This document shows, in pieces, positions 1 through 64,000 of a DNA stretch of 64,000 bases. This stretch comes from Lichina pygmaea (Eukaryota > Ascomycota > Lichinomycetes > Lichinales > Lichinaceae). Where the stretch lies: the NCBI GenBank assembly GCA_963422465.1, contig OY730169.1, positions 5,084,001-5,148,000 of the forward strand, in the 5' to 3' direction. The notes under the pieces were generated by a model, which searched no databases, was not told where the DNA came from, and saw only the letters and a program-made list of their open reading frames with translations. Position numbers and translations under genes: made by a program. Each line of letters opens with the position of its first letter. The stretch's first letter is position 1.

Positions 1-610
1 TGTGTCGATGGCCCGTCGCAGCGGGTCGCGACACCAAAGTTGCGCTTCGCATGTTTTGGTATTTCCTAATCCGGCCGGTCAAGACCGACTACGTAGCACG
101 TGACCCTGCTGTAATTCCCCACTCCGTGCCCCGCAGTTGCCCCTCCTGGAGTGATAACATGGCGATGTGACAAGTGAATCGCAAGCAGCTCGTACGTCTT
201 GTACTCCGTACGTACGAGAATGCTAAGGTTCATGCGAACAGTATTCCCTTGTACCTTGCAGACCATTTCTTGGATAGTTTACTTACGAGTATGGCACCCC
301 GGTGTGGCGATGACTTGGGACGAGCCGCTGAAAGAAGAATCGTTGGGCCGAAGGGTTCAATCGATGCTCCGGGACGTTGGCATTGATCACGTTACTCCCT
401 CACTGGACATAGGAGTTATCAACATTAACATCAACATCGAGCATCTCTCATGTTGCCGCGCCTGTGTATTATCTATCGTCGCTGTCCTCCCCGATCAATC
501 TGGATGTCAAGTCGTTTGCTCGAGTTCATATTAACATCGGCACCGCCACGGACTCGCTGTACGTAAATACCGTTGAGCCTTCAAGCCGTGAGCAGTAATC
601 AGTTGCCGCC
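1..610. other. Intergenic, no gene recognised
   Basis: Sequence downstream of the GDI stop codon to the left edge. Short open frames exist on both strands, but none has a recognisable domain or a convincing splice structure. I see nothing else in it. Confidence 0.5.
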
Positions 611-2384
611 CTAGTCTTCCGCTAGCTTCTGCCCCTCTCTCAAGCCCTCGACGACTAGTTCTTGGCGTTCGGCCCGGAGGTAAATGTTTTTGATATCATC
701 TAGGAATGGGATCAGCGGCGAACGCAACTGGCCGGATTCCTAGTCTAGCTCACCGGTAGTCGTCTCAAAGTGGCTAGAGGCGTCATAGCTTTTTGAGATG
801 AAGATGTTGTCGTTGACGCCACTCTCCAGCGGCTCATACAGCGGAATGGCCGGGCCCATGAACTTCTCCTCGATCTTGCCGAGCCGCTCGAAACCCGGCT
901 GCAGCTCCAAGTGATAGTTGCTCTTTGTCTCTGCGATGGTAGAGACGATGGCGATGTAGTATCCCTTGGGACAGACATTGTGAGCGGACGACACCACGGC
1001 GATGTATATGTCTAGACGAGTCAGCGCTTTCCTCGCTCGGACCAAGGGCGCATGTTACCATTCTTCCGGCCCACTTGCGACTGAGGGATGATGATCTGGG
1101 CCGAGTCGCTATTGTCCGTGTTTGCGACGGGGTGCGTCAAGATGCAGATGGCTCTGACGACATGACCCACGATCTGGACTTTTCCGGGGAAGTACGACGG
1201 GTCGCCAACAATCTTCTTGGCCCTGGTGGTGAACTTCATCCCTTCGCCTTCATCTCCTCGCTCCTTCATCGTGGCTTTGATGCCGGCGGCCTTGGAACCC
1301 TCGTAGATGATCTCGTCGATATTTGTGTTGAGCATATATGTCCCGCCGTAGATGGCCGATAGACGAGCGAAGCCCTGTGGAAGCTCGCCCAGGCCGTACA
1401 GGGGGTAGATGTACGGCGACTTCCCGTAGCGTGCCATGGAGCTTGCATACAGCCGGATGCGGTTGACGCACTCGACGGCGGCTCCCTTGTCGGTGATGTA
1501 TTCATCCGTCTGATACAAGGCCATGGCATGGCCCAGGAAATCGCGCGTGGACGCTTCGAGGCCAAACTTGTCGTAGACCTCCTTCATCGTACACGAGTAC
1601 ACGTTGAAGCCTGGAGGTTCTATGAGCGCACACGCGCGTTAGATCTGGGGGTTCCCATACCGTTATGAGTCGCTGGGTCGTTCTCGTCGAAGTTGCTGGC
1701 CCACTCGAGGAACTTCTTCATCCTCCTCTTCTCGAAGAGTCCCATCAAGGGCGACTGGAGAGCCTCCTTGGCATCCGAGGGCACCTTTGCCACGGTCGCC
1801 TTCGATCCGCTACCCTGCTGCACGTAGCTTCCTGCTATCTGCTTGAAGTCAAGATATCGGGTGACGTCGGTGGAGACGAGAATGTTGGTCAGTTCACCGT
1901 TGGCCATCAGGAGCTTGGACACGAGGTCGACGTTCCAGTCGTTGGGTCTGCCATATTTCTTCCAGGGCTCCTCGCCGGGCTTGAGATTGCCGTATTTTCG
2001 GAAGAGCTGCGTGGGGTCAGAAGCAACGAGCCCAAGATGGAAACCGCTGCACGTACGGTCTCGATGTTGACTGACGCAGCCTCGCTACGAAGCGTTAGTT
2101 GGTCAACAACGGCCAAGCCGGGGGAGGACGAAGCAGTTACCCTCCATAGTGATCATTGCGGTCGACATGCAGCACCTTCTTTCCCTTGACGCTGAAAACC
2201 CTGCACGATGCCTGTCAGCTAGGAACATCAGGATGTCGTCTCTGGCCAGCGACTAACCCCGAGAGCACACATTCGGTGAGGCCTAGATGATGGCGGGGTC
2301 AAATCACTTCCGAGCATCTTGGGCATTCAAGAGCATACCTGTGCCCATCACCACCATATCGTACTCGGGGGCTATCTCGTCCAT
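611..2384 (-). CDS. GDI1: Rab GDP-dissociation inhibitor
   Basis: Secretory-pathway GDI extracts GDP-bound, prenylated Rab/Ypt GTPases from membranes and recycles them through the cytosol. The start reads MDEIAPEYDMVVMGTG, the usual N-terminal nucleotide-fold strand. Later exons give GLTECVLSG, the DRNDHYGGEAASVN block, RKYGRPNDWNVDLVSK and LLMANGELTNILVSTDVTRYL, and then the conserved YQTDEY and YPLYGLGELPQGFARLSAIYGGTYML segments, all typical of the family. About seven exons are needed. The frame after FISKSYDASSHFETTTGELD stops early unless an intron beginning GTGAGC is removed; the next exon then supplies DDIKNIYLRAERQELVVEGL and ends LAED at position 611, matching the usual fungal C terminus. 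Length about 460 aa, normal for GDI. It is divergent from the mitoribosomal gene to its right. Identification is secure; individual splice sites are by eye. Confidence 0.93.
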
Positions 2385-3002
2385 TTTGCCGGGGTAGAAC
2401 TACTGTCGGGCGACCGATCTACTTGTGCGTGCTGTGATGGGATATCTTGATGTGACGAGTTGCGTCAGAGATCAAGCCCCTCCTAACGGCTAATGCGGGG
2501 CGCGTAATTTACGGCGGACGATACTAGCTGACACTCCGACACATCAATTTTGCCGACCACAGAATTGAAAATTGAGAATTGACAATCGACTATCGACTTG
2601 TCGAAGGTTCTGTTGAAGGCTGCTACAATTCAAATCTGAGATCTGTGATTCCAAGCTCATGACTGTTGAGCGGCCAGGCGACTGGTCTGCGTACGGCGTC
2701 AGCGTCCGTACGGAAGAGGCTTCCAGCGCGTAAGACTCTCTTGATTCTCTGTGTCGTGATCTAGCAGTCTAATATACAGGAAAATTCTCTTCTCTCACGT
2801 GACCTCGGCTCTGGCAGCGAGCGAGGACTGGTCTCTCCCACCCCCCAGGTCAACACAACTCTACGTTACATACGGACCGTACATACGTACATACTACGTA
2901 CGAGGTACGTACGCCGGTAAATGCCGTGCCGCGCCAGAGCTTCGCGACAAAATATCGAGGCCAAAATCGCCTGCGAGCTCTACAAAGTAGCCTTCCCACT
3001 CG
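2385..3002. promoter_or_regulatory. Shared upstream region of GDI1 and MRPL4
   Basis: About 620 bp between two divergently transcribed genes, so it should hold both promoters. It includes a TACG-rich patch at about 2870-2912 of the kind repeated in many intergenic regions of this window. No TATA box or specific operator is evident. Confidence 0.5.
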
Positions 3003-4115
3003 ATGTCTTCAGCACCAGCGCTCCAGCGACCTGTCACGTCCAGTCGCAGGCTCCTTTTCCACCATCTTCCCCCACCTTATCTGCTCCCGTGTCTATCTTC
3101 TGGTGCTCTTGGGTCGGCCGGCGGTCGGGCGGCTTTCTCGACCCAGCCATGGCGTGCGTATCCGCGGGACAAGAGCCGCACTCGAGGCGTGTCCGCCATC
3201 CACCGGACAGGGCCGAAGCAGGCCCTGTCGGTGTCGAAAGACCCGCTACCGCGACCGGTGCTCGATGCAAAGAAGCGGACCAAGTACCCCGTCGACGAGA
3301 ACCACGGGCTCTGGCAGTTCTTCAACAGCAAACGCACGACCTTGAACACCCCGGAACAGGACCACGCTCACGGTTCGTCAGACCCCGAAGGCACCATCGA
3401 TCTTGCTGACCCTGGCTTCCGTACACCATGACTGACGATCTCAAACTGATGGGGTGTACAGGCCGGGCGTGGACCGCGGAAGAGCTCCGTCATAAATCCT
3501 GGGAAGACCTGCATAGTCTCTGGTGGGTGTGCGCCAAGGAACGGAATCGCCTGGCCACCGAATCGTTCGAGAGATCGAGGCTGAACGCCGGCTATGGCGA
3601 CTATGAGGCTGAAGAACGTGATCACGCGGTAAGACTTGACGTCACCGTCTCTCCGGGTAGTACTCGGAGGGATCTCTACAGCCATCCCACACGATGGCTC
3701 AACTGCATTTCTAGCTGATCGTGAAGGTTGTTCTGGGGCCAACCAGACGTGTGAAACGACCGACCTTCGTGTCCTGCTTTCAGAGTCTTTCCTTTGACCT
3801 CTTGCGCAATCTGCTCTCCTGCGGGCTACTGCTGACGCGCCGACAATGCATCAGGTTCGTCACACAATGCGAGCCATAAAGCATGCTCTCACCGAGCGCT
3901 ACTATGCCTGGGAAGAAGCCAGCAAGCTAGCCAGGAGCGATCCGGAGGTCAATCTTACTGGGGATGGGCCTACCCTGATCCCGTCCGATTTCGAGGTAAT
4001 CCGTCCCAGTCATGCTTGGCCGTGTCACAAGCTTAACTCGTCGTGGCAGGACGATGAACCGTCGATGGGAGACGCGCAGACAGGTGCCCAGGATGATAAG
4101 AGAGTGGCTGTTTAG
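3003..4115 (+). CDS. MRPL4: Mitochondrial large-subunit ribosomal protein uL29m (MRPL4/L47 family)
   Basis: Component of the mitochondrial 54S ribosomal subunit near the exit tunnel. The first exon (3003-3372) encodes an N-terminal extension rich in Arg and Ser, as for a mitochondrial presequence, ending in [20 protein letters not shown]. After an 89-nt intron (3373-3461) comes the family core [29 protein letters not shown]. An intron at 3629-3854 leads to [22 protein letters not shown], the second conserved helix. A possible third intron (3996-4049, 54 nt) is a multiple of three and has no stop codon, so its removal or retention changes only 18 residues. The end DDEPSMGD...DDKRVAV is acidic and variable. 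The protein is about 210 aa, within the fungal range. Confidence 0.92.
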
Positions 4116-4254
4116 TAGGAGGACCGGTTGAGCAATAGTATGCAATACTCGTAGTACTACAAAGACAGGGGTGGTACGCCACAGAATTGCGAGGGAGAGT
4201 AACTATACAATTGACAATATCACTTGTGGCTCTGCAACGAGACCGTCAGAGAAA

Positions 4255-4425
4255 GTGATAGCAGAAGCAGTGACAGCACAAGTGATAGTGACAGCATAAG
4301 TGACAGTGACAGTATAAGTGACAGTGATAGCATGAGTGACAGTAATAGCACAAGTGATAGAGAAAGTGACAGAGAAAGTGATAGCAGAAAGTGATAGTAG
4401 AAGAAATAACAGCACAAGTGACAGC
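4255..4425. repeat. 18-bp minisatellite
   Basis: Degenerate tandem copies of an 18-bp unit resembling ATAAGTGACAGTGATAGC, about nine units. It gives a spurious Ser/Thr/Ile/Leu-rich frame on the minus strand. It abuts the longer-period array that follows. Confidence 0.85.
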
Positions 4426-4429
4426 TTGT

Positions 4430-4945
4430 GTTAAGGCACAGGATAGAGAGAAGTATTAAAGTACCTAGATTTGTGTGGGAGATCTGGTGGTAGAAGAAAT
4501 CCCACACTAGTCTTATGAGTACTTTAATTTGAATAGGATTATAGCAGTAGAGCAAGTACCTGACTAACTCTATTTCAGACATAGGACAGAGTGGCACTAA
4601 AGTAAAGTACCCAGATTTGTATGAGAAATCTGCTGGTGGAGGATGTATCATGCTAGAGTCTTATGAGTACTTTGGTTTGTATGGAGATTATAGTGGTAGA
4701 GCAAGTATCCGACTAACTCTACTTCAGACATGGGACAGAGGGGGGGCACTGAAGTAAAGTACTTATATTTGTATGGTAGTTCTCGTGGTGGAGTATGTAC
4801 CACACTAGTCTAGTGCAAGACTTGGAAGATACATCTATTTCAATGCTTACACATTGATAGAATAAGTATCTCTTTGTACATGGGATGGAGGGAGGTACTG
4901 AAGTAAGAGGGGGGCACCGAAGTAAGAAATCTGCATACTGGGGGG
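4430..4945. repeat. Tandem array with about 149-bp period
   Basis: Three full degenerate copies and a partial fourth. Landmarks are a GGACAGAG-type block followed by AAGTAAAGTAC, at about 4435, 4583, 4732 and 4881, with GAGTACTTT and CAAGTATCC-like blocks at constant offsets inside each copy. AT-richer than the flanking genes. No coding potential. Confidence 0.8.
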
Positions 4946-5071
4946 TACGGCAGTAATTGTCTGTTTTTTGTCAACCGCGTGCCCCGATCCTCCGGGCCAG
5001 CGGTCGTCGAATTCAATTCATCCATCACCATGGCCATCTCGTCGAGTCTATTCAATTGAATCAGCACGAAG

Positions 5072-5653
5072 ATGACCACTCCCCGACCTGCAGTATCAGC
5101 TGCCTACATCGCTCTTACCGCTGTAACGCAAGCCCGGGCTGCGTCGGCTGATCCCTTGCAGTACCCGCCGATTTTGCTGTTGCTACTGCTGCAGTTGACC
5201 CCCGCGCCAACACTGCTGCTGAGCCGCGGGCGTGCTGCCGAGAATCCTGCTGCTACCGTACAGCTGCTACCGGGCGTGCTGCTGAGGGTGCTGCTACTAC
5301 GGCTAGTACCACGACTACTCCTGCTGCTGGCAGGTCAAGACAGTCGTCGGTCATCGACGTCGCTGCGCCGGGACACAGGCATGCGCCGTCATTGACAGCA
5401 GGGATCGAGGCCCTTCCAAGCCCGCCAACAAACAACATGCGAGCACTTGCAGCACTGCCACGCCGCCTGATACCGTAACGGAGATCTGGGCCAGCCGCAG
5501 CGGGCCCTCCAAGCCACCGATAGACTGGATGCCGTCGTCCAACCAAAAGGCCGCGCCAGCGTACACCCGCGGGTCGCGAGCATCCCCGCAGTGCAGCCGC
5601 TGCAACGAACAGTGTGGGCTGTTCCCACGCTGTGTAGTGGTGATCTTGTAGGG
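5072..5653 (+). pseudogene. Frame-broken gene remnant with a DUF3716-like Cys motif
   Basis: No single frame covers the region. An Ala/Thr/Pro-rich stretch in one frame (about 5150-5400) passes into another frame at about 5340-5400, which runs on as TEIWASRSGPSKPPIDWM and ends in SPQCSRCNEQCGLFPRCVVV and a stop near 5651. The CxxC-x3-C-x4-C pattern with the FPRCVVV ending resembles the short Cys module of DUF3716, a fungal-specific domain often found in repeated or decaying genes. No intact start can be assigned. It may be a degraded gene, or an intron-containing gene whose junctions I cannot place. Confidence 0.3.
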
Positions 5654-6200
5654 CTGATGCAGCTGACTAAGTATCAGGGCCACCTAATATTTTGGGCCGA
5701 TCAACAGCCAAAGTTGGCTATAGGAATGGACCAACAGGAGTGCAACGAATGTTAGAGCACCAGATCACGTCTAGCGTAGACAACAGGACGGTATATACTC
5801 CCGTAGAGAACTACGTGATGGCTCTAACAACCACTCCTCCACAAAAAGCGACGGTTACGATTATTTTGAAGTTTCGTTGAACGATCAGAACTCGAAACTG
5901 GCCTCTGGGCTGCCGGATCCGCGATTCAAGACTGTAGCTTGTGGATGGTGAAGCTATCAGCATTGAACTTACGTGCAATGAAATGATGTTGACCCATTGA
6001 CTGCCAACGGCCGAGGAGACGATATGACGACAAGACAGAGCCCTTCCGTCTCTACGATGCGCCAAAGGACCAACTCCACGTGATACCCGTACGAACGTAG
6101 GAATGCGCTGAACACCCGAACCCGGTATCATGCCGCCGTCGAGGACATGCAGTCATTCCCACAAAGTTCCCCCCCCCCCCCCCCCCCCCCGTCAAGAGAG
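5654..6200. other. Intergenic with a 22-nt poly-C run
   Basis: No gene recognised. A run of 22 C residues (6169-6190) lies 10 nt beyond the stop codon of the minus-strand gene that ends at 6201, so its mRNA would carry poly-G at the start of the 3' UTR. Confidence 0.5.
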
Positions 6201-6938
6201 TCATAAGCTCAGCCGATCCAGACTCAAGCGGTCGATGCTGCGATGCCTCTTCGCCATGCTTAAGCGATAGAAGCGTTCTTCGCCCGACGGAGTCCTGCCT
6301 CCGATGTACAGTTTCTCCGTGCCGAGCGCATCGCGGAACCCCTCGCTCGAGCTGTTGGAGTCTCGACGTTGGCCCGTCGACTTGTTCCCGAGATGACCGC
6401 CGGGAGATGTTGGCGAGATCGAGAGGGCCGAGGAAGGCTGTTGTGCTCTCGGCTGGAGATGGCCAGAAGCGACTTGGGCGGCCGCCGAAGCTGCGCCGGC
6501 GCTGGAAACCGCCTTGGTAGATATTGTTCGCGGGCTGGAATGGCCGATGGCTGTCTGTCGACTCGACGACGACGCAGATGTTGCGGCGTGGACCACGGCT
6601 GCGGCGGCAGACGCGCTGCCAGAGGTGGTTGTCGATGATGCTTGTTGGATGGCCGAGTGGGCTCTGAAGGCAGCGAAGAAGCTGGCGAAGAATGGCCGAT
6701 TTGTCGACATGCCGGACATGGGCTTGCAAACTCGGGTGAGAAAGGGCTGGGTCGTCGGGGAGTCCTTTTCAAGGCCAAGAAGCTCTTTGACACCGTGCAC
6801 CTTCACGAGACTGGCCGCAGGTGACCGCTCTCTTGTACCGGTGCGAAAGTGATCTATATGATCTCGTGTGGGTAGTGCTCTTCGGTCGTCAGCATGTCCG
6901 ACGACACCTTGAGCACTGCCTAAGCCTGGTTCTACCAA
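6201..6938 (-). CDS. Conserved fungal protein of unknown function, Ser/Ala-rich
   Basis: A 245-codon uninterrupted frame. Most of the protein is low-complexity Ser/Ala/Thr sequence and probably disordered. The C terminus is much more structured in composition and looks conserved: DALGTEKLYIGGRTPSGEER, then FYRLSMAKRHRSIDRLSLDRLSL at the stop. The motif combination resembles small fungal-specific hypothetical proteins, but I cannot name a family or function. No signal peptide or membrane segment is seen. The Met at 6938 is the first in frame; the real start could be further inside, for example at the Met of MSGMSTNRPFFASF. The stop is followed after 10 nt by a poly-G run in mRNA sense. Confidence 0.6.
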   Translation of the reverse strand: MVEPGLGSAQGVVGHADDRRALPTRDHIDHFRTGTRERSPAASLVKVHGVKELLGLEKDSPTTQPFLTRVCKPMSGMSTNRPFFASFFAAFRAHSAIQQASSTTTSGSASAAAAVVHAATSASSSSRQTAIGHSSPRTISTKAVSSAGAASAAAQVASGHLQPRAQQPSSALSISPTSPGGHLGNKSTGQRRDSNSSSEGFRDALGTEKLYIGGRTPSGEERFYRLSMAKRHRSIDRLSLDRLSL

Positions 6939-7692
6939 GCCGGGGTGTCGTCCAACGTGCTTCCTCGGCTATGACAGGACCGTGGTTCTGGCCGAGGTAA
7001 ATCGTCGTAATCGTTAGCTTACGTTATTGCAGCTGATTGCCTTGTCTCCTCAAGAAATATGTTATTATGAGACTTTTCTCTCACGGCCGTCATCATGTTC
7101 TTCGGGGCGTTCAAGCACTGAGCCATATGTCGGGTAAGCCCGGGATTGAGACGAGAAGTGACCGGAACTGTGACAGGGGGCCCATGCAGATGACCGTGTT
7201 GCTGTTCGGACATATGACCGTACCTGTACGGAAGTATGACATGTACGAAGTACGTATGTACCTCTCCATTTTCAGCAAGTCCGGTTGCAGAGAAAGTCCT
7301 CTTTCGTACCTCTACCATACGAGTATGTCAACTTCGCACGCCCCACGAGTCCGAAGAGTGACTGACTATCACGTGATTCTTCAGGGAAGTTCTCTGGTAC
7401 TTCGTACTTGTACGTTCCGTACGAGTACTCGTACTGCTACTGTAGCGACAAGGAGCCGACTAAGCTGATTTGTTCGCTATGACTAAGCTTCGAGCCTCAA
7501 CCTCTGGCCGTACGTAGATGTTCGAGTCGACGAAGCGAAGTATCAACGTCACAGCTTTCCATCTCCCTACTGTACTTCGGAAGCGTCAGCTCCGTCAAGC
7601 CGATTTCCTCACTCTCAATTATGGTGCATCCTACACAGCCCAGACATCAGGTCACCGGCCTTCGAACCTGGACTGTACGACCCAAATACCAG
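6939..7692. other. Intergenic upstream of QCR10 and the 6.2-kb gene
   Basis: Divergent upstream region of two genes. It contains dispersed GTACG words (7228-7270, 7405-7440) and an ATCACGTGAT palindrome near 7369, a bHLH-type E-box core in an 8-10 bp palindrome. No gene recognised. Confidence 0.45.
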
Positions 7693-8279
7693 ATGTACCA
7701 GTCGCCCTTCGCACCGGGGTTCGTGCCCTCTCTCCTGGCCCGTATGCCTGCTGGCCAACATGACGCTGACCTGTCTCCGCTCCATTCAGATATAAACAGA
7801 ATGTCAATGTCCACGGCGTCACGCTCAAGGGTCTCGCTAGATAGTATGCGCTTCTCTCGTTGCATACGACGGTTCCTCTGTTTCCATGTCCAATGCAAGC
7901 AGTCGACATCACCCTCGCTCCTTGAATTTCAATGGGCTCTAATCTGTTTGCCACACACGTAGTGCTATGCGTTTTGCCGGGCTTGGCGCCGCGGCTGGCA
8001 TAGCGGTGTTCTATTTTGCGTCAAGCATGCCGAGATTTCAACGAGATCTCCTCAAAGTGAGCACTTCTTGCATCCCTCACATTGGACTTATCGAATGTTT
8101 TGCATGGCGAGCCACGTCGGCTGCCTCTGCCACAGTCATTGCTAACCCAACGGTCGTTAGAAATTGCCGATCATTGGTGATAGCTGGGATCGAGACGTAC
8201 CTGCATCCGACAATGTAAGATTCCACCTACCTTGACCATCTTCGTCGGCGCCAGCTGAATCTAGCACCAGCCGTTCTGA
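7693..8279 (+). CDS. QCR10: Cytochrome bc1 complex subunit 10
   Basis: Small single-membrane-span subunit of mitochondrial complex III, near the Rieske protein. Five exons: 7693-7718 (MYQSPFAPG), 7790-7843 (YKQNVNVHGVTLKGLAR), 7963-8056 (YAMRFAGLGAAAGIAVFYF then ASSMPRFQRDLLK), 8161-8217 (KLPIIGDSWDRDVPASDN) and 8271-8279 (Pro-Phe-stop). The pieces join in frame at GT-AG borders and reproduce the fungal Qcr10 layout: an HGVTL-type segment, one hydrophobic span at about residues 29-44, then PRFQRDLLKKLPIIG and the PASDNPF terminus. About 78 aa, normal for the family. An in-frame Met upstream (7621) exists, but the extension is not family-like. Confidence 0.88.
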
Positions 8280-8744
8280 TCATCACTCTTCCCGCTCCTT
8301 GTTTCATTCCGGTCATCTGGCAAGCTGTTTCGTCTCTTGGTCTGCGAGCGCCATCATCGTCCTTTTAGCACTAGCCATCCGAGGCGCAAAGACATGCTGG
8401 AATTGCACTGTATTCGATCGCTGTAGCAATATGACGTTTCCGGCCATGATCTCTATTGAAAGATGCACGTTCAGATGAGCTTCGTCTGTACCACACATTA
8501 TCGGTCCTGAACCGTATCGATCGATTGGTCGAATTCCCACACCATTCTAGTACTAGCAGAAATCCAGACTATGCTAGATCTGCTATGAAATATCAGGTAA
8601 GGAGAACTCCGAGTGGAGTAATAAACCCTTCGTCTGCAAGTGCCTCGACAGCACTATCCTGCCGGGAAAAACGGTGAAACATTGGGGGGTTGGCTGGCCA
8701 TGATGTTCATCTGTACGCGAGCCAACTTCCTTGCGTCGAACCAA

Positions 8745-8890
8745 CACGTAGCCCGTCCCTTTTTCACGATGAGCCGTACCCTTTCATGATGGTCTGTATC
8801 TTTTCTTGATGGCCCGTCCCTTCCGCGACGGGCAGCATCTTCCGTGATGGCCCGTACCTTCTGTGATGATCTGCATCTTTCGTGATGGCT
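8745..8890. repeat. 19-20 bp minisatellite
   Basis: Six to seven degenerate head-to-tail copies of GATGGCCCGTACCTTTCGT-like units, starting near 8748, 8768, 8788, 8808, 8827, 8846 and 8865. Noncoding. Confidence 0.8.
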
Positions 8891-8939
8891 GTCGATTCCA
8901 ATCGCCCCAGTCTTGCAGCGCTCTTGTGGACCCCCCGAG

Positions 8940-8978
<39 letters not shown>

Positions 8979-9440
8979 GGGTTGTCCCCTTCATGGCTGG
9001 CCAAAAGGAAAATACTGTGAAGGGGGGTTACCATACGGTAAAGTACGGTACGGTACGGTACGGTACAGTACAGTACCGTACAGATGGAAAGCTTTTGCTG
9101 CGTGTAGATGAAGCTTCACTGGACATTTCTGCAACACGTTAGGATCCGAAGATTGCATGTCTAAGGATGGAGTGGAAGGATATGCTCCGGGTTGGACGTA
9201 TGCCGTGAGCAGACGAGAACGAATCCCTCACCGATTCCTTCCCCCCCCTCCCCTCCTCCCCAAGAAAGGACAGAAAGCTAAGAGGGAGAAAGGCTGTGTA
9301 TCGGAATAGACGAAAACCAAGTACCGTTTTAGATGGAAGAAGGAGAACGCAGCTTGCATTCAATCGTGATGATGACGCTTCTTGATGGAAAATCCCAAAC
9401 AAGGGGAAAGAAGGAGAAGGAGAAGGAGAAGGAGGAGTTT

Positions 9441-9463
9441 CCCCCCCCCCCCCCCCCCCCCCC
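9441..9463. repeat. Poly-C run of 23 nt just after a stop codon
   Basis: 23 consecutive C on the plus strand. It lies 4 nt beyond the stop codon of the minus-strand U-box gene, so the mRNA would carry poly-G directly after the stop. Confidence 0.9.
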
Positions 9464-9467
9464 TTAT

Positions 9468-10805
9468 TCACCAATCCACCGCCCAGCCGTTTGTCTCCAG
9501 AAACTGATCGCACGCCTGTTTGAGGGCGAGGTTCGGTCGTAGGTCTTCGACGCGCATGGGCTCGCGCGTTATCGGATCGATGTTGGAGCGGCGCAGATGT
9601 TCGATGATGGTCGATCGTTCGAAGGAGTGGCCTGTCTTGGTCTGGATGTTGTGTTGGGGAGGTCAGGGGGAGAGTATAGACCGCGCGCTCTGCTGTGATA
9701 CTTAGGGGGAGGGTGTTGTGGGGGGTTTTGTGGGGACGGAGGAAAGATGACGGGAATGCGGCTCGTGCATGGGAAAGGAGATGGCTGGGAGGAAATGACG
9801 GACGAGAAGAACGCCTGCGTACCATGACTGGATCGTGCATGACGGCGAACGAAATGTTGTCGACGAGGTACTCTGGCACTTCCTGCCTCGGCCTGTCAGC
9901 GAGCCAACCCCCTTCGATGAGGTGATTCAACGATCAAGAGAGTCTAGAACACGGCAAAGTGCCCGGAGGACGCTCCGGGGTACGAAAGACGTACTCGATA
10001 GGCTAGCGGCGGGTCGCCGACGGCGAAGACACTGCGCAGATCCTGAATCTTCTGCGCCGTGACCTGGTCGAGGATGTGTGCCTCGTCCTGGGCCGTGGCC
10101 GGGTCGAGCTCGCCGTTGGCGAGGAGCATGTCGATGGTGCCGCGATCGTCACGACGCGCTTTCTGCAGCCCGGCCTCGAGCTCGTCGAGCAGGGCGTTGC
10201 GGCGTCGGACCCGGTCTCGCTCGCGCACCTCCCACTTCTCCTTCTTGGCCTGGAGCACGAGCGCCGAGATGCTGTTGACGCTCGCGTCGCCCGTCTTGAG
10301 GCACAGGTTGTACGCCGTCAGGGCCGAGGTCAGCGCCTCGTTCGGGTGCTGCAGCGCCATCTGCGCCTGCGCGAGGTAGTAGTACGCCTTCATGTTGTCC
10401 GCCTGCAGCTCGATCGCGTCGAGACAGTCCGACAGCACGCCGTCCCATGCCTGCAGCTTGACCCGAGCAAAGGCTCGGTTCGTGTAGAACGCTGGTGTCG
10501 ACGGGTCGGCGCTGATACTGGCAATTCCCGCCTCGAATTCCCTCCCCCGTTCAGCGAGGATTCTCCCCGGGCTCGCCGGCGCGTTTAAGATGGGAGGATG
10601 GGGAAAAGAGTGGTGGAGATCGGCTCACGCTTGCGTGTAGTACCCCTCGGCGCCCTTGTAGTCCTTGACCTGGAACCGTCTTCGGATGCCCCGCATTGTC
10701 AGCAACAGGGTACGGTGTCGTGGGGCCGTCTAAAGTATGGATACGGCACTCGTCGGCTCACTTATTCCCCTCTTCCTTGAGGTGCACCGCCCTGCTGCTC
10801 GCCAT
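9468..10805 (-). CDS. CHIP/STUB1-like TPR and U-box E3 ubiquitin ligase
   Basis: Co-chaperone ubiquitin ligase: the TPR domain binds the C-terminal tails of Hsp70/Hsp90 and the U-box recruits E2 enzymes to ubiquitinate chaperone clients. Exon 1 reads MASSRAVHLKEEGNK, the first TPR helix. Next come RFQVKDYKGAEGYYTQA and ISADPSTPAFYTNRAFARVK, then DNMKAYYYLAQAQMALQHPN in the third TPR, followed by a charged helical linker (KKEKWEVRERDRVRRRNALL). The C-terminal U-box is split over two exons: VPEYLVDNISFAVMHDPVM, an intron (about 9650-9820), then TKTGHSFERSTIIEHLRRSN, IDPITREPM and a conserved tail ending GWAVDW. Order and length (about 290 aa) match metazoan CHIP. Budding yeast lacks an obvious CHIP, but filamentous fungi are known to have it. 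Confidence 0.9.
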
Positions 10806-11550
10806 CGCGTACGGGCTGCAGCAGAGATATCAGAGGTTGCTTGACTGCGTGTGGATGACTCTCGAGCGGCGGAGTCTATGATGGGTCCCTGACCCAAAAG
10901 AACACTGGTCCGCCCCGAGCCGGTGACTGTTGTAACAGGTTGGTGGTCAGTGACGAGCGATGCATGCCAGCGACAGCGATGTCAGTAACATTAGAGCGCC
11001 CAGCGCGGTGGCGCTCGATTCGACCACACTCTGCTTTCCTTGAGATGATTGGATAGTAAAATTTCAATATGTGGCGTGTCGTGTAGACAAACTGTTGTAT
11101 ATAGCGAGGATGCAGCCTTGTCATCATCCCCTAGTACGCTAGAGCCTTCGAGAACAACCAACCTTGCTTGGAAATGGCAGTACAGTACGTTCCGCACACG
11201 CCATCAAGCACTGCGCTTGCTCGATAGGTAATTTGTTGTGTATCGATATGATGAAAGCTGGAGACGGACCCATGGAATGCCAAGTAGTCTCGTCACATCA
11301 TACATCCGCCATCGATGCTTGAGATTTGCTGCCAAACTCCTCCGTCCGGTCACTACCGCGAAAGTGAACGCAGACAGAGTGAATGTTGTCATTCCCGCCT
11401 TCTCCCATGATCGATCCACACAGTACTTTTAAGATGGGTTCCAGACCCGAGGGCCTCGCATTAGTAAGGAGACCATGAATACAACACGTTTCGTAAAACT
11501 CGGGTGCTGCTCCTGTTTTGGACTTCTGGATCCAGGTTTAACCTAGATTT
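10806..11550. other. Intergenic, no gene recognised
   Basis: Between the start of the U-box gene and the stop of PSF2, both on the minus strand, so it should include the U-box gene promoter. No domain-bearing frame and no repeat of note. Confidence 0.5.
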
Positions 11551-12449
11551 CTAGCCCCCCATCTCGTCGTCCGTGTCGTCGTCGCCTTCATCGGCTTCGT
11601 CATCGTCGTTCTCTCCGGTTGTCTGTCCACGGCGTGCCTCTTCTTGAGCAGGTCGAATCTTCCTGATAGAGTAGTGTGGGCTGTCAGCTCGGTTGGACAA
11701 GATGTTGCAGACGAGTAACCACATACCTCAGTTCGTCCACTGCGGCAGTGATGATAGCTCGGCACTCGGCCACCTCTAGACCACCGGCTCCCGTTAGGGT
11801 CATTGGCCGGTCCGGGCTGACTGCGGCAATGGCCGCTGTAATCTTGGCCATGCGCACCGCCCGCAAACTCTGCATCAGACTCCTAACCACGTTGGGCTCC
11901 GTCACATCGTCCGATGCTGCGTCGAGCAAAAGCTCGGCGATCTCTGACCAGTGGTACGGCAGGCTCTCGGCCGAAGCATCAGCCGTAGCAGACAAGACGA
12001 AAGGTGGGGTGGCCCTATCGCCGGCCCTGCGGGAGCTTTGTTCGCCAGTAGGGGCGGCCGACGAGAGTGCCCTCTCGGAAAGCTCGATCTCGCGCTGCAG
12101 GATGGACTCGAGAGCCGAGGGAGCCAGCCATGGTGGTGGCACGATATTTGCCCGCTGCTGTCGCTTGAGCTGCAAGGCAAGCCAGAGCGGCAACATCGCT
12201 CTCTGGGGCGGCCGCAGTGCCGGGGTGCGCCCCTGGGTGATGCAAATAGAGGTTAGGACGGTGTTTCCTAAAGCCTCGGCGAGGAAGGCCAATCTGGAAA
12301 CGGTATGTCGAGGATAGACATCACCATGCACTCACTCCAAGCAGGTCCAACTCCTCCAGACGCTGACGTGGGATGACCGTGACCATCTCCATCTCGCAGA
12401 GGAAGCCGACTTCGGACGGAGTCAGTCCCGGCGGCAATGGATGCGCCAT
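11551..12449 (-). CDS. PSF2: GINS complex subunit Psf2
   Basis: Subunit of the GINS tetramer (Sld5-Psf1-Psf2-Psf3) that joins Cdc45 and Mcm2-7 to form the CMG replicative helicase. The start [20 protein letters not shown] runs into [18 protein letters not shown]; an intron follows, then [20 protein letters not shown] and [15 protein letters not shown], a signature block of the family. The helical middle ([34 protein letters not shown]) ends in DELR. After a last intron comes [20 protein letters not shown] and an acidic tail ending DDEMGG. About 265 aa after splicing. A 55-residue Ser/Ala-rich insertion after VPPPWL is longer than in yeast but common in filamentous fungi. Divergent from ALG10. 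Confidence 0.92.
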
Positions 12450-12938
12450 GGTCTGAGAACCCTCCGCTGTGAAATCGATGCGAGTCGCTGCCCTCGGATG
12501 GCCCTCATCATCGATCCAGCGACGATGGAACTGGCAATTCAGGGCATATCCAGACCAGTCGAAGCGAATTCGATGGCGAGTGGGCTGTTCTGTGGTCTGA
12601 GAGCTGTTTCGAGCTTATGATAGGGCTACGACTAAGTTACTGTAAATGTTTTGGTTGTAGCAACAGGTGTCAGACAGCGGCAGTAGGCGCCGGCTCCTCC
12701 CTAGCCCCAGGCACTACTGCACCCTAGAAGTACCCTCGTACTGTACTAAGCCTTTAGAGTATTACAGGTGTACAGTACCGTAGCGTGCAGGGGCATCGCG
12801 CTGCTAAGCTCCACTACTATTAGGTACCAATCCCGAGGCTCAACTGGGCTAGTGCTGTGGCTGCGCAAAGCACACGACGGACTTGGTGGAACACCAAGCA
12901 GGCGCCCTGCTCACGGCTCAGCCAAGAACACCATACCC
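12450..12938. promoter_or_regulatory. Divergent upstream region of PSF2 and ALG10
   Basis: About 490 bp between two opposed start codons. GTAC-rich words occur around 12735-12785. No defined operator or TATA box is seen. Confidence 0.45.
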
Positions 12939-14547
12939 ATGATTGCGCCGAGCCATCTCTTGGGCGCTGTCGTCGCGACAGCGTCGGGACTATGGTACAG
13001 CCAGGTGCAGACGACCGTTACGGATCCCTATCTCGTAGGTATCGCAATCCCTTCATCGATGATAGCCGCCGAGTTCGTTCGTCTCAAGGCTGATGCTGGC
13101 AGGTTTCTCTAGGACGAGGTGTTCCATGTCGGCCAGGCTCGGGCCTACTGTGACGGACGATGGCGCCACTGGGATAACAAGATCACGACGCCGCCTGGAT
13201 TGTGCGTTTGGGAGAGATTCTTTCTGGCTGTTTGCTAGACCCGCCCAGGGGGGCTGACTGGCGTGGCAGGTACATCGTCTCATACCTGGCGCATGTCGCC
13301 ACACGGTGGCCTTGTGATCTTGCTTTCCTGCGCCTCTTGAACCTGCTGGTCAATCTGCTGGGCATACCCTTTGTCTCGTGGAAGATCCAATTGATTCTTC
13401 AAGATGGCCGCCATGTCCGTGGAGGGAAGCCGAGGTCGCAGAGGTTGAAGCGGGAGCGGCTGAGTCGGTCACGATGGGCCTCCCAAGGGGCAGCCTACAC
13501 GGCCTCTACCATCGCTCTTTTCCCCGTGCTGTTTTTCTTCTCGGCGCTGCATTACACAGATGTCATGTCAACGTTCACGGTGCTCGCGGCTTACTGGATA
13601 CAACTCTGTTGGAATCGGCAGCCTGACCGTCGTGACGAGGGCCCGGTCGCGTCGATGATGAAAGGGCTTGCCTTGGTCCTCACGGGTCTCGTTTCCTTGT
13701 CCTTCCGACAGACCAACATATTCTGGGCAGCTGGCTTCCAGGGAGGACTCCGGTTGCTCGAGACGCTCAACGAGCACTCGGCCAGCGATGAGACCGGGTC
13801 GGGCTGGGTCGCGCGGCCTTCGCTGAGGGAGCTCTGTCGTGCTGGCTGGTCCAGCTCTCGTCTTTACGATCCTGCAGCGGCGGACGCCTACTTGGAAGGT
13901 TAGTTTTGAGGTGTCTGCATCAACGCCGCGCAGGCTTCTGATGACGTTGCGTAGATTACCTGAAATCAGTGATATCGATCGTGGCGGTTGCTCTGCGGAA
14001 CATCCGGCACGTACTCCTAGCCATGCTGCCCTACCTCGGCCTCGTCTCTCTCTTTGTGATTTTCGTAGTTTGGAACGGTGGCGTCGTGCTGGGTAAGTTC
14101 TCGAGAAGGAAGAAGAGCGATGCACACTGCCCCGGCGCTTTCACCCGACGAAAACTAATCTCTCTCGCTGCCAGGCGACAAATCCAACCACATCGCAACG
14201 GTGCACCTTCCGCAGATGCTGTATCTGTGGCCGTACATAGCCTTCTTCTCCTGGCCGGTGCTCTGGCCAAGCGCCCGAGACGCTGTCTTCCACCGACGCC
14301 GACCGCGGGTAAGGGTCGTCACGCCGACGATAGCGCTCATGCTTCTGGCCGTACACTTGAACACCGTCGTGCATCCGTTCACGCTCGCGGACAATCGGCA
14401 CTATGTCTTTTACGTCTTCCGGCGGATCCTCCTGCGAGGGCGCTTCGCGAGGTACCTTGCCGTGCCCGTCTACTTTGTGTGCGGCTGGCTCGTCGTCGCT
14501 GCGCTGGGCGGGTCCGACCATGATCTCGGCCGCGCACGGGGTGGGCT

Positions 14548-14589
<42 letters not shown>

Positions 14590-15145
14590 CGAGACCCTCC
14601 AACAACAAGCACAGCCGCGAAGAGCGAGCGACGTCACTCACGAGACGGCGGGACCGGGCAATCGGGTCAGCTTCGTGCTCGTCTGGCTCGCTGCCTGCGC
14701 TCTCTCACTGTGTTCGGCACCGCTGGTCGAACCTCGATATTTCATCCTGCCGTGGTTGCTGTGGCGTCTTCATCTTCCTCGTACTCACGCGTCCCAGGCG
14801 TCGTTTTTCCATTCTCATCGATCGACCCCGGTTAGCACCCCGGCCACCACTCCACCTTCCTTCCCTCTCCTCCCTACCGCCCCATCTCCATCCCCATCTC
14901 CATCCTCCAAGCCCTCTCCCTCCCCTTCTCCCTCCACAGAACGCACCGCGAGACAGAGAGCCCCACCCAAAACCTCTCGATTCAACCCGAGACGAAGACC
15001 GCTCCTCCTCCCGCCGCTGCTGCAGCCGCAGCTACTAGAACCGCTGTGGTTCCTTGTCGTCAACGCGATGACGTGCCACCTCTTTCTCTTCCACGGCTTT
15101 TACTGGCCGCAAGAACCCGCGACGATGCAGAGATTCATGTGGTGA
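12939..15145 (+). CDS. ALG10: Dol-P-Glc alpha-1,2-glucosyltransferase ALG10 (DIE2)
   Basis: ER membrane enzyme that adds the third and last glucose to the dolichol-linked oligosaccharide used for N-glycosylation. Exon 1 ([20 protein letters not shown] to TDPYL) is followed by [20 protein letters not shown], carrying the luminal acidic DEVFH site typical of the family, then ITTPPGLYIVSYL. Multiple hydrophobic spans follow ([35 protein letters not shown]). Later exons begin [16 protein letters not shown] and [20 protein letters not shown], and the end has [19 protein letters not shown] and [17 protein letters not shown]. Two low-complexity insertions are unusual: 14 consecutive Ser from a TCG tract (about 14548-14590) and a Ser/Pro/Thr-rich stretch of about 80 residues before the last span, part of which could be an unrecognised intron. 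A poly-C run starts 9 nt after the stop. Confidence 0.9.
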
Positions 15146-16632
15146 AGATTCTCTCCCCCCCCCCCCCCCCTCTCTCTTCTCTCTTGCTCTCCTTCGACCT
15201 TCGGATGAGGAGACTACAGCAAGAGAGGAGAGAGAGGAGACGTACCGTATCGTCTTCTCTCCCGCCCCACTTTCGCCCTCCTCTTTTTTTTTCCCCCAAC
15301 ATTTGATTCATTGTAGATGGAGCAGGTTAACCAGAAACAAAAAAAGACCAGGAAAAGGCCTGAAAAAGGCCAGAAGAAAAGGGTGAAGACAACAAAAGAA
15401 AAGAAAAAAAAAGACTGAAAAAAAAGAAAGAAAAAGCCCCCCCCCCACAAGGCAGCGGAAGATTGTCCGACGAAGCAGCAGGCAGAGGAAAGAGCAGGAT
15501 CAAACTATCTACAGTACATGCGTCGATGATTCCTCTTACTTACTTACGTACTTAACCTACGGAAGGTAGCGCCGACTAAGATGAGATACAAGTACGTACG
15601 TACGTACGTACGTAGTATTTAGTCGCTCTACTTCGGCCGTAGTCTGCATCTAATTATCCCAAACGATGGACCGATCTAAAAGAACATTCTCATCGGTCTG
15701 ACAGAGCAAAGGAGTGCCTTGCCAGAGCTACCCGGGGCTGGCCTGATCTCGGAGATCCCGGTCTTCCTTGTCCGGACCGCTACATATGTACGGAGTACGT
15801 CCTTCTAGAATCCCGGCCGGTAGGACAGGAATGGAACAATCGATGATCGGTTTGGCATTGGATACTTGCGATTTCAATAGACCCCCACCCCCAAAACACC
15901 GCGAGAAAAGAAAAGAAGAGAAAGGAAAGCAACGACATTGCGGATGGAGAAGAGAGGATGACGACGCGATGGAGAAGGCAAAAGTGGGAAGATGGGCGGA
16001 GTGGGATAGGTAGAGTGTTCATGGTTTCGTTGGCGACGTGCCTCTCAGCGTTCGCCGATACACTTCATCGAGGAGAATGGACGGACGGACGGAACGGCGA
16101 GCCGGTTGAAATGATACGTTCGATGCCAAACATGCGGCCACAGGATTCGTTCGATGAAAACGCCATCTCGATGCAACGTGCCCGTCCGGAAGAGGGAGAG
16201 CAGACTGATGGTGATACAAGGTCCAAGAACCATGCCTGGCTGAATGGAGGGCAAGAAGATGTGAAGCGAGACGAGAACGAGACGAGGTGAGAAGAGCTCT
16301 TCAGATGCCCTGAGAAGGCCAGACGAACAAGATCATCGACATCCACCGTAGCCTCCAGGACCAGAACCCCACCGAAAAGAGAACTCCGATCCCAGTTTTT
16401 GATCCAAAATCTGAAATCTAAATGCGTCACCGTCAATGCAGCTAGGAAAGGCTCCGGTTCGTTGCTCGTGAAGATCTATCGTCGGACTCCGGCAATGTGG
16501 GGGGGGGGGGAAGGTTTCGAGGAGAGATGTAAAGTGAAGCAACACGATGAGCGTCCGCTCTGGCGAACGGATGGTTCGGGCGGGCGCCGAGGGACAGGAG
16601 AATCGACGGGCGTTCTCTCGGAAGGGCCGCCG
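15146..16632. other. Tail-to-tail intergenic region, low complexity
   Basis: Between the stop codons of ALG10 and the RGS gene. Contains C16 at 15155-15170, CT-rich and A/G-rich tracts (15171-15440), a TACG tetranucleotide run at 15592-15615 and a G-run near 16500. Open frames here have biased composition and no domain. No gene recognised. Confidence 0.5.
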
Positions 16633-19056
16633 TCAGCGGCCGAGCTTGCTCATGGTCCTCTCCGGCGCCGTCGGCGCGTACTTCGAAGACGGAACGGCCG
16701 AGTCAAAGTCGTGATCGCGAAGCATGTTGGAGTACTTGGGATCCTTCAGGAACTTGGGCACCGAGTCCTGCACCCGAGCGTCAGTACAGAGGAGACGGAA
16801 GCAAAAAGTCCCAAGGCGCGCTCGAAGGGCTTCGCTTACGCTTGCCATCAACTTGTACACCGAGTTTTGAGCCTCGTCGAAGAGCATGGCGACCTGCCTC
16901 AGGCTCTCGACCATCGACTCGTCGTCTCCCACGGCGCGCGTCATCCGGCTCGCCAGGTTGTTCCGGAGGTTGTGGTCGATGTTGAGCTCGCAAGGCGATC
17001 CCGGGGCAAGGAATGCGTTGTAGAGGCCTGCCGGACGTAAGCCGCCGACGAAAGAAAAAAAAAAAAAAAAAAAAAAAAAAAGGTCGTGTCGCGAATCACT
17101 CACCGTACGCGGCCGCCAGCGTCTCCCGGATCGTCTCGAGCTTGGGCGTGCCGTTCTTCTCCACGGCCTGGCGGTAGTTTGTCGTGAACTCGACAACGTC
17201 GAGGTAGAAGGAGAGGTTCTCTTCGCACAGCGTCTCCCGGAGGAACTCGCGGAAGAGGAGGCGCAAGGCCGGGTCGGTCAGGATGACGGAGAGACGATTC
17301 GTGCTCGAGTCTCGGGTCGAGGACCTGACCGGGCCGACCCCGGCGCCGGCCGGATCGTCGTCGCTGCCCGAGCTCTTCTCGCGCGCGATCCAGCCGGCGA
17401 TGCGCTGGCCCTTCTCCGTCAGGGCGTACAGGGCCGTCTTGGTCGACTGGAAGTCGGGCGCCGAGGACGACGTCGGATGCTCCTGCACGTACGCCTTGTC
17501 GTCGACGACGGGGAACATGAGCCCCTGGCGCACGAACTGCGCCGCGATCTCATGCGTCTCCTTGCGGTCGATGGTGGTGGAGCAGTCCATGAGCCAGTCC
17601 GTCGTGGCCTTGCCGGTGAAGGTGTGGCGCCACAACCTGTCGCCGATCTTGCGCTCGCGCGCCATCTTGACGCCGACGATGCCGTTCTGGTAGTCGCTCG
17701 TCGAGTCCGAGTCGGCCGAGTAGGTCGTGTGCTTGGCGTTGGGACCGTCCTGGCCGATGAAGCGGCGGAAGACGACGTCGATGGTGGCGCGCTCCATCGA
17801 CAGCTTGTCCGTCGTCGCGTCGCGCTCGAGGTTGACCAAGTGCATGGCATTGCGGGGCGAGTCGACGGCCTCGATGACATGCTTCTGATTGATGCCGTTG
17901 CGCTGGCAGAAGCGTCCGAGGATATGCAGGCCCTTGGGCGTCAGCTGCCAGAGGCCGCTCTTGAGCGAGAAGAGGTGCGCCGGCTTGCCGTCGGCCGATT
18001 CGATGAAGCGCGCGTCCATGAAGCGCTGGCACACGGACCTGGCCATCTCGCGGGCCATCGAGAAGGTCGTCGTCGTCGTCGTCGTGACGATTCGCGACGT
18101 GTCCTTGGGGTCGGGCATTCGGTTCGACTGCGAGAACTTGAGGGAGCCCAGGTTGTTGATCGCCTCCTCGGACGTGAAGGTGTGCTCGATCTTCTGGAAC
18201 CGGACCCGGTGCGGACTCAACGGTAGGCTGACCATCAAGGTGGCGAAGAGGTCCATAAAGTCCTGCACCGCAACGGCATACGAGAGTCAGCTCTCTCGAG
18301 GGTACCGCGAGAAAGGTTGGATCGATCACATCGCCTGGGGAGAAGGACGATCGTGGAATAACAACACCCCCCCCCCCCGGGGGGGAGGGGCAGCATGGGG
18401 ATCAAGCGGGAGCTTACGCGTGTGAACGGCCGGTCCTCGTCCGTCATGCGGAGAAGCCTCGACGAAGTCTGATGCATCTTGTTGTTGTTGTTGTTGTTGT
18501 TATTGTTGTTGTCGGTGCTGTTGATGTTGCTCATGGAGCGGGCACGGTTGGCGCTCGCCCCGGTGACGGCTGTGTTGTTCGAACCGGACGTAGTCCAAGG
18601 CACGGGGGACGAGGCCCTCGACTCTCGATCGGACGGCGATGCCGAGGTGACGGTGGAGATGCCGTTGACGCCGCTGCCGTTGGAGTGGCCGTTGTTGTTG
18701 GCGGCCAAGGCGGGGATGCTACCACCGACGCTAGCGGTGGCTCCCCCCCGTGTCGAGCGGCGGCGGCGGTGGTGGTGGTGGTGGTGGTGGTGGTGAGCTT
18801 GCTTCGGCCGGGCCTCGGGCGTTGGCGCCGACGAGGGCGGGGGCGAGGGCGAGGGCGACTGCGAGGGCGACTGCGACCGCGACTGCGACCGCGACGGTCT
18901 CGAATCCGAGGACAGGGTCGGGTTGGACTCGATGGTCGTGATCAGCGCATCTGGCTTGCCGACGGGATGTGGGGCGGTCGGGATGGAAGCGTGCTTGACC
19001 GAGTGCAGAACGGATCGGAAGTTGGGAGACGAGATCGCGACGTGCGCAAGCACCAT
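16633..19056 (-). CDS. flbA: FlbA-type regulator of G-protein signalling (two DEP domains plus RGS)
   Basis: GTPase-activating protein for heterotrimeric G-alpha; FlbA/CPRGS-1/Sst2 homologues restrain G signalling and control conidiation in filamentous fungi. The N-terminal ~210 residues are disordered (Ser/Pro runs, His9, Asn10) and end in SRLLRMTDEDRPFTR. After a poly-G/poly-C-bearing intron come DFMDLFATLMVSLPLSPHRV and a first DEP domain, then a second DEP domain (KIGDRLWRHTFTGKATTDWL to AALYALTEKGQRIAGWI-like sequence). The RGS domain starts at LTDPALRLLFREFLRETLCE, continues NLSFYLDVVEFTTNYRQAVE, then across an intron to LYNAFLAPGSPCELNIDHNL and EAQNSVYKLMAS, and a last exon DSVPKFLKDPKYSNML. 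About 710 aa. The start is uncertain: 19056 gives a family-like N terminus, but the frame stays open to a Met at 19608 through a poly-Ala tract. Confidence 0.88.
17057..17081. repeat. Poly-A/T run inside an RGS-gene intron
   Basis: About 25 consecutive A on the plus strand (poly-T in the sense strand) in the intron that interrupts the RGS domain. Too long for a plain polypyrimidine tract and likely length-variable. Confidence 0.85.
18367..18387. repeat. C-run fused to G-run in an intron (self-complementary)
   Basis: A run of C joined directly to a run of G, able to fold on itself, in the intron just upstream of the first DEP-encoding exon of the RGS gene. Confidence 0.8.
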
Positions 19057-19307
19057 CCTTCGGGCTAACGCCAGACACGTCCTCACCCTCGTCCACCAAC
19101 ACTCCCCGGGTCGGATCACGATGCAGGCGATGGCGACGGTCGTCGGTGTCGCTCCTCCCTTCCAGGCAACGACACAGGGCCCACTAATCCGAGCAACGCG
19201 GTCCCAAAAGCCGGGGGGGGATGTGCGCGCATGCGATCCGACGAGAACAGCTGCCACGTGGAGTCTAATACGAGCGTCACAGACCGTCCGCGGCAGGCGA
19301 GTTCCGT

Positions 19308-19348
<41 letters not shown>

Positions 19349-19350
19349 GC
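19308..19350. repeat. CTG/CAG trinucleotide tract
   Basis: Roughly 13 near-perfect CTG triplets on the plus strand. On the minus strand it would encode poly-Ala, poly-Gln or poly-Ser depending on frame. It is in the possible upstream extension of the RGS gene. Confidence 0.85.
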
Positions 19351-22300
19351 TGCTGTTGCTTTCGAGACCGAAGCTGGACCGACGGCACGGTTTCCAAGGG
19401 TCCACGGACGAGGTGTCCGACCGAACCGGCGACGCCGGGTAAGTAACGGGAGGCGGATGACGGGCGATGGCGAGGTTTCCGGCTCCTGGGAACGACCTGC
19501 AGGTGGAGCAGCACACCGACGGGATCCAGGTCGGGTCGCACGCACGAGCGGCAGTGCGAGAAGAAGCCGAATGCGCCAGTCGGGTGTCGCCGATGGTGCT
19601 GTGGACACTCAAGCGTCGGCCGCAGCCGGGTAAGCCACGACGAGGATCCTTGGAACGCTTTCAGGCGGTGTCGCTCGAGATCGAACGATGCTTCCGGTGG
19701 GTGTGGCCGTTCCCACGAGCGGGAACGAACCGTCGGGCGCGACCGATTAGCTTGAGGGGTGGTGGGCTTGGGACGGCGGCGTAGCTCGTGTGTGACCGAG
19801 GCTGAGGGTCAGATGCAGGCGAGGAACGAGCGATGTTAAGACGTATCTTTTCCGGCGGGTAAGGTGCGATCGAGGAGGATGAACGAGAGAAGGCGTCTCG
19901 GTCTCGGACTCGGTCTCGGCGAAGGCCAATGACCAATCCAATCCGAATGCAATTCCGCAGGTCCAAGCGACAGGCGGGCCAAAAAGCACGTTTTTCGTCT
20001 CCTCTTGGCCTAGTCGACCACGGATCTGATATGAAGAAAAGGGTCGATGCGTCAGCCCATCGACAAGACGGCTGGGGTGATGGCAACGCCAACCGGCGAC
20101 GGTGACGACGGCGGTGATGGTCGTGGTGGTGGCGGCGGTGATGGCGGTGACGGCGGTGATGCCGTCGACGATGAAGGATGTTGTGCGAGAACGGACGAGG
20201 CGGAGCCAGCGGCTTCGAACGGTCCTGGGGACGGAGAGGCCGAGGCGACGATGGTCACCGGTGTGGTTGTGATGATGATGATGATGGAGGGACGGACGAC
20301 AGAAAGATGAGGGGGGGGGGGGAAGATGGAGGAGGCGGGGGGGGGGGTATGAATCTGGCGGTCGTTGGCGTCAGGCCGTAGGCCGTCAGCGAGAGCTGTA
20401 TCGGCCGGAAGGACAGCGACAATTAGCGTCGCGGCGGCCTATTGAAGGGCGACGGGATGCGGCAGCAGCAGCAGCTGAACCGTCCGGCGTGGAAATAACG
20501 TGGGAAAGAAAAAGGGACAGGGACGGGCAATTAATCAAGGAAAAAGACAAAGAGAACGAAAAGGGATCGAATCGATCAAATGGATCAAATGCGATTGGAC
20601 GGGAGCGGAAAAGAAGAGCCGAGGCAGGTGATCTAGAGCCTGAGGCGGCGAGGGGCCGCGTGGAGATTTCCGAAACCGTAACAGAACATTTCGATTTTCA
20701 CGGTCGGCCGTTGGGCGGCGGTGGTACGGTACGGTAGCGGCGTTGCGTAGCCGGGGTGGCAGAGAACGACTACCAGTAACTATACGGCCGTACGTATGTA
20801 TGTACTGTATGTACTATAGGTATAGACGACTTGGTCTGAGTCTGGTCGTTCAGGTCTCGGGACCGGCTCAAAGAGCAGGATGGAGGAGTTGGTGGTGGAG
20901 GAGGAGGAGGAGGAGGAGGAGGAGGAGGATGACAGATGACGAGAGACAGCGCCGTGAGACGAGGGAACGGCGATGAGACCAAGGGGGGGGAGGGAGGGGG
21001 TGTGCGTCGGGGGCACGGGCGGTGGTGAGGCAGCGGCTCGAAGGATCATCAGCAACGATCGTTCATATGTGCTGGCGCATGTCGTCCGCATCCTCTGTCG
21101 TGGCCGGTCTCACGACTACAGCAGCACGGCTGTACTCCGTACTCCGTACCGTCTTCGTCGATCGGCCCACACATCTGCAATTCGAATAAATCCGCAGATC
21201 CGACCGAGCTCGTCCAGCTCGACCAGCTGCAGGCTGCAGGCTGCAGGATGCCGTCGTCCCTCGTGGTCCTCTCTCTTCCGGCGAGCCGGGAGAGAGAGAG
21301 GTGCGTCACGCACGACAGACATCCTCCGCTCGCGTAAGCAGCGCCTTTGATTCGACCACGTCGAAATCGAGCCAAAAGAGCTCGATGTCTCCTCGCCCGT
21401 CGTCTTTCCGGCGGAGGTACGACGATGCGTCGCGAGAAGCCCGGGCCGCTCACGACCCCGACGGTGTGACGCGAAGAGCCCCTACGAACCTTGATCTCTA
21501 TCGAGACACATCTACCGATCTGTGTCGAGGATGGTGAGGTGATGCTCTGGACGCTTCCGACGGAGACTACATCAGGCCATGCTGGTTCGCCCGGGCCCAG
21601 GGGAGCCCTGGGCCCGGTGCTTGTTACCCCACCTCCTTGTGCGACTTCGACCCGGACAGCAACGGACGCGGTGGCGCCACTCGCTTCGGCCAAAGCCCTT
21701 GACCCTGGTCCCCGCCCTGATGAAGCCTGTCGAGCTCGTCTCGCTACAGACGAAGACGGAGCCGGCGAGCAGCTTGCGTCTACGTGGCGCCTAGCTCTGC
21801 GGCGCTGCACGGTGCAGAGCTTGGCGCGGCGACATGCATACCTTTACGTATGTACGGTACGATAGGCACGTACGAAGGTGCGAAGTACGCGTCGTCGCTC
21901 CTCCCTTTGAGCCGGGCACGACGCGCCGGAGCTGCTGCAGCGTCGTCGTCCACAGCCTGCCTGCCTCCGCGGTCGATTACCTCACGGCCATTCCAGCACG
22001 CGGAGGCCAGCAGCCCCGAGCGCCTGGAGGGGACGGACGAGGACACATGCGGGCGCTTCGCTCATTTGCCGACGTGCGCAAGAGTGGCTGTGCCGCCGCG
22101 AGTCTGCGACTGGGCCCCTTCGACGTTGGATTGAGCCGGAGATGAGCCGTCGCTCCGGCCGACGCGTTCGAGTCGGGACCACGGATGTACGGCGCTGGAG
22201 GACTGCACCGGCGGAAGGGGAAGATTCGGGCTCCCCCCGCCGATGCTCCCATGTTGGGCGGCATGCGACGTCCGGCTCGGGCTTCGACCTGTCGGAACGT

Positions 22301-23167
22301 CCCCCCGCGCGAGCGACGAGGATCGATGACGGCCCGGATCAGATCCGGCCGCCACGTCCGCCGGCGTCCATCGTCACAGATCAACGCTTCGGGGCGGCCG
22401 GTGCCGAGGACCGCAGCACGGCCACGGCCGTTCCAACTTTAGCTCGGTCTAGAATCGGCATGGCGACACGCGCATAAAGCGGGGGTGGGACCTGTGGAGA
22501 ACCTCAAACGGGGACGGCGTGGTCAAGGCATGGCCGTGGCGTGGCGCGGCAGAGGTTGGTCCTCCATTCCTTTCCCACGGGGGTCTCGCGCGCGGCATGT
22601 TCGCACGCGGCCCACGTCTCTCGCCGAGCGTGGCGGACAGGGATCTTCCCTCTCGAATCTTCCGTTCCCGACGCACGGCCGGCTGGACGGGGCGCGCTTT
22701 CGCCGCCCGCGCCCGCACCGGAGTGCTCTGCAGCTCGCCGTCCAGAGGACCGAAGCGGGAAGCCCGACGGACGGCGAACGCTCCTGCGGGGTCACTCGAC
22801 GGAAGAGCGGCGATCGCGAGCGGCATCGCCACGAGGGAGAAGGAGGCGGAGCCGGCGAGCGACGTTCTCGTTCCACCGCCGACCACGGCTCGTCGGCGAC
22901 GGCATGACGACCTCACGACCGGCCTCCGGACCGGCGCAGCGTGAACGACGAGCGGCCGAGCGGCACCGCGGCCACCACCCGGCAATGCCGGACACGTGGC
23001 GGCCGGGATGGACGATCTACGGTACCCGATCGCGCACCGGAACCCGTCGCGAATCGACAAGGCCGTCGTCTCGAGCGGCGACCGCAGCAAGTCGACATGA
23101 TCACCGGCGGGCGCGAGCGAGCAGGGAGCGATCGGTCCTCGACGGCCGTGCGTAGCCGCACGAGAGA

Positions 23168-23201
<34 letters not shown>

Positions 23202-25612
23202 CCGTACGACAAAGTACGCGCTACGATACCGGTACAGCATGCGCCGTGTCCGAGCGGGCCTTCCATCGATCGGCCCAGGAGCGGACCGCGACCGCGGCGC
23301 TGCAGGCAACGTACCCTCGTACGTCTTATATCACGTCACCCCGGACGGAACAGCGCTGCCACGAGCCTCGGAGATCTTCATCGTCGGACGACGGGCTGGA
23401 GTCCCGTCGTCTTGGACCCGTCTGACAAGACCGGTGCGGCCATGGGCCGAGGCAACGACAAAGACGTCGGCGGTTTCGGGTTCCGTGCAGAGGCCGAAAC
23501 ACAGACCGTTCGCACGGCACGATCAGGTCACGTGATCTACAACTCTCTCCCGTGTGTTTCACCCGTTCGAACCCCTCCTCTTCTGCCGACGGCTTGATCG
23601 ACGGGTGTTTTAGCCCTGGACGTCGCTGCCCCTACCAAGCTCGAGTGTTCGAGCCGTCCGGTCGACGCTACAGGTGGCGGGTCGTCTAAGCAGCGCTAGC
23701 CGGCGCTAGCGCCGCAAAGCCTCCGGGCTCGTTACCTAGGCCGGTGCACCGCCAAAATCCGACGCAGAGCTTGAGACACCCTCAGACTTCTCCTCCGGCT
23801 CGGGTCTCTCTCAAGGATGGTCGGCGGTCATCTCTCGTCGCCCGTTCGACGGAGAGTGTCGCCGCCTTCCATCGCCGTGGATCTGACGAAAAGCCTTGTG
23901 AGTCGGTGCCACGTTCGACGCGGAGCAAGCGGTTCAGGCTAAGCAAGAGACAAGGCTTATTTGGCGCCGATGCATGCCCCCGAGCGATGGTGAGCGCGTC
24001 ACTAAGCTTACCGAGCTCGAGCTAGCCGCACCACCTGCCGATCTAGGGAGGTTCTGCGGCGATGCCGAGATCGGGGAGGAGGAGGATACGAAAAGACCGA
24101 CAGCGAGTCTCCTTCTGCTTCTGCCAGCCGTTCGCCGGCGGGCGGCGGCGGCCGCGAGACACGTGATCTCGTCGTCAACTCGAAGCGACCTCGTACGTAG
24201 GCACTTGGCACGCTTGCGTACCGTACGTACGGAAGTACGTACCTTCGTACCTACGTACGTACCGGATCATCGCCTCGAACAGGCAAGCGCCAGGTGGCTT
24301 TGCACGCTCCGCCACACGTCCGGGCCTCGCCAACGGGCCGCTTACGTCATGCGTCCCGACATGCGCCTGTCTTCCAGTCGTCCGATGTCAGACATCGACC
24401 GCCGTCGTTTCGTGTCGAGCCGGCGGTGGTGTTGTGGAGGGTGCAGTGGCATCCTGGCGTCGAAACGGTTTCGCCAGGAGGAGGTACGGTACGTTACGTA
24501 CGTATGTACATGGTACATACGTACCGTCATCTGCCCCACGTGGCTCTCGTCAGGCCGCCGTCGTCCGCAGCCGTCAAGGACGTCTCGAGGCCGCTTTCCG
24601 ACGCGGCGAAGCAGCCCCGGTCCGGATCACATCGGACATCTGCTGTGGCAGCGTACGTACTACTACGTACGTCTGCCAAGGCAAGGACGGATGCGCGGCG
24701 TCGAAGAGACCAGATGCGACTGTGGCTTGGCCGTCACCGTCGTCTGTCCACGTTTGTTTCTCTGTCTCCTTTACTTGGCCCCGACGCTGTCCTGTCTCAT
24801 CTTCTCTTTTTCCCATTGGTAAACACATACGTACGTACAGTACGTACGTACGTGTCAGCGTATATCTTGTACCGAGGCATCACATACAACCTCAATCTCC
24901 CCTCCCCAGCCCATGCTTTTCCTTCTTTCCCCCCCTTCTACCGGCAGCCGGCCAGGTGCGAGAGCCTGTCGATCCATTGGCCGCCAGCTCATCCCTCCCT
25001 TCCCCCCCCCCCCCCCCCCCCCGGCGAGCACTCCGTACGGGGCACTCGGATTTCTGCTTTTGCCGAGGGGCAAGGAGACGGAGATCGACAGGCCGCAGGA
25101 GTCGTCCCACCGGTGCCGCCGTCCCAGACGGGTCTTGACAGCCGCAGTTTTGAGTCAATTACAAGGTACGTAACGTGGCGTACGACGGTACTTGTATCCC
25201 GTGCCAACGCACATGCGGGGCCTCGGATGCGCCTGTCTACGTACCTCGTACGGACCGTACTATATGCACAGATGCCGCATGGGCTAGGGAGTTGGCACAC
25301 TGCGAGAGTCTACTGCACTCACGATTTGTCGCTGCCGTACGGAGGGTACTTGCTCTGGACTGGCGTGGTTGGAGTGGCTGCCGTGGCTGCCGCAGCTGCT
25401 GTGGCTGGCATGGCTGCCGTTCTAGTCTCCGTGCTGGCCTTGCAGTAGGTCTCAGAATTGTCCGTCTGCGTGGCTCTGTCACCTCTGTCGACTCCTTGCG
25501 ACTCCTGTCAAAAATCTGTCAAACCCCGTCAAACTCTGTCAACTGTCATGCATCAACACAACAGATCATCTTTTTTTTGGTCATGTCAATGACGCAACCT
25601 ACATCATGTCGG

Positions 25613-25715
25613 CATATCAGCACATGAACACATCAGCACATGAGCACATCGGCACATGAGCACATCGGCACATCGGCACATCGGCACATCAGCATATCAG
25701 CATATCAGCACATGG
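25613..25715. repeat. 9-bp tandem repeat (CACATCGGC-like)
   Basis: About 11 head-to-tail copies of CACATCGGC, CACATCAGC or CACATGAGC, degenerate at two positions. Noncoding. Confidence 0.85.
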
Positions 25716-26091
25716 AACACATGTGTCTGCAACTGCACTGTACTGTACCGTACTCTACAGTCCTGGCTTGCGACAGCAAGTCACATGAGTGGGGCTTTTG
25801 ATTCTGATTCTGTTCAGGCATTCTCCTAGTCAAGAACCCCTCCCTACCCTCCTCTACCGGATTTCTGTCCTCACGTAACGTACTGTAAGTCGTACGTACG
25901 TATGTACAGTAACTTCTTCATCGGTAGGACAGGAGCCAAGTACACTACTACCACGACCACGACCATATACACTCAGAGAAACCCCCTCCCCCCAAAAAAA
26001 AATATCTGTTAGGCGGACAATATACGAGTACATCCTCACGACCCTCGTCGGAATTGTAGGAAAGATGTAACCTGATCGCTCCTGGAGCAGC

Positions 26092-26355
26092 AAGAAGAAG
26101 AAGAAGAAGAAGAAGAGAAAGAGGAAGAAGAAGGGGAGGAAGAAGAAGAAGAAGAAGAAGAAGAAGAAGAAGAAGAAGAAGAAGAAGAAGAAGGGGAGGA
26201 AGAAGAAGAAGAAGAAGAAGAAGAAGAAGAAGAAGAAGAAGAAGAAGAAGAAGAAGAAGAAGAAGAAGAAGAAGAAGAAGAAGAAGAAGAAGAAGAAGAA
26301 GAAGAAGAAGAAGAAGAAGAAGAAGAAGAAGAAGAAGAAGAAGAAGAAGAAGAAG
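26092..26355. repeat. Long GAA/TTC trinucleotide tract
   Basis: About 260 bp of AAG/GAA triplets with a few interruptions (GAGAAAGAGG near 26115-26125, and GGGGAGG near 26131 and 26191). It lies about 170-440 bp downstream of the ORC4 stop codon. The minus strand is a pure pyrimidine tract and gives poly-Phe, poly-Leu or poly-Ser frames that are not genes. Confidence 0.95.
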
Positions 26356-26528
26356 GAGCAGAAGAAAGGACAACATCGCCAGAAGATGTGGTGATAGAGA
26401 ACTCCCCCCAAGTACGGTACTTCGTACGGCTGGGACTCCCAGCTCGCTGTTGTAATATAGCTCTTGGACTCGTAGCGGCGCCCGGTCGGTGGGCTTGGTC
26501 GTAGGGGAGGTAATGCCATGTTTTCAAA

Positions 26529-26976
26529 TCAAATTTCCTTGCACCATCTTGTCATGACCGCGTTGAGTCCCGGAATGACTGCGGTTCCCAAAGTTGAGCT
26601 GCGACTGGCCCGGGTGACTGCACTGGTACCAGCACTAGCACTGGCACTGGCACTGGCACTGGCACTAGCACCACCACCACCACCACCACCACCACCACCA
26701 CCATTGCTAACATCTGTCGTCGAAGCGGAGAGCGCGGTCGACAGAGCAGGGATAATCTCCTCGAGCGCGACGTCGACGCGCCACATCCGGCCCGTTCGAC
26801 CAACCTCCTCGCCCCCTCCTCCGCCGCCACCGCCGGTCGACGTGATGGCCGCCACCGTGCCGCCGGAACCGCCCGCGCCGGAGACCGGCACCAGCAGCTC
26901 GCAGCGGACCAGCTTCTCCCAGGCCGAGACGCCGACGTCCCTGCCCCAGACACGAAAGCCGAGAGTAGAAGTGACT

Positions 26977-27023
<47 letters not shown>

Positions 27024-29346
27024 TTGTCCGCCCTTGCCTCTGCTGCCGCCGCTGGCGCTGGTCGGCGCCGAAGACGTGGACGTCTGGATCCGCGCGCGCG
27101 ACGCGAGCGACGTGTATTCGTCGTACGCCATGTCGAAGTTGCACGTGTCCGTGTCGAGGACGACGTCCAGCCTTGCGGCGGCGATCAGCAGCGAGAGTTC
27201 CAGCTCCGACAGGCATGGGAGGATGGACAGTTTCGAGTCCGGCGGCTGGAGAGACGCATGCATGGCCTTGTGGCTCCGTCGGTGCGGATCGTCCTCGGTC
27301 GTCGCGGCCGTGCTGATGGGGAGGATACAGGCGCTGAGGAACTCCTTGACCGATTTGCTGCGGTAGTAGATCGACTGCACGAGCTGGCCAAACGAGGAGC
27401 CTTGCTCCCAGAGTCTCTGCGTCCGAGAGTCAGCCACGTCCAACTACATCGTACGGAAGCGGTCGCTGGCCGTCGCTCGACGGTGGAACGAGAGCGGAGA
27501 ACCGACCTGGACGCCGTCGTTCCACGTCCGGAGATCCTCTCGGATGCGCTCTGCCAGGCCATCCTCGAACGCTCGGCATATCCCGTCGCGCTCCTGCTCC
27601 GACAACATCAGGCCCTGACTGCAGACGGCCCAAAAGTCCGGCAACGATCGGGCGAGCGGAACATGCACGTGCCGATGGCTGAACCGGCTCTTGACACGCT
27701 TCTCGAGAAAGTCGGCAACGTCGATGCGCGTCGACACGCCCAGGACGGCCACCGGCGCCTTGCGAGCCTGCGCCACGTCGAAGACGTTGTACAGCAGCGT
27801 CTGGCGCGGGTGGGAGGCGAACAGATCGAATTCGTCGAGCACGAAGATGACCGACTTGGCCGTCTCGTCCGTCGTCGTGTCCGACAGCTCCGAAGGGTGA
27901 GACAGCAGCGCCAACAGCGAGGCGAGGATGTCGGCGTAGTTGTTCGTCTGGCCCGGCTTGTCAGTCTCGCCCTTCGAGCCGTATCCGGCCCGTTCCTGCA
28001 TTCGACCGTCGTACCTTGACCGTGTCATCGTCTTCGACCTCCATCTCCCTCCCCAGCTGCCGCCATATGTCCTTGAGAGCCAACTTATCGTCCGTGTGGA
28101 CGAATCCGTTCAGTCGAACGACGTGAAAGTCTGTCTCGTGTTCTCGAGACAGGTCACCGATGACCGACTCTACGAGCTGATCACGCTTAGGCCCCGACAT
28201 GGCAACCAAGAGACAGGAGCTTACCGTCGACTTCCCCGTCCCTCTCGCTCCGATGATCAGCAGCGAGTTTCCTTCGCCGGCGACCACGCTCTGCTCCACC
28301 GTCTGATGTACCTTTTGATACTCCTCCTTCAGCCCGATGAGCCGCAACGGTCTTCTCCCTGTAACTTTCTCGAGGATCGTCTTTTTGACGAGCCGAGCTG
28401 CTTTCTCGGACCTGAAATCGTGCACCAGTTGCTGGAACAGCTCGGCCAGCCCCAAGATCTTCGTAGTGCCCCGACGGCGTTCGTCCGGGAGAGGGTTCTC
28501 CGCCACTTGTTCCCCACCCTCCCCTTCGTGAGTGGGCCCAACTTCCACCTTGGGGCACTTCCGCGGCCTGCCCCGTTTCCGCTTGACCGGCACAGACACA
28601 GCGATGGAAGCGTGTATTGCCGCAGAGGTGGTAGTAGTCTTCTGCGCTGTCGAGCTTGTGTCCTGCGTCTCGTCCAGACCACCGTTAAGCATCGAAGAAT
28701 CCATCGGTTCGTTACGAACCTCCAAGCTGGGTTGGCCGTCTTCAGGTGCGATATCTTTGTCTGCAGATATTCTCCCGCGCTTCGACGCCACATCTCCATC
28801 GGTCTTGCTCCCTGTTCTTGCCGACGACAGCTTCTCCAGGAATCGATTCGGCCTGCGTCGCTCTCTGCCGTTCCGACGGAGCGATCCAGGTGTCGACTCC
28901 ATGCCGTCTGACAGGCGGCCCTCCTCATCTCTCTCATCGATCAGGTGGGACAACCGGACGTCCGTAGACGGCGCCGACGACTTCCTCGGCCGTCCTCGGG
29001 AACGCTTGGTTGGGGGTTTCGCGATGGCCTCGTCATTCGACTCGTCACCGACGGTTCCCCTTCCAGCAGGATCATGGAGAGCTGTCTGAGCACCTTCTTC
29101 TTCGAGAGCGATCGCTGTGCCGTTGGTCCGCGTAACTCCGGCATTATTCGCCTGGTTTGGAAGGCTTCCATCGTCGTCTTTCCTCTTCCTCGGTCCACCT
29201 CTTTTTCTTGTCGAAGAGACGCTACTCGGGCCTGCATGTGGACTTGATGCCGGTAGTGAGGATGCATCGTCGAAGTTGTTCGGTCTCCTCCTCTTTGCGA
29301 AGCGCGGCGATTCATCAAAGCTGTAGATATCCGCTGGGGGTGACAT
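26529..29346 (-). CDS. ORC4: Origin recognition complex subunit 4
   Basis: AAA+ subunit of the ORC that marks replication origins and loads MCM. The N-terminal ~270 residues are basic and disordered with two clear AT-hooks, RGRPRK at about 117-122 and 258-263, plus a GGPRKRK cluster near 50. The AAA+ domain follows: GLKEEYQKVHQTVEQSV, Walker A GARGTGKST ending exon 1, LVESVIGDLSREHETDFHVV, and Walker B as VIFVLDEFDLF. Next come the sensor-1 region (APVAVLGVSTRIDVADFLEK) and RVKSRFSHRHVHV. The last exon starts RLWEQGSSFGQLVQSIYYRS and holds the winged-helix region (LSELELSLLIAAARLDV, NFDMAYDEYTSLASRARI), ending TRWCKEI. Homopolymers interrupt the C-terminal part: about 15 Thr from an ACG tract, then Gly11 and an Ala-Ser repeat. 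About 880 aa, long for ORC4 because of the N terminus and these insertions. Confidence 0.92.
26974..27022. repeat. GTC/GAC trinucleotide tract inside ORC4
   Basis: About 15 perfect GTC triplets on the plus strand, read on the minus strand as ACG (Thr). It sits inside the C-terminal winged-helix portion of ORC4, between conserved segments. Confidence 0.9.
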
Positions 29347-29627
29347 TTGCAGGCGGTGTCAATGCGCGTACTGAGTAACTTACGCGCCTCGAAGGAAAGA
29401 TTGCCACGAATCATGCTTGCAAAGTCATGTGACTTTCTTCTGTACGAGTACCGTACCGGTACCATACGTAGTTGAACACTACGAGCATGCTTACAGAGTC
29501 ATGTGACTTTTAGAAACAAATCCGTCAAGATTGGGTATCCCCGACACCATGTGAAGCGCAGATCAACGCCATTGCCATGCAACAAGAGGTCTATCGCAGA
29601 TCATAAAGCCAGATCGCTGAAATCTCG
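29347..29627. promoter_or_regulatory. ORC4 upstream region with paired TCATGTGA palindromes
   Basis: Two 26-bp near-identical direct repeats, 29412-29437 and 29486-29511, 74 bp apart. Each contains AAGTCATGTGACTTT or a one-base variant, a near-perfect palindrome around CATGTG. They sit 66-165 bp upstream of the ORC4 start, where a transcription factor site would be expected. The partner protein is unknown. Confidence 0.5.
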
Positions 29628-30989
29628 TCAGGCGCCCGGCTGCGGCCCTTCCCTCGCCCAGCCACGGCTCCTCATCCCCTCTTCGATGCTCCCCCAGATG
29701 CCCTCGACAACCTCCCGATCTCTCCATCTCCCCTGCACGCCGCTGTTACTGTTCCACTTGTCGACTGACGTGCTCAGCACTCCTCTGCCCCAGCCTTTGA
29801 CCAAGCTCGGCAGCTCATCGCCTCTCCACCCGACGTAGATGCCAAGGACGTTTCGAAAAAGGTCCGTCGGGTGCTGCCACTTGTAGGACTTGAACTGCCA
29901 CGTCTGCCCGGTGGTGAAGACGGCGACGACGCGTTGCCAGTAGTCGGGCTTGAACTGCTCGGGAGTGTCCACCAAGATGAACCGCAGCGGGCGCGAATCG
30001 ATCGAGGGCAGTACGCGAGAGACGTGTAGGATGTTCGCCGTGTTCGAGGAACCGGCCAAGGCCGAGTCTGGGGGGATGTACAGGCCCGATTCGAGGAAGG
30101 ATTTGACGTTGCTCATCCTCAACAGGGACGACGCAGACGGGGAGAGTAGGATGATCGGGTCGGGTCGGCGGCCGTTCTTCTTTGATTGGACGACGACGGG
30201 CTGGCTAGACGGGTGCGGCGCCATGGGCTCCATCTGCTTGCTGCGGTTGCGGCCGAGGAAGATCTGGGCTGATTTCCGAACGTGCGAAAAGTCCTGGGCC
30301 CGAGATACAATCAGCAAAGCTTTACTCGATCGCCAAGTGAGAGGCTGGCTCGGTCGACCGACCGTCGGTCTGATGCCACGCAAGAGCGTGTTCCTGTCGC
30401 CCATGCGTCGCTCGAGCCGGTACGTCTCGGCCAGGCGAGGATCGACGGACTTGCCCGGACGGCCGCCGGGACCGGATGGGACAGGGGCGATGCCACCTGT
30501 GGCTCCCGATGCCGACAGGGTCGAACCCGCCGCTTGCGCCGCCGCCTCGGCCGAGTCCGATGCCAGCGGCTGGATGTACTCGCTCTCCTCGGAAGCGCCT
30601 TCCAGCCAGGTGATCAGGTCCAGCCTCTCGACGAAAACGAGATTGTGCACGTTTCCCCCTGCGGCCCCCTGGGCAGACAGCTCCTCGTTGAGCTTCTGGG
30701 CCGAGGCGATGTAGTCAGGGATGGCAACATCTTTCTTTTGCCAGGCAAAGTAGATGCTCCGAAGATCCACTGGCTTGTCGGACGACTTGAATCGCGTCGG
30801 TATATCGAGACCGAACGTCTGTCGAGTCGGTTCGGTGAAGAGCAGCTGCGTGGCATCGGCGAGACTGATGCCACTGTCCGGTGTCCGAGCTGGGTCGGCG
30901 GACTTGGTGGGAACGATGGGTCCATCGGATGCAATCGCCTGTCGAAGCCGAAGAAGAGGGTCAGACTGAGCCGACTCCGCCATCGCCAT
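29628..30989 (-). CDS. CDC73: Paf1 complex subunit Cdc73 (parafibromin)
   Basis: RNA polymerase II elongation factor of the Paf1 complex, linked to H2B ubiquitination and H3 methylation. The N-terminal part has SDPLLRLRQAIASDGPIVP, FGLDIPTRFKSSDKPVDLRS and a block ending RRMGDRNTLLRGIRPT. A 69-nt stretch at 30294-30362 has GT-AG borders and no stop; removing it gives LLRGIRPTDFSHVRKSAQIF, the family junction. The C-terminal Ras-like fold domain follows (RRPDPIILLSPSASSLLRMS, RPLRFILVDTPEQFKPDYWQ, RVVAVFTTGQTWQFKSYKW) and ends WAREGPQPGA. About 430 aa when spliced. The frame is open to 31073; the Met at 30989 (MAMAESAQSDPLL) was preferred because the extension is not family-like, but 31004 is possible. 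Confidence 0.9.
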   Translation of the reverse strand: MAMAESAQSDPLLRLRQAIASDGPIVPTKSADPARTPDSGISLADATQLLFTEPTRQTFGLDIPTRFKSSDKPVDLRSIYFAWQKKDVAIPDYIASAQKLNEELSAQGAAGGNVHNLVFVERLDLITWLEGASEESEYIQPLASDSAEAAAQAAGSTLSASGATGGIAPVPSGPGGRPGKSVDPRLAETYRLERRMGDRNTLLRGIRPTVGRPSQPLTWRSSKALLIVSRAQDFSHVRKSAQIFLGRNRSKQMEPMAPHPSSQPVVVQSKKNGRRPDPIILLSPSASSLLRMSNVKSFLESGLYIPPDSALAGSSNTANILHVSRVLPSIDSRPLRFILVDTPEQFKPDYWQRVVAVFTTGQTWQFKSYKWQHPTDLFRNVLGIYVGWRGDELPSLVKGWGRGVLSTSVDKWNSNSGVQGRWRDREVVEGIWGSIEEGMRSRGWAREGPQPGA

Positions 30990-32657
30990 GGCTTGGCCGT
31001 CCATCTCTGGATTGGGCTGTATCGTCAGCCGAGTCGGTCGAACGCCATGAGCAGTGGGGAGCTGCTTTCGCACAGGGACGGTTCTCGGGGTAAGAACGAG
31101 GCGAACAGTCCAGAATGTACAGTGTACCTCCGTACGTGGGAAGTACCTACCACCAGACAGTACCGTACCTAGTACCGGTACTCGAAACCTTTGATAGAAG
31201 CCGCTACAGTATCACCTTTACAGATTCTGAGTCAGCAGCCTGCGCTACTCTTCGCCGAAGGTTCGAAGCAAGACCAGTAAATCCCTGCGAAGAGCCGAAG
31301 GTCAGGGGCAGGGCCACAAAACCATCTAGGTCCTACGATTACGTAGTACGGTAAACTACATGAAACCCGTACCGTACTGTATTACGTAAGCACAGCAACT
31401 ACTCTTCTCCCCGTCAGGAGATACGTAGCCACTGCTTGTTGATTACATGAGTTACAACATCATCTGGAGAAGATCTGGGTATGCTAGGAAGTAAAAAAAA
31501 ATACGGAGTACATCGCCTGGAACTACCAATGTCCAGACCCGGAAGCTCAGCTCTCCGACTGTGGAATCTTGCCTGGAAGCATCGCTGTGGCTATACCATC
31601 TCCAGTCGATCCCCCCCCCCCCCTTTGGCCATATAACCCCTTTTTTCCCACACGTTGGCATCTTCTTTCTTTCTCCTCCCATCCGACAGCGAACCGTCCG
31701 TTTCGCACCCGCCTCACGCCACAGAACAATCCTGTTCCCAGACCTTCACTAACTATTGTCTGATCTCGACTGACCTTATCGGTCAACGTCCGCCCGTCAG
31801 CGACTCGAATCTTATCGCCGTGTGCGTAGCCAAAATCAAGATTCCATATATAGTGCTGGTAGCTATCAGAACGTCAATCGTGGCCTATGAAGCCGTTGTC
31901 GATGTGGGTGTCCAAGGGTACATGGATTGTTTTCTGATTTTCCTTAAACCCCGACTTACAGATGTATGGCATAGTAAGATACTACTGTAGCTTGTATGGT
32001 CTTATACCTTTCAAGATTACCGGAAGAAAGCAAGCGGCCGTGGCGTCGACAGATTCGGAGCTCGAGCTTCACACGGAGACTGTCCAAGAGTCCGACAAGA
32101 CCGTGGTCGTCTAAGAAGCCGTGTAGGTACTGTCGACAGTTTCCGCATGAGAGCGTATCCTTGTTTTCAGACAGTTGTGACGGTCATATGCCACACCGAG
32201 GCGTCTCATTGAGCGTCGTGGAGGTGGAAACAGCGGAGCACGTTCGAATTTTCGGTTCGACATTGATTGTGGTACTGTCAGCGATATATCTAACCACTAC
32301 AAAAATCACCATCCCTGAGGGGACCGGTGGGACCGCTTTGCCGTGGATGATAGAGCGTCGATGTGCCAGTGGGACTGTACTTTTGGTCGGTCGGTGGCTT
32401 GCCCGCGCTTTGGGCTTTTACACACTGTTCTTTGCTGCAGTCTAGCTACGTTGCTTGGCATGGTTATGGGAGGACACGAAAATCAATGAGGCTACGACTC
32501 TCCCCTCGAGGACACAGTCCTCGGAAATCAAGTCGACGGGACCGACCCGTCACGTCCGAGTCGCTGGCGCGGGCCTCGGATGTGATTCGGCCCACTACCT
32601 AGATGTCCGTCAAGCTCTCCCCTCATCGACATCCTGCTGGGAACGCGATTGCAGCCG
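30990..32657. other. Intergenic, no gene recognised
   Basis: Holds the CDC73 upstream region, a GTACC-rich patch (31119-31180), a C14 run near 31608-31622 and several short frames, including a 149-codon plus-strand frame at 31996-32445 without a recognisable domain. No repeats of note beyond these. Confidence 0.45.
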
Positions 32658-34118
32658 TCAATCGACAGGGAGAGGCATCGTCCGGGTCCGTCCATGATAG
32701 ACGCAGATTCCCTTGCCACCGGACGGGTGAAGCGGACTTCGAGGGCACAGTGGGCTGCCTGGGAGATGCTCCGGCACGTTCAACTCAAACTGACAGTCTT
32801 TCTGCGCTTCGGCTCCGAGGTGAAACGGCAGCAGCTCCTCGCTCTCCATCGTGGCCGTTCTGCGGCAGGCGTGCAGTTCCTTTTGGCCGCTTTCTGGGGG
32901 CCCCATGTATGGCGACCCTCCCGGCGAGGAGTAATCGAAGGAGAACCCTCTGAGGTCGCCCTTGCGAGGCCGGTCCGTAGGCAGTGGAGGTGTGCCGACT
33001 CTCGTCGCCTCCGACGGCAGGAAGGTGGGGCCGTCCGGATCGGATATCTCGACCTTGAAGTATTCGTTCTGGTTGTTCCCTCTATACAGAGCCTCTTCGG
33101 TCGGGGTGCTGGCCGGCGGTTTCCCCATCAGCATGTTGAGGATCGAGCTTGACTTGGACATCATTGTACCGTTTCCCAGGATGAGATGGTGAAGTTTGCG
33201 AGATGATGCCGATTCGGGGGATGGTGAAGGCGTCGGGGTGCTCGAGCTCTGGCTACTGTTTCTGCCCTGCCGACGCGCGAACACCTGCAGCAGGCCGCTG
33301 GTCTTCTCGAGCAGATCCTGCGTTCTGGACCTGTCCGACTCCGGATCGGACAGCTCAGGCTCGGGCCGGGACCCAGAAGACCACCGGAGCCCCTTGATGA
33401 ATTTCTTCGATCGCCGGTACAGCCCCCTGCCTTCGCCGTTGCACACGCTGGATCTGGAGCCAGGCGACGGTGCGCAGATGAACGGAACCTGCCCCGCCGT
33501 CCCCACCCCGAGCATGATGTCGTCGACGATCTGATCTCCCTTTGAGGAGCGCTGTAACGTCCTCGGCTGTATCTTTTTGGATCTCCCGTCCGGGACCTGC
33601 CCCGACAACGCGTCGATGGACTGCTTGCTGTGTGACCTCCTGCTCTCCTGATTCCTCTTCTCGGATGGAGCGCCATTTTGCAGGAGAGACCATCCGAACT
33701 TGGATCGAATTTCCCTTGGGCCTTCCTCGACGCCGTTCTCGGAAGACAGGACGGGATGCCCCGAGCCGCGCCTCGAGTTCCTGATACCTGTGAACCAAAG
33801 AGGGTTCTCGCCGTCGGAAAATCTAGAGGCGAAACTGAAGACCGAACGCGTGTCTGGAATTGACGAGCCGCTCGAGGTCGCTGCGTGAGAGCTACGCTTC
33901 GACCCCGGAGAAGCCAGGGACGGCCTTCTCTTCAGCATGCTCGGGCTCAAGATGGACGGTGAGAAGTACGAAGTGTTGAGGGCCATCGAGACGGATTGCA
34001 TCTTGGGTGATAGAGTCCTTTCTCTGGTGCCCACAGGTCGTTTGCGGGAACTCATGACGGTCCTCCGCGATCGACTTTCAATGATTATGGTTTGGGGGGA
34101 AAGCGGTTGCTGTATCAA
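32658..34118 (-). CDS. Conserved fungal protein of unknown function, Ser-rich
   Basis: A 486-codon uninterrupted frame, mostly Ser/Arg/Pro-rich and probably disordered (SILSPSMLKRRPSLASPGSK, RNSSQSSSTPTPSPSPESAS). The C terminus changes character: CQFELNVPEHLPGSPLCPRS followed by PLHPSGGKGICVYHGR. This Pro/Cys/His motif resembles the ending of a family of fungal hypothetical proteins; no function is known to me. The two Cys and nearby His residues could bind metal, but that is inference. No signal peptide or transmembrane segment. The start could be 34118 or the internal Met at 34055 (MSSRKRPVGTRERTLSP), whose context looks as good. Basic and Ser/Pro-rich segments suggest a phosphorylated regulatory protein, without proof. 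Confidence 0.6.
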   Translation of the reverse strand: MIQQPLSPQTIIIESRSRRTVMSSRKRPVGTRERTLSPKMQSVSMALNTSYFSPSILSPSMLKRRPSLASPGSKRSSHAATSSGSSIPDTRSVFSFASRFSDGENPLWFTGIRNSRRGSGHPVLSSENGVEEGPREIRSKFGWSLLQNGAPSEKRNQESRRSHSKQSIDALSGQVPDGRSKKIQPRTLQRSSKGDQIVDDIMLGVGTAGQVPFICAPSPGSRSSVCNGEGRGLYRRSKKFIKGLRWSSGSRPEPELSDPESDRSRTQDLLEKTSGLLQVFARRQGRNSSQSSSTPTPSPSPESASSRKLHHLILGNGTMMSKSSSILNMLMGKPPASTPTEEALYRGNNQNEYFKVEISDPDGPTFLPSEATRVGTPPLPTDRPRKGDLRGFSFDYSSPGGSPYMGPPESGQKELHACRRTATMESEELLPFHLGAEAQKDCQFELNVPEHLPGSPLCPRSPLHPSGGKGICVYHGRTRTMPLPVD

Positions 34119-36287
34119 GTGAGAGATATTCGTGATTAGGGCCGGTAGTTATGTGGTCATAGTAGATTGATTATGACCGTAACATACAATAGAAGCCGTA
34201 GGAGATGTTCGGCCGCCAGTCGGTACAGATATCGACGGCAGGTCGTCCTACCCTAAAAGTTTGGGCAGTGGAAAGCTGTCCATGGCAGATGCCCCTCTTC
34301 GTCGGCCCGATAGGCACATCGTCTTGCAGGAAAGGGCTGAACAGAAGAGAGCGCCTTCCTCTTCTGGACCAACCCTGGCCGATGCTGTGAACAGATGCAA
34401 AGTGAGAAGCGAACCCGGGCCAGGAAGACACGCAACAGCAAGAATACACCAGGATCTCCCGATGGGCCAGAAATGTGTGTAGTCAACACACGAGAAGACA
34501 GAGAGACAAAGTAGCAGAAAGAATCGTACTACTAAAAGCACGACGTTGACGTTTCTTGGAGGTGATCCAGTGGTGCCGCCTAGGGCTAGCCCTAGCAACG
34601 GGGCGTAGGGTTCTAGAGGGGTATCTAGTCGAGTAGCTTAGCCGTCCTGAACCAACCGGTGGTCTCACCTCTTTTCTTCCCGCTGCCCGCTGTAGAGTTC
34701 TTCATCGAACAGTTGGCAATACCATGTCAGGTATTTGACCGCAAAAGTCGATGGTGTGAAGCTTCCAGCTTCGTTCAAGAACCTGGCAACAACTTTTGTT
34801 CCTTCACATAGGAATGAAAGATGTAGTACTTCTTGTCTCCTTGGATTACAAGCAGATGCTTCGGTTCGAGATGACCATGGTGGTGTAAACGACTAGCAAG
34901 CTTCAAACTAGCGACTGTTCCCGATAGACAAATCTGGACGACACACTTCAATCCAATTTTAACACCGCTGACCCCACTTATAAGAGTCCCTCCCTGTACA
35001 ACTCTTATTGCATGCTGAACAGCTTCACCAGTCCTGGCTTATCAAAGTTGGTAGATCGAGAGGAGAATGACGAGATGTTGTTGGTAGTTGCTACCGGTAT
35101 CGCCGTAGGCTAGCAGAGGGTGGCTCAGTCGGGTAGCTTAGTCAGATAGCCAGGTCATATAGGCCTCGAGTCCTCGAGGGCCTTAACAAGACAGCTTTCT
35201 CCCTGTTTAGATGTTAGGCTGTTGTCCTATAACTGTGCCGGTGTTGGTGTTAGTTCTAGAAATATGGACCACGAGTACTGGTATGCTGCGTCTGCGGAAC
35301 TACGGGAGTACAGGGAAGAGGGGTAGGAAATAATCAACCTCCCCTGGGGCGCTACTCCTGTGCCTAGAAGAACTGAAGAAGACCAAGAACAAAGACCCAT
35401 GTAGTGAGTGTGGCAGTGGGCTGTGGGCGCATAGTGGGCACCTGGAAGTTATCAGTAGGAGCTGCCTACCGCAGGCTTCTTCGCGCTCTCGACAATGAGC
35501 TATTGCGTGGTTCTATTGAAGGCGAAAAGGAAAGAAAGCCTATTGATGTCCAAATGGGGGAGGGGGGGGGGTGGTTAGTTGATGGACGGGAGAAAGCGTG
35601 TCTTTACTGGGATATCTTTGAGAAGATCGGGTCGTTCTCGACATGTATCATAAGAACTGTCTCTGTTGGATTTTTCCCACGCTCTTGTAAGGGTGTTGAA
35701 GGGGGACAATATATATCGGCGTGGGGGAGAAATGTGTTATCTGAAAGAGGGGGAATCCCAGAACATTTCACTCCGAGGAATTGCGACCCCCCGCATACAG
35801 TCTACTCCTTGAACACCATGTCGTTCTTTGTGTTAGAGTACAGCTGTTACATACTACCTTTCAAGAGACTGGGTTCTCGTCACGGGCTTCTTGATTTGCC
35901 ATATAGCTTGATAACAGAAGGCCGAATGTTGATTAAAGTCCTGACAAAACTGAAAGTCGCCTCCACCGGCAGCTTTTCCCTTTCGGTAGCTTCCTCTGAC
36001 GGATACTTTGGGCGGGGTTAGAGGTTGTGAAGAACAGATAAGAAAGAGGAAAAGAAAAGACAGGACTTGTGAAGAGGAAGGGGAGGCATATAACGAGCAA
36101 CGAGTGGCTTGAGTTAGAAAACAAAACCAGTAAACTTTTAGACCACGCCTTGGGCCGTCTCCTCCTGCTCGGGTTTTGTCAATTTGTCCACTGGGATGAC
36201 GTGAGATTGCGAAACCTCAATCCACCGCCAGACTAGGATACTTCTATTCCCCCACCATTGACTTCATGTGTCATTGTATCAGACCAT
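34119..36287. other. Gene-poor, AT-richer block downstream of Argonaute
   Basis: No identifiable intact gene. Contains a decayed coding-like stretch (listed separately), a frame on the plus strand at about 35150-35320 (SYNCAGVGVSSRNMDHEYWY) ended by a stop, and a 205-codon plus-strand frame at 35404-36021 with no recognised domain. Base composition and the broken frames suggest old insertions or decayed genes. Confidence 0.45.
34600..35145 (-). pseudogene. Decayed coding-like stretch between short direct repeats
   Basis: On the minus strand one frame reads QHAIRVVQGGTLISGVSGVK to KLASRLHHHGHLEPKHLLVI and stops after KEQKLLPGS; the next frame continues SWKLHTIDFCGQIPDMVL. The HHHGHLEPKHLLV followed by an IDF motif faintly resembles the catalytic loop and following strand of a protein-kinase-like fold, but the match is weak. 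The stretch lies between two related segments ending AGTCGAGTAGCTTAG (about 34625-34641) and AGTCGGGTAGCTTAG (about 35127-35141), roughly 500 bp apart. No start, splice pattern or full domain can be assigned. Confidence 0.25.
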
Positions 36288-39200
36288 TTACTGCCAGTAC
36301 TGTTGAAGAGTCAGCCAACGACGCGTTCCCAAGAGTAATGCTGACGCCTGTAAACTTACCATGCAGAACTTCAACGACTCGTTCACTTGGCCGAGTACTC
36401 GCTTCCCAGCGGGGCCTTCTCGTAAGTGCAACCTTGCTCGCTCGCATGCTTGATCGGCGTAATAAACGGCCGGAACTAGAAGAGACACCCAAGATGATTA
36501 GGTCACTGGCTTCGAATCCGGTACGACAAGCCATACCGAGAGAGACCGCTCGTGTAGCACGCGCATAGCTCGAGCAGATATTGTTCGTTAACCTCTGGAA
36601 GTCATCGGCGGACAAATTATTCTCGTCCATCAGCATGGCATATTGCGTGGGTCTGACTGTTCCTTGCAGTCCAGCATGTGCCACCAAGACTGTGCGCTGT
36701 CAGCCAAGTTCTTGATCCGGAGGGGGTTAAGGCGATGTCGTACAAATGTCTCTCGCGTTCGAGTTCTCAATCACAGTCCCGGGCAGCACGTTCCCGAGCC
36801 TGTCTCCTTTCTCCGTGGGGAACATACGTGTATGGTGTCTCTTCACGCAGACCACCACCGTGATCTTCGGTCTCGGCCCTTCGAGGGAGTCGCAGGCATC
36901 TGCTTGTAGTCAGCAAGTCGCTGACCTCTAGACTCGGTGATCCTACCTTTCAACCCCTGTACTTCCTCGGCCATGATTGCGTTGAATTGACTTTCGCCGA
37001 GTCCATCACGATAGAACAAGATGCGCTGAGGGTAACCTCCTCTATTTTTGGCACTGTAGCGATTCAACAGTTCTTTCGCCAGATGTTCGAAGTCGCTGAT
37101 CAGCTGTTCTTTCGAGAACTGTGCGGTTCCCACAGCAGTATATGAACAGCAATTCTGATCATACGATGCCGTGACTGCTGCGTAGGTCGGAGGCGGCGGG
37201 TCCATGCGCAGCTGCGCGGGACTGGGATGAGACGTATCCGCCCCCATCAACATCCACCTGGACTGACGAAAGAGAGGGTCGGCAACAAATGCGTTGATGC
37301 CCCCACGTTTCACGTTGACCTTCATGCCGATGTTCGCAAGGTACTGCGGCTGGCCTCTGGGTGACAGGGCCTTATCCACCACCATCACTGTGTCGTGTTA
37401 GCAGGCCGACTTGAGACGAAAGTCACAAGCTCAGTCGTACCTTGAGATGCCACTCCAAACTGCACATCGCATAGACTCTTTATACCCCTGTAAAGACGTT
37501 CGCTCGACCCGTGCAACAGGAACATAAGGAGGTCCGGTCTGGTTCCAAATTTGTTCTGGGTTTTACCCATGAGGTCCGCAATCGAGCCAGTCATGTCGCT
37601 TTGCTGGTTGGCCTTGTGAATCACGGGTGAGCTGTTCGGCATGCTGATACCGAGGGCGGACAAGGCTCGCTGAACCGCCTTGGAGAAGTCCTGGAGGGCA
37701 TCTAGGCTGACTCCAGGCCCCGCAGGAAAGTACATCAGGCCCCACGACTGGATTTTGGCAGGCTATTCCTGATAAGCGTTTGCATTCAGGCCAGTTCTCG
37801 ATCGGGACTGACCTGGAAGAACCTTTTCCCTCGGAGATTCCAGCTTCCCATCTCCGAGCCTCTCTGGTCCGTTCCAGATCCATACTGCGCAGCCGGGGAA
37901 GGAAGTATGCGGGCTGGGACTTGAAGCATCTGAGTTTTGGCAGACAGCCCCATCGATCTCGGGGCTTCGAGAGCGTGCCACTGTAGTTTCTTGACACTTT
38001 CCATGATCTGTTGCTGTCGGACTGAGGCCGGGGCTGTAGCGAACTTGATGAAATCGGCTGTTTCTGCGCCTTGCAAGGGTTCCTTGAAGCGCTCACCCTG
38101 ATCCAAGTTCAGAGGCGCGTTTCATGAAAGATGACTTCGTACTTACAGATGCAGACCAGCATAGCTCCAGCGGAATCCAGCCGTCTTTTGTGTCGGCCAT
38201 TGGGATTCTCGGGTAGCGCAAGGTAATATTGTATTTCAGCTGGAAATAACTGCAATGTTGTGTCAGCCTGATCCAGACGTTGAAAACTCCATTTCCCTTA
38301 CTTGGCAACGCTGATACGCTGAGTCTGACCCTGATTTTGAAAGTCGAACGCCATTTGATTGGCGCTTCCCTGGGTCCATTTTCTCAACCCGATCTTTCGA
38401 GCGTTTCGACGCTCGGAGAGGTGCCGAACGTTGAAGAACAAGCCAATGAGGCGATCACACCTATCGAAGAACCTCTGAGGGTTCTCCAAAAACCAGTCTT
38501 GCAAGTTTCGATTTGTCTCAACGCCTGCAAGAGCATGTACGAGCTCAACGAGATTCTTTTGAGGAGCCCAGAATGCCGTGGTGGCAGTATCGACGTTCAA
38601 TGTGAGCCTGCCAAATCTGATCTGCACGCTCTGGAAGATGCCACGAATGGCCTCGAGAATGTTCGAAGTCGATCGGAGCGGCATGTAAGTCCCCGATGCT
38701 CTCTCGAAGAAAGCGCTGCTGTTGGGACGCGTTGTCCAGCGCGAAGCTGGATCCTGCCGATACACCGCGTTAAGCCATCTCAAGAGAGGCTCGATCACTT
38801 TGTCTTGGCTGAGGTCCAGCTCGATCCTCCCAGCGAACAAGTACTCGACCAACCCTTTGATGTCGAGGGTACCATTGTTCCTTAACGCAATCTCGATCTG
38901 GTTGAGTCTCTCCGGCGTCGACCCAGGAAGGTCGAAAGTGCGTTTGCCAACTTCGTCGACAGCGACAATAGCTTTGGTAGACCAACCCAAACCGACACCT
39001 TCCTTAGGAGTTAGGACCTTAGACTCAGTGCCGGATACTCGTCAAGGGAACTGACCGTCAAAGACAAAGTTCTCCTGGACGAAATCGCGGACTTGCTCCA
39101 GCTGCATGAGCGCGATTAGTTGAGCCGAGCTTGGTTTGCTGTTCCCCCGTTTCTGAGACGAACCCGGCACATTGAATTGAAGCTGGTAGAATGAAATTAG

Positions 39201-39547
39201 CCAGAGGTGCGTTTTCCGCCAGGCAGTCCACCCACGTTGTAGAAGTAGATCTTCACGAGAGGTAAGCTTTGAAGCTCAAAATGATTGACCAAAACCTTCG
39301 TTGGCCTGCCGGCGGACCCCTCCATCTTAATTTTAGAAGCTGGTAAGGCGCGGCCAGGCTTCGGGACTGGAACCGTCGATGGAAGTGGGGTAAGGGAAGA
39401 CACGGAGGGCCTGAACGTGCCAGAGTGATCTTTTCTGTGTCCATGGTACCCGCGTCCTTCGTGGCCGCTTCTCCTTTCGCCTCTGGGGCTGCCGGGTCGG
39501 CGTCCGTCGCCTCGCCCAGCATGGCCTCTGCTACCATAGCCAGACAT
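36288..39547 (-). CDS. Argonaute protein (QDE-2 family)
   Basis: Small-RNA-guided effector of RNA silencing. About eleven exons. The N terminus is Arg/Gly-rich ([17 protein letters not shown]), followed by the N domain ([39 protein letters not shown]), linker 1 ([20 protein letters not shown]-type sequence), PAZ ([40 protein letters not shown]), MID ([51 protein letters not shown]) and PIWI ([97 protein letters not shown]). Visible catalytic residues are Asp in GADTSHP, Asp in FYRDG and Asp in YYADQ, the last in the place of human His807 as in yeast-type Argonautes. The aligned glutamate-finger position is Gln (codon 37104-37106) with Glu just before it. The last exon is only 12 nt (Tyr-Trp-Gln-stop). 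Confidence 0.92.
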
Positions 39548-39754
39548 CTGTAAAGGCCTCAGATGGAACGATGTCAGCCAAGCCCGAGAGCCATGTACTC
39601 TTGTCGAGGTGATAACGGCATGGACGATGCAGTTTGGGATGATGGATGTAGAAGGGAAAGGGAATAATTACTGCGCGGAATAGAGTCTTTTGCAGAAAAA
39701 ACAAGAGCAAGAACGGTTACAAGCCCCGGAAAATTGGCGAACGATACTACGGCT

Positions 39755-40075
39755 TGACGATCAAAAACGGAAAGAGCAAGACAGCGACAAGTGAACGGAT
39801 AAGGACGCCGACCAAAACGGAAAGAGCAAGACAGCGACAAGTGGACGGATAAGGACGCCGACCAAAATGGAAAGAGCAAGATAGCGACAAGTAGATGGAT
39901 TAGGATGCAGACCGAAACGGAAGGAGCAAGATCACGACAATAAACAGATTAAGATGCAGACCAAAACGGAAAGAGCAAGATAGCGACAAGTGGACGGATA
40001 AGGACGCCGACCAAAACGGAAGGAGCAAGATAGCGACAAGTAATAGATTAGGATGCAGACCAAGACGGAGGCGAG
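39755..40075. repeat. 50-bp minisatellite
   Basis: About six copies with exact 50-bp period (the word AGCGACAA recurs at about 39783, 39833, 39883 and 39983). Unit landmarks are ACGGAAAGAGCAAGA, GCGACAAGTG and GGATAAGGACGCCGACC. Copies differ by a few substitutions. It begins about 210 bp upstream of the Argonaute start codon. Confidence 0.9.
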
Positions 40076-40409
40076 CAAGAAAAGAAGGATCGAGTGAGAC
40101 TGAAGAGTAGGTACGATGTTTCAAAGGCAGAAGCACTCAAAGCAATGCGGATAGCAACTAAAGCAGTGCGAGAGTCAGCTGATAGTAGTGAAGCGGTAGT
40201 CAGAATCAGATATGGACCGATAGCGCATGCATGCGAAGAGAAGAAGTGATTGAACTGAAGAGCGGATGCGATGGATGGGTAGCTGATACTCTGAAAGGTG
40301 CAGAAAGATAGATGTATAGACGAGTGCAGTGGATGGAACTGGGTTGAAAGGCCGACAGGGGGTAGTTGCAAGGTGTAAAAGTAAGGCAGAGATTGAGAAC
40401 AAAACTTGA

Positions 40410-41000
40410 ATGAGAAGGGATGATGATATATAGAGAACGACTTGGATGCAAGAAAGAGATAAGAGTAAACTCAGTTCTAGAAGAGACGACGATGTCAGAT
40501 GTAGATGACAAGTTAGATGTAAAGAGAGGATAAGAATGAAATTTGAGTGCGACGAGGTGACGAAGTTCGTCATAGAGAGAAATCAAGACGCGAGAGAAAA
40601 GAAGATCACTGATTTAAAAACCGAACGCAGCTAATGGGCTGAAAGTAGAAACCCAACTGTTGACTGGAGGAGTAGCGAATCAAAATGAGAAGATCTGATG
40701 ACGTTACATATAAAGAACAAGTTAGATGCAACGAAAGATTAATCACCGTTCGAGGTACTGAACGTAGCTAATGAGTAAAAAAGATGTAAGGACAGGGGAA
40801 GAGGAAGGAAGCTGAGTTGAAAAATCTGCAATGACCAGTTTTAATGAAGACAGAAACCTTCAGGCAAAGGATATGAGCGAATATCAAATGAGAAGGGACG
40901 ATGACGCTAGATATATAGAACATCTTAGATGCAGGAAAAGAGTGATCATGAATAGAGATACTGAACGCAGCCAGCGGCCTGAAAGTAGAAGATATTTGCT
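40410..41000. repeat. Degenerate interspersed purine-rich repeats
   Basis: Blocks resembling GATGCAAGAAAGAGAT (near 40445, 40725, 40930) and GAACGCAGCTAATGGGCTGA (near 40624, 40763, 40961) recur with irregular spacing of about 70 to 340 bp. This suggests an older, scrambled tandem array. Confidence 0.55.
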
Positions 41001-41761
41001 GACCGCAAGAGTGATGGCTGATTCAGCCTCCTTTTGGGTGGAACAAGTAGATTCTCCCTGTGGCACACGACGAAACTGGAAGATCTCCAATGTTCACCCG
41101 CTAGAAATCATCCGAGAAATGCTGTGCAGAGAAGATCGAGGGAGATGCTCGTGGCGTTGTTTGATAGAGTTGAGGAATTAGCTAGTGATATAGCGCACTA
41201 GCTATATGGACGTTGCGGCTCTGCGGTGTTGGGATAATCGGTGTCGGTGACACTTCAGAATGACGAGGCACTTAGAAGACAATAGGATCTTGTATTCAAT
41301 AGGATGTACTAAGACATTCGTCTACAATGAATAATGAGAAAACCCTTCTTCCCAATCTAGGGTTAGCGCCCTTCTGTAAGTCACGTGGTATGACGTTGCA
41401 GATCGCCCAACTTCAACATGCGGGATTCAGCTCTCAAGGCACATGATCATGATGCTATTCTGACTTGTGGTTATTTAGACATGATTAAAGATCAACAGAC
41501 ATCAATGTGACCAGATGTTGTGGTCCGAACCGTACCGTCCTATCTTATGTAGGATCTTGCCGAGATGTGGAAGGCGGGTTGGTTCTCGGGGAGAGGAGAG
41601 TCAAGGAGCAGCGGGAGTGTTGGAAGAATAGTGGTGATGACAATAGGTAGACAGCTTTGTACAAGACACGGGTTGCATTGAAGTAGACCTAGTTGTCTGG
41701 ATCGTAACATGAGTTGAAGATAACGATCCGATAGGGGAATATTGCCTTTCTTATATAGTGT

Positions 41762-41862
41762 CTGGCGAGCCTGTCGAGCCCAGCTCGCCTGGCTCGACGC
41801 ATATGCATCCTGCGTCGAGCAAGCCGTGTCATGCTCGCCAGTCACGTGAGTCCGCACGTGAC
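41762..41862. repeat. Nested inverted repeats and an E-box palindrome
   Basis: CTGGCGAGC (41762-41770) pairs with GCTCGCCAG (41833-41841). Inside, GCTCGACGCA (41792-41801) pairs with TGCGTCGAGC (41811-41820) over a 9-nt loop. Next to it GTCACGTG (41841-41848) and CACGTGAC (41855-41862) form an 8-bp inverted repeat around two CACGTG cores. It could be a cruciform, a paired bHLH site or a hairpin RNA. Confidence 0.7.
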
Positions 41863-43455
41863 CTCTGTCATACCGGTACCGTAGTGCAAGTCAGCATGTC
41901 ATCGACGACTCGGAGCCAGAACTCAGAAAACCAACGCATACCTAGCCATCTCTATAGTTAATATCGGACAGACATTTTGAATGATGCAGGCTACGATACT
42001 GTAGCTGCAGTATATGAAGGTACATGATCTTCCATCATGTCTTCAATCAAGTGCCGAGAATAAAAAATAAAACCAGAAAATCGATAGTGGAAAAGGACAG
42101 TGGCACGACAAAAGTCCGTGTACGGACCCATAGAAAATTGTCTTTGGATACTGAAAGCCGACAACCGCTCGACTGTGTGGTCTGCCTAAGTAGAATCTAG
42201 GAGCGACGACGAAGAAGAGGAAAACTCTGCTGTCTAGTCGCGTGCCCTCGTACAACAATTTAGCCGTTGCTCAGGGGGAGGCTGCTCCCTGCACTCTGCA
42301 GATCTTCGGGCAACTCTCCGTTGAGTCCCCGGTTGACAGGTACGTTCATCTGATAGTCAGTAATGCGACGTTAGTGTCGCGAAGAAATGTTGATATTGTC
42401 ATATTACTTATGACCATTGCGACCAACAGCATGTAGGGGCGTACACAGACTTGTGTCGTGACACTGGAAGATATAGAGTCAAGGGTGTGGATGTTCCAGC
42501 ATGTTCTCTTCCCAGTGAGTTGATCCGTCTTGTCTTGAATCGAGACTTGAAGAAAGACAGGAAATCAAGAGTGTGGAGGGGAAGATATGGAAGGAACATG
42601 GGATATCAAGAGTGAAGGGGAGCAAGAAACTTGGTCGTCGTCTACTCGTACAGATACTGGTACGTATGTACATACGTACTTATGTGTACAATACCTTCGT
42701 AGTGCATGAGCACCAGCTTTAAGATTGTCAACAAATCTTTGCACGTGGAGGGCGGCTCGGCCCGAGCCGTCAGAACAGTACGTACTATCTACGAGTACGA
42801 GGGTACGGGGCGTAACTCGTACCCTCGTACCTCATGCCGTACTCGATCACGTGACTGCCGATGTCAAGCGGCGAGCAGTTGACCGACCAAGCACCCCCTC
42901 ATGGAAATTTTGAATGATTAGCTCGACCATCCTCGGTCGGAATCATCTCAAACTAGAATACCAGATAGAATAGCATATGTGGAGAGTCACGGAACAATAG
43001 AAGTCAAGTGTACAAAGCGTGATGGCTTCCTCAAGTCTCGACCATATGAATCAGCCCTCGGGACCTCCTCGTCTTCCTATTCCCCCATCTCCATCACCAC
43101 TCTCAGTAGCCCTGCCGGTAACCTACGTGAGCCCCTTGGAATGGGCTGCAGGAAAGAAGGAGGTCAGAGTAGGATACTATGCCCGGATGAAGATGATCGA
43201 GACGAGACGATAGCACGAGCCGTACCACGACGAGAGGGAGCATAATCACAAGCGATCGAGGACGAGAGATGAGGACTACTTTGACCCCGTACGGGAAGCG
43301 AAGATGCCCAATGGTAATACAACTCATCTCTCGTGCCTTAGATATCTGGACGGACTCCGTCGACCGCCCTGCTCCGCGGGAAACAAGAAAAGAACTTTCC
43401 ATCCTTTGGTCAAGTGGATGCATGGCGCATTGGATGGTTGGTTGGTTGGCTCTGC

Positions 43456-46141
43456 TTACGAAGCTTGGTGAGCAGGTGGACCGGTGATGGAGACGAGTCG
43501 GCCTTCTAAGTCTTCGTAGCGGAGGACGAATTCTCTCTGTTTTTCCACCGAGGATGAACGATCAGTGACGATACTTAGCCTGGCTTCATGTTCACTTTAA
43601 CAGTGATTGAGAAGGGGGGTTTGCTGAAGGGGAGGGGAAGAATGGGGAGCTGTTGGGAGACTAAATAAGGGAACACAAAAAAGAGAGGGAAAATGCATGG
43701 TAGAAGACGAAGAAAAAAAAAACCCACGCGTGTCCTTTGCCATGTCACGGTGTCGAAGATGATGTAGCATCCACGCTCCTCGGTTGAACTTATTCGGACG
43801 GGTTCGCTGCCTTCGTCCTTGGTTAACCATTGCTTGAGCTCCTTGTGATATCTCCACATTCGATTTGTCCTGGGTTTGTATCACAATCAGACATCGTGTC
43901 AGCGAAACGTGCCGACCCGGAACGTCGAAGCGGGATCGGTTCGATAGGGGCAAGGGTGCGGAGAGTGCAGAGGGTGCGGCGAGCACAGATTCTGGGTAAC
44001 CGTGACCAAGTCTCTGAACAACATACAGCTCTACCGCCGCTAATTCCTGCATGATGTCTCTGGGTGACGAATAGAAGATGAAGAACAGCGTATCGTCGGC
44101 AAAGCTGGCGACTTGTTCGTGGAAAGGCCGGACGTTTTGCACGCTGTAGCACGGTGGGATGTAGAACTCCGGCTCAATCGGCCTCGAGCCTGGCTCGGCG
44201 AAAGGCGACGCGAAGGTCTGATAGAGCGGCCGGTGACTGTGTTGGTCGGATCGCGCATCAGCCGAGGGAACCGCAGAACCTGTGCTGAGAGGAGCGTACT
44301 CTGGTTGGCTTAGATCCAAGCCAAGCGCGGTCAGGTCTTGCCCGATGGCTATCGCCCCGACATCGGAGCCTTCGTTGCGTATCATATGGAGTAGGCCGTC
44401 GAGGCCATATCGGTCGGACTCGCTCATCGATGACAGGGACTCAGAGACATGAGCGGCGTGGGACGACTGGATCTCGGCTTCTAGGCCGAGCTCGTGCCCT
44501 GGATCTTGACTTCGGCCTTGGTGGTCAAGACCAGGCGCCTGCCGATAAGGTAGAGGCTGACGCCCAACGGCCTGAGCTCCGTTCTGCGCCATCGGGTTCA
44601 TGGAGGAAGCTGCGTTGTTTGCCATCGCCGAGACGGACGATCCCTGGCGATCACGGTAAGTTTGGTTCTTCATCGACGGTGTCTGCCTGACCGTACGTTT
44701 CTCCCCTGGGCTGTTTGCAGCCCCGTTGCTGTAAGATTAGATTCACCGGAGGCGCGCGAGATGGCCATGCCTAAGAGTGACAAGGCTCGATCAGCATCGA
44801 ACCGATTGGCCGGCGAAGGAGGGAGAGCGAAAGGCATACCCGAAGCATCGAGACCGAGGTCCGCCATCAGTCCACCGTGAAGGCGGCTCTGTCTGCTGAC
44901 GTCCAAGGCGCCCGACAGATCTCCGAGCGGATCGCTGCGCCCTTGCAAGGGGCCGAGCTGGTTTTGGGTCTGATCGAAACCGTTGCGGCCGACCTGATCT
45001 GCGCCTTCGGTATCACGAGTAAGATCTTCTCGTCGAGCTTGGCCGATTTCACCGGTGGGGCTCCTACGGAGAGGTGGAAAGTCTTCGATACTGCTCGTCT
45101 TCGGTTGCATCAGGCCAGATAGCTGTCCCAAGGGATTCTGCGCCGAACCAAATCGGCCTTCGTCGATGCCACCGGTGAAATGAGACGCCGGGGCCGCGCT
45201 TTCGTGAGGTAGCCCTTGGCCTTGACCGAGAGCGCCGTGGGCGGCAGTCGCCCCGGTGAGAGTGTTTCCGCCGGCCAGGAGCTGCGATCGTTGAACTTGA
45301 GCCTGTGTGGCTCCTCGCTGCGTCGTGTTACCCCATACCGCTTGGGAGAGGTGCTGTGGCGGAGCTGAAGATAAGGACGGGAATTCGCTGTGAGAGTGAA
45401 CGTTAAGCGCTGGATCCTCCGACATTGTGAGGCAAGGTGTGGCGGTGAGAGTAGTTATTCGGACTAATTGGTGAAGACCGATGCGATGTCGTGGCTTTTG
45501 AAAGTGCTACGAAGAAGAGAAACTTACGAAAGGTCGAGGGGAGTCGAAGGTTGTGAACCACCGATGGCTTGTGCAAAACTTGCCATTGCGGCGGCAGCGT
45601 TGGAGCGTGACTGCGGGCTTGGGAGACCTTGACTGCCTGGAACGGTGACCCCAAAGCCCCATGTCGTCGCATTGCCTTGGGGCACCGAGCATCAGCAAAC
45701 GGCACCGGTCCGGCTTCTCGTGACGCTTCATCGCAACGAGCATTCTTGGCTTTCTCGTACCCTTCCCATTCGATAGTCGATTGTTCCCTAAGGAGGGGTT
45801 ACGTCCTTGAGGAGGGGGTTGTTGCGACGCGAACGTGTGTAGACCTCGGAGGGGCTGAGGACCGGTGCCTATCGAGGAGCATCAAGATCGACCTGATCAG
45901 CCCACGGTCGCGAAGGAGGCAGAGATAGAGAGCGAGAGAGCCTTCTTGAAGGATCTGCTAGACGCATTTTGATCGCCCGTCCGCGTGGCCTGCTCGACGA
46001 AAGCGCGCACCGACAGAGACGTCGAGCGCGAGAGCGCGGCTCCAACGCGTACGCCGGCGCCGCAGCCGGAGCCGCTCTCGACTCCTCATGCCCCGCTTGG
46101 AGGAGACGCATCGTCGGACGGCACTCACCTGCTCGATTCAT
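43456..46141 (-). CDS. NOT2: CCR4-NOT complex subunit Not2
   Basis: Scaffold subunit of the CCR4-NOT deadenylase and transcription complex (Cdc36 in yeast). The first coding exon is only 13 nt (MNRAG, 46141-46129). After a 260-nt intron comes TGPQPLRGLHTFASQQPPP to GNNRLSNGK, then NATTWGFGVTVPGSQGLPSP and MASFAQAIGGSQPSTPLDLS, then EFPSLSSAPPQHLSQAVWGN. The Gln/Ser-rich middle includes SIEDFPPLRRSPTGEIGQAR and YGLDGLLHMIRNEGSDVGAI, leading to the C-terminal NOT box: FYIPPCYSVQNVRPFHEQVA, DDTLFFIFYSSPRDIMQELA, then after introns NRMWRYHKELKQWLTKDEG, ERGCYIIFDTVTWQRTR and REFVLRYEDLEGRLVSITGP ending HQAS. An open frame extends upstream of MNRAG to a Met near 46210, but MNR is the usual fungal start. 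Confidence 0.9.
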
Positions 46142-46600
46142 AGCCATATGGTCGAGAGCGTAGCCGACTGAAAGGGATCTAGAGGAGCTGAGTTCGGGAA
46201 CGGCGGGCATCAGATGGGTTTGGGGTCGGCTATCCGGCTATTCCAACGTCGAGTCGGGATGTAAAGCAGGCTGATTGAGGCTCTGCGCCGATCCTCAACC
46301 GCCGTCGTCGGGTTGCACTGACAGGGCACCGTGCGGTACGTACCGACGATGCAAGCGAGCTGGGGCATGTGATCTAGTCACATAAAGTCACGTGGACAGG
46401 AAGCATACTGCTAACCCTTCGCACTTGCTGTGACTTGAACAGCAGAGTGACCATTAAAATCCTGGAACAATATGATACCTTAGATACTACTCCTGACAAC
46501 GCCACCACAAAGCCAAGGCTAATGCGGTTGCCCCAGGACACTGATCGAAGTGATGAACCAAACATCATCAAGTCACTTCCCGCGAATCGAACAATACAGG
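46142..46600. promoter_or_regulatory. Intergenic upstream of NOT2
   Basis: About 460 bp. Contains AGTCACATAAAGTCACGTGG at about 46375-46394, two related TCAC-type motifs, one with the CACGTG core. No gene recognised. Confidence 0.45.
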
Positions 46601-49075
46601 TCAATCGACCTTGCCGTTCTGCCCTCCCCCACCTCCACCGAGCCCGACTCCTCCGAGCAAGCCGTCCTTCCCGTCGAGCTTGAAAAATCCAGTTCCAGAT
46701 CCAGAGCCGTTCATAAGACCCATCGCGCCCTTCCCCCGCCTGATCCTAGTGCGCCCCCAGGTTGCTAGGACGGCCAGCACCACGACGAGGATGCCCAAGC
46801 CGAGATAAGGATGGTTGCGAATCGCCTTGCGGGTTTCCATAAAGACCCTCACAATGCTCGATGTGGTCGACTTGGCTGTGATCTTGGGTGGCGACGCGAG
46901 CACCTTGGGTAGAGTCTCGAGGATGGAGGTCCGAGAAGGCATGATGGAAGCCCCCGAGATCGTGGTGTCCCAGTACTGCCGATTCTGTAAAGACTCACGT
47001 TAGCGGCAGCTTCTTGCACCCATCGCCGGGGGGGGGGGGGGGGGGGGGGGGAGAGGAGGAGGAAACGGGATACCTCTTCGTCGTTGATGATGACCCGTCC
47101 TCCGTCCGATACAGCGATGCCGTAGGTCGTCCTGATCCATCGCTCCCAGAAGACGCCGTCGACCCAGGCGAAGCTAACCTCCTTCCGCGCCGCAGCCTCC
47201 ATGTCGATCCTACTGGTCTTGGCCGCTCGCAGGGCCCGTTGATCGCCGCGGTCCTCGGCCTCTTCGATGCGCAGCTGCTTGGCGTCTCGCAGCTCCTGCC
47301 TCTCGCGCCGGAACGCGTCGGTCTCCCTTTCCATCCACTCGAGCGCGGCGTTCTTGATCTCGCGCTTGGCCCCGACGAACTCATTCGGCCGGTCGCGTGA
47401 CAGGATCCCGAGCACCACGTACCCCCCGTCCATGATCTCCCGGGCGTTGGCTCCGGTGAGCTCCGGGACGATGGGAAGCCACACGGACTTCATCCAACCC
47501 ACCACCTTCCGGAAGTCTCGCATATCCCGCGGCGCAAGGGCCTGGTAGTACGACGGCCGCCCGTCCCTGGAGACCAGAAGACGTGGCCAGGTCGAGATCT
47601 TGAACCGATCGGACAAGATCGTGTCGTTGCTCTTGACGAGCTTTGCGTGGCCGATCAAGCTGAGACGTACGCGGTCCATGGCGGCGAAGTCCTCGGTCGT
47701 CGTTGCGTGGTCGTAGAGGTAGAGGAAGATGACCTCTTCCGTCTCCTCGAGCTTCTTGAAGGCTGCCGCGTCAACGTATCTGACCTCTTCGCCGACGTCG
47801 AGAGCCTTCTGGGCGAAGTTGACGAGATCGCCAAGACCGCGAAGGCCTTCGTATTCGATCCGCTCGCCGCCTTTGAAGTAGATGATGGTCGGGAACGCCT
47901 TGACCTGCACGTCCTTGCAGAGCCTTCCTTCGATGTCGCAGTTCACCTCCCCGACCCGCAGTTTACCCTTCATCTCCCGACCTAGTTCCTCCCAGTTGGG
48001 CGCCATCATTTGGCAGTGCGGACACCACGGCGCGTAGAATTTGATAAACCATGCATCTTGAGTGGTCGTCACCAGGTCTTGGAAACTCTCGGCCGCGAGC
48101 CTGACAGAGGTTCCAGAAGGGTTGGGATCGTCGGAAGGCCTCGAGGGCTCCTCCGTCTTGCCGGTCTCGGTTGGCTCGTCCGCCTTCGTTGGTTCCGTGT
48201 CCGGTGTAGAGTCGGGCTCCTTCTGGGCAATCTCGTTATGCTTCTCTCCGGCCGCAGAACCGGCTGCGGTGTCTCTGTCCTTGGCCGCCGGGGAGTCCGG
48301 CTTTGCGTTTACATCGACGCCCTCGTCGCCCACCTCCGGCAGCTTGACACCGTCCTTTGGCCTCGAACCCGGTCGAATCGACTCCAATATTTCCTCCACA
48401 AAGTTGCTGAGGCCTTGCAGATCCTTGCTGCCGGTATATTTCTTGGCGACCACACCATCTTTGTAAAGGAGGAACGTCGGGTAGGAACCGACATGTTGAG
48501 CCTCGCAGATGGAGCCATAGGCGATACAATCAATCGAGCCAAAATGGAAATTGTAGAAGGGGTGGAAGGCATTTAGCGACGACTTCGAGGAAGGAACAGG
48601 AGCCGAGGTCTGGTTGACGCCGTCAGCAATCATCTATCTCGGCGCGGGGGCCACCACTCACGTAATAAAATTCATACAGCGTCTGCCAAACCGGTGCAAC
48701 GTCACGGCAATGACGACAGTAAGGTGAGTGATGCTTCACGAACCTAGATTAGCATCGCAAGGTTAGCGCCTGGTCCGAGTAGGTACGGAAGCGCCGCATC
48801 AAAAGGCCTCGGGATCGAGGATTCACGACGTACCAGTAGCCCTTACTCGTTTCCTTGTCAAAATCATCTTCCGTTAGTTGCTTTATCGGGGGAACCTCGA
48901 CGCCGTTGAAGATCGTCGACTCGGGGCTACTGTCATCGACGGCTTTCGGTGGTTCGGGGGCAGCAGTTTGAATCGAGATCGCATCCTTCGCAGCAGCTTG
49001 CTCCTGAGCCAGAATCACCGGTGATGCTACTAGTGCTAGGCTCAGCAGCGCTGTGCTCAAAGAAGACAACATCAT
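46601..49075 (-). CDS. Membrane-anchored protein disulfide isomerase-like protein (Eps1-like)
   Basis: ER thiol oxidoreductase with two thioredoxin-type domains and a C-terminal membrane anchor, resembling yeast Eps1 in layout. The signal peptide is MMLSSLSTALLSLALVASPV. The first thioredoxin site is FVKHHSPYCRHC, split by an intron just before Phe. The domain continues GSICEAQHVGSYPTFLLYKD. A Glu/Thr/Pro/Asp-rich linker follows. The second site is FIKFYAPWCPHCQMMAPNWE with KAFPTIIYFKGGERIEYEGL. A long redox-inactive region (DRFKISTWPRLLVSRDGRPS) and charged helices follow. A single membrane span, YLGLGILVVVLAVLATWG, is near the end with a basic cytosolic RTRIRRGKG. An intron near 46990-47070 contains a run of about 23 G. 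Length about 800 aa. The CRHC and CPHC sites are both intact. Confidence 0.85.
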
Positions 49076-50157
49076 GCGATCAGCAAACCAGGACGCCGGT
49101 AGCGTCCCACCCCAGAGGTAGTTCCGTTGGCGGATTCGTCAGACCATACGGTATGCGCTGCGAGAGGTTCTGAAGCTCCTGCCACACCAGCATCAGCTCA
49201 CAGAACCTATCCCTGCCTTGATTTCGAATGCGGTCTGCAACTTACAGTGTGGGAGAGGTCGGCGTTAGCGAGGTGGTGACGTTGGATTTGTCGACGATAT
49301 TCTCGGGACCGCAGGCGTCAGCCGCGGGAACGTGTCTCCTTTGGGATTAGTGCAGCCAGATTCAGATCAGCCGCGGTGAACAAAACTAGCTGGACGGTCT
49401 TGTCAGAGATGAAGCGATTTGTGGGCTCATCATTTTATTGAGTCGCTACGTACGGAGTACATTAGCGTGGATAAGCTAAGCTAGCTGATCAGTTACGAAA
49501 TAGGTACAGTGTCGTGCTTGCAGACTACCCGCGCCAACTCCCGACCACTACTGTAACGAATGCCCTGTGGGCACCTCCTCTGACCACGTCAAAAGGATGA
49601 CATGTCGTCCATTTAAAAAGTTCATCATCAGAGAGACAGACTGAGGATACTCATGATCGAATGTTGGACATCATGTAAGGCTATATTGTCGGCCATCTTG
49701 ATTGCACCAAGCAACAAATATTAGATCATTGGTGCTATTGGGATGAAGGAAAGGGTTGAGGACGCAGAGATAATGAAAGAGGTCATTTAATGAAGATACG
49801 AATAGCCAATTCTATTTAAGGGAGCAATTCTGCTTCTATGTCGTACGAGTACTTGAATGGCCCAGAATCGATGTACGAGGTATCACCCACATGGTCAACT
49901 CTATCCCAGTGACAAGAGAGACATGGAAAGAACAAAGAAGAAATATGGAGTAAAGAGAGACTGCTGGAGCTACAAGGCAATGGCCTGCTCTGAGCGGGGA
50001 GAAGATGATGATCATTGATGCCCTCTCGGACCCGAGGGCTACATGGGCCCCTATCTAGCTGACTAACATTACTGACTAAGCCAGGCTCAGAGACCAAAGC
50101 AGGATATGACTAGAAATGCGCTTGGCGAAAAGTTTGAGGCGAGAACGGAAAACGCTA
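49076..50157. other. Intergenic left of the transposon
   Basis: AT-richer sequence with no recognised gene. The right end of this segment was probably the original 3' flank of homoserine kinase before the transposon inserted, since the bases at 50155-50157 complete a TAG stop for that gene if the element is removed. Confidence 0.5.
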
Positions 50158-51352
50158 CCCGTGCCGAGGAGGTACTCTCGTACCACCCACTCTCTTCGCA
50201 AGCTTCGGTCGGGACACCTTTACTTCGTAAAGGTGTCTATCACCGGGACGCGACGTATCACCGGGACGCGATGTTTTTGTCACGATCAAGTCCGCAGTCC
50301 TATAACTCCGCAACACCACGACTAAATCAAAAAGTAAGCGGCTTATCTGAATCCCCTACTTCTGTAGTATAATACTTGAGATTTTAGAAGTCTACTGATT
50401 TTTATAGCGTTGCTGAGAAACTACCACAGCTGCTAGATCAAAAACAGACCCTCGATAACGAACACTTCAAACACCTATAACTTTGTAGAACAATGACCAA
50501 ATAGTAATTATTATTTGCCCATCTGATTCTAGACCACTTCATCTATCGGATAGTAGCTTGTCATGTTGTCCGGAGCATTGTGGTGTTGGTGGATCATGGT
50601 TGCAATTGCAACACCTGCCATCGTGGCTTTGCCTCGCGCCACTTTGGCTTCCTTTGCCCAAGCACGCTCTTCTGCCACCATAGCCTTTGCTGCCTGCTTG
50701 GCTGCCTGCTTGGCTACCTGCTCTGCTTTCTTTGCCTGAGCACGCTCTTCCTTTGCCACAGCTATAGCAGCTTGCTTTGCTACCTTCTGCTTCCAGAAAG
50801 AGTATTCTGGGTGACGTTCCAGAAACCTATAGGCCCATAGAGCACCAATGGTAGGTGGGGGGGGGGGGGGGGGTATCTCCAGTATAGCCCTGAGAAAGGA
50901 TCACATTGGCAGTGTTGTGAAGCATTGGTGGTCTTGCACATATTCCTAGCTTGTCAAGTCTATCAATATACCAACAGACAGCAAGCTCTTCAGTGACAGA
51001 GAGCTTCCTGTTGACAGGAATGATGTCGTGGCAAGAGGGGGTGCCATCAAGGCGGTTTTGGAGTTGATGTCAGGAGACGTTGAATTCTTCAGCCAGTTTT
51101 CAGACTGTGAACTTCTCACGTGTTAAGATGCTATCTGTAGTATTCTGGATTCAAGTTCCAGTCTCAGTGGATAATTTGGCTATGATGTGGAGAAGTTATG
51201 GTGGTTTGAAGATTGTGGACTCGATCACGACAAAAACGTCGTGTCCCGGTGATACGTCGCGTCCCGGTGATAGACACCTTTACGAAGTAAAGGTGTCCCG
51301 ACCGAAGCTTGCGAAGAGAGTGGGTGGTACGAGAGTACCTCCTCGGCACGGT
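50158..51352. mobile_element. Non-autonomous Tc1/mariner (pogo/Fot1-like) element
   Basis: 1,195 bp bounded by terminal inverted repeats of about 142 bp (50158-50299 and 51211-51352), starting CCGTGCCGAGGAGG one base in from each end and flanked by TA on both sides, the target duplication of Tc1/mariner elements. The outer ~110 bp of the two ends are identical except for the first base. Each TIR carries an 11-bp palindrome (GACACCTTTAC pairing with GTAAAGGTGTC over 3 nt) and two tandem 18-bp copies of TATCACCGGGACGCGACG or a variant. The interior encodes only the N-terminal DNA-binding part of a transposase; the DDE catalytic domain is absent. It is therefore internally deleted and cannot move itself. 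Confidence 0.88.
50529..51130 (-). pseudogene. Transposase DNA-binding fragment with in-frame stops
   Basis: Reads on the minus strand: a Psq-type helix-turn-helix remnant (LAEEFNVS, stop, HQLQNRLDG), then a CENP-B/Tc5-type domain (LSVTEELAVCWYIDRLDKLG, ARPPMLHNTANVILS, a poly-Pro tract from a 17-nt G-run, then GALWAYRFLERHPEYSFWKQ) and a Lys/Ala/Glu-rich tail (AKEERAQAKKAEQVAKQAAK) ending DEVV. The order is that of Fot1/pogo transposases up to the start of the DDE domain, which is missing. Two in-frame TGA codons lie in the first helix-turn-helix. Not functional as a transposase. Confidence 0.82.
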
Positions 51353-52528
51353 TAGACCCTTGTGACAGTCATACCATCGTCTGCTGGTTCTAGCACCTTC
51401 CAGTCGCAGTGTATGTCGTGCGCAGAGAACTTGGCCAGGATATTCACGGCAATGCGGTCAAAGCCGTGGGTCGCGAGAGCGAGGATGGTGGGCCCTGCGC
51501 CAGATAGACAGATGCCAAGAAGACCAGGGCTTGATTGAGGCGTGACTGAGCTGAGGATGTCAGCGAGGCCTGGCACGAGTTTGGTCCGGTACGGCTGGTG
51601 CAGTCGATCCTGCATGCCCTCGTAGATCATTTCCACGTCTGGAGGCGACTGACCCAGCGCCGTCACCAACAGTGCAAGACGCTGCAGGTTAAAAACGGTG
51701 GCCTTGCGTGTGTAAGTTGCCGGCAGCACGTCTCGCGCGGTCGCGGTCGACACCTCGAAGTCAGGGATGATGGCGATCGCCTTGATCTCTTTGGCCCAGC
51801 CAAACTTCCTGAAATGACCGATGTTCAATGGGGGCTCAGGCGGCTTAGAGCCGTTGTACAGTCCGCCCGCCGGCTCCGGCAGCACCTCGCTCAGAGGAAT
51901 CTCTTTCCGCTCCGTATCTGTCGGGTCCAGCTCGTTCAGGTACGTGCCGACCAAGCCGCCGTAGAGCCCGGCCGCGACGTTATCCGGATGCCTCTCGATC
52001 ATGAGACAATAGTCCAGCATTCGAGCCTTGGACAGGCCCAGCTCGGCCACCTCATTCGCCAGCGCAACCCCAGCGACGACGGCGGCGCCAGAAGACCCCA
52101 GGCCCCGGCCCAACGGGATAGGATTGACGATATGGACGTGCGTCTCCACCGGGAAAGCCTCTCGGCCGCAACATCGCAGCACGTAGAATGCGGTGCGCGT
52201 GATCAGGTTCCTATCGGCGCTGAGGTCGATCTGGCCAGCCTTCTCGCCCTCGTACGTAACCACGCAGTTGAGAGACGCATCGGAGCTCGTCACGCTGCCG
52301 TCGACGCGGACCTGCAGCTCGAGCCAGATCGAAAGTGCCAGACCGATGACATCGAAGCCCGGACCTGGAGATGGAGATTGTCAGCAACTTGCGGCTGGGA
52401 AAGCTAAGCCTACAAGAAGTACCGATGTTGGCTGAAGAGCAGGGCACCTCTAAGTGATACGGTATATGTTAGTGTCCCAGAGATCATCGCCAGCAAAATC
52501 ATTGAGGATTCTCACTTATGGTGATCAT
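51352..52528 (-). CDS. THR1: Homoserine kinase
   Basis: GHMP-family kinase that phosphorylates L-homoserine with ATP in threonine biosynthesis. Exon 1 is tiny (52528-52516, MITI plus one base); exon 2 gives KVPCSSANIG; exon 3 starts PGFDVIGLALSIWLELQVRV. The GHMP ATP-binding motif is PIPLGRGLGSSGAAVVAGVA. Later come CLMIERHPDNVAAGLYGGLV, GWAKEIKAIAIIPDFEVSTA, and the C-terminal GHMP motif LLGICLSGAGPTILALA. The stop TAA (51354-51352) uses the TA target duplication plus the first base of the transposon, so the original 3' UTR has been replaced by transposon sequence. The protein end CDWKVLEPADDGMTVTRV looks complete. About 350-360 aa, normal for the family. Confidence 0.92.
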
Positions 52529-53282
52529 TCCTTTTCCGCCTCAGCTGTCCAGGGTTGTCAGCCGGAGGAGTGAGAAGACCAGTCCTCGCTCGCTGCTAGA
52601 GCCAAGTTCACGTGAGAGAAGAGAATTCTCACTGTATATTGGTGTCAACCAGGGACTCGACAGGGAGTCGATGGCCCGAGGATTTGCAGGGGTTCAGAGA
52701 TCAGCCTCCCCCTGAGTGACGGCTAAATTGTTTGTCTGCACGTGACGGTGTGCAGAGTTTTCTCCTTGGTCGTCACTCCTAGATTCTTAGTTAGAGGGAG
52801 ATCAAATCATTCCCCGGCCGGTTGCCGGTTCACTACCCCGCTGGTCGGGTAAGAAGAGAGAGCTAACCATGTCCTTCCGGGTCCGGGTGCTGACTGAGAG
52901 CTGAGTCACACGGATACGGTACGTCTGTACCCGCGCCATGGGGGGGGGGGGGGTTTAATACCCCCCCATGGCACGGGTACTCGTAGAGTGCTTTCGAACT
53001 CGCGAGATACGTACCGGAAGGTAGCTGCTGATGTGTTCCGACGAGCGAGGATAAATGAGGTGACTGTCCGTCGAAGGGTATCAAGGCGTGCAAGGGAAGC
53101 AACAGAGCCACTGTAAGTTGCGCCTGCCAGAATTGCATCGTCGATGTACGAGGCGATAGCGTCACGAGACGAGTCACTGTTCCACTAGCTGACATCCTCA
53201 ATGGTGCTCGTTTCATTGACTGCCTTGGCATCGCCCGCGCGACCACTCCGACTCCGACTGCGACTCCGATTCCGACGCCAAG
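52529..53282. promoter_or_regulatory. Divergent upstream region of THR1 and the complex I gene
   Basis: About 750 bp between opposed start codons. Contains TTCACGTGAG near 52608 and GCACGTGACGG near 52739 (E-box cores), and a strong palindrome at 52927-52980. Confidence 0.5.
52927..52980. repeat. 54-bp palindrome with G-run arm
   Basis: GTACCCG-x-GCCATGGGGGGG pairs with CCCCCCCATGGC-x-CGGGTAC; the mismatch is one base at the same place in each arm. The left arm carries 14 G in a row. The loop is the remaining G residues plus TTTAATA. It lies about 300 bp upstream of the complex I start codon. Confidence 0.85.
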
Positions 53283-54213
53283 ATGCGTGCTTTCTCCCGG
53301 CTCCTCGCCAATGTGAAGCCGGCCAGGTTTTTGGAGCCGAATACACCGACAGGCTTGACAGGCCTCTTGACGCACTCGACACCTCGATCTACGTTACTTT
53401 ACCTGTACGACACGACATTGGAGAAGTTGAAGCCATTCCCGGAATCTTCAGTGTATCGACAGTCCACCGAGGCTCTGACCAGATATCGACGGAGCATCGT
53501 TGAGAGCGTCAAGCCAGAGGGGTACGACGCTTGGTCGGAACGATCCAAGAAGGAGCTAGATAAACACCCCGAGCTTTTCGAGGCTAAGTCTGGTGAGAGT
53601 GGAGGAAGGCCAGGCGCCCCTCTGCTCGTTAAACGGGGCGGTACGACATACGTGACCCTCGAGACGCATACCCCCGACCCGGACAAGTACGAATGGGACG
53701 GCGAGGATGATGCCGGACCGTCGGTTGAGGGAACGAGATCGGCGGAGGAAAGAGAAGACGATTTCCAATCTATATCTCACCAGAGCTTCGGCATGGAGGA
53801 CAAGAACATAGAATTTGAGCCCGAACCCCCACTCGATTCGAATCAGTACGTCTATCGCATCGTGGTGTATCTCATCCGATCATCAATTCATACCATTCCC
53901 ACTACCCTTTCTGGCTTGTGCGGCTACAACCTGACCGATACGTTACTCTAGGGTTGCCGACATTGAAAATCGGATAGGAGCTGGACTCGTCGAAGAGGTG
54001 ATCCAGGTAGCGGAGGGAGAGCTCAAGCTGGTAGAAGCCATGGCGAAGGCCAAGCCGTGAGTAGTCAAGCTTCTCTACCATATCTTTGGCGTTATGGGAT
54101 GCCTGCTGAGGTTCATGTGTTTCTCAAGGTGGGAGCAATTGGAAGAAAAGCCTCTGGATGGCCAATGGACGTACTCTGAGAGGGGCACTCACACCCAAAG
54201 CACGAGTTCTTGA
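53283..54213 (+). CDS. NADH dehydrogenase (complex I) 29.9-kDa subunit, NDUFA5 type
   Basis: Accessory subunit of the matrix arm of mitochondrial complex I. The N terminus MRAFSRLLANVKPARFLEPN is followed by the NDUFA5 core: TGLTGLLTHSTPRSTLLYLY, DTTLEKLKPFPESSVYRQST and EALTRYRRSIVESVKPEGYD. A fungal-type extension (KRGGTTYVTLETHTPDPDKY with an acidic stretch) ends EPPLDSNQ. After an intron, VADIENRIGAGLVEEVIQVA and EGELKLVEAMAKAKP follow, then a last intron and WEQLEEKPLDGQWTYSERG to the stop. About 250 aa, matching the Neurospora 29.9-kDa protein in layout. Complex I is absent from budding yeast, which supports a filamentous fungal source. Confidence 0.9.
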
Positions 54214-55246
54214 TGTGTTAAAGACTTTGCAATTCGAACGATGCCTCTACCCGTACAGATGATAGTACCAGACGCCTCGAAGTCGATTTGCGACCGGTCA
54301 CCATAACAGATGAAGTTTGTCACCCTTGTAAACATAAATAACGCAGCTGCCAATGAGGGAAACAGGTTTCTCTTCCAAGATTCCAGCTTCCACGCCGAAA
54401 GGGGTTAAAGCAGCAGTTCTAGCGTCGGCTGACAGCATCGTCACGATCACTGATACTGACATCATTCGCCAATCAAATACTGACATGTCCCGCTGGGCTG
54501 TGGCTGCAATGGCCCGTGATGATACCAAACAGTGACTGCACTTCTCAGCTCTTGCTATGCATAACTAAAAAGCAACCAAACCCGAACCAATGTGTCTAGA
54601 TGAGTCATTCTCAGCTATCTATCCAGCTAGCGAAAACTGCTTCGTTCCAATGAAGCCTCGTTACCTTTCTTTTTGAAGAGGACGCGCGTTCTTTTATGAT
54701 TGACCTTCTGGGTGACTGGATGAAGAAAGCCATGCGTTGACCAGGTGACGTTGCGCTCGACCTATGGTAGCTGACGTCCAGGTCCTTTCTGAGCGAAAAG
54801 ACCTCAGGGTCATCAGCTGTACAGCAGAACACAGCTTTATGAGCCAAGATTCACTAGTCTAGTCTGGGAAGCCCAGGCTTGTCAGCTTCGTCCATTGTGA
54901 TTGACTAGCATTAAGCTCCAAGGGTGCTGTTGGTCATCTGCTACTCTGGGCAAAGCTTGTTGCTCTCGTCCGGAGACTCGAGCGTGCCGAGGCGCCGAGG
55001 GGCCACGATCACGCGTGCCGCACGTATGCTACTTACGTACGAGTGTACCGGTAGGTACGCAGGGATACTCTTCATGCCCGTAACTGGGACGGGACGGGAC
55101 GGCCCCGTTGACTCGATGTCCAGATCGGTCGCAGAAGCCACCATACAAGAAGCAAAGGCCGAGCTTCAGTATGGCAAAGTGCACATAAAGACCGCCTTCA
55201 AGGTCGTCACCAGGGTGGGCCTGCAAGTGTCAGAGGGTCAAGCATC
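54214..55246. other. Intergenic, no gene recognised
   Basis: Between two plus-strand genes. Frames here are short and unremarkable. A GTACG patch near 55020-55060 and GGGACGGGACGGGACGG near 55088-55104 precede the next gene. Confidence 0.45.
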
Positions 55247-55891
55247 ATGGCATCCTCCACCAAAATGGATCAGCCGGACGAGCAATTGCAGGTCAAGGTC
55301 CTCGAGTTCGCTGAAGCGTTCATGTCATGCGATATCGATCGTCTCATGGAGTTATTGAGCGGAGACTACCGATTCAACGACAATCGTAAGCCGTCTGTTG
55401 CTGCCCCGCTTCCATCCCTCCATTCAAATCTATTGCCTTTTCTTCCCTTGTCTGTGTGTAGCTATAAGATAAGCATCGGCGCTCGCTCCCTTCACCCAAA
55501 CCCTCCGTTTCTGAGGACAGAAAGATCAATCGCTCACCGATCTCCAGCGCTCGGAGCCCTCAATCTCGACCGCGACGCCTTCCGCGCTCACATGAGCGGT
55601 CTCTACGCGGCCACGGAAACGCTCACGGTAGAGCCGTTGTCCGTTCAGGGGAGCTGCGCCCCGGGATCTTTCGCGGCTCTAGAGTGGGTTCTGACGCTCA
55701 AGATGAAGGGAGAAGTGCCGTCTCAGATGGCGCAGCACTTCCCGCCGGATGTCCCGGCTGGTGGTGAGGCCAAGTGGGTAGGCATCAGCTTGCTCTGGTG
55801 GAACGAAGAAGGCAAGATCAAGATCCAAAAGGACCACGGCCGGTGCGTCTGGGAGGGCTTTGACATGGAAGAGGCCAAGAAGATCAGGTGA
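55247..55891 (+). CDS. SnoaL-like (NTF2-fold) protein
   Basis: Small alpha+beta barrel protein of the NTF2-like superfamily, whose members include enzymes and ligand binders; the substrate cannot be inferred. The N-terminal helix region is MDQPDEQLQVKVLEFAEAFM followed by DIDRLMELLSGDYRFND, the usual start of the fold. After the probable intron the barrel strands are LDRDAFRAHMSGLYAATETL, VEPLSVQGSCAPGSFAALEW, and KWVGISLLWWNEEGKIKIQK to EEAKKIR. A likely intron at 55386-55547 (162 nt) is a multiple of three and has no stop, so the frame reads through it. When spliced the protein is about 160 aa, the right size for a single NTF2-like domain. No signal peptide. Confidence 0.7.
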   Translation: MASSTKMDQPDEQLQVKVLEFAEAFMSCDIDRLMELLSGDYRFNDNRKPSVAAPLPSLHSNLLPFLPLSVCSYKISIGARSLHPNPPFLRTERSIAHRSPALGALNLDRDAFRAHMSGLYAATETLTVEPLSVQGSCAPGSFAALEWVLTLKMKGEVPSQMAQHFPPDVPAGGEAKWVGISLLWWNEEGKIKIQKDHGRCVWEGFDMEEAKKIR

Positions 55892-56481
55892 CCGTGGTAT
55901 TATTCCATGTGCTGCCACTTCTTGTGTCCCAAGCCACCTAAGAAACCACTAGGAAATAAGGACAGGAATGCTGGCTCGGAAAGACCCAGGTCTCTTTTGC
56001 CAGGGTCAAGTCTCATTCACTACATTATGCTAGCATGATCTTATAGGCAACATATATCAGCCAGCAAAACAAGTAAACTTGATCGATGCTTGTCTTCTTG
56101 TTCTTCTTGTGCACATCTTGATATTGAACGTCACCTATATGAGTAGGTGGCCCGTAGATATTGAGCTAGCTGCGGAGATATGATCTTGTGTACACGATGC
56201 TAGTATGATCATGCAGCACAAAGCTGATAAACGTGATCGATGTTCACTCTTCTCTTTCTTTGTGTGTATCGCGAATTTGAATGTTGCATGTATGAAGAAG
56301 TGGTCCGTGGATAACAAGACGGCTTTCGAGCTACGACGCTCGATCGCGCTGCTCAAGGGCCGCTCTCATGCTCGTCACTTTCTCGGACTGGAAGTAGGAG
56401 AGTGAGCCAGTCGAAATTTGCCTGTCAGGAGGTGAGTCGAGCAAAAAGTGGCAGGAATGTGTCCTGAAAGATGTCTGAACC
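55892..56481. repeat. Two degenerate copies of a roughly 165-bp unit
   Basis: Segments starting ATGCTAGCATGATC (about 56027) and ATGCTAGTATGATC (about 56199) share ordered landmarks: a TGATCGATG block, a CTTCTTG/CTTTCTTTGTG block, a TTGAA(C/T)G block and GTGG(C/T)CCGT(A/G)GAT. They are an old tandem duplication. No gene recognised in this stretch. Confidence 0.6.
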
Positions 56482-57142
56482 TCAGACGTAGAGGCTCGCC
56501 AGGTTGGTCATTTGAAATGAAGCTGTAGGTCGGCTTTTGCTAACGGAGGACACCGGTCGAAAACCGTGACGCTCGTCTATCCCCACAGTGGTCGAGATAT
56601 GTTCTTCGCCGACACCGTGAATAAAGGTCTTATACTCCTCCGACCGCAACAGGATGATCCGGTCATCCTCTCTCATCAAGTCCCTTCCATCTGGACTCGC
56701 TTCATCCGGTACTTGCCGAAGCGCACATCCGTGTGATGAAGTTCGAAAGACCACCACTGGTGTTGTTGTGGGTTGACGGGTACCCACACCTCCTCTTTTC
56801 CGACCTCTTTTCAGGAAAACTTGTGATTAATTGCGCAGCCGCAACAAGATGATCCTGCCATCCTCCCTGATCAATCCTCCCACGAGACACCCGCTTGACC
56901 CTCTTCCTACTCGGAAGGTGGTGCGGCTAAGCTCGACACTCTGTGTATGTTGTGGTACTTGATGTGGCCGTCGACACAGCTTCTTCTGAAACGATCTCCA
57001 CCGGAGTCAATTTCTGAGAGCCCGATCCAATCGCTCCATCTACTTCCGCTTCCTCGACCTCAATCTCGTCCGGCACATCCAGCCGTTTCTCCCCGTGTTG
57101 AAATTCAACAGGCTGTTGTTGATTTCGCGGGTACGTACTCAT
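56482..57142 (-). CDS. Possible uncharacterised gene with a duplicated REDxRIILLR segment
   Basis: Minus-strand frames suggest a coding region but I cannot assemble it with confidence. The first piece is MSTYPRNQQQPVEFQHGEKR with an acidic stretch (DEIEVEEAEVDGAIGSGSQK). Further on, GCLVGGLIREDGRIILLRLR and SPDGRDLMREDDRIILLRSE are clearly related, implying an internal duplication of about 40 codons. The last piece continues IHGVGEEHISTTVGIDERHG and ends NLASLYV at 56482. No known domain is recognised. It may be a decayed gene; start, introns and function are unknown. Confidence 0.25.
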
Positions 57143-59170
57143 GTGATCGTGAATATGTCTCCCTCCAGAACGTTTCTCACAACGAGCGTATCTCGCGACC
57201 GAGGTTTTTTTATTTCATCCTGCTTTTGCGTCCTCGATGTGGTCGTCGACTTTGCTTTCTTGAGAGTGATGCCCAATATGCCAACTCGGCTAACCTCGCT
57301 CGTGAGCTTAGCTTGGGGCTAGAGCTCACCACTTCTCTATCGAGAGTCGTGGTAGCGCTGGGTGCAACCCGTTCTTTCGCTGCTGGAACTAGACCTATCG
57401 GTCTAGCTCGTTAACTATTCCGTCTTTGTCTCCGCGGAGACAACTTCTCCAAAACACCCCCTACGGAGAACGGACCTTGAGGTCTGCCTCCAGTCCCTTT
57501 CCCTTCTCTCCTTCTCTTGTATCTTGCGTTCGTCGGCCTATGCTCTTATCGCTCGCCGGCCTGCTTACCTGCCACGATTCTGGAGTGGTCAACTTCACCA
57601 CGTCAGGTAGCATTCCCGACGATTCTTCCTAGATCTCTTCTTCGTCATTGTCACGAGGGATCAGGACCCATACGCCAGGTCCACCTCTTTCTGTCTTCAC
57701 CGTGCGTTTCTCCGTTTTCATCGTCACGAGGGACCCGGACCCATATGCAAGGTCGATCTCGTTCTTTCTTCATCTTGTACTTTTTCGTTTTCATCTTCTG
57801 CCACTTCACCTGTCCAGCTCGACCGGACAGGGACGGCAACAACGTGCGGCAGTCGTTGATGGGATGGAAGGTCTCCCGACACTTCCTATCCAATAGACTA
57901 AACAACCCGTTTGGGTTACTTTTTTTGTCTTATTGTTTTCTCCTACTACCAACCAGTTTGCCATCCAGCTTTGATGTGCATGGTGTTTGATTGCTCAGCT
58001 CGGATGATCGTCGGAGCACATCGTCCCATCCTCTTGTTTTTTTCACTGTCGCTGTCGTCGCTCTCCCCTTCTCTCTTGCTGTTCAGGCAAACTTCAGCTC
58101 TTCAGCTGAAGTGGACTGCCCGCTGAAGGACACAGCGGCCGAGTTGTACTCTAGGACGGAGTGTCCTAACTCCGCGATGGCCGCGGAATCAGTTCCAACG
58201 ATTCTTCATTGAAGTTCTCTGATCTATTTTGAGTCGAGAACAAGCCTGGTTTTCGAAGTAGCGCGACCACGGTGTTTCGGTCCGTCGACGGGCGAGCTCT
58301 CGCCACAGTGATCTTGGCGAACTTGTTCATTCTTTTTTCGCTGGCAGATGAGCTGCCGGGATGGAGAGATGCCGCAAAGCAATCGTAAACTCTTGACAAT
58401 TGACTTGTTCACAGAAGTAGCAACTTCCATGATCGTCTGTCTGCATTGGTGGAAGCAGGAGCTTCGACCATTTTCTTCCCCGTCGAGTCATAATATCCCA
58501 GCATGTTGTGGAAGACTTTTCGTTGACTTGTTGACTTGAGCGCTTTTTCCAGCTCTCGCCCGACTGTATTGAGCCGCCAGCTCTTCCGTTGATTCTCTTC
58601 ATGTCGGTCTACTTTTTTCCGCCAGACAAACTGGATGACGCTCCATGAAACACCTTGTTCTCTTGATAAAATATCTTTCCAAACATCTCGCCTGCAATAT
58701 CTCGTGGAACCCCGTCTTCCTTCGAATCTCCTTCTTGTTGTCTTGATCTGACATTCGACCATACTTTGTCGGGGTTTTGGCCCTTGCCGTGCCAGGCGCC
58801 GCCATATTTTGTAGCGACCTTGACCCAGGATTTTCCGACACCTTCCTGTCGGCATTGGGCTCCGGACTTCTCCTGGCATCTTTCTCTACCTGCTCGCTAG
58901 AGCAGCTTTCCCATAAATCCTGTCGGCGTGGACATGATAACAACTTTTCAGTTGCTCTCTCTTCATAAAGGTTCTTATCTTCTCGCGGGCTACTTGAAGG
59001 AACAGTGCTCGGGATACATCAGACTAGGATCTTCCCGGCTCTTGACGTTGGTGACGACCTTGCCAGAGCTTTGTTGTGCATCTCGTCATTAATCCAGTTA
59101 AAATTCGGCGACAAGGCTGTTTTCTTTCTGGATACGTCGCGATAGCTTGACTATCAGTCGACAATATTTT
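57143..59170. other. Ill-defined region between the duplicated segment and the zinc-finger gene
   Basis: No secure gene. A plus-strand direct repeat of about 33 bp with 75-bp spacing occurs near 57648 and 57723 (both contain GTCACGAGGGA and GGACCCATA). Minus-strand frames at 58409-58879 and 58599-58943 are open for 110-150 codons with charged composition but no domain. They could be part of a gene whose exons I cannot join. Confidence 0.4.
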
Positions 59171-60800
59171 CTACGCTGCCCTCCTGGGGCAGCTCGTCTT
59201 CTGGTGCCGCTTAACACTTGTGCGCGCAATGAATGTAGCATTGCAAGTTGGACACACTGGTTTCATGCCTGGAAAAAAATGTCAATATCGAGTGGATCTA
59301 TAGTATTGGTTCGAGAGAGATACCAGGGGCGTGATGAGAATGATGCTTACATGTTTGAACGTGTTGCGACAGCTTTTCCTCGGTCTTGTACCGACCGGCA
59401 CATTGTCTGCATTTGAATTTCCTGCGGGGATATGTTCTTGCAGGCGACACGACCACCGCAGCTGGGTTGGGAAGATCCAGTGGATGATCCTCCCCCGAAG
59501 GGACCACAAGTTCCTCCTCTCGCGCCGACATGATCCGACCGTCTCCGTCGCCTTTCCCGAGGCTGTTGTTGACTTCTGCTATCGTGGTTTGGGTAGGCAA
59601 GTTTGTAGGTGTTGACATAGTCAACATCTCTTTGTCTGCTTCGATGTCCATCGGTTGCTTTCCCTCCGACTGTGGGATGGAGTACTGTTGAGGTAATGCC
59701 GTTATCCAAGACTGTTTTCCGTACAAGGCAGGCTGATTAGTTTCCAGCACTACCGCTGGTGCAAGAGAGTTCGTAGGTGCTGATATGGCCAGCGCCTCCC
59801 TCTCAAACAAGAGGGACATGCTGTCTTTCAGCATCTCTTGGTCGGAGTTGTTTTCTTGCCGGTTTATCTTTCGACCTTGTCTTTCGGCCTGTCGAAAGAA
59901 CTTGCTAGCCTTCAGTTCCGGCGATGGGGCTGAATGTTTCCTTGGGGTTGTCGATGAGGTTCGAGCACGACTCTGGAGCAAGGTCAAGATGTCAGTGGGT
60001 CGCCCAGATCCACCACCAATAACAGGAGCAGCAGGACTGTCCATCGTCACTGTCGATACTGGAGTACTGACAGAACAATAGGGCGGGAGTCCAGTATACG
60101 GACCCGAGCCCGTCAACAGAGGCGGTTGCCACTGAGGTTCCGAAGTTGGTTGCGTCGGCAGGCGCGACATCATCGAAGTAGGATAGCCACGAAAGGTGTA
60201 TCCATCACTGTTGTTATTGAGATGAGAGCCGTCGGAGATCCACGACCATGCTCGGGTCGACGATAAACAATTGGTGAGCGCCTGTCTACCGCAGGCCGAA
60301 ACAATCCCGGCAGACAAATAGTTGTTTTTTTGAGGAAGAGAGAGGTTAGTCTGGCATCCCGTGGTAGTACGGGGAAGCACGCAGTGATGGTCGGGGCCCC
60401 GACGATCACGATGCGATGATGGGCCCTTTCGTGGGCATCCCTTGATCGACTCGAAGAATAAACCGGATCGACCGGATATCTCTGAAAGAAATACCGGGCT
60501 GCTGCTACTGCTGCAGCACCTTGGGAAGGTATCCGGACAGTAAGGATAGCTGCCCATGCCACCAACACCGTCCTCCTTCGCACTGCTACTGCAGTCATTG
60601 CTGTCACCACCACCGTCATCATCTGACATGAAAGAAGAGGGGACAGGAACAGTGACATCGGTAGTTGGGACGTCATCGTCCTCTCCAGAGATGAGGGGGC
60701 GAACGTCAATGATGGCTCGAGTGTCGCCGTCAAAGTACGGGGGGTAAGCGTCAGTTTCAACCACCCCAGACTCAGCTGGCCGCGTGGGCTCAGCATCCAT
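59171..60800 (-). CDS. Two-finger C2HC zinc-finger protein
   Basis: Probable DNA-binding regulator. The N-terminal ~440 residues are Ser/Thr/Pro-rich and acidic in places (MDAEPTRPAESGVVETDAYP; SSFMSDDDGGGDSNDCSSSA), with a basic cluster before the fingers (RTYPRRKFK). Finger 1 is CRQC-x12-H-x3-C and finger 2 is CPTC-x12-H-x4-C; both have Cys where classical C2H2 fingers have the last His. An 82-nt intron (59269-59350) splits the last Cys codon of finger 1: spliced it is TGC, retained it is TGT. The spliced form continues MKPVCPTCNATFIARTSVKR and ends CPRRAA at 59171; the retained form stops at 59298 after a His-rich tail and lacks finger 2. I know no named orthologue. Three related promoter repeats lie upstream. 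Confidence 0.72.
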
Positions 60801-61995
60801 GGTTGATTCAAAGAGTGAAGTGAGACTTGATGGCTAAGAAGAACTCAATAGCCAGAAGAGGGGTGACGTGAAGTAGTGATCAAAGCATCACTGGCGGCAG
60901 CGTTGTCTTGGATGGAGAAGATGCAGGGTTGAGAGAAGTGATGGATTGCTCTTGCGGAGATGAAAAGAGAAACGTCTTGAGAATCCGGAAGAGGAAAAAA
61001 CACCTGAATTTATAGGGGAACGACTAGCACCGGACGACTAAGCTGTGACGTGCGTCCTCTCGGCGTCACCAGACCGGCCGACTAAGCCGTCACGCTCGTC
61101 CCCAACAAACCCGCCGACTAAGCCGTCATGTGCGTCCCAGGATCGCCGCCGATGACAAACAATCTCCTCCCAACACTCTGTGTCTTCACACTCGTTACGA
61201 ATCATGCAAGCCCTCGAGGCGGAGTTGATATGGATACGACCTACGTTTCGATGGCAGCTATCCTCCGGAAATCATCTCCATGCTGGGTTCTCTTGCGTTC
61301 CCATTTGCAGCTCTGTCTCCAGCTCGAATCCCGGAAATGCACGCCTTCCCCACTCTCCCTTCCGCCTTCTACTTCATATGTTACCCCGTTGCACCTAGTC
61401 TTCTATCTTGATGGAAGACTGGAGCGCCGTCATAGCATTGCAGTACCGTGACAAGGGGTTGCTTGTCTCCTCTTGGTTTCCTGCTACGGTATTGAATGAA
61501 GGATAGACTGCCTAGCATAATCAAGGTACTCGTGGTCCCCGGTCTACACCTATCTCGTGGCTGATCCTTCTACCGGTATGGTATTGCTATTGGTATTCCT
61601 ACTTGACTGATATTTCGCGATCGTGACGAACAGAGCATATATTCCTAAGGAAAGCTACACTAGCAAACTCCAGTTTAGAGGAAAGTTCTTCGATAGCATG
61701 GCGCATGGGACTATCGAAGGATCAGGGTGATGCATGCTTGTCTTATCGCATGATCGTGCTGCCTGTTCTCGTCTGAGACGACAATGGAAGACTAGATCCC
61801 CCTCGTCGCCACTGTGCCTTGACGGTGTTCTTGGCGGCAGCTGTGGTACGTTAATCAGCTCGAGGGAACCCGATGATGTTACTGACATGACATATCTTAC
61901 CAGTCATCTACAACATGCGAGTGTTGGACGGTGCTTCGTACAAGACCAAACAAAGCCTCGAGAGCCGCAGAGTAAAATCCGACATGGCGGCGCTG
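60801..61995. other. Intergenic: zinc-finger gene promoter and condensin downstream region
   Basis: No gene recognised. Several short frames lack domains. Contains the three-copy CCGACTAAGCCGTCA repeat listed separately. TACCGGTATGG-type palindromic sequence lies near 61573-61585. Confidence 0.45.
61031..61139. promoter_or_regulatory. Three-copy 29-bp repeat upstream of the zinc-finger gene
   Basis: Copies at 61031-61059, 61075-61103 and 61111-61139 share CCGACTAAGCCGTCA followed by CGTGCGTCC or a variant. They lie about 230-340 bp upstream of the start codon. Arrangement and spacing resemble a multi-site regulatory region. The binding factor is unknown; self-regulation by the encoded zinc-finger protein is speculative. 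Confidence 0.5.
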
Positions 61996-64000
61996 TCAAG
62001 GGGCGTCTCCGTCCCCTTCCGACGACTGTCGACATAGTTTTCGAAGCTTGGTCACAAAGGTTCCGACGCCAGCGCGTGTAGCCATGTCGAGCACATGGTC
62101 CAGCTTCTCGGGCTGACTCGTGTTGGCGCTGATCGATAGCTTGCCGAGCATGCTTGCCAGGAGCTTCTCTTCTTCTCCTGCACAGTCGCGGTTTTGTTAC
62201 TTTACAAACACGGCTCGAGTCGCGGAGAGAGCGAAGGTCTCATGCGGGGTTTGGGGGGGGGAGGGGGCGGTGTTGTTGAAGACCCGGGGGAAAACGAAAA
62301 AAGGGACTTACTGTTGCATGCAGTAGAGCACATCCTTTCGAGAACGTCCTCGGCCAGGTCCAGATGCACGTCCGTGTTGACGGCATCCTTCCTCTTGGCA
62401 GCGTTGATGGACGGGTCCTCGGCGGGCGTCACGCCGGACACCCTAGCAGCAGTAGCGCCGGCGACAGCGTCGGTCGCGACGACCAGTTTCAAGGGATCGG
62501 TCCAGTCGACCAGATGCGCGGCGATGACGTTGAGGCCGACCATGTCGTCGTCGTCGCCGTCGAGGTTCTCGTGCACGACCATCAAGCTGCGCAGGGCGGG
62601 GACGGCGACGCGGCGCATGCGCTCCTGGTTCTCGCGGCGCGAGTGGCAGTAGACGGGCAAGAAGTAGGTGAGGGCCTGACGCAGCGCGAGGTTCCCGGCC
62701 GTGTCCGGATCGAAGTAGGCGACGACGACGGACTTGACCAGATCGTCGTCCTGGAAGACGCCGCCGAGCATGAGCTTGCAGAGAGCGGTGCAGGCGGCCG
62801 ACTGCACGTCGGCCCTATCGGCCGCCTTCAGACCCTTGGCGAACACCTTGAACACCGGCTTGCCGTGCTCGAGCCCGGCGTTCTCGAGCACGATCGAGTT
62901 GCCGTGCGCCGTCAGGATGTCGCTGAGGATGTGCAGCGCGTACACCTGCAGCGCGTCGTGGCCCTTGTTGAAGCAGTGTAGGAAGAGCGTCAGGTTCTCC
63001 TCGGCCAGCGTCTAGCCGGGATGACCGTCAGCCGATGGAGACCACGTCGTGGGAGTGGGGGATGAAACCGAACATGGTAACAATCCTTGGGCGAGCTTCG
63101 AGACCAAAAAGACATACCTTATCCAACAGACAGCACAGTCCCAGGCACACGAGACCGCGTTCCCGCAGAGGAGCTTCATGGCTTCGGACGGCGGGCACGA
63201 CGAGGTTGTTCAGCATGCTGACCAGATGCGTGTTCTGCTGCAGCGGGCCCTGCACGTTCTGCAGCATGCACTGCGCGATGTGCAAGCACCTCATGTTGAC
63301 GATGATCTGCTGGATGGCCTTTGCCTCGTCGTCCGCTTCAGACGGCTGCTGCAGCTGCAGCTGCAGCTGGTCGCCCTTCTTCTTACTGCTGCGGTTCCCT
63401 GTCTGCGACAGCACGCTGCTTTGCGTCATCTCAGATCTCGCCGAATGGAAACTATCGTTGTCGTCGTCCCCGGCGTCGTCGGCGGCACCATGCTCGTCGC
63501 CTGCCAGTGTGTCGTGCACCTCCGCCACGGCTTCCAGGACGATGGCACAGAGTTCTCGCTCGGAGGACTCGCTGTCGCCGCAGAGAATGCCGAGCAGCTC
63601 GACGACCAGCGTCGTGGCCTCTTCCGGCAGATCGGGCATGGCCAACGCTTCTCGCATGAGCGCGAACATCTTCCTCCGGCCCGCTTCGTCGGAGTAGTCG
63701 AGCGTCTTGGCAATGTGAAGCAGTTGCTCGACGATGAATTCTTGCTCGATGGCGGCGTCGTCTTCCTCCTCGTTCACCTCGGCAGAACCAGACTCCCCCC
63801 CTTGCGCCGATGTCGATGGCGCTTCTCGCTTCCTCTGCATCAGCGTGTTGATGTGCCGGTGCAGATAATAGGCAAGCCTGCTGACCTCGGGGATCCTCTC
63901 GTCGACGAGGCCGTCCAGTCGTCCGTTGCTGTACAGGCGACAGTAGTCGTTAAAGGTGCGGGCCATGAAAGCCGACTCGGCACATAGATCCTCCCAGAAC
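61996..64000 (-). CDS. YCG1: Condensin complex subunit CAP-G/Ycg1, 3' part
   Basis: HEAT-repeat subunit of condensin that binds DNA with the kleisin Brn1. The gene runs off the right edge: the window opens in frame at FWEDLCAESAFMARTFNDYC, an internal conserved segment, so the Met at 63966 is not the start. HEAT-type helices follow: EFIVEQLLHIAKTLDYSDEA, FALMREALAMPDLPEEATTL, a Gln/Ser/Asp-rich loop, then IIVNMRCLHIAQCMLQNVQG and ERGLVCLGLCCLLDK. After an intron, TLAEENLTLFLHCFNKGHDA, LQVYALHILSDILTAHGNSI and DVQSAACTALCKLMLGGVFQ follow. The last intron (about 62180-62310) contains C-rich sequence and leads to EEEKLLASMLGKLSISANTS and GVGTFVTKLRKLCRQSSEGD, ending GDAP. Confidence 0.9.

Follow-up and report, generated by a model that had tools for sequence, protein, structure and literature searches.

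We compared the locus described here with Trem of Paracoccidioides, a fungal transposon of the Tc1/mariner type. According to the available text of its description (PMC2836289), Trem duplicates a TA upon insertion and has inverted repeats with internal direct repeats, and both features are shared by the element that is discussed below, which is inserted in the stop codon of a homoserine kinase gene, THR1. Trem-like fungal elements contain HTH and DDE domains in the same text; here, both are found in the longer copies of the family. Losses of stop codons have been described for Saccharomyces, and the accessible part of that study (PMC4494051) reports proteins that were extended into formerly non-coding sequence, as may also have happened at THR1. 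Nine of the 54 C-terminal additions in Saccharomyces were due to point changes, and 45 to frameshifts. In the sections available of a review (PMC4302243), deletion of thr1 is stated to be lethal in Cryptococcus neoformans, and a toxic effect of accumulated homoserine is suggested for the thr1 mutants of both yeast and Candida.

The window, i.e. the whole stretch of 64,000 nt from Lichina pygmaea that was analysed, contains the homoserine kinase gene on the minus strand, with a TIGR00191 score of 297 bits (cut-off 168.25; the 14 control genomes for this model were all from prokaryotes). THR1 is the threonine-making gene of the fungus. The predicted product has 350 amino acids and is encoded by three exons separated by two introns, and the gene reads as intact, judging by these predicted exons.

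52516..52528, minus strand: THR1 exon 1, predicted (start and splice site from the sequence)
52423..52449, minus strand: THR1 exon 2, predicted (splice sites likewise)
51352..52364, minus strand: THR1 exon 3 with the stop codon (TIGR00191 match; limits predicted)
51352..51354, minus strand: THR1 stop codon TAA, with the altered outermost base of the element as its third base (51352)

The exon-3 frame has 342 residues, and its alignment to the homoserine kinase model extends to residue 341, which corresponds to position 303 of the 304 profile positions; the present stop is therefore located at the usual C-terminus of the family. The yeast Thr1 presumably has the same number of residues between a shared motif and the protein end as found here. 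For seven homoserine kinase sequences of solved structures, the best matching stretches end at residue 203 of 222 or earlier, and they are therefore uninformative on the C-terminus. A search of the genome (32.47 Mb, eight contigs) for a second THR1 at E values up to 0.001 yielded only THR1 itself.

The minus strand of THR1 closes with ...AGG GTC TAA, with the stop codon at 51354-51352, and the element begins within this codon.

50158..51352, minus strand (transposase remnant): non-autonomous pogo/Fot1-type element of 1,195 bp, with TA ends, inverted repeats and HTH_Tnp_Tc5
50155..50306, plus strand: left inverted-repeat arm, including three flank bases
51204..51355, minus strand: right inverted-repeat arm, including three flank bases
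51353..51354, no strand: TA target-site duplication, THR1 copy, identical with the first two bases of the stop codon
50156..50157, no strand: TA target-site duplication, distal copy, followed by C (the family-standard end)

The original prediction had placed the insertion of a 1.2-kb element at the TA of the stop codon, and this observation is confirmed by the TA pairs on both sides of the element at 50158-51352. Removal of the element and one TA had been predicted to leave GTC-TAG; indeed, the joined flanks with a single TA read GTC-TAG-CGTTTTCC on the minus strand, suggesting an empty site with the stop codon TAG. The ancestral TAG is deduced from the flank alone, because relatives with an empty site were not found. 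Searches with the THR1 frame for such relatives, or for an allele with TAC, gave 12 pattern matches in prokaryotic genome contigs and five in viral contigs, none of which was confirmed; as the collections were prokaryotic and viral, this is a weak test for an empty site. The present flanks being the sole source for the empty site, THR1 might once have ended elsewhere, with the flank altered since and the present end made by the element. We consider this quite improbable: the joined flanks have an in-frame stop at the same place, which is also where the homoserine kinase model ends.

Duplication of a longer target, GTAC, was ruled out by flanks such as CTAC...GTAG (found at the family members L011 and L016). 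Therefore, TA alone is duplicated, and the C that follows it is part of the element.

The two inverted arms have a length of 152 nt each and are 93% complementary, and terminal inverted repeats as in elements of the pogo/Fot1 type (Tc1/mariner group) are thus present. The TA duplication was found at both ends of the THR1 element and at all tabulated tips of the family, with the exception of one end of L025, which has TG instead of TA; whole copies have it at both ends. The frame at 50830-51069 on the minus strand matches HTH_Tnp_Tc5 with 23.0 bits (cut-off 22.2), showing that the transposase remnant has the same orientation as THR1, as had been predicted. Two remnant pieces of the THR1 element were searched for DDE_1, without a match. 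Both domains are present in L020, a longer family member of about 2.4 kb, where they are found in two frames (HTH_Tnp_Tc5, 23.7 bits, cut-off 22.2; DDE_1, 78.9 bits, cut-off 22). Elements with the combination of HTH_Tnp_Tc5 and DDE_1 are labelled pogo/Fot1, and the family carries this label through L020, while the THR1 element has HTH_Tnp_Tc5 only; it is therefore a deleted pogo/Fot1-type relative. A comparison of the L020 transposase piece with PDB chains gave no match at E values up to 1.

Several further features were observed. In the THR1 copy, a run of 17 G is located within the transposase remnant at 50857-50873, where the HTH and the C-terminal pieces are in different frames. The ends of the elements of this family at L019 and L016 are separated by 5.1 kb and 2.6 kb, respectively, and a 313-codon frame in L016 resembles, by eye, a zinc-knuckle-containing gag of a retrotransposon. 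Three palindromic elements of about 39 bp lie between TA pairs (L066, G000 C1:1136888-1136930; L067, C3:773018-773060; L068, C3:1071840-1071882), each consisting of a pair of inverted-repeat tips, which are of the sister TTGG type, and a loop of three bases. A similar tiny near-palindrome, L070 (G000 C7:1006980-1007060), lacks the outermost base at one end.

The element and its insertion are ordinary; the interesting part is the change of the one base on which the stop codon depends. The tabulated family tips read TA-CCCGTGCC or nearly so. A genome-wide search with an end pattern in which the outermost base was free and the 17 other bases had to be standard, so that ends with further changes fall outside, gave 127 sites. 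At 126 of them the pattern is TA-C, and the sole TA-A is the THR1 stop, which was also the only match genome-wide when any base but C was demanded. The exact 17-base tip, CCGTGCCGAGGAGGTAC, has 54 copies in the genome, 49 with TA-C (50 with a slightly shorter tip pattern) and one, at THR1, with TA-A. Of the remaining four, three have the C ahead of the tip with the TA changed or a C added, and one is devoid of the outermost base. C is also the outermost base at the distal end of the THR1 element and at either end of L010, the copy most closely related to it. The outermost base of the family is thus C and not A. In the original prediction, the inverted repeat was taken to start with the A. The A at 51352 does occupy the outermost position, but the family base and the base at the other end of the element are C. 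That A is the normal first base, and that every insertion at this place remakes a stop, matches the TAA of the present sequence, but it is contradicted by the 126 C-tipped sites, which include the distal end of this very element, and has a negligible probability.

The coding consequences of the two bases were compared. The family base C at 51352 would give TAC (Tyr) and 24 residues derived from the inverted repeat, until TAA is reached at 51282-51280.

51283..51354, minus strand: would-be C-terminal tail of 24 codons if 51352 had the family base, followed by an in-frame TAA

When the family tips of the fetched loci were translated in the THR1 frame and followed for 50 codons, 21 of the 41 distinct tips (THR1 included) ran for 24 codons, and the values for the others ranged from 17 to more than 50. 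With C as the outermost base, a standard insertion therefore removes the THR1 stop and adds a tail, and no stop is regenerated. The TAA of today required a C-to-A change at 51352 beyond the standard insertion. The original interpretation is accordingly partly supported: the insertion at the TA of a stop codon, the TAG deduced for the empty site, the present TAA and the fit of the protein end to TIGR00191 agree with it. The claim that the insertion alone had turned TAG into TAA is not supported, as the standard base yields TAC and the tail of 24 amino acids.

A single base could also represent a sequencing or assembly error, in which case THR1 would really have the 24-residue tail. It would be improbable, however, for a mistake to create a stop at exactly 51352, and the end of the protein agrees with the model of the family; we regard an error as even less probable than a former end elsewhere.

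For comparison, the open frames that enter an element were determined by reading outwards from the 41 distinct tips in three frames. The longest by far is that of THR1, with 342 codons and the TA at codon positions 1-2. Second in length is a frame of 146 codons (L006, 2653-3090, minus strand), which enters in another frame and for which no Pfam match was found; some of the fetched loci had only about 200 flank bases, and frames could be traced in these for about 66 codons only.

The THR1 copy was aligned with L009 to L015, seven further copies of which two are incomplete at one end; the other 13 of the 20 fetched loci were left out, being longer, incomplete or more diverged. L010 is nearest to the THR1 copy, from which it differs at 15 of 1,173 sites, and the two are paired in a tree of nine copies with a support of 89/90, which is below the mark for a firm branch. 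Seven substitutions in 1,153 comparable sites are private to the THR1 copy in relation to the seven others. One of these is the change at 51352, the sole transversion among them. Among the seven further copies, 7 private changes of the stop-making type occur in 3,320 C or G sites. From these rates, scaled to the THR1 copy, the expected chance of a stop-making change at 51352 is 0.0013, or 0.004 if the rates are uniform; these values refer to one base fixed by the gene and to a single event, at a locus that was picked after the fact. As a change, the single base that carries the THR1 stop is well supported, and its reading as a repair of the stop is moderately supported.

The order of the change and the insertion is not recorded in one genome, and the A is private to the THR1 copy among the eight copies compared. 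Both points are compatible with an A that was already present on the arriving element or was made during insertion. The stop would then never have been lost, and selection would have acted on which insertion survived. This requires an A-tipped source, but no other A exists among the 127 matching sites, and the closest relative, L010, is C-tipped at both ends. We therefore regard an A that came with the insertion as rather unlikely, albeit clearly less so than the other alternatives discussed above.

The loss of the THR1 stop upon insertion and its subsequent regain under selection by the C-to-A change is the history that we consider fairly probable. THR1 would have ended with GTC-TAG, and a non-autonomous pogo/Fot1-type element of about 1.2 kb, with the standard ends TA-CCCGTGCC..., would have entered the TA of this stop codon. 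Because the family base is C, the stop would have been lost and turned into TAC, and translation would have continued for 24 codons into the inverted repeat, up to TAA. A later C-to-A change at 51352 (on the THR1 strand) would have generated TAA and thereby set the protein end back to the old place. The change would have been retained because a correct C-terminus matters for homoserine kinase, and the tail may have had a cost.

The insertion also affected the 3′ region of THR1. In accordance with the original prediction, the old 3′ flank is displaced by about 1.2 kb.

50091..50155, minus strand: former THR1 3′ flank of 65 bp, between the element and a dispersed repeat
49960..50090, no strand: dispersed repeat of about 130 bp in the former THR1 3′ region

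The dispersed repeat at 49960-50090 has at least 40 other matches in the genome that are 88-96% identical, and it could be SINE- or MITE-like. Apart from this repeat, no duplicate of the THR1 3′ flank was found elsewhere in the genome. Six poly(A)-type hexamers were sought on the minus strand, and TATAAA (50406) alone was found within the element. Fungal poly(A) signals are degenerate, and the hexamer result therefore decides nothing. No Rfam match was obtained for 49000-53500 at the gathering score. As an RNA, the THR1-side repeat folds better than its shuffled versions (z = −3.31), as would a repeat with an inner palindrome, and no function is claimed for this fold.

The outermost C-to-A change may in addition disable this end for the transposase, and the changed end would then transpose poorly. 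It is conceivable, and we propose it tentatively as a less probable extension of the history given above, that selection on homoserine kinase, as an important host enzyme, fixed the change with both effects, i.e. the restored stop and the disabled end, so that the element would be tied to THR1 for good, serving as its stop codon and 3′ UTR.

Of the three stop codons, TAA and TAG offer a TA at which a TA-targeting transposon can strike. With the C-tipped repeat of the present family, such a strike produces TAC followed by residues derived from the repeat. The THR1 locus looks like a case that was caught after the repair, with the repair located within the transposon itself. It represents a single-base test for the fitness cost of a short C-terminal tail on homoserine kinase, and it also bears on how genomes accommodate insertions at gene ends. 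At the level of titles and abstract openings, no precedent for the restoration of a stop codon within the end of a transposon was found in the open literature.

The string CCCGTGCC is absent from the main text on Trem, as far as it was available (PMC2836289). In contrast to the Trem-like elements in that text, the THR1 copy has no DDE_1 match, and one of its outermost bases is changed. Unlike the cases in the accessible part of the Saccharomyces study (PMC4494051), the stop loss at THR1 would have been caused by a transposon, and the protein end would have been set back to its former place.
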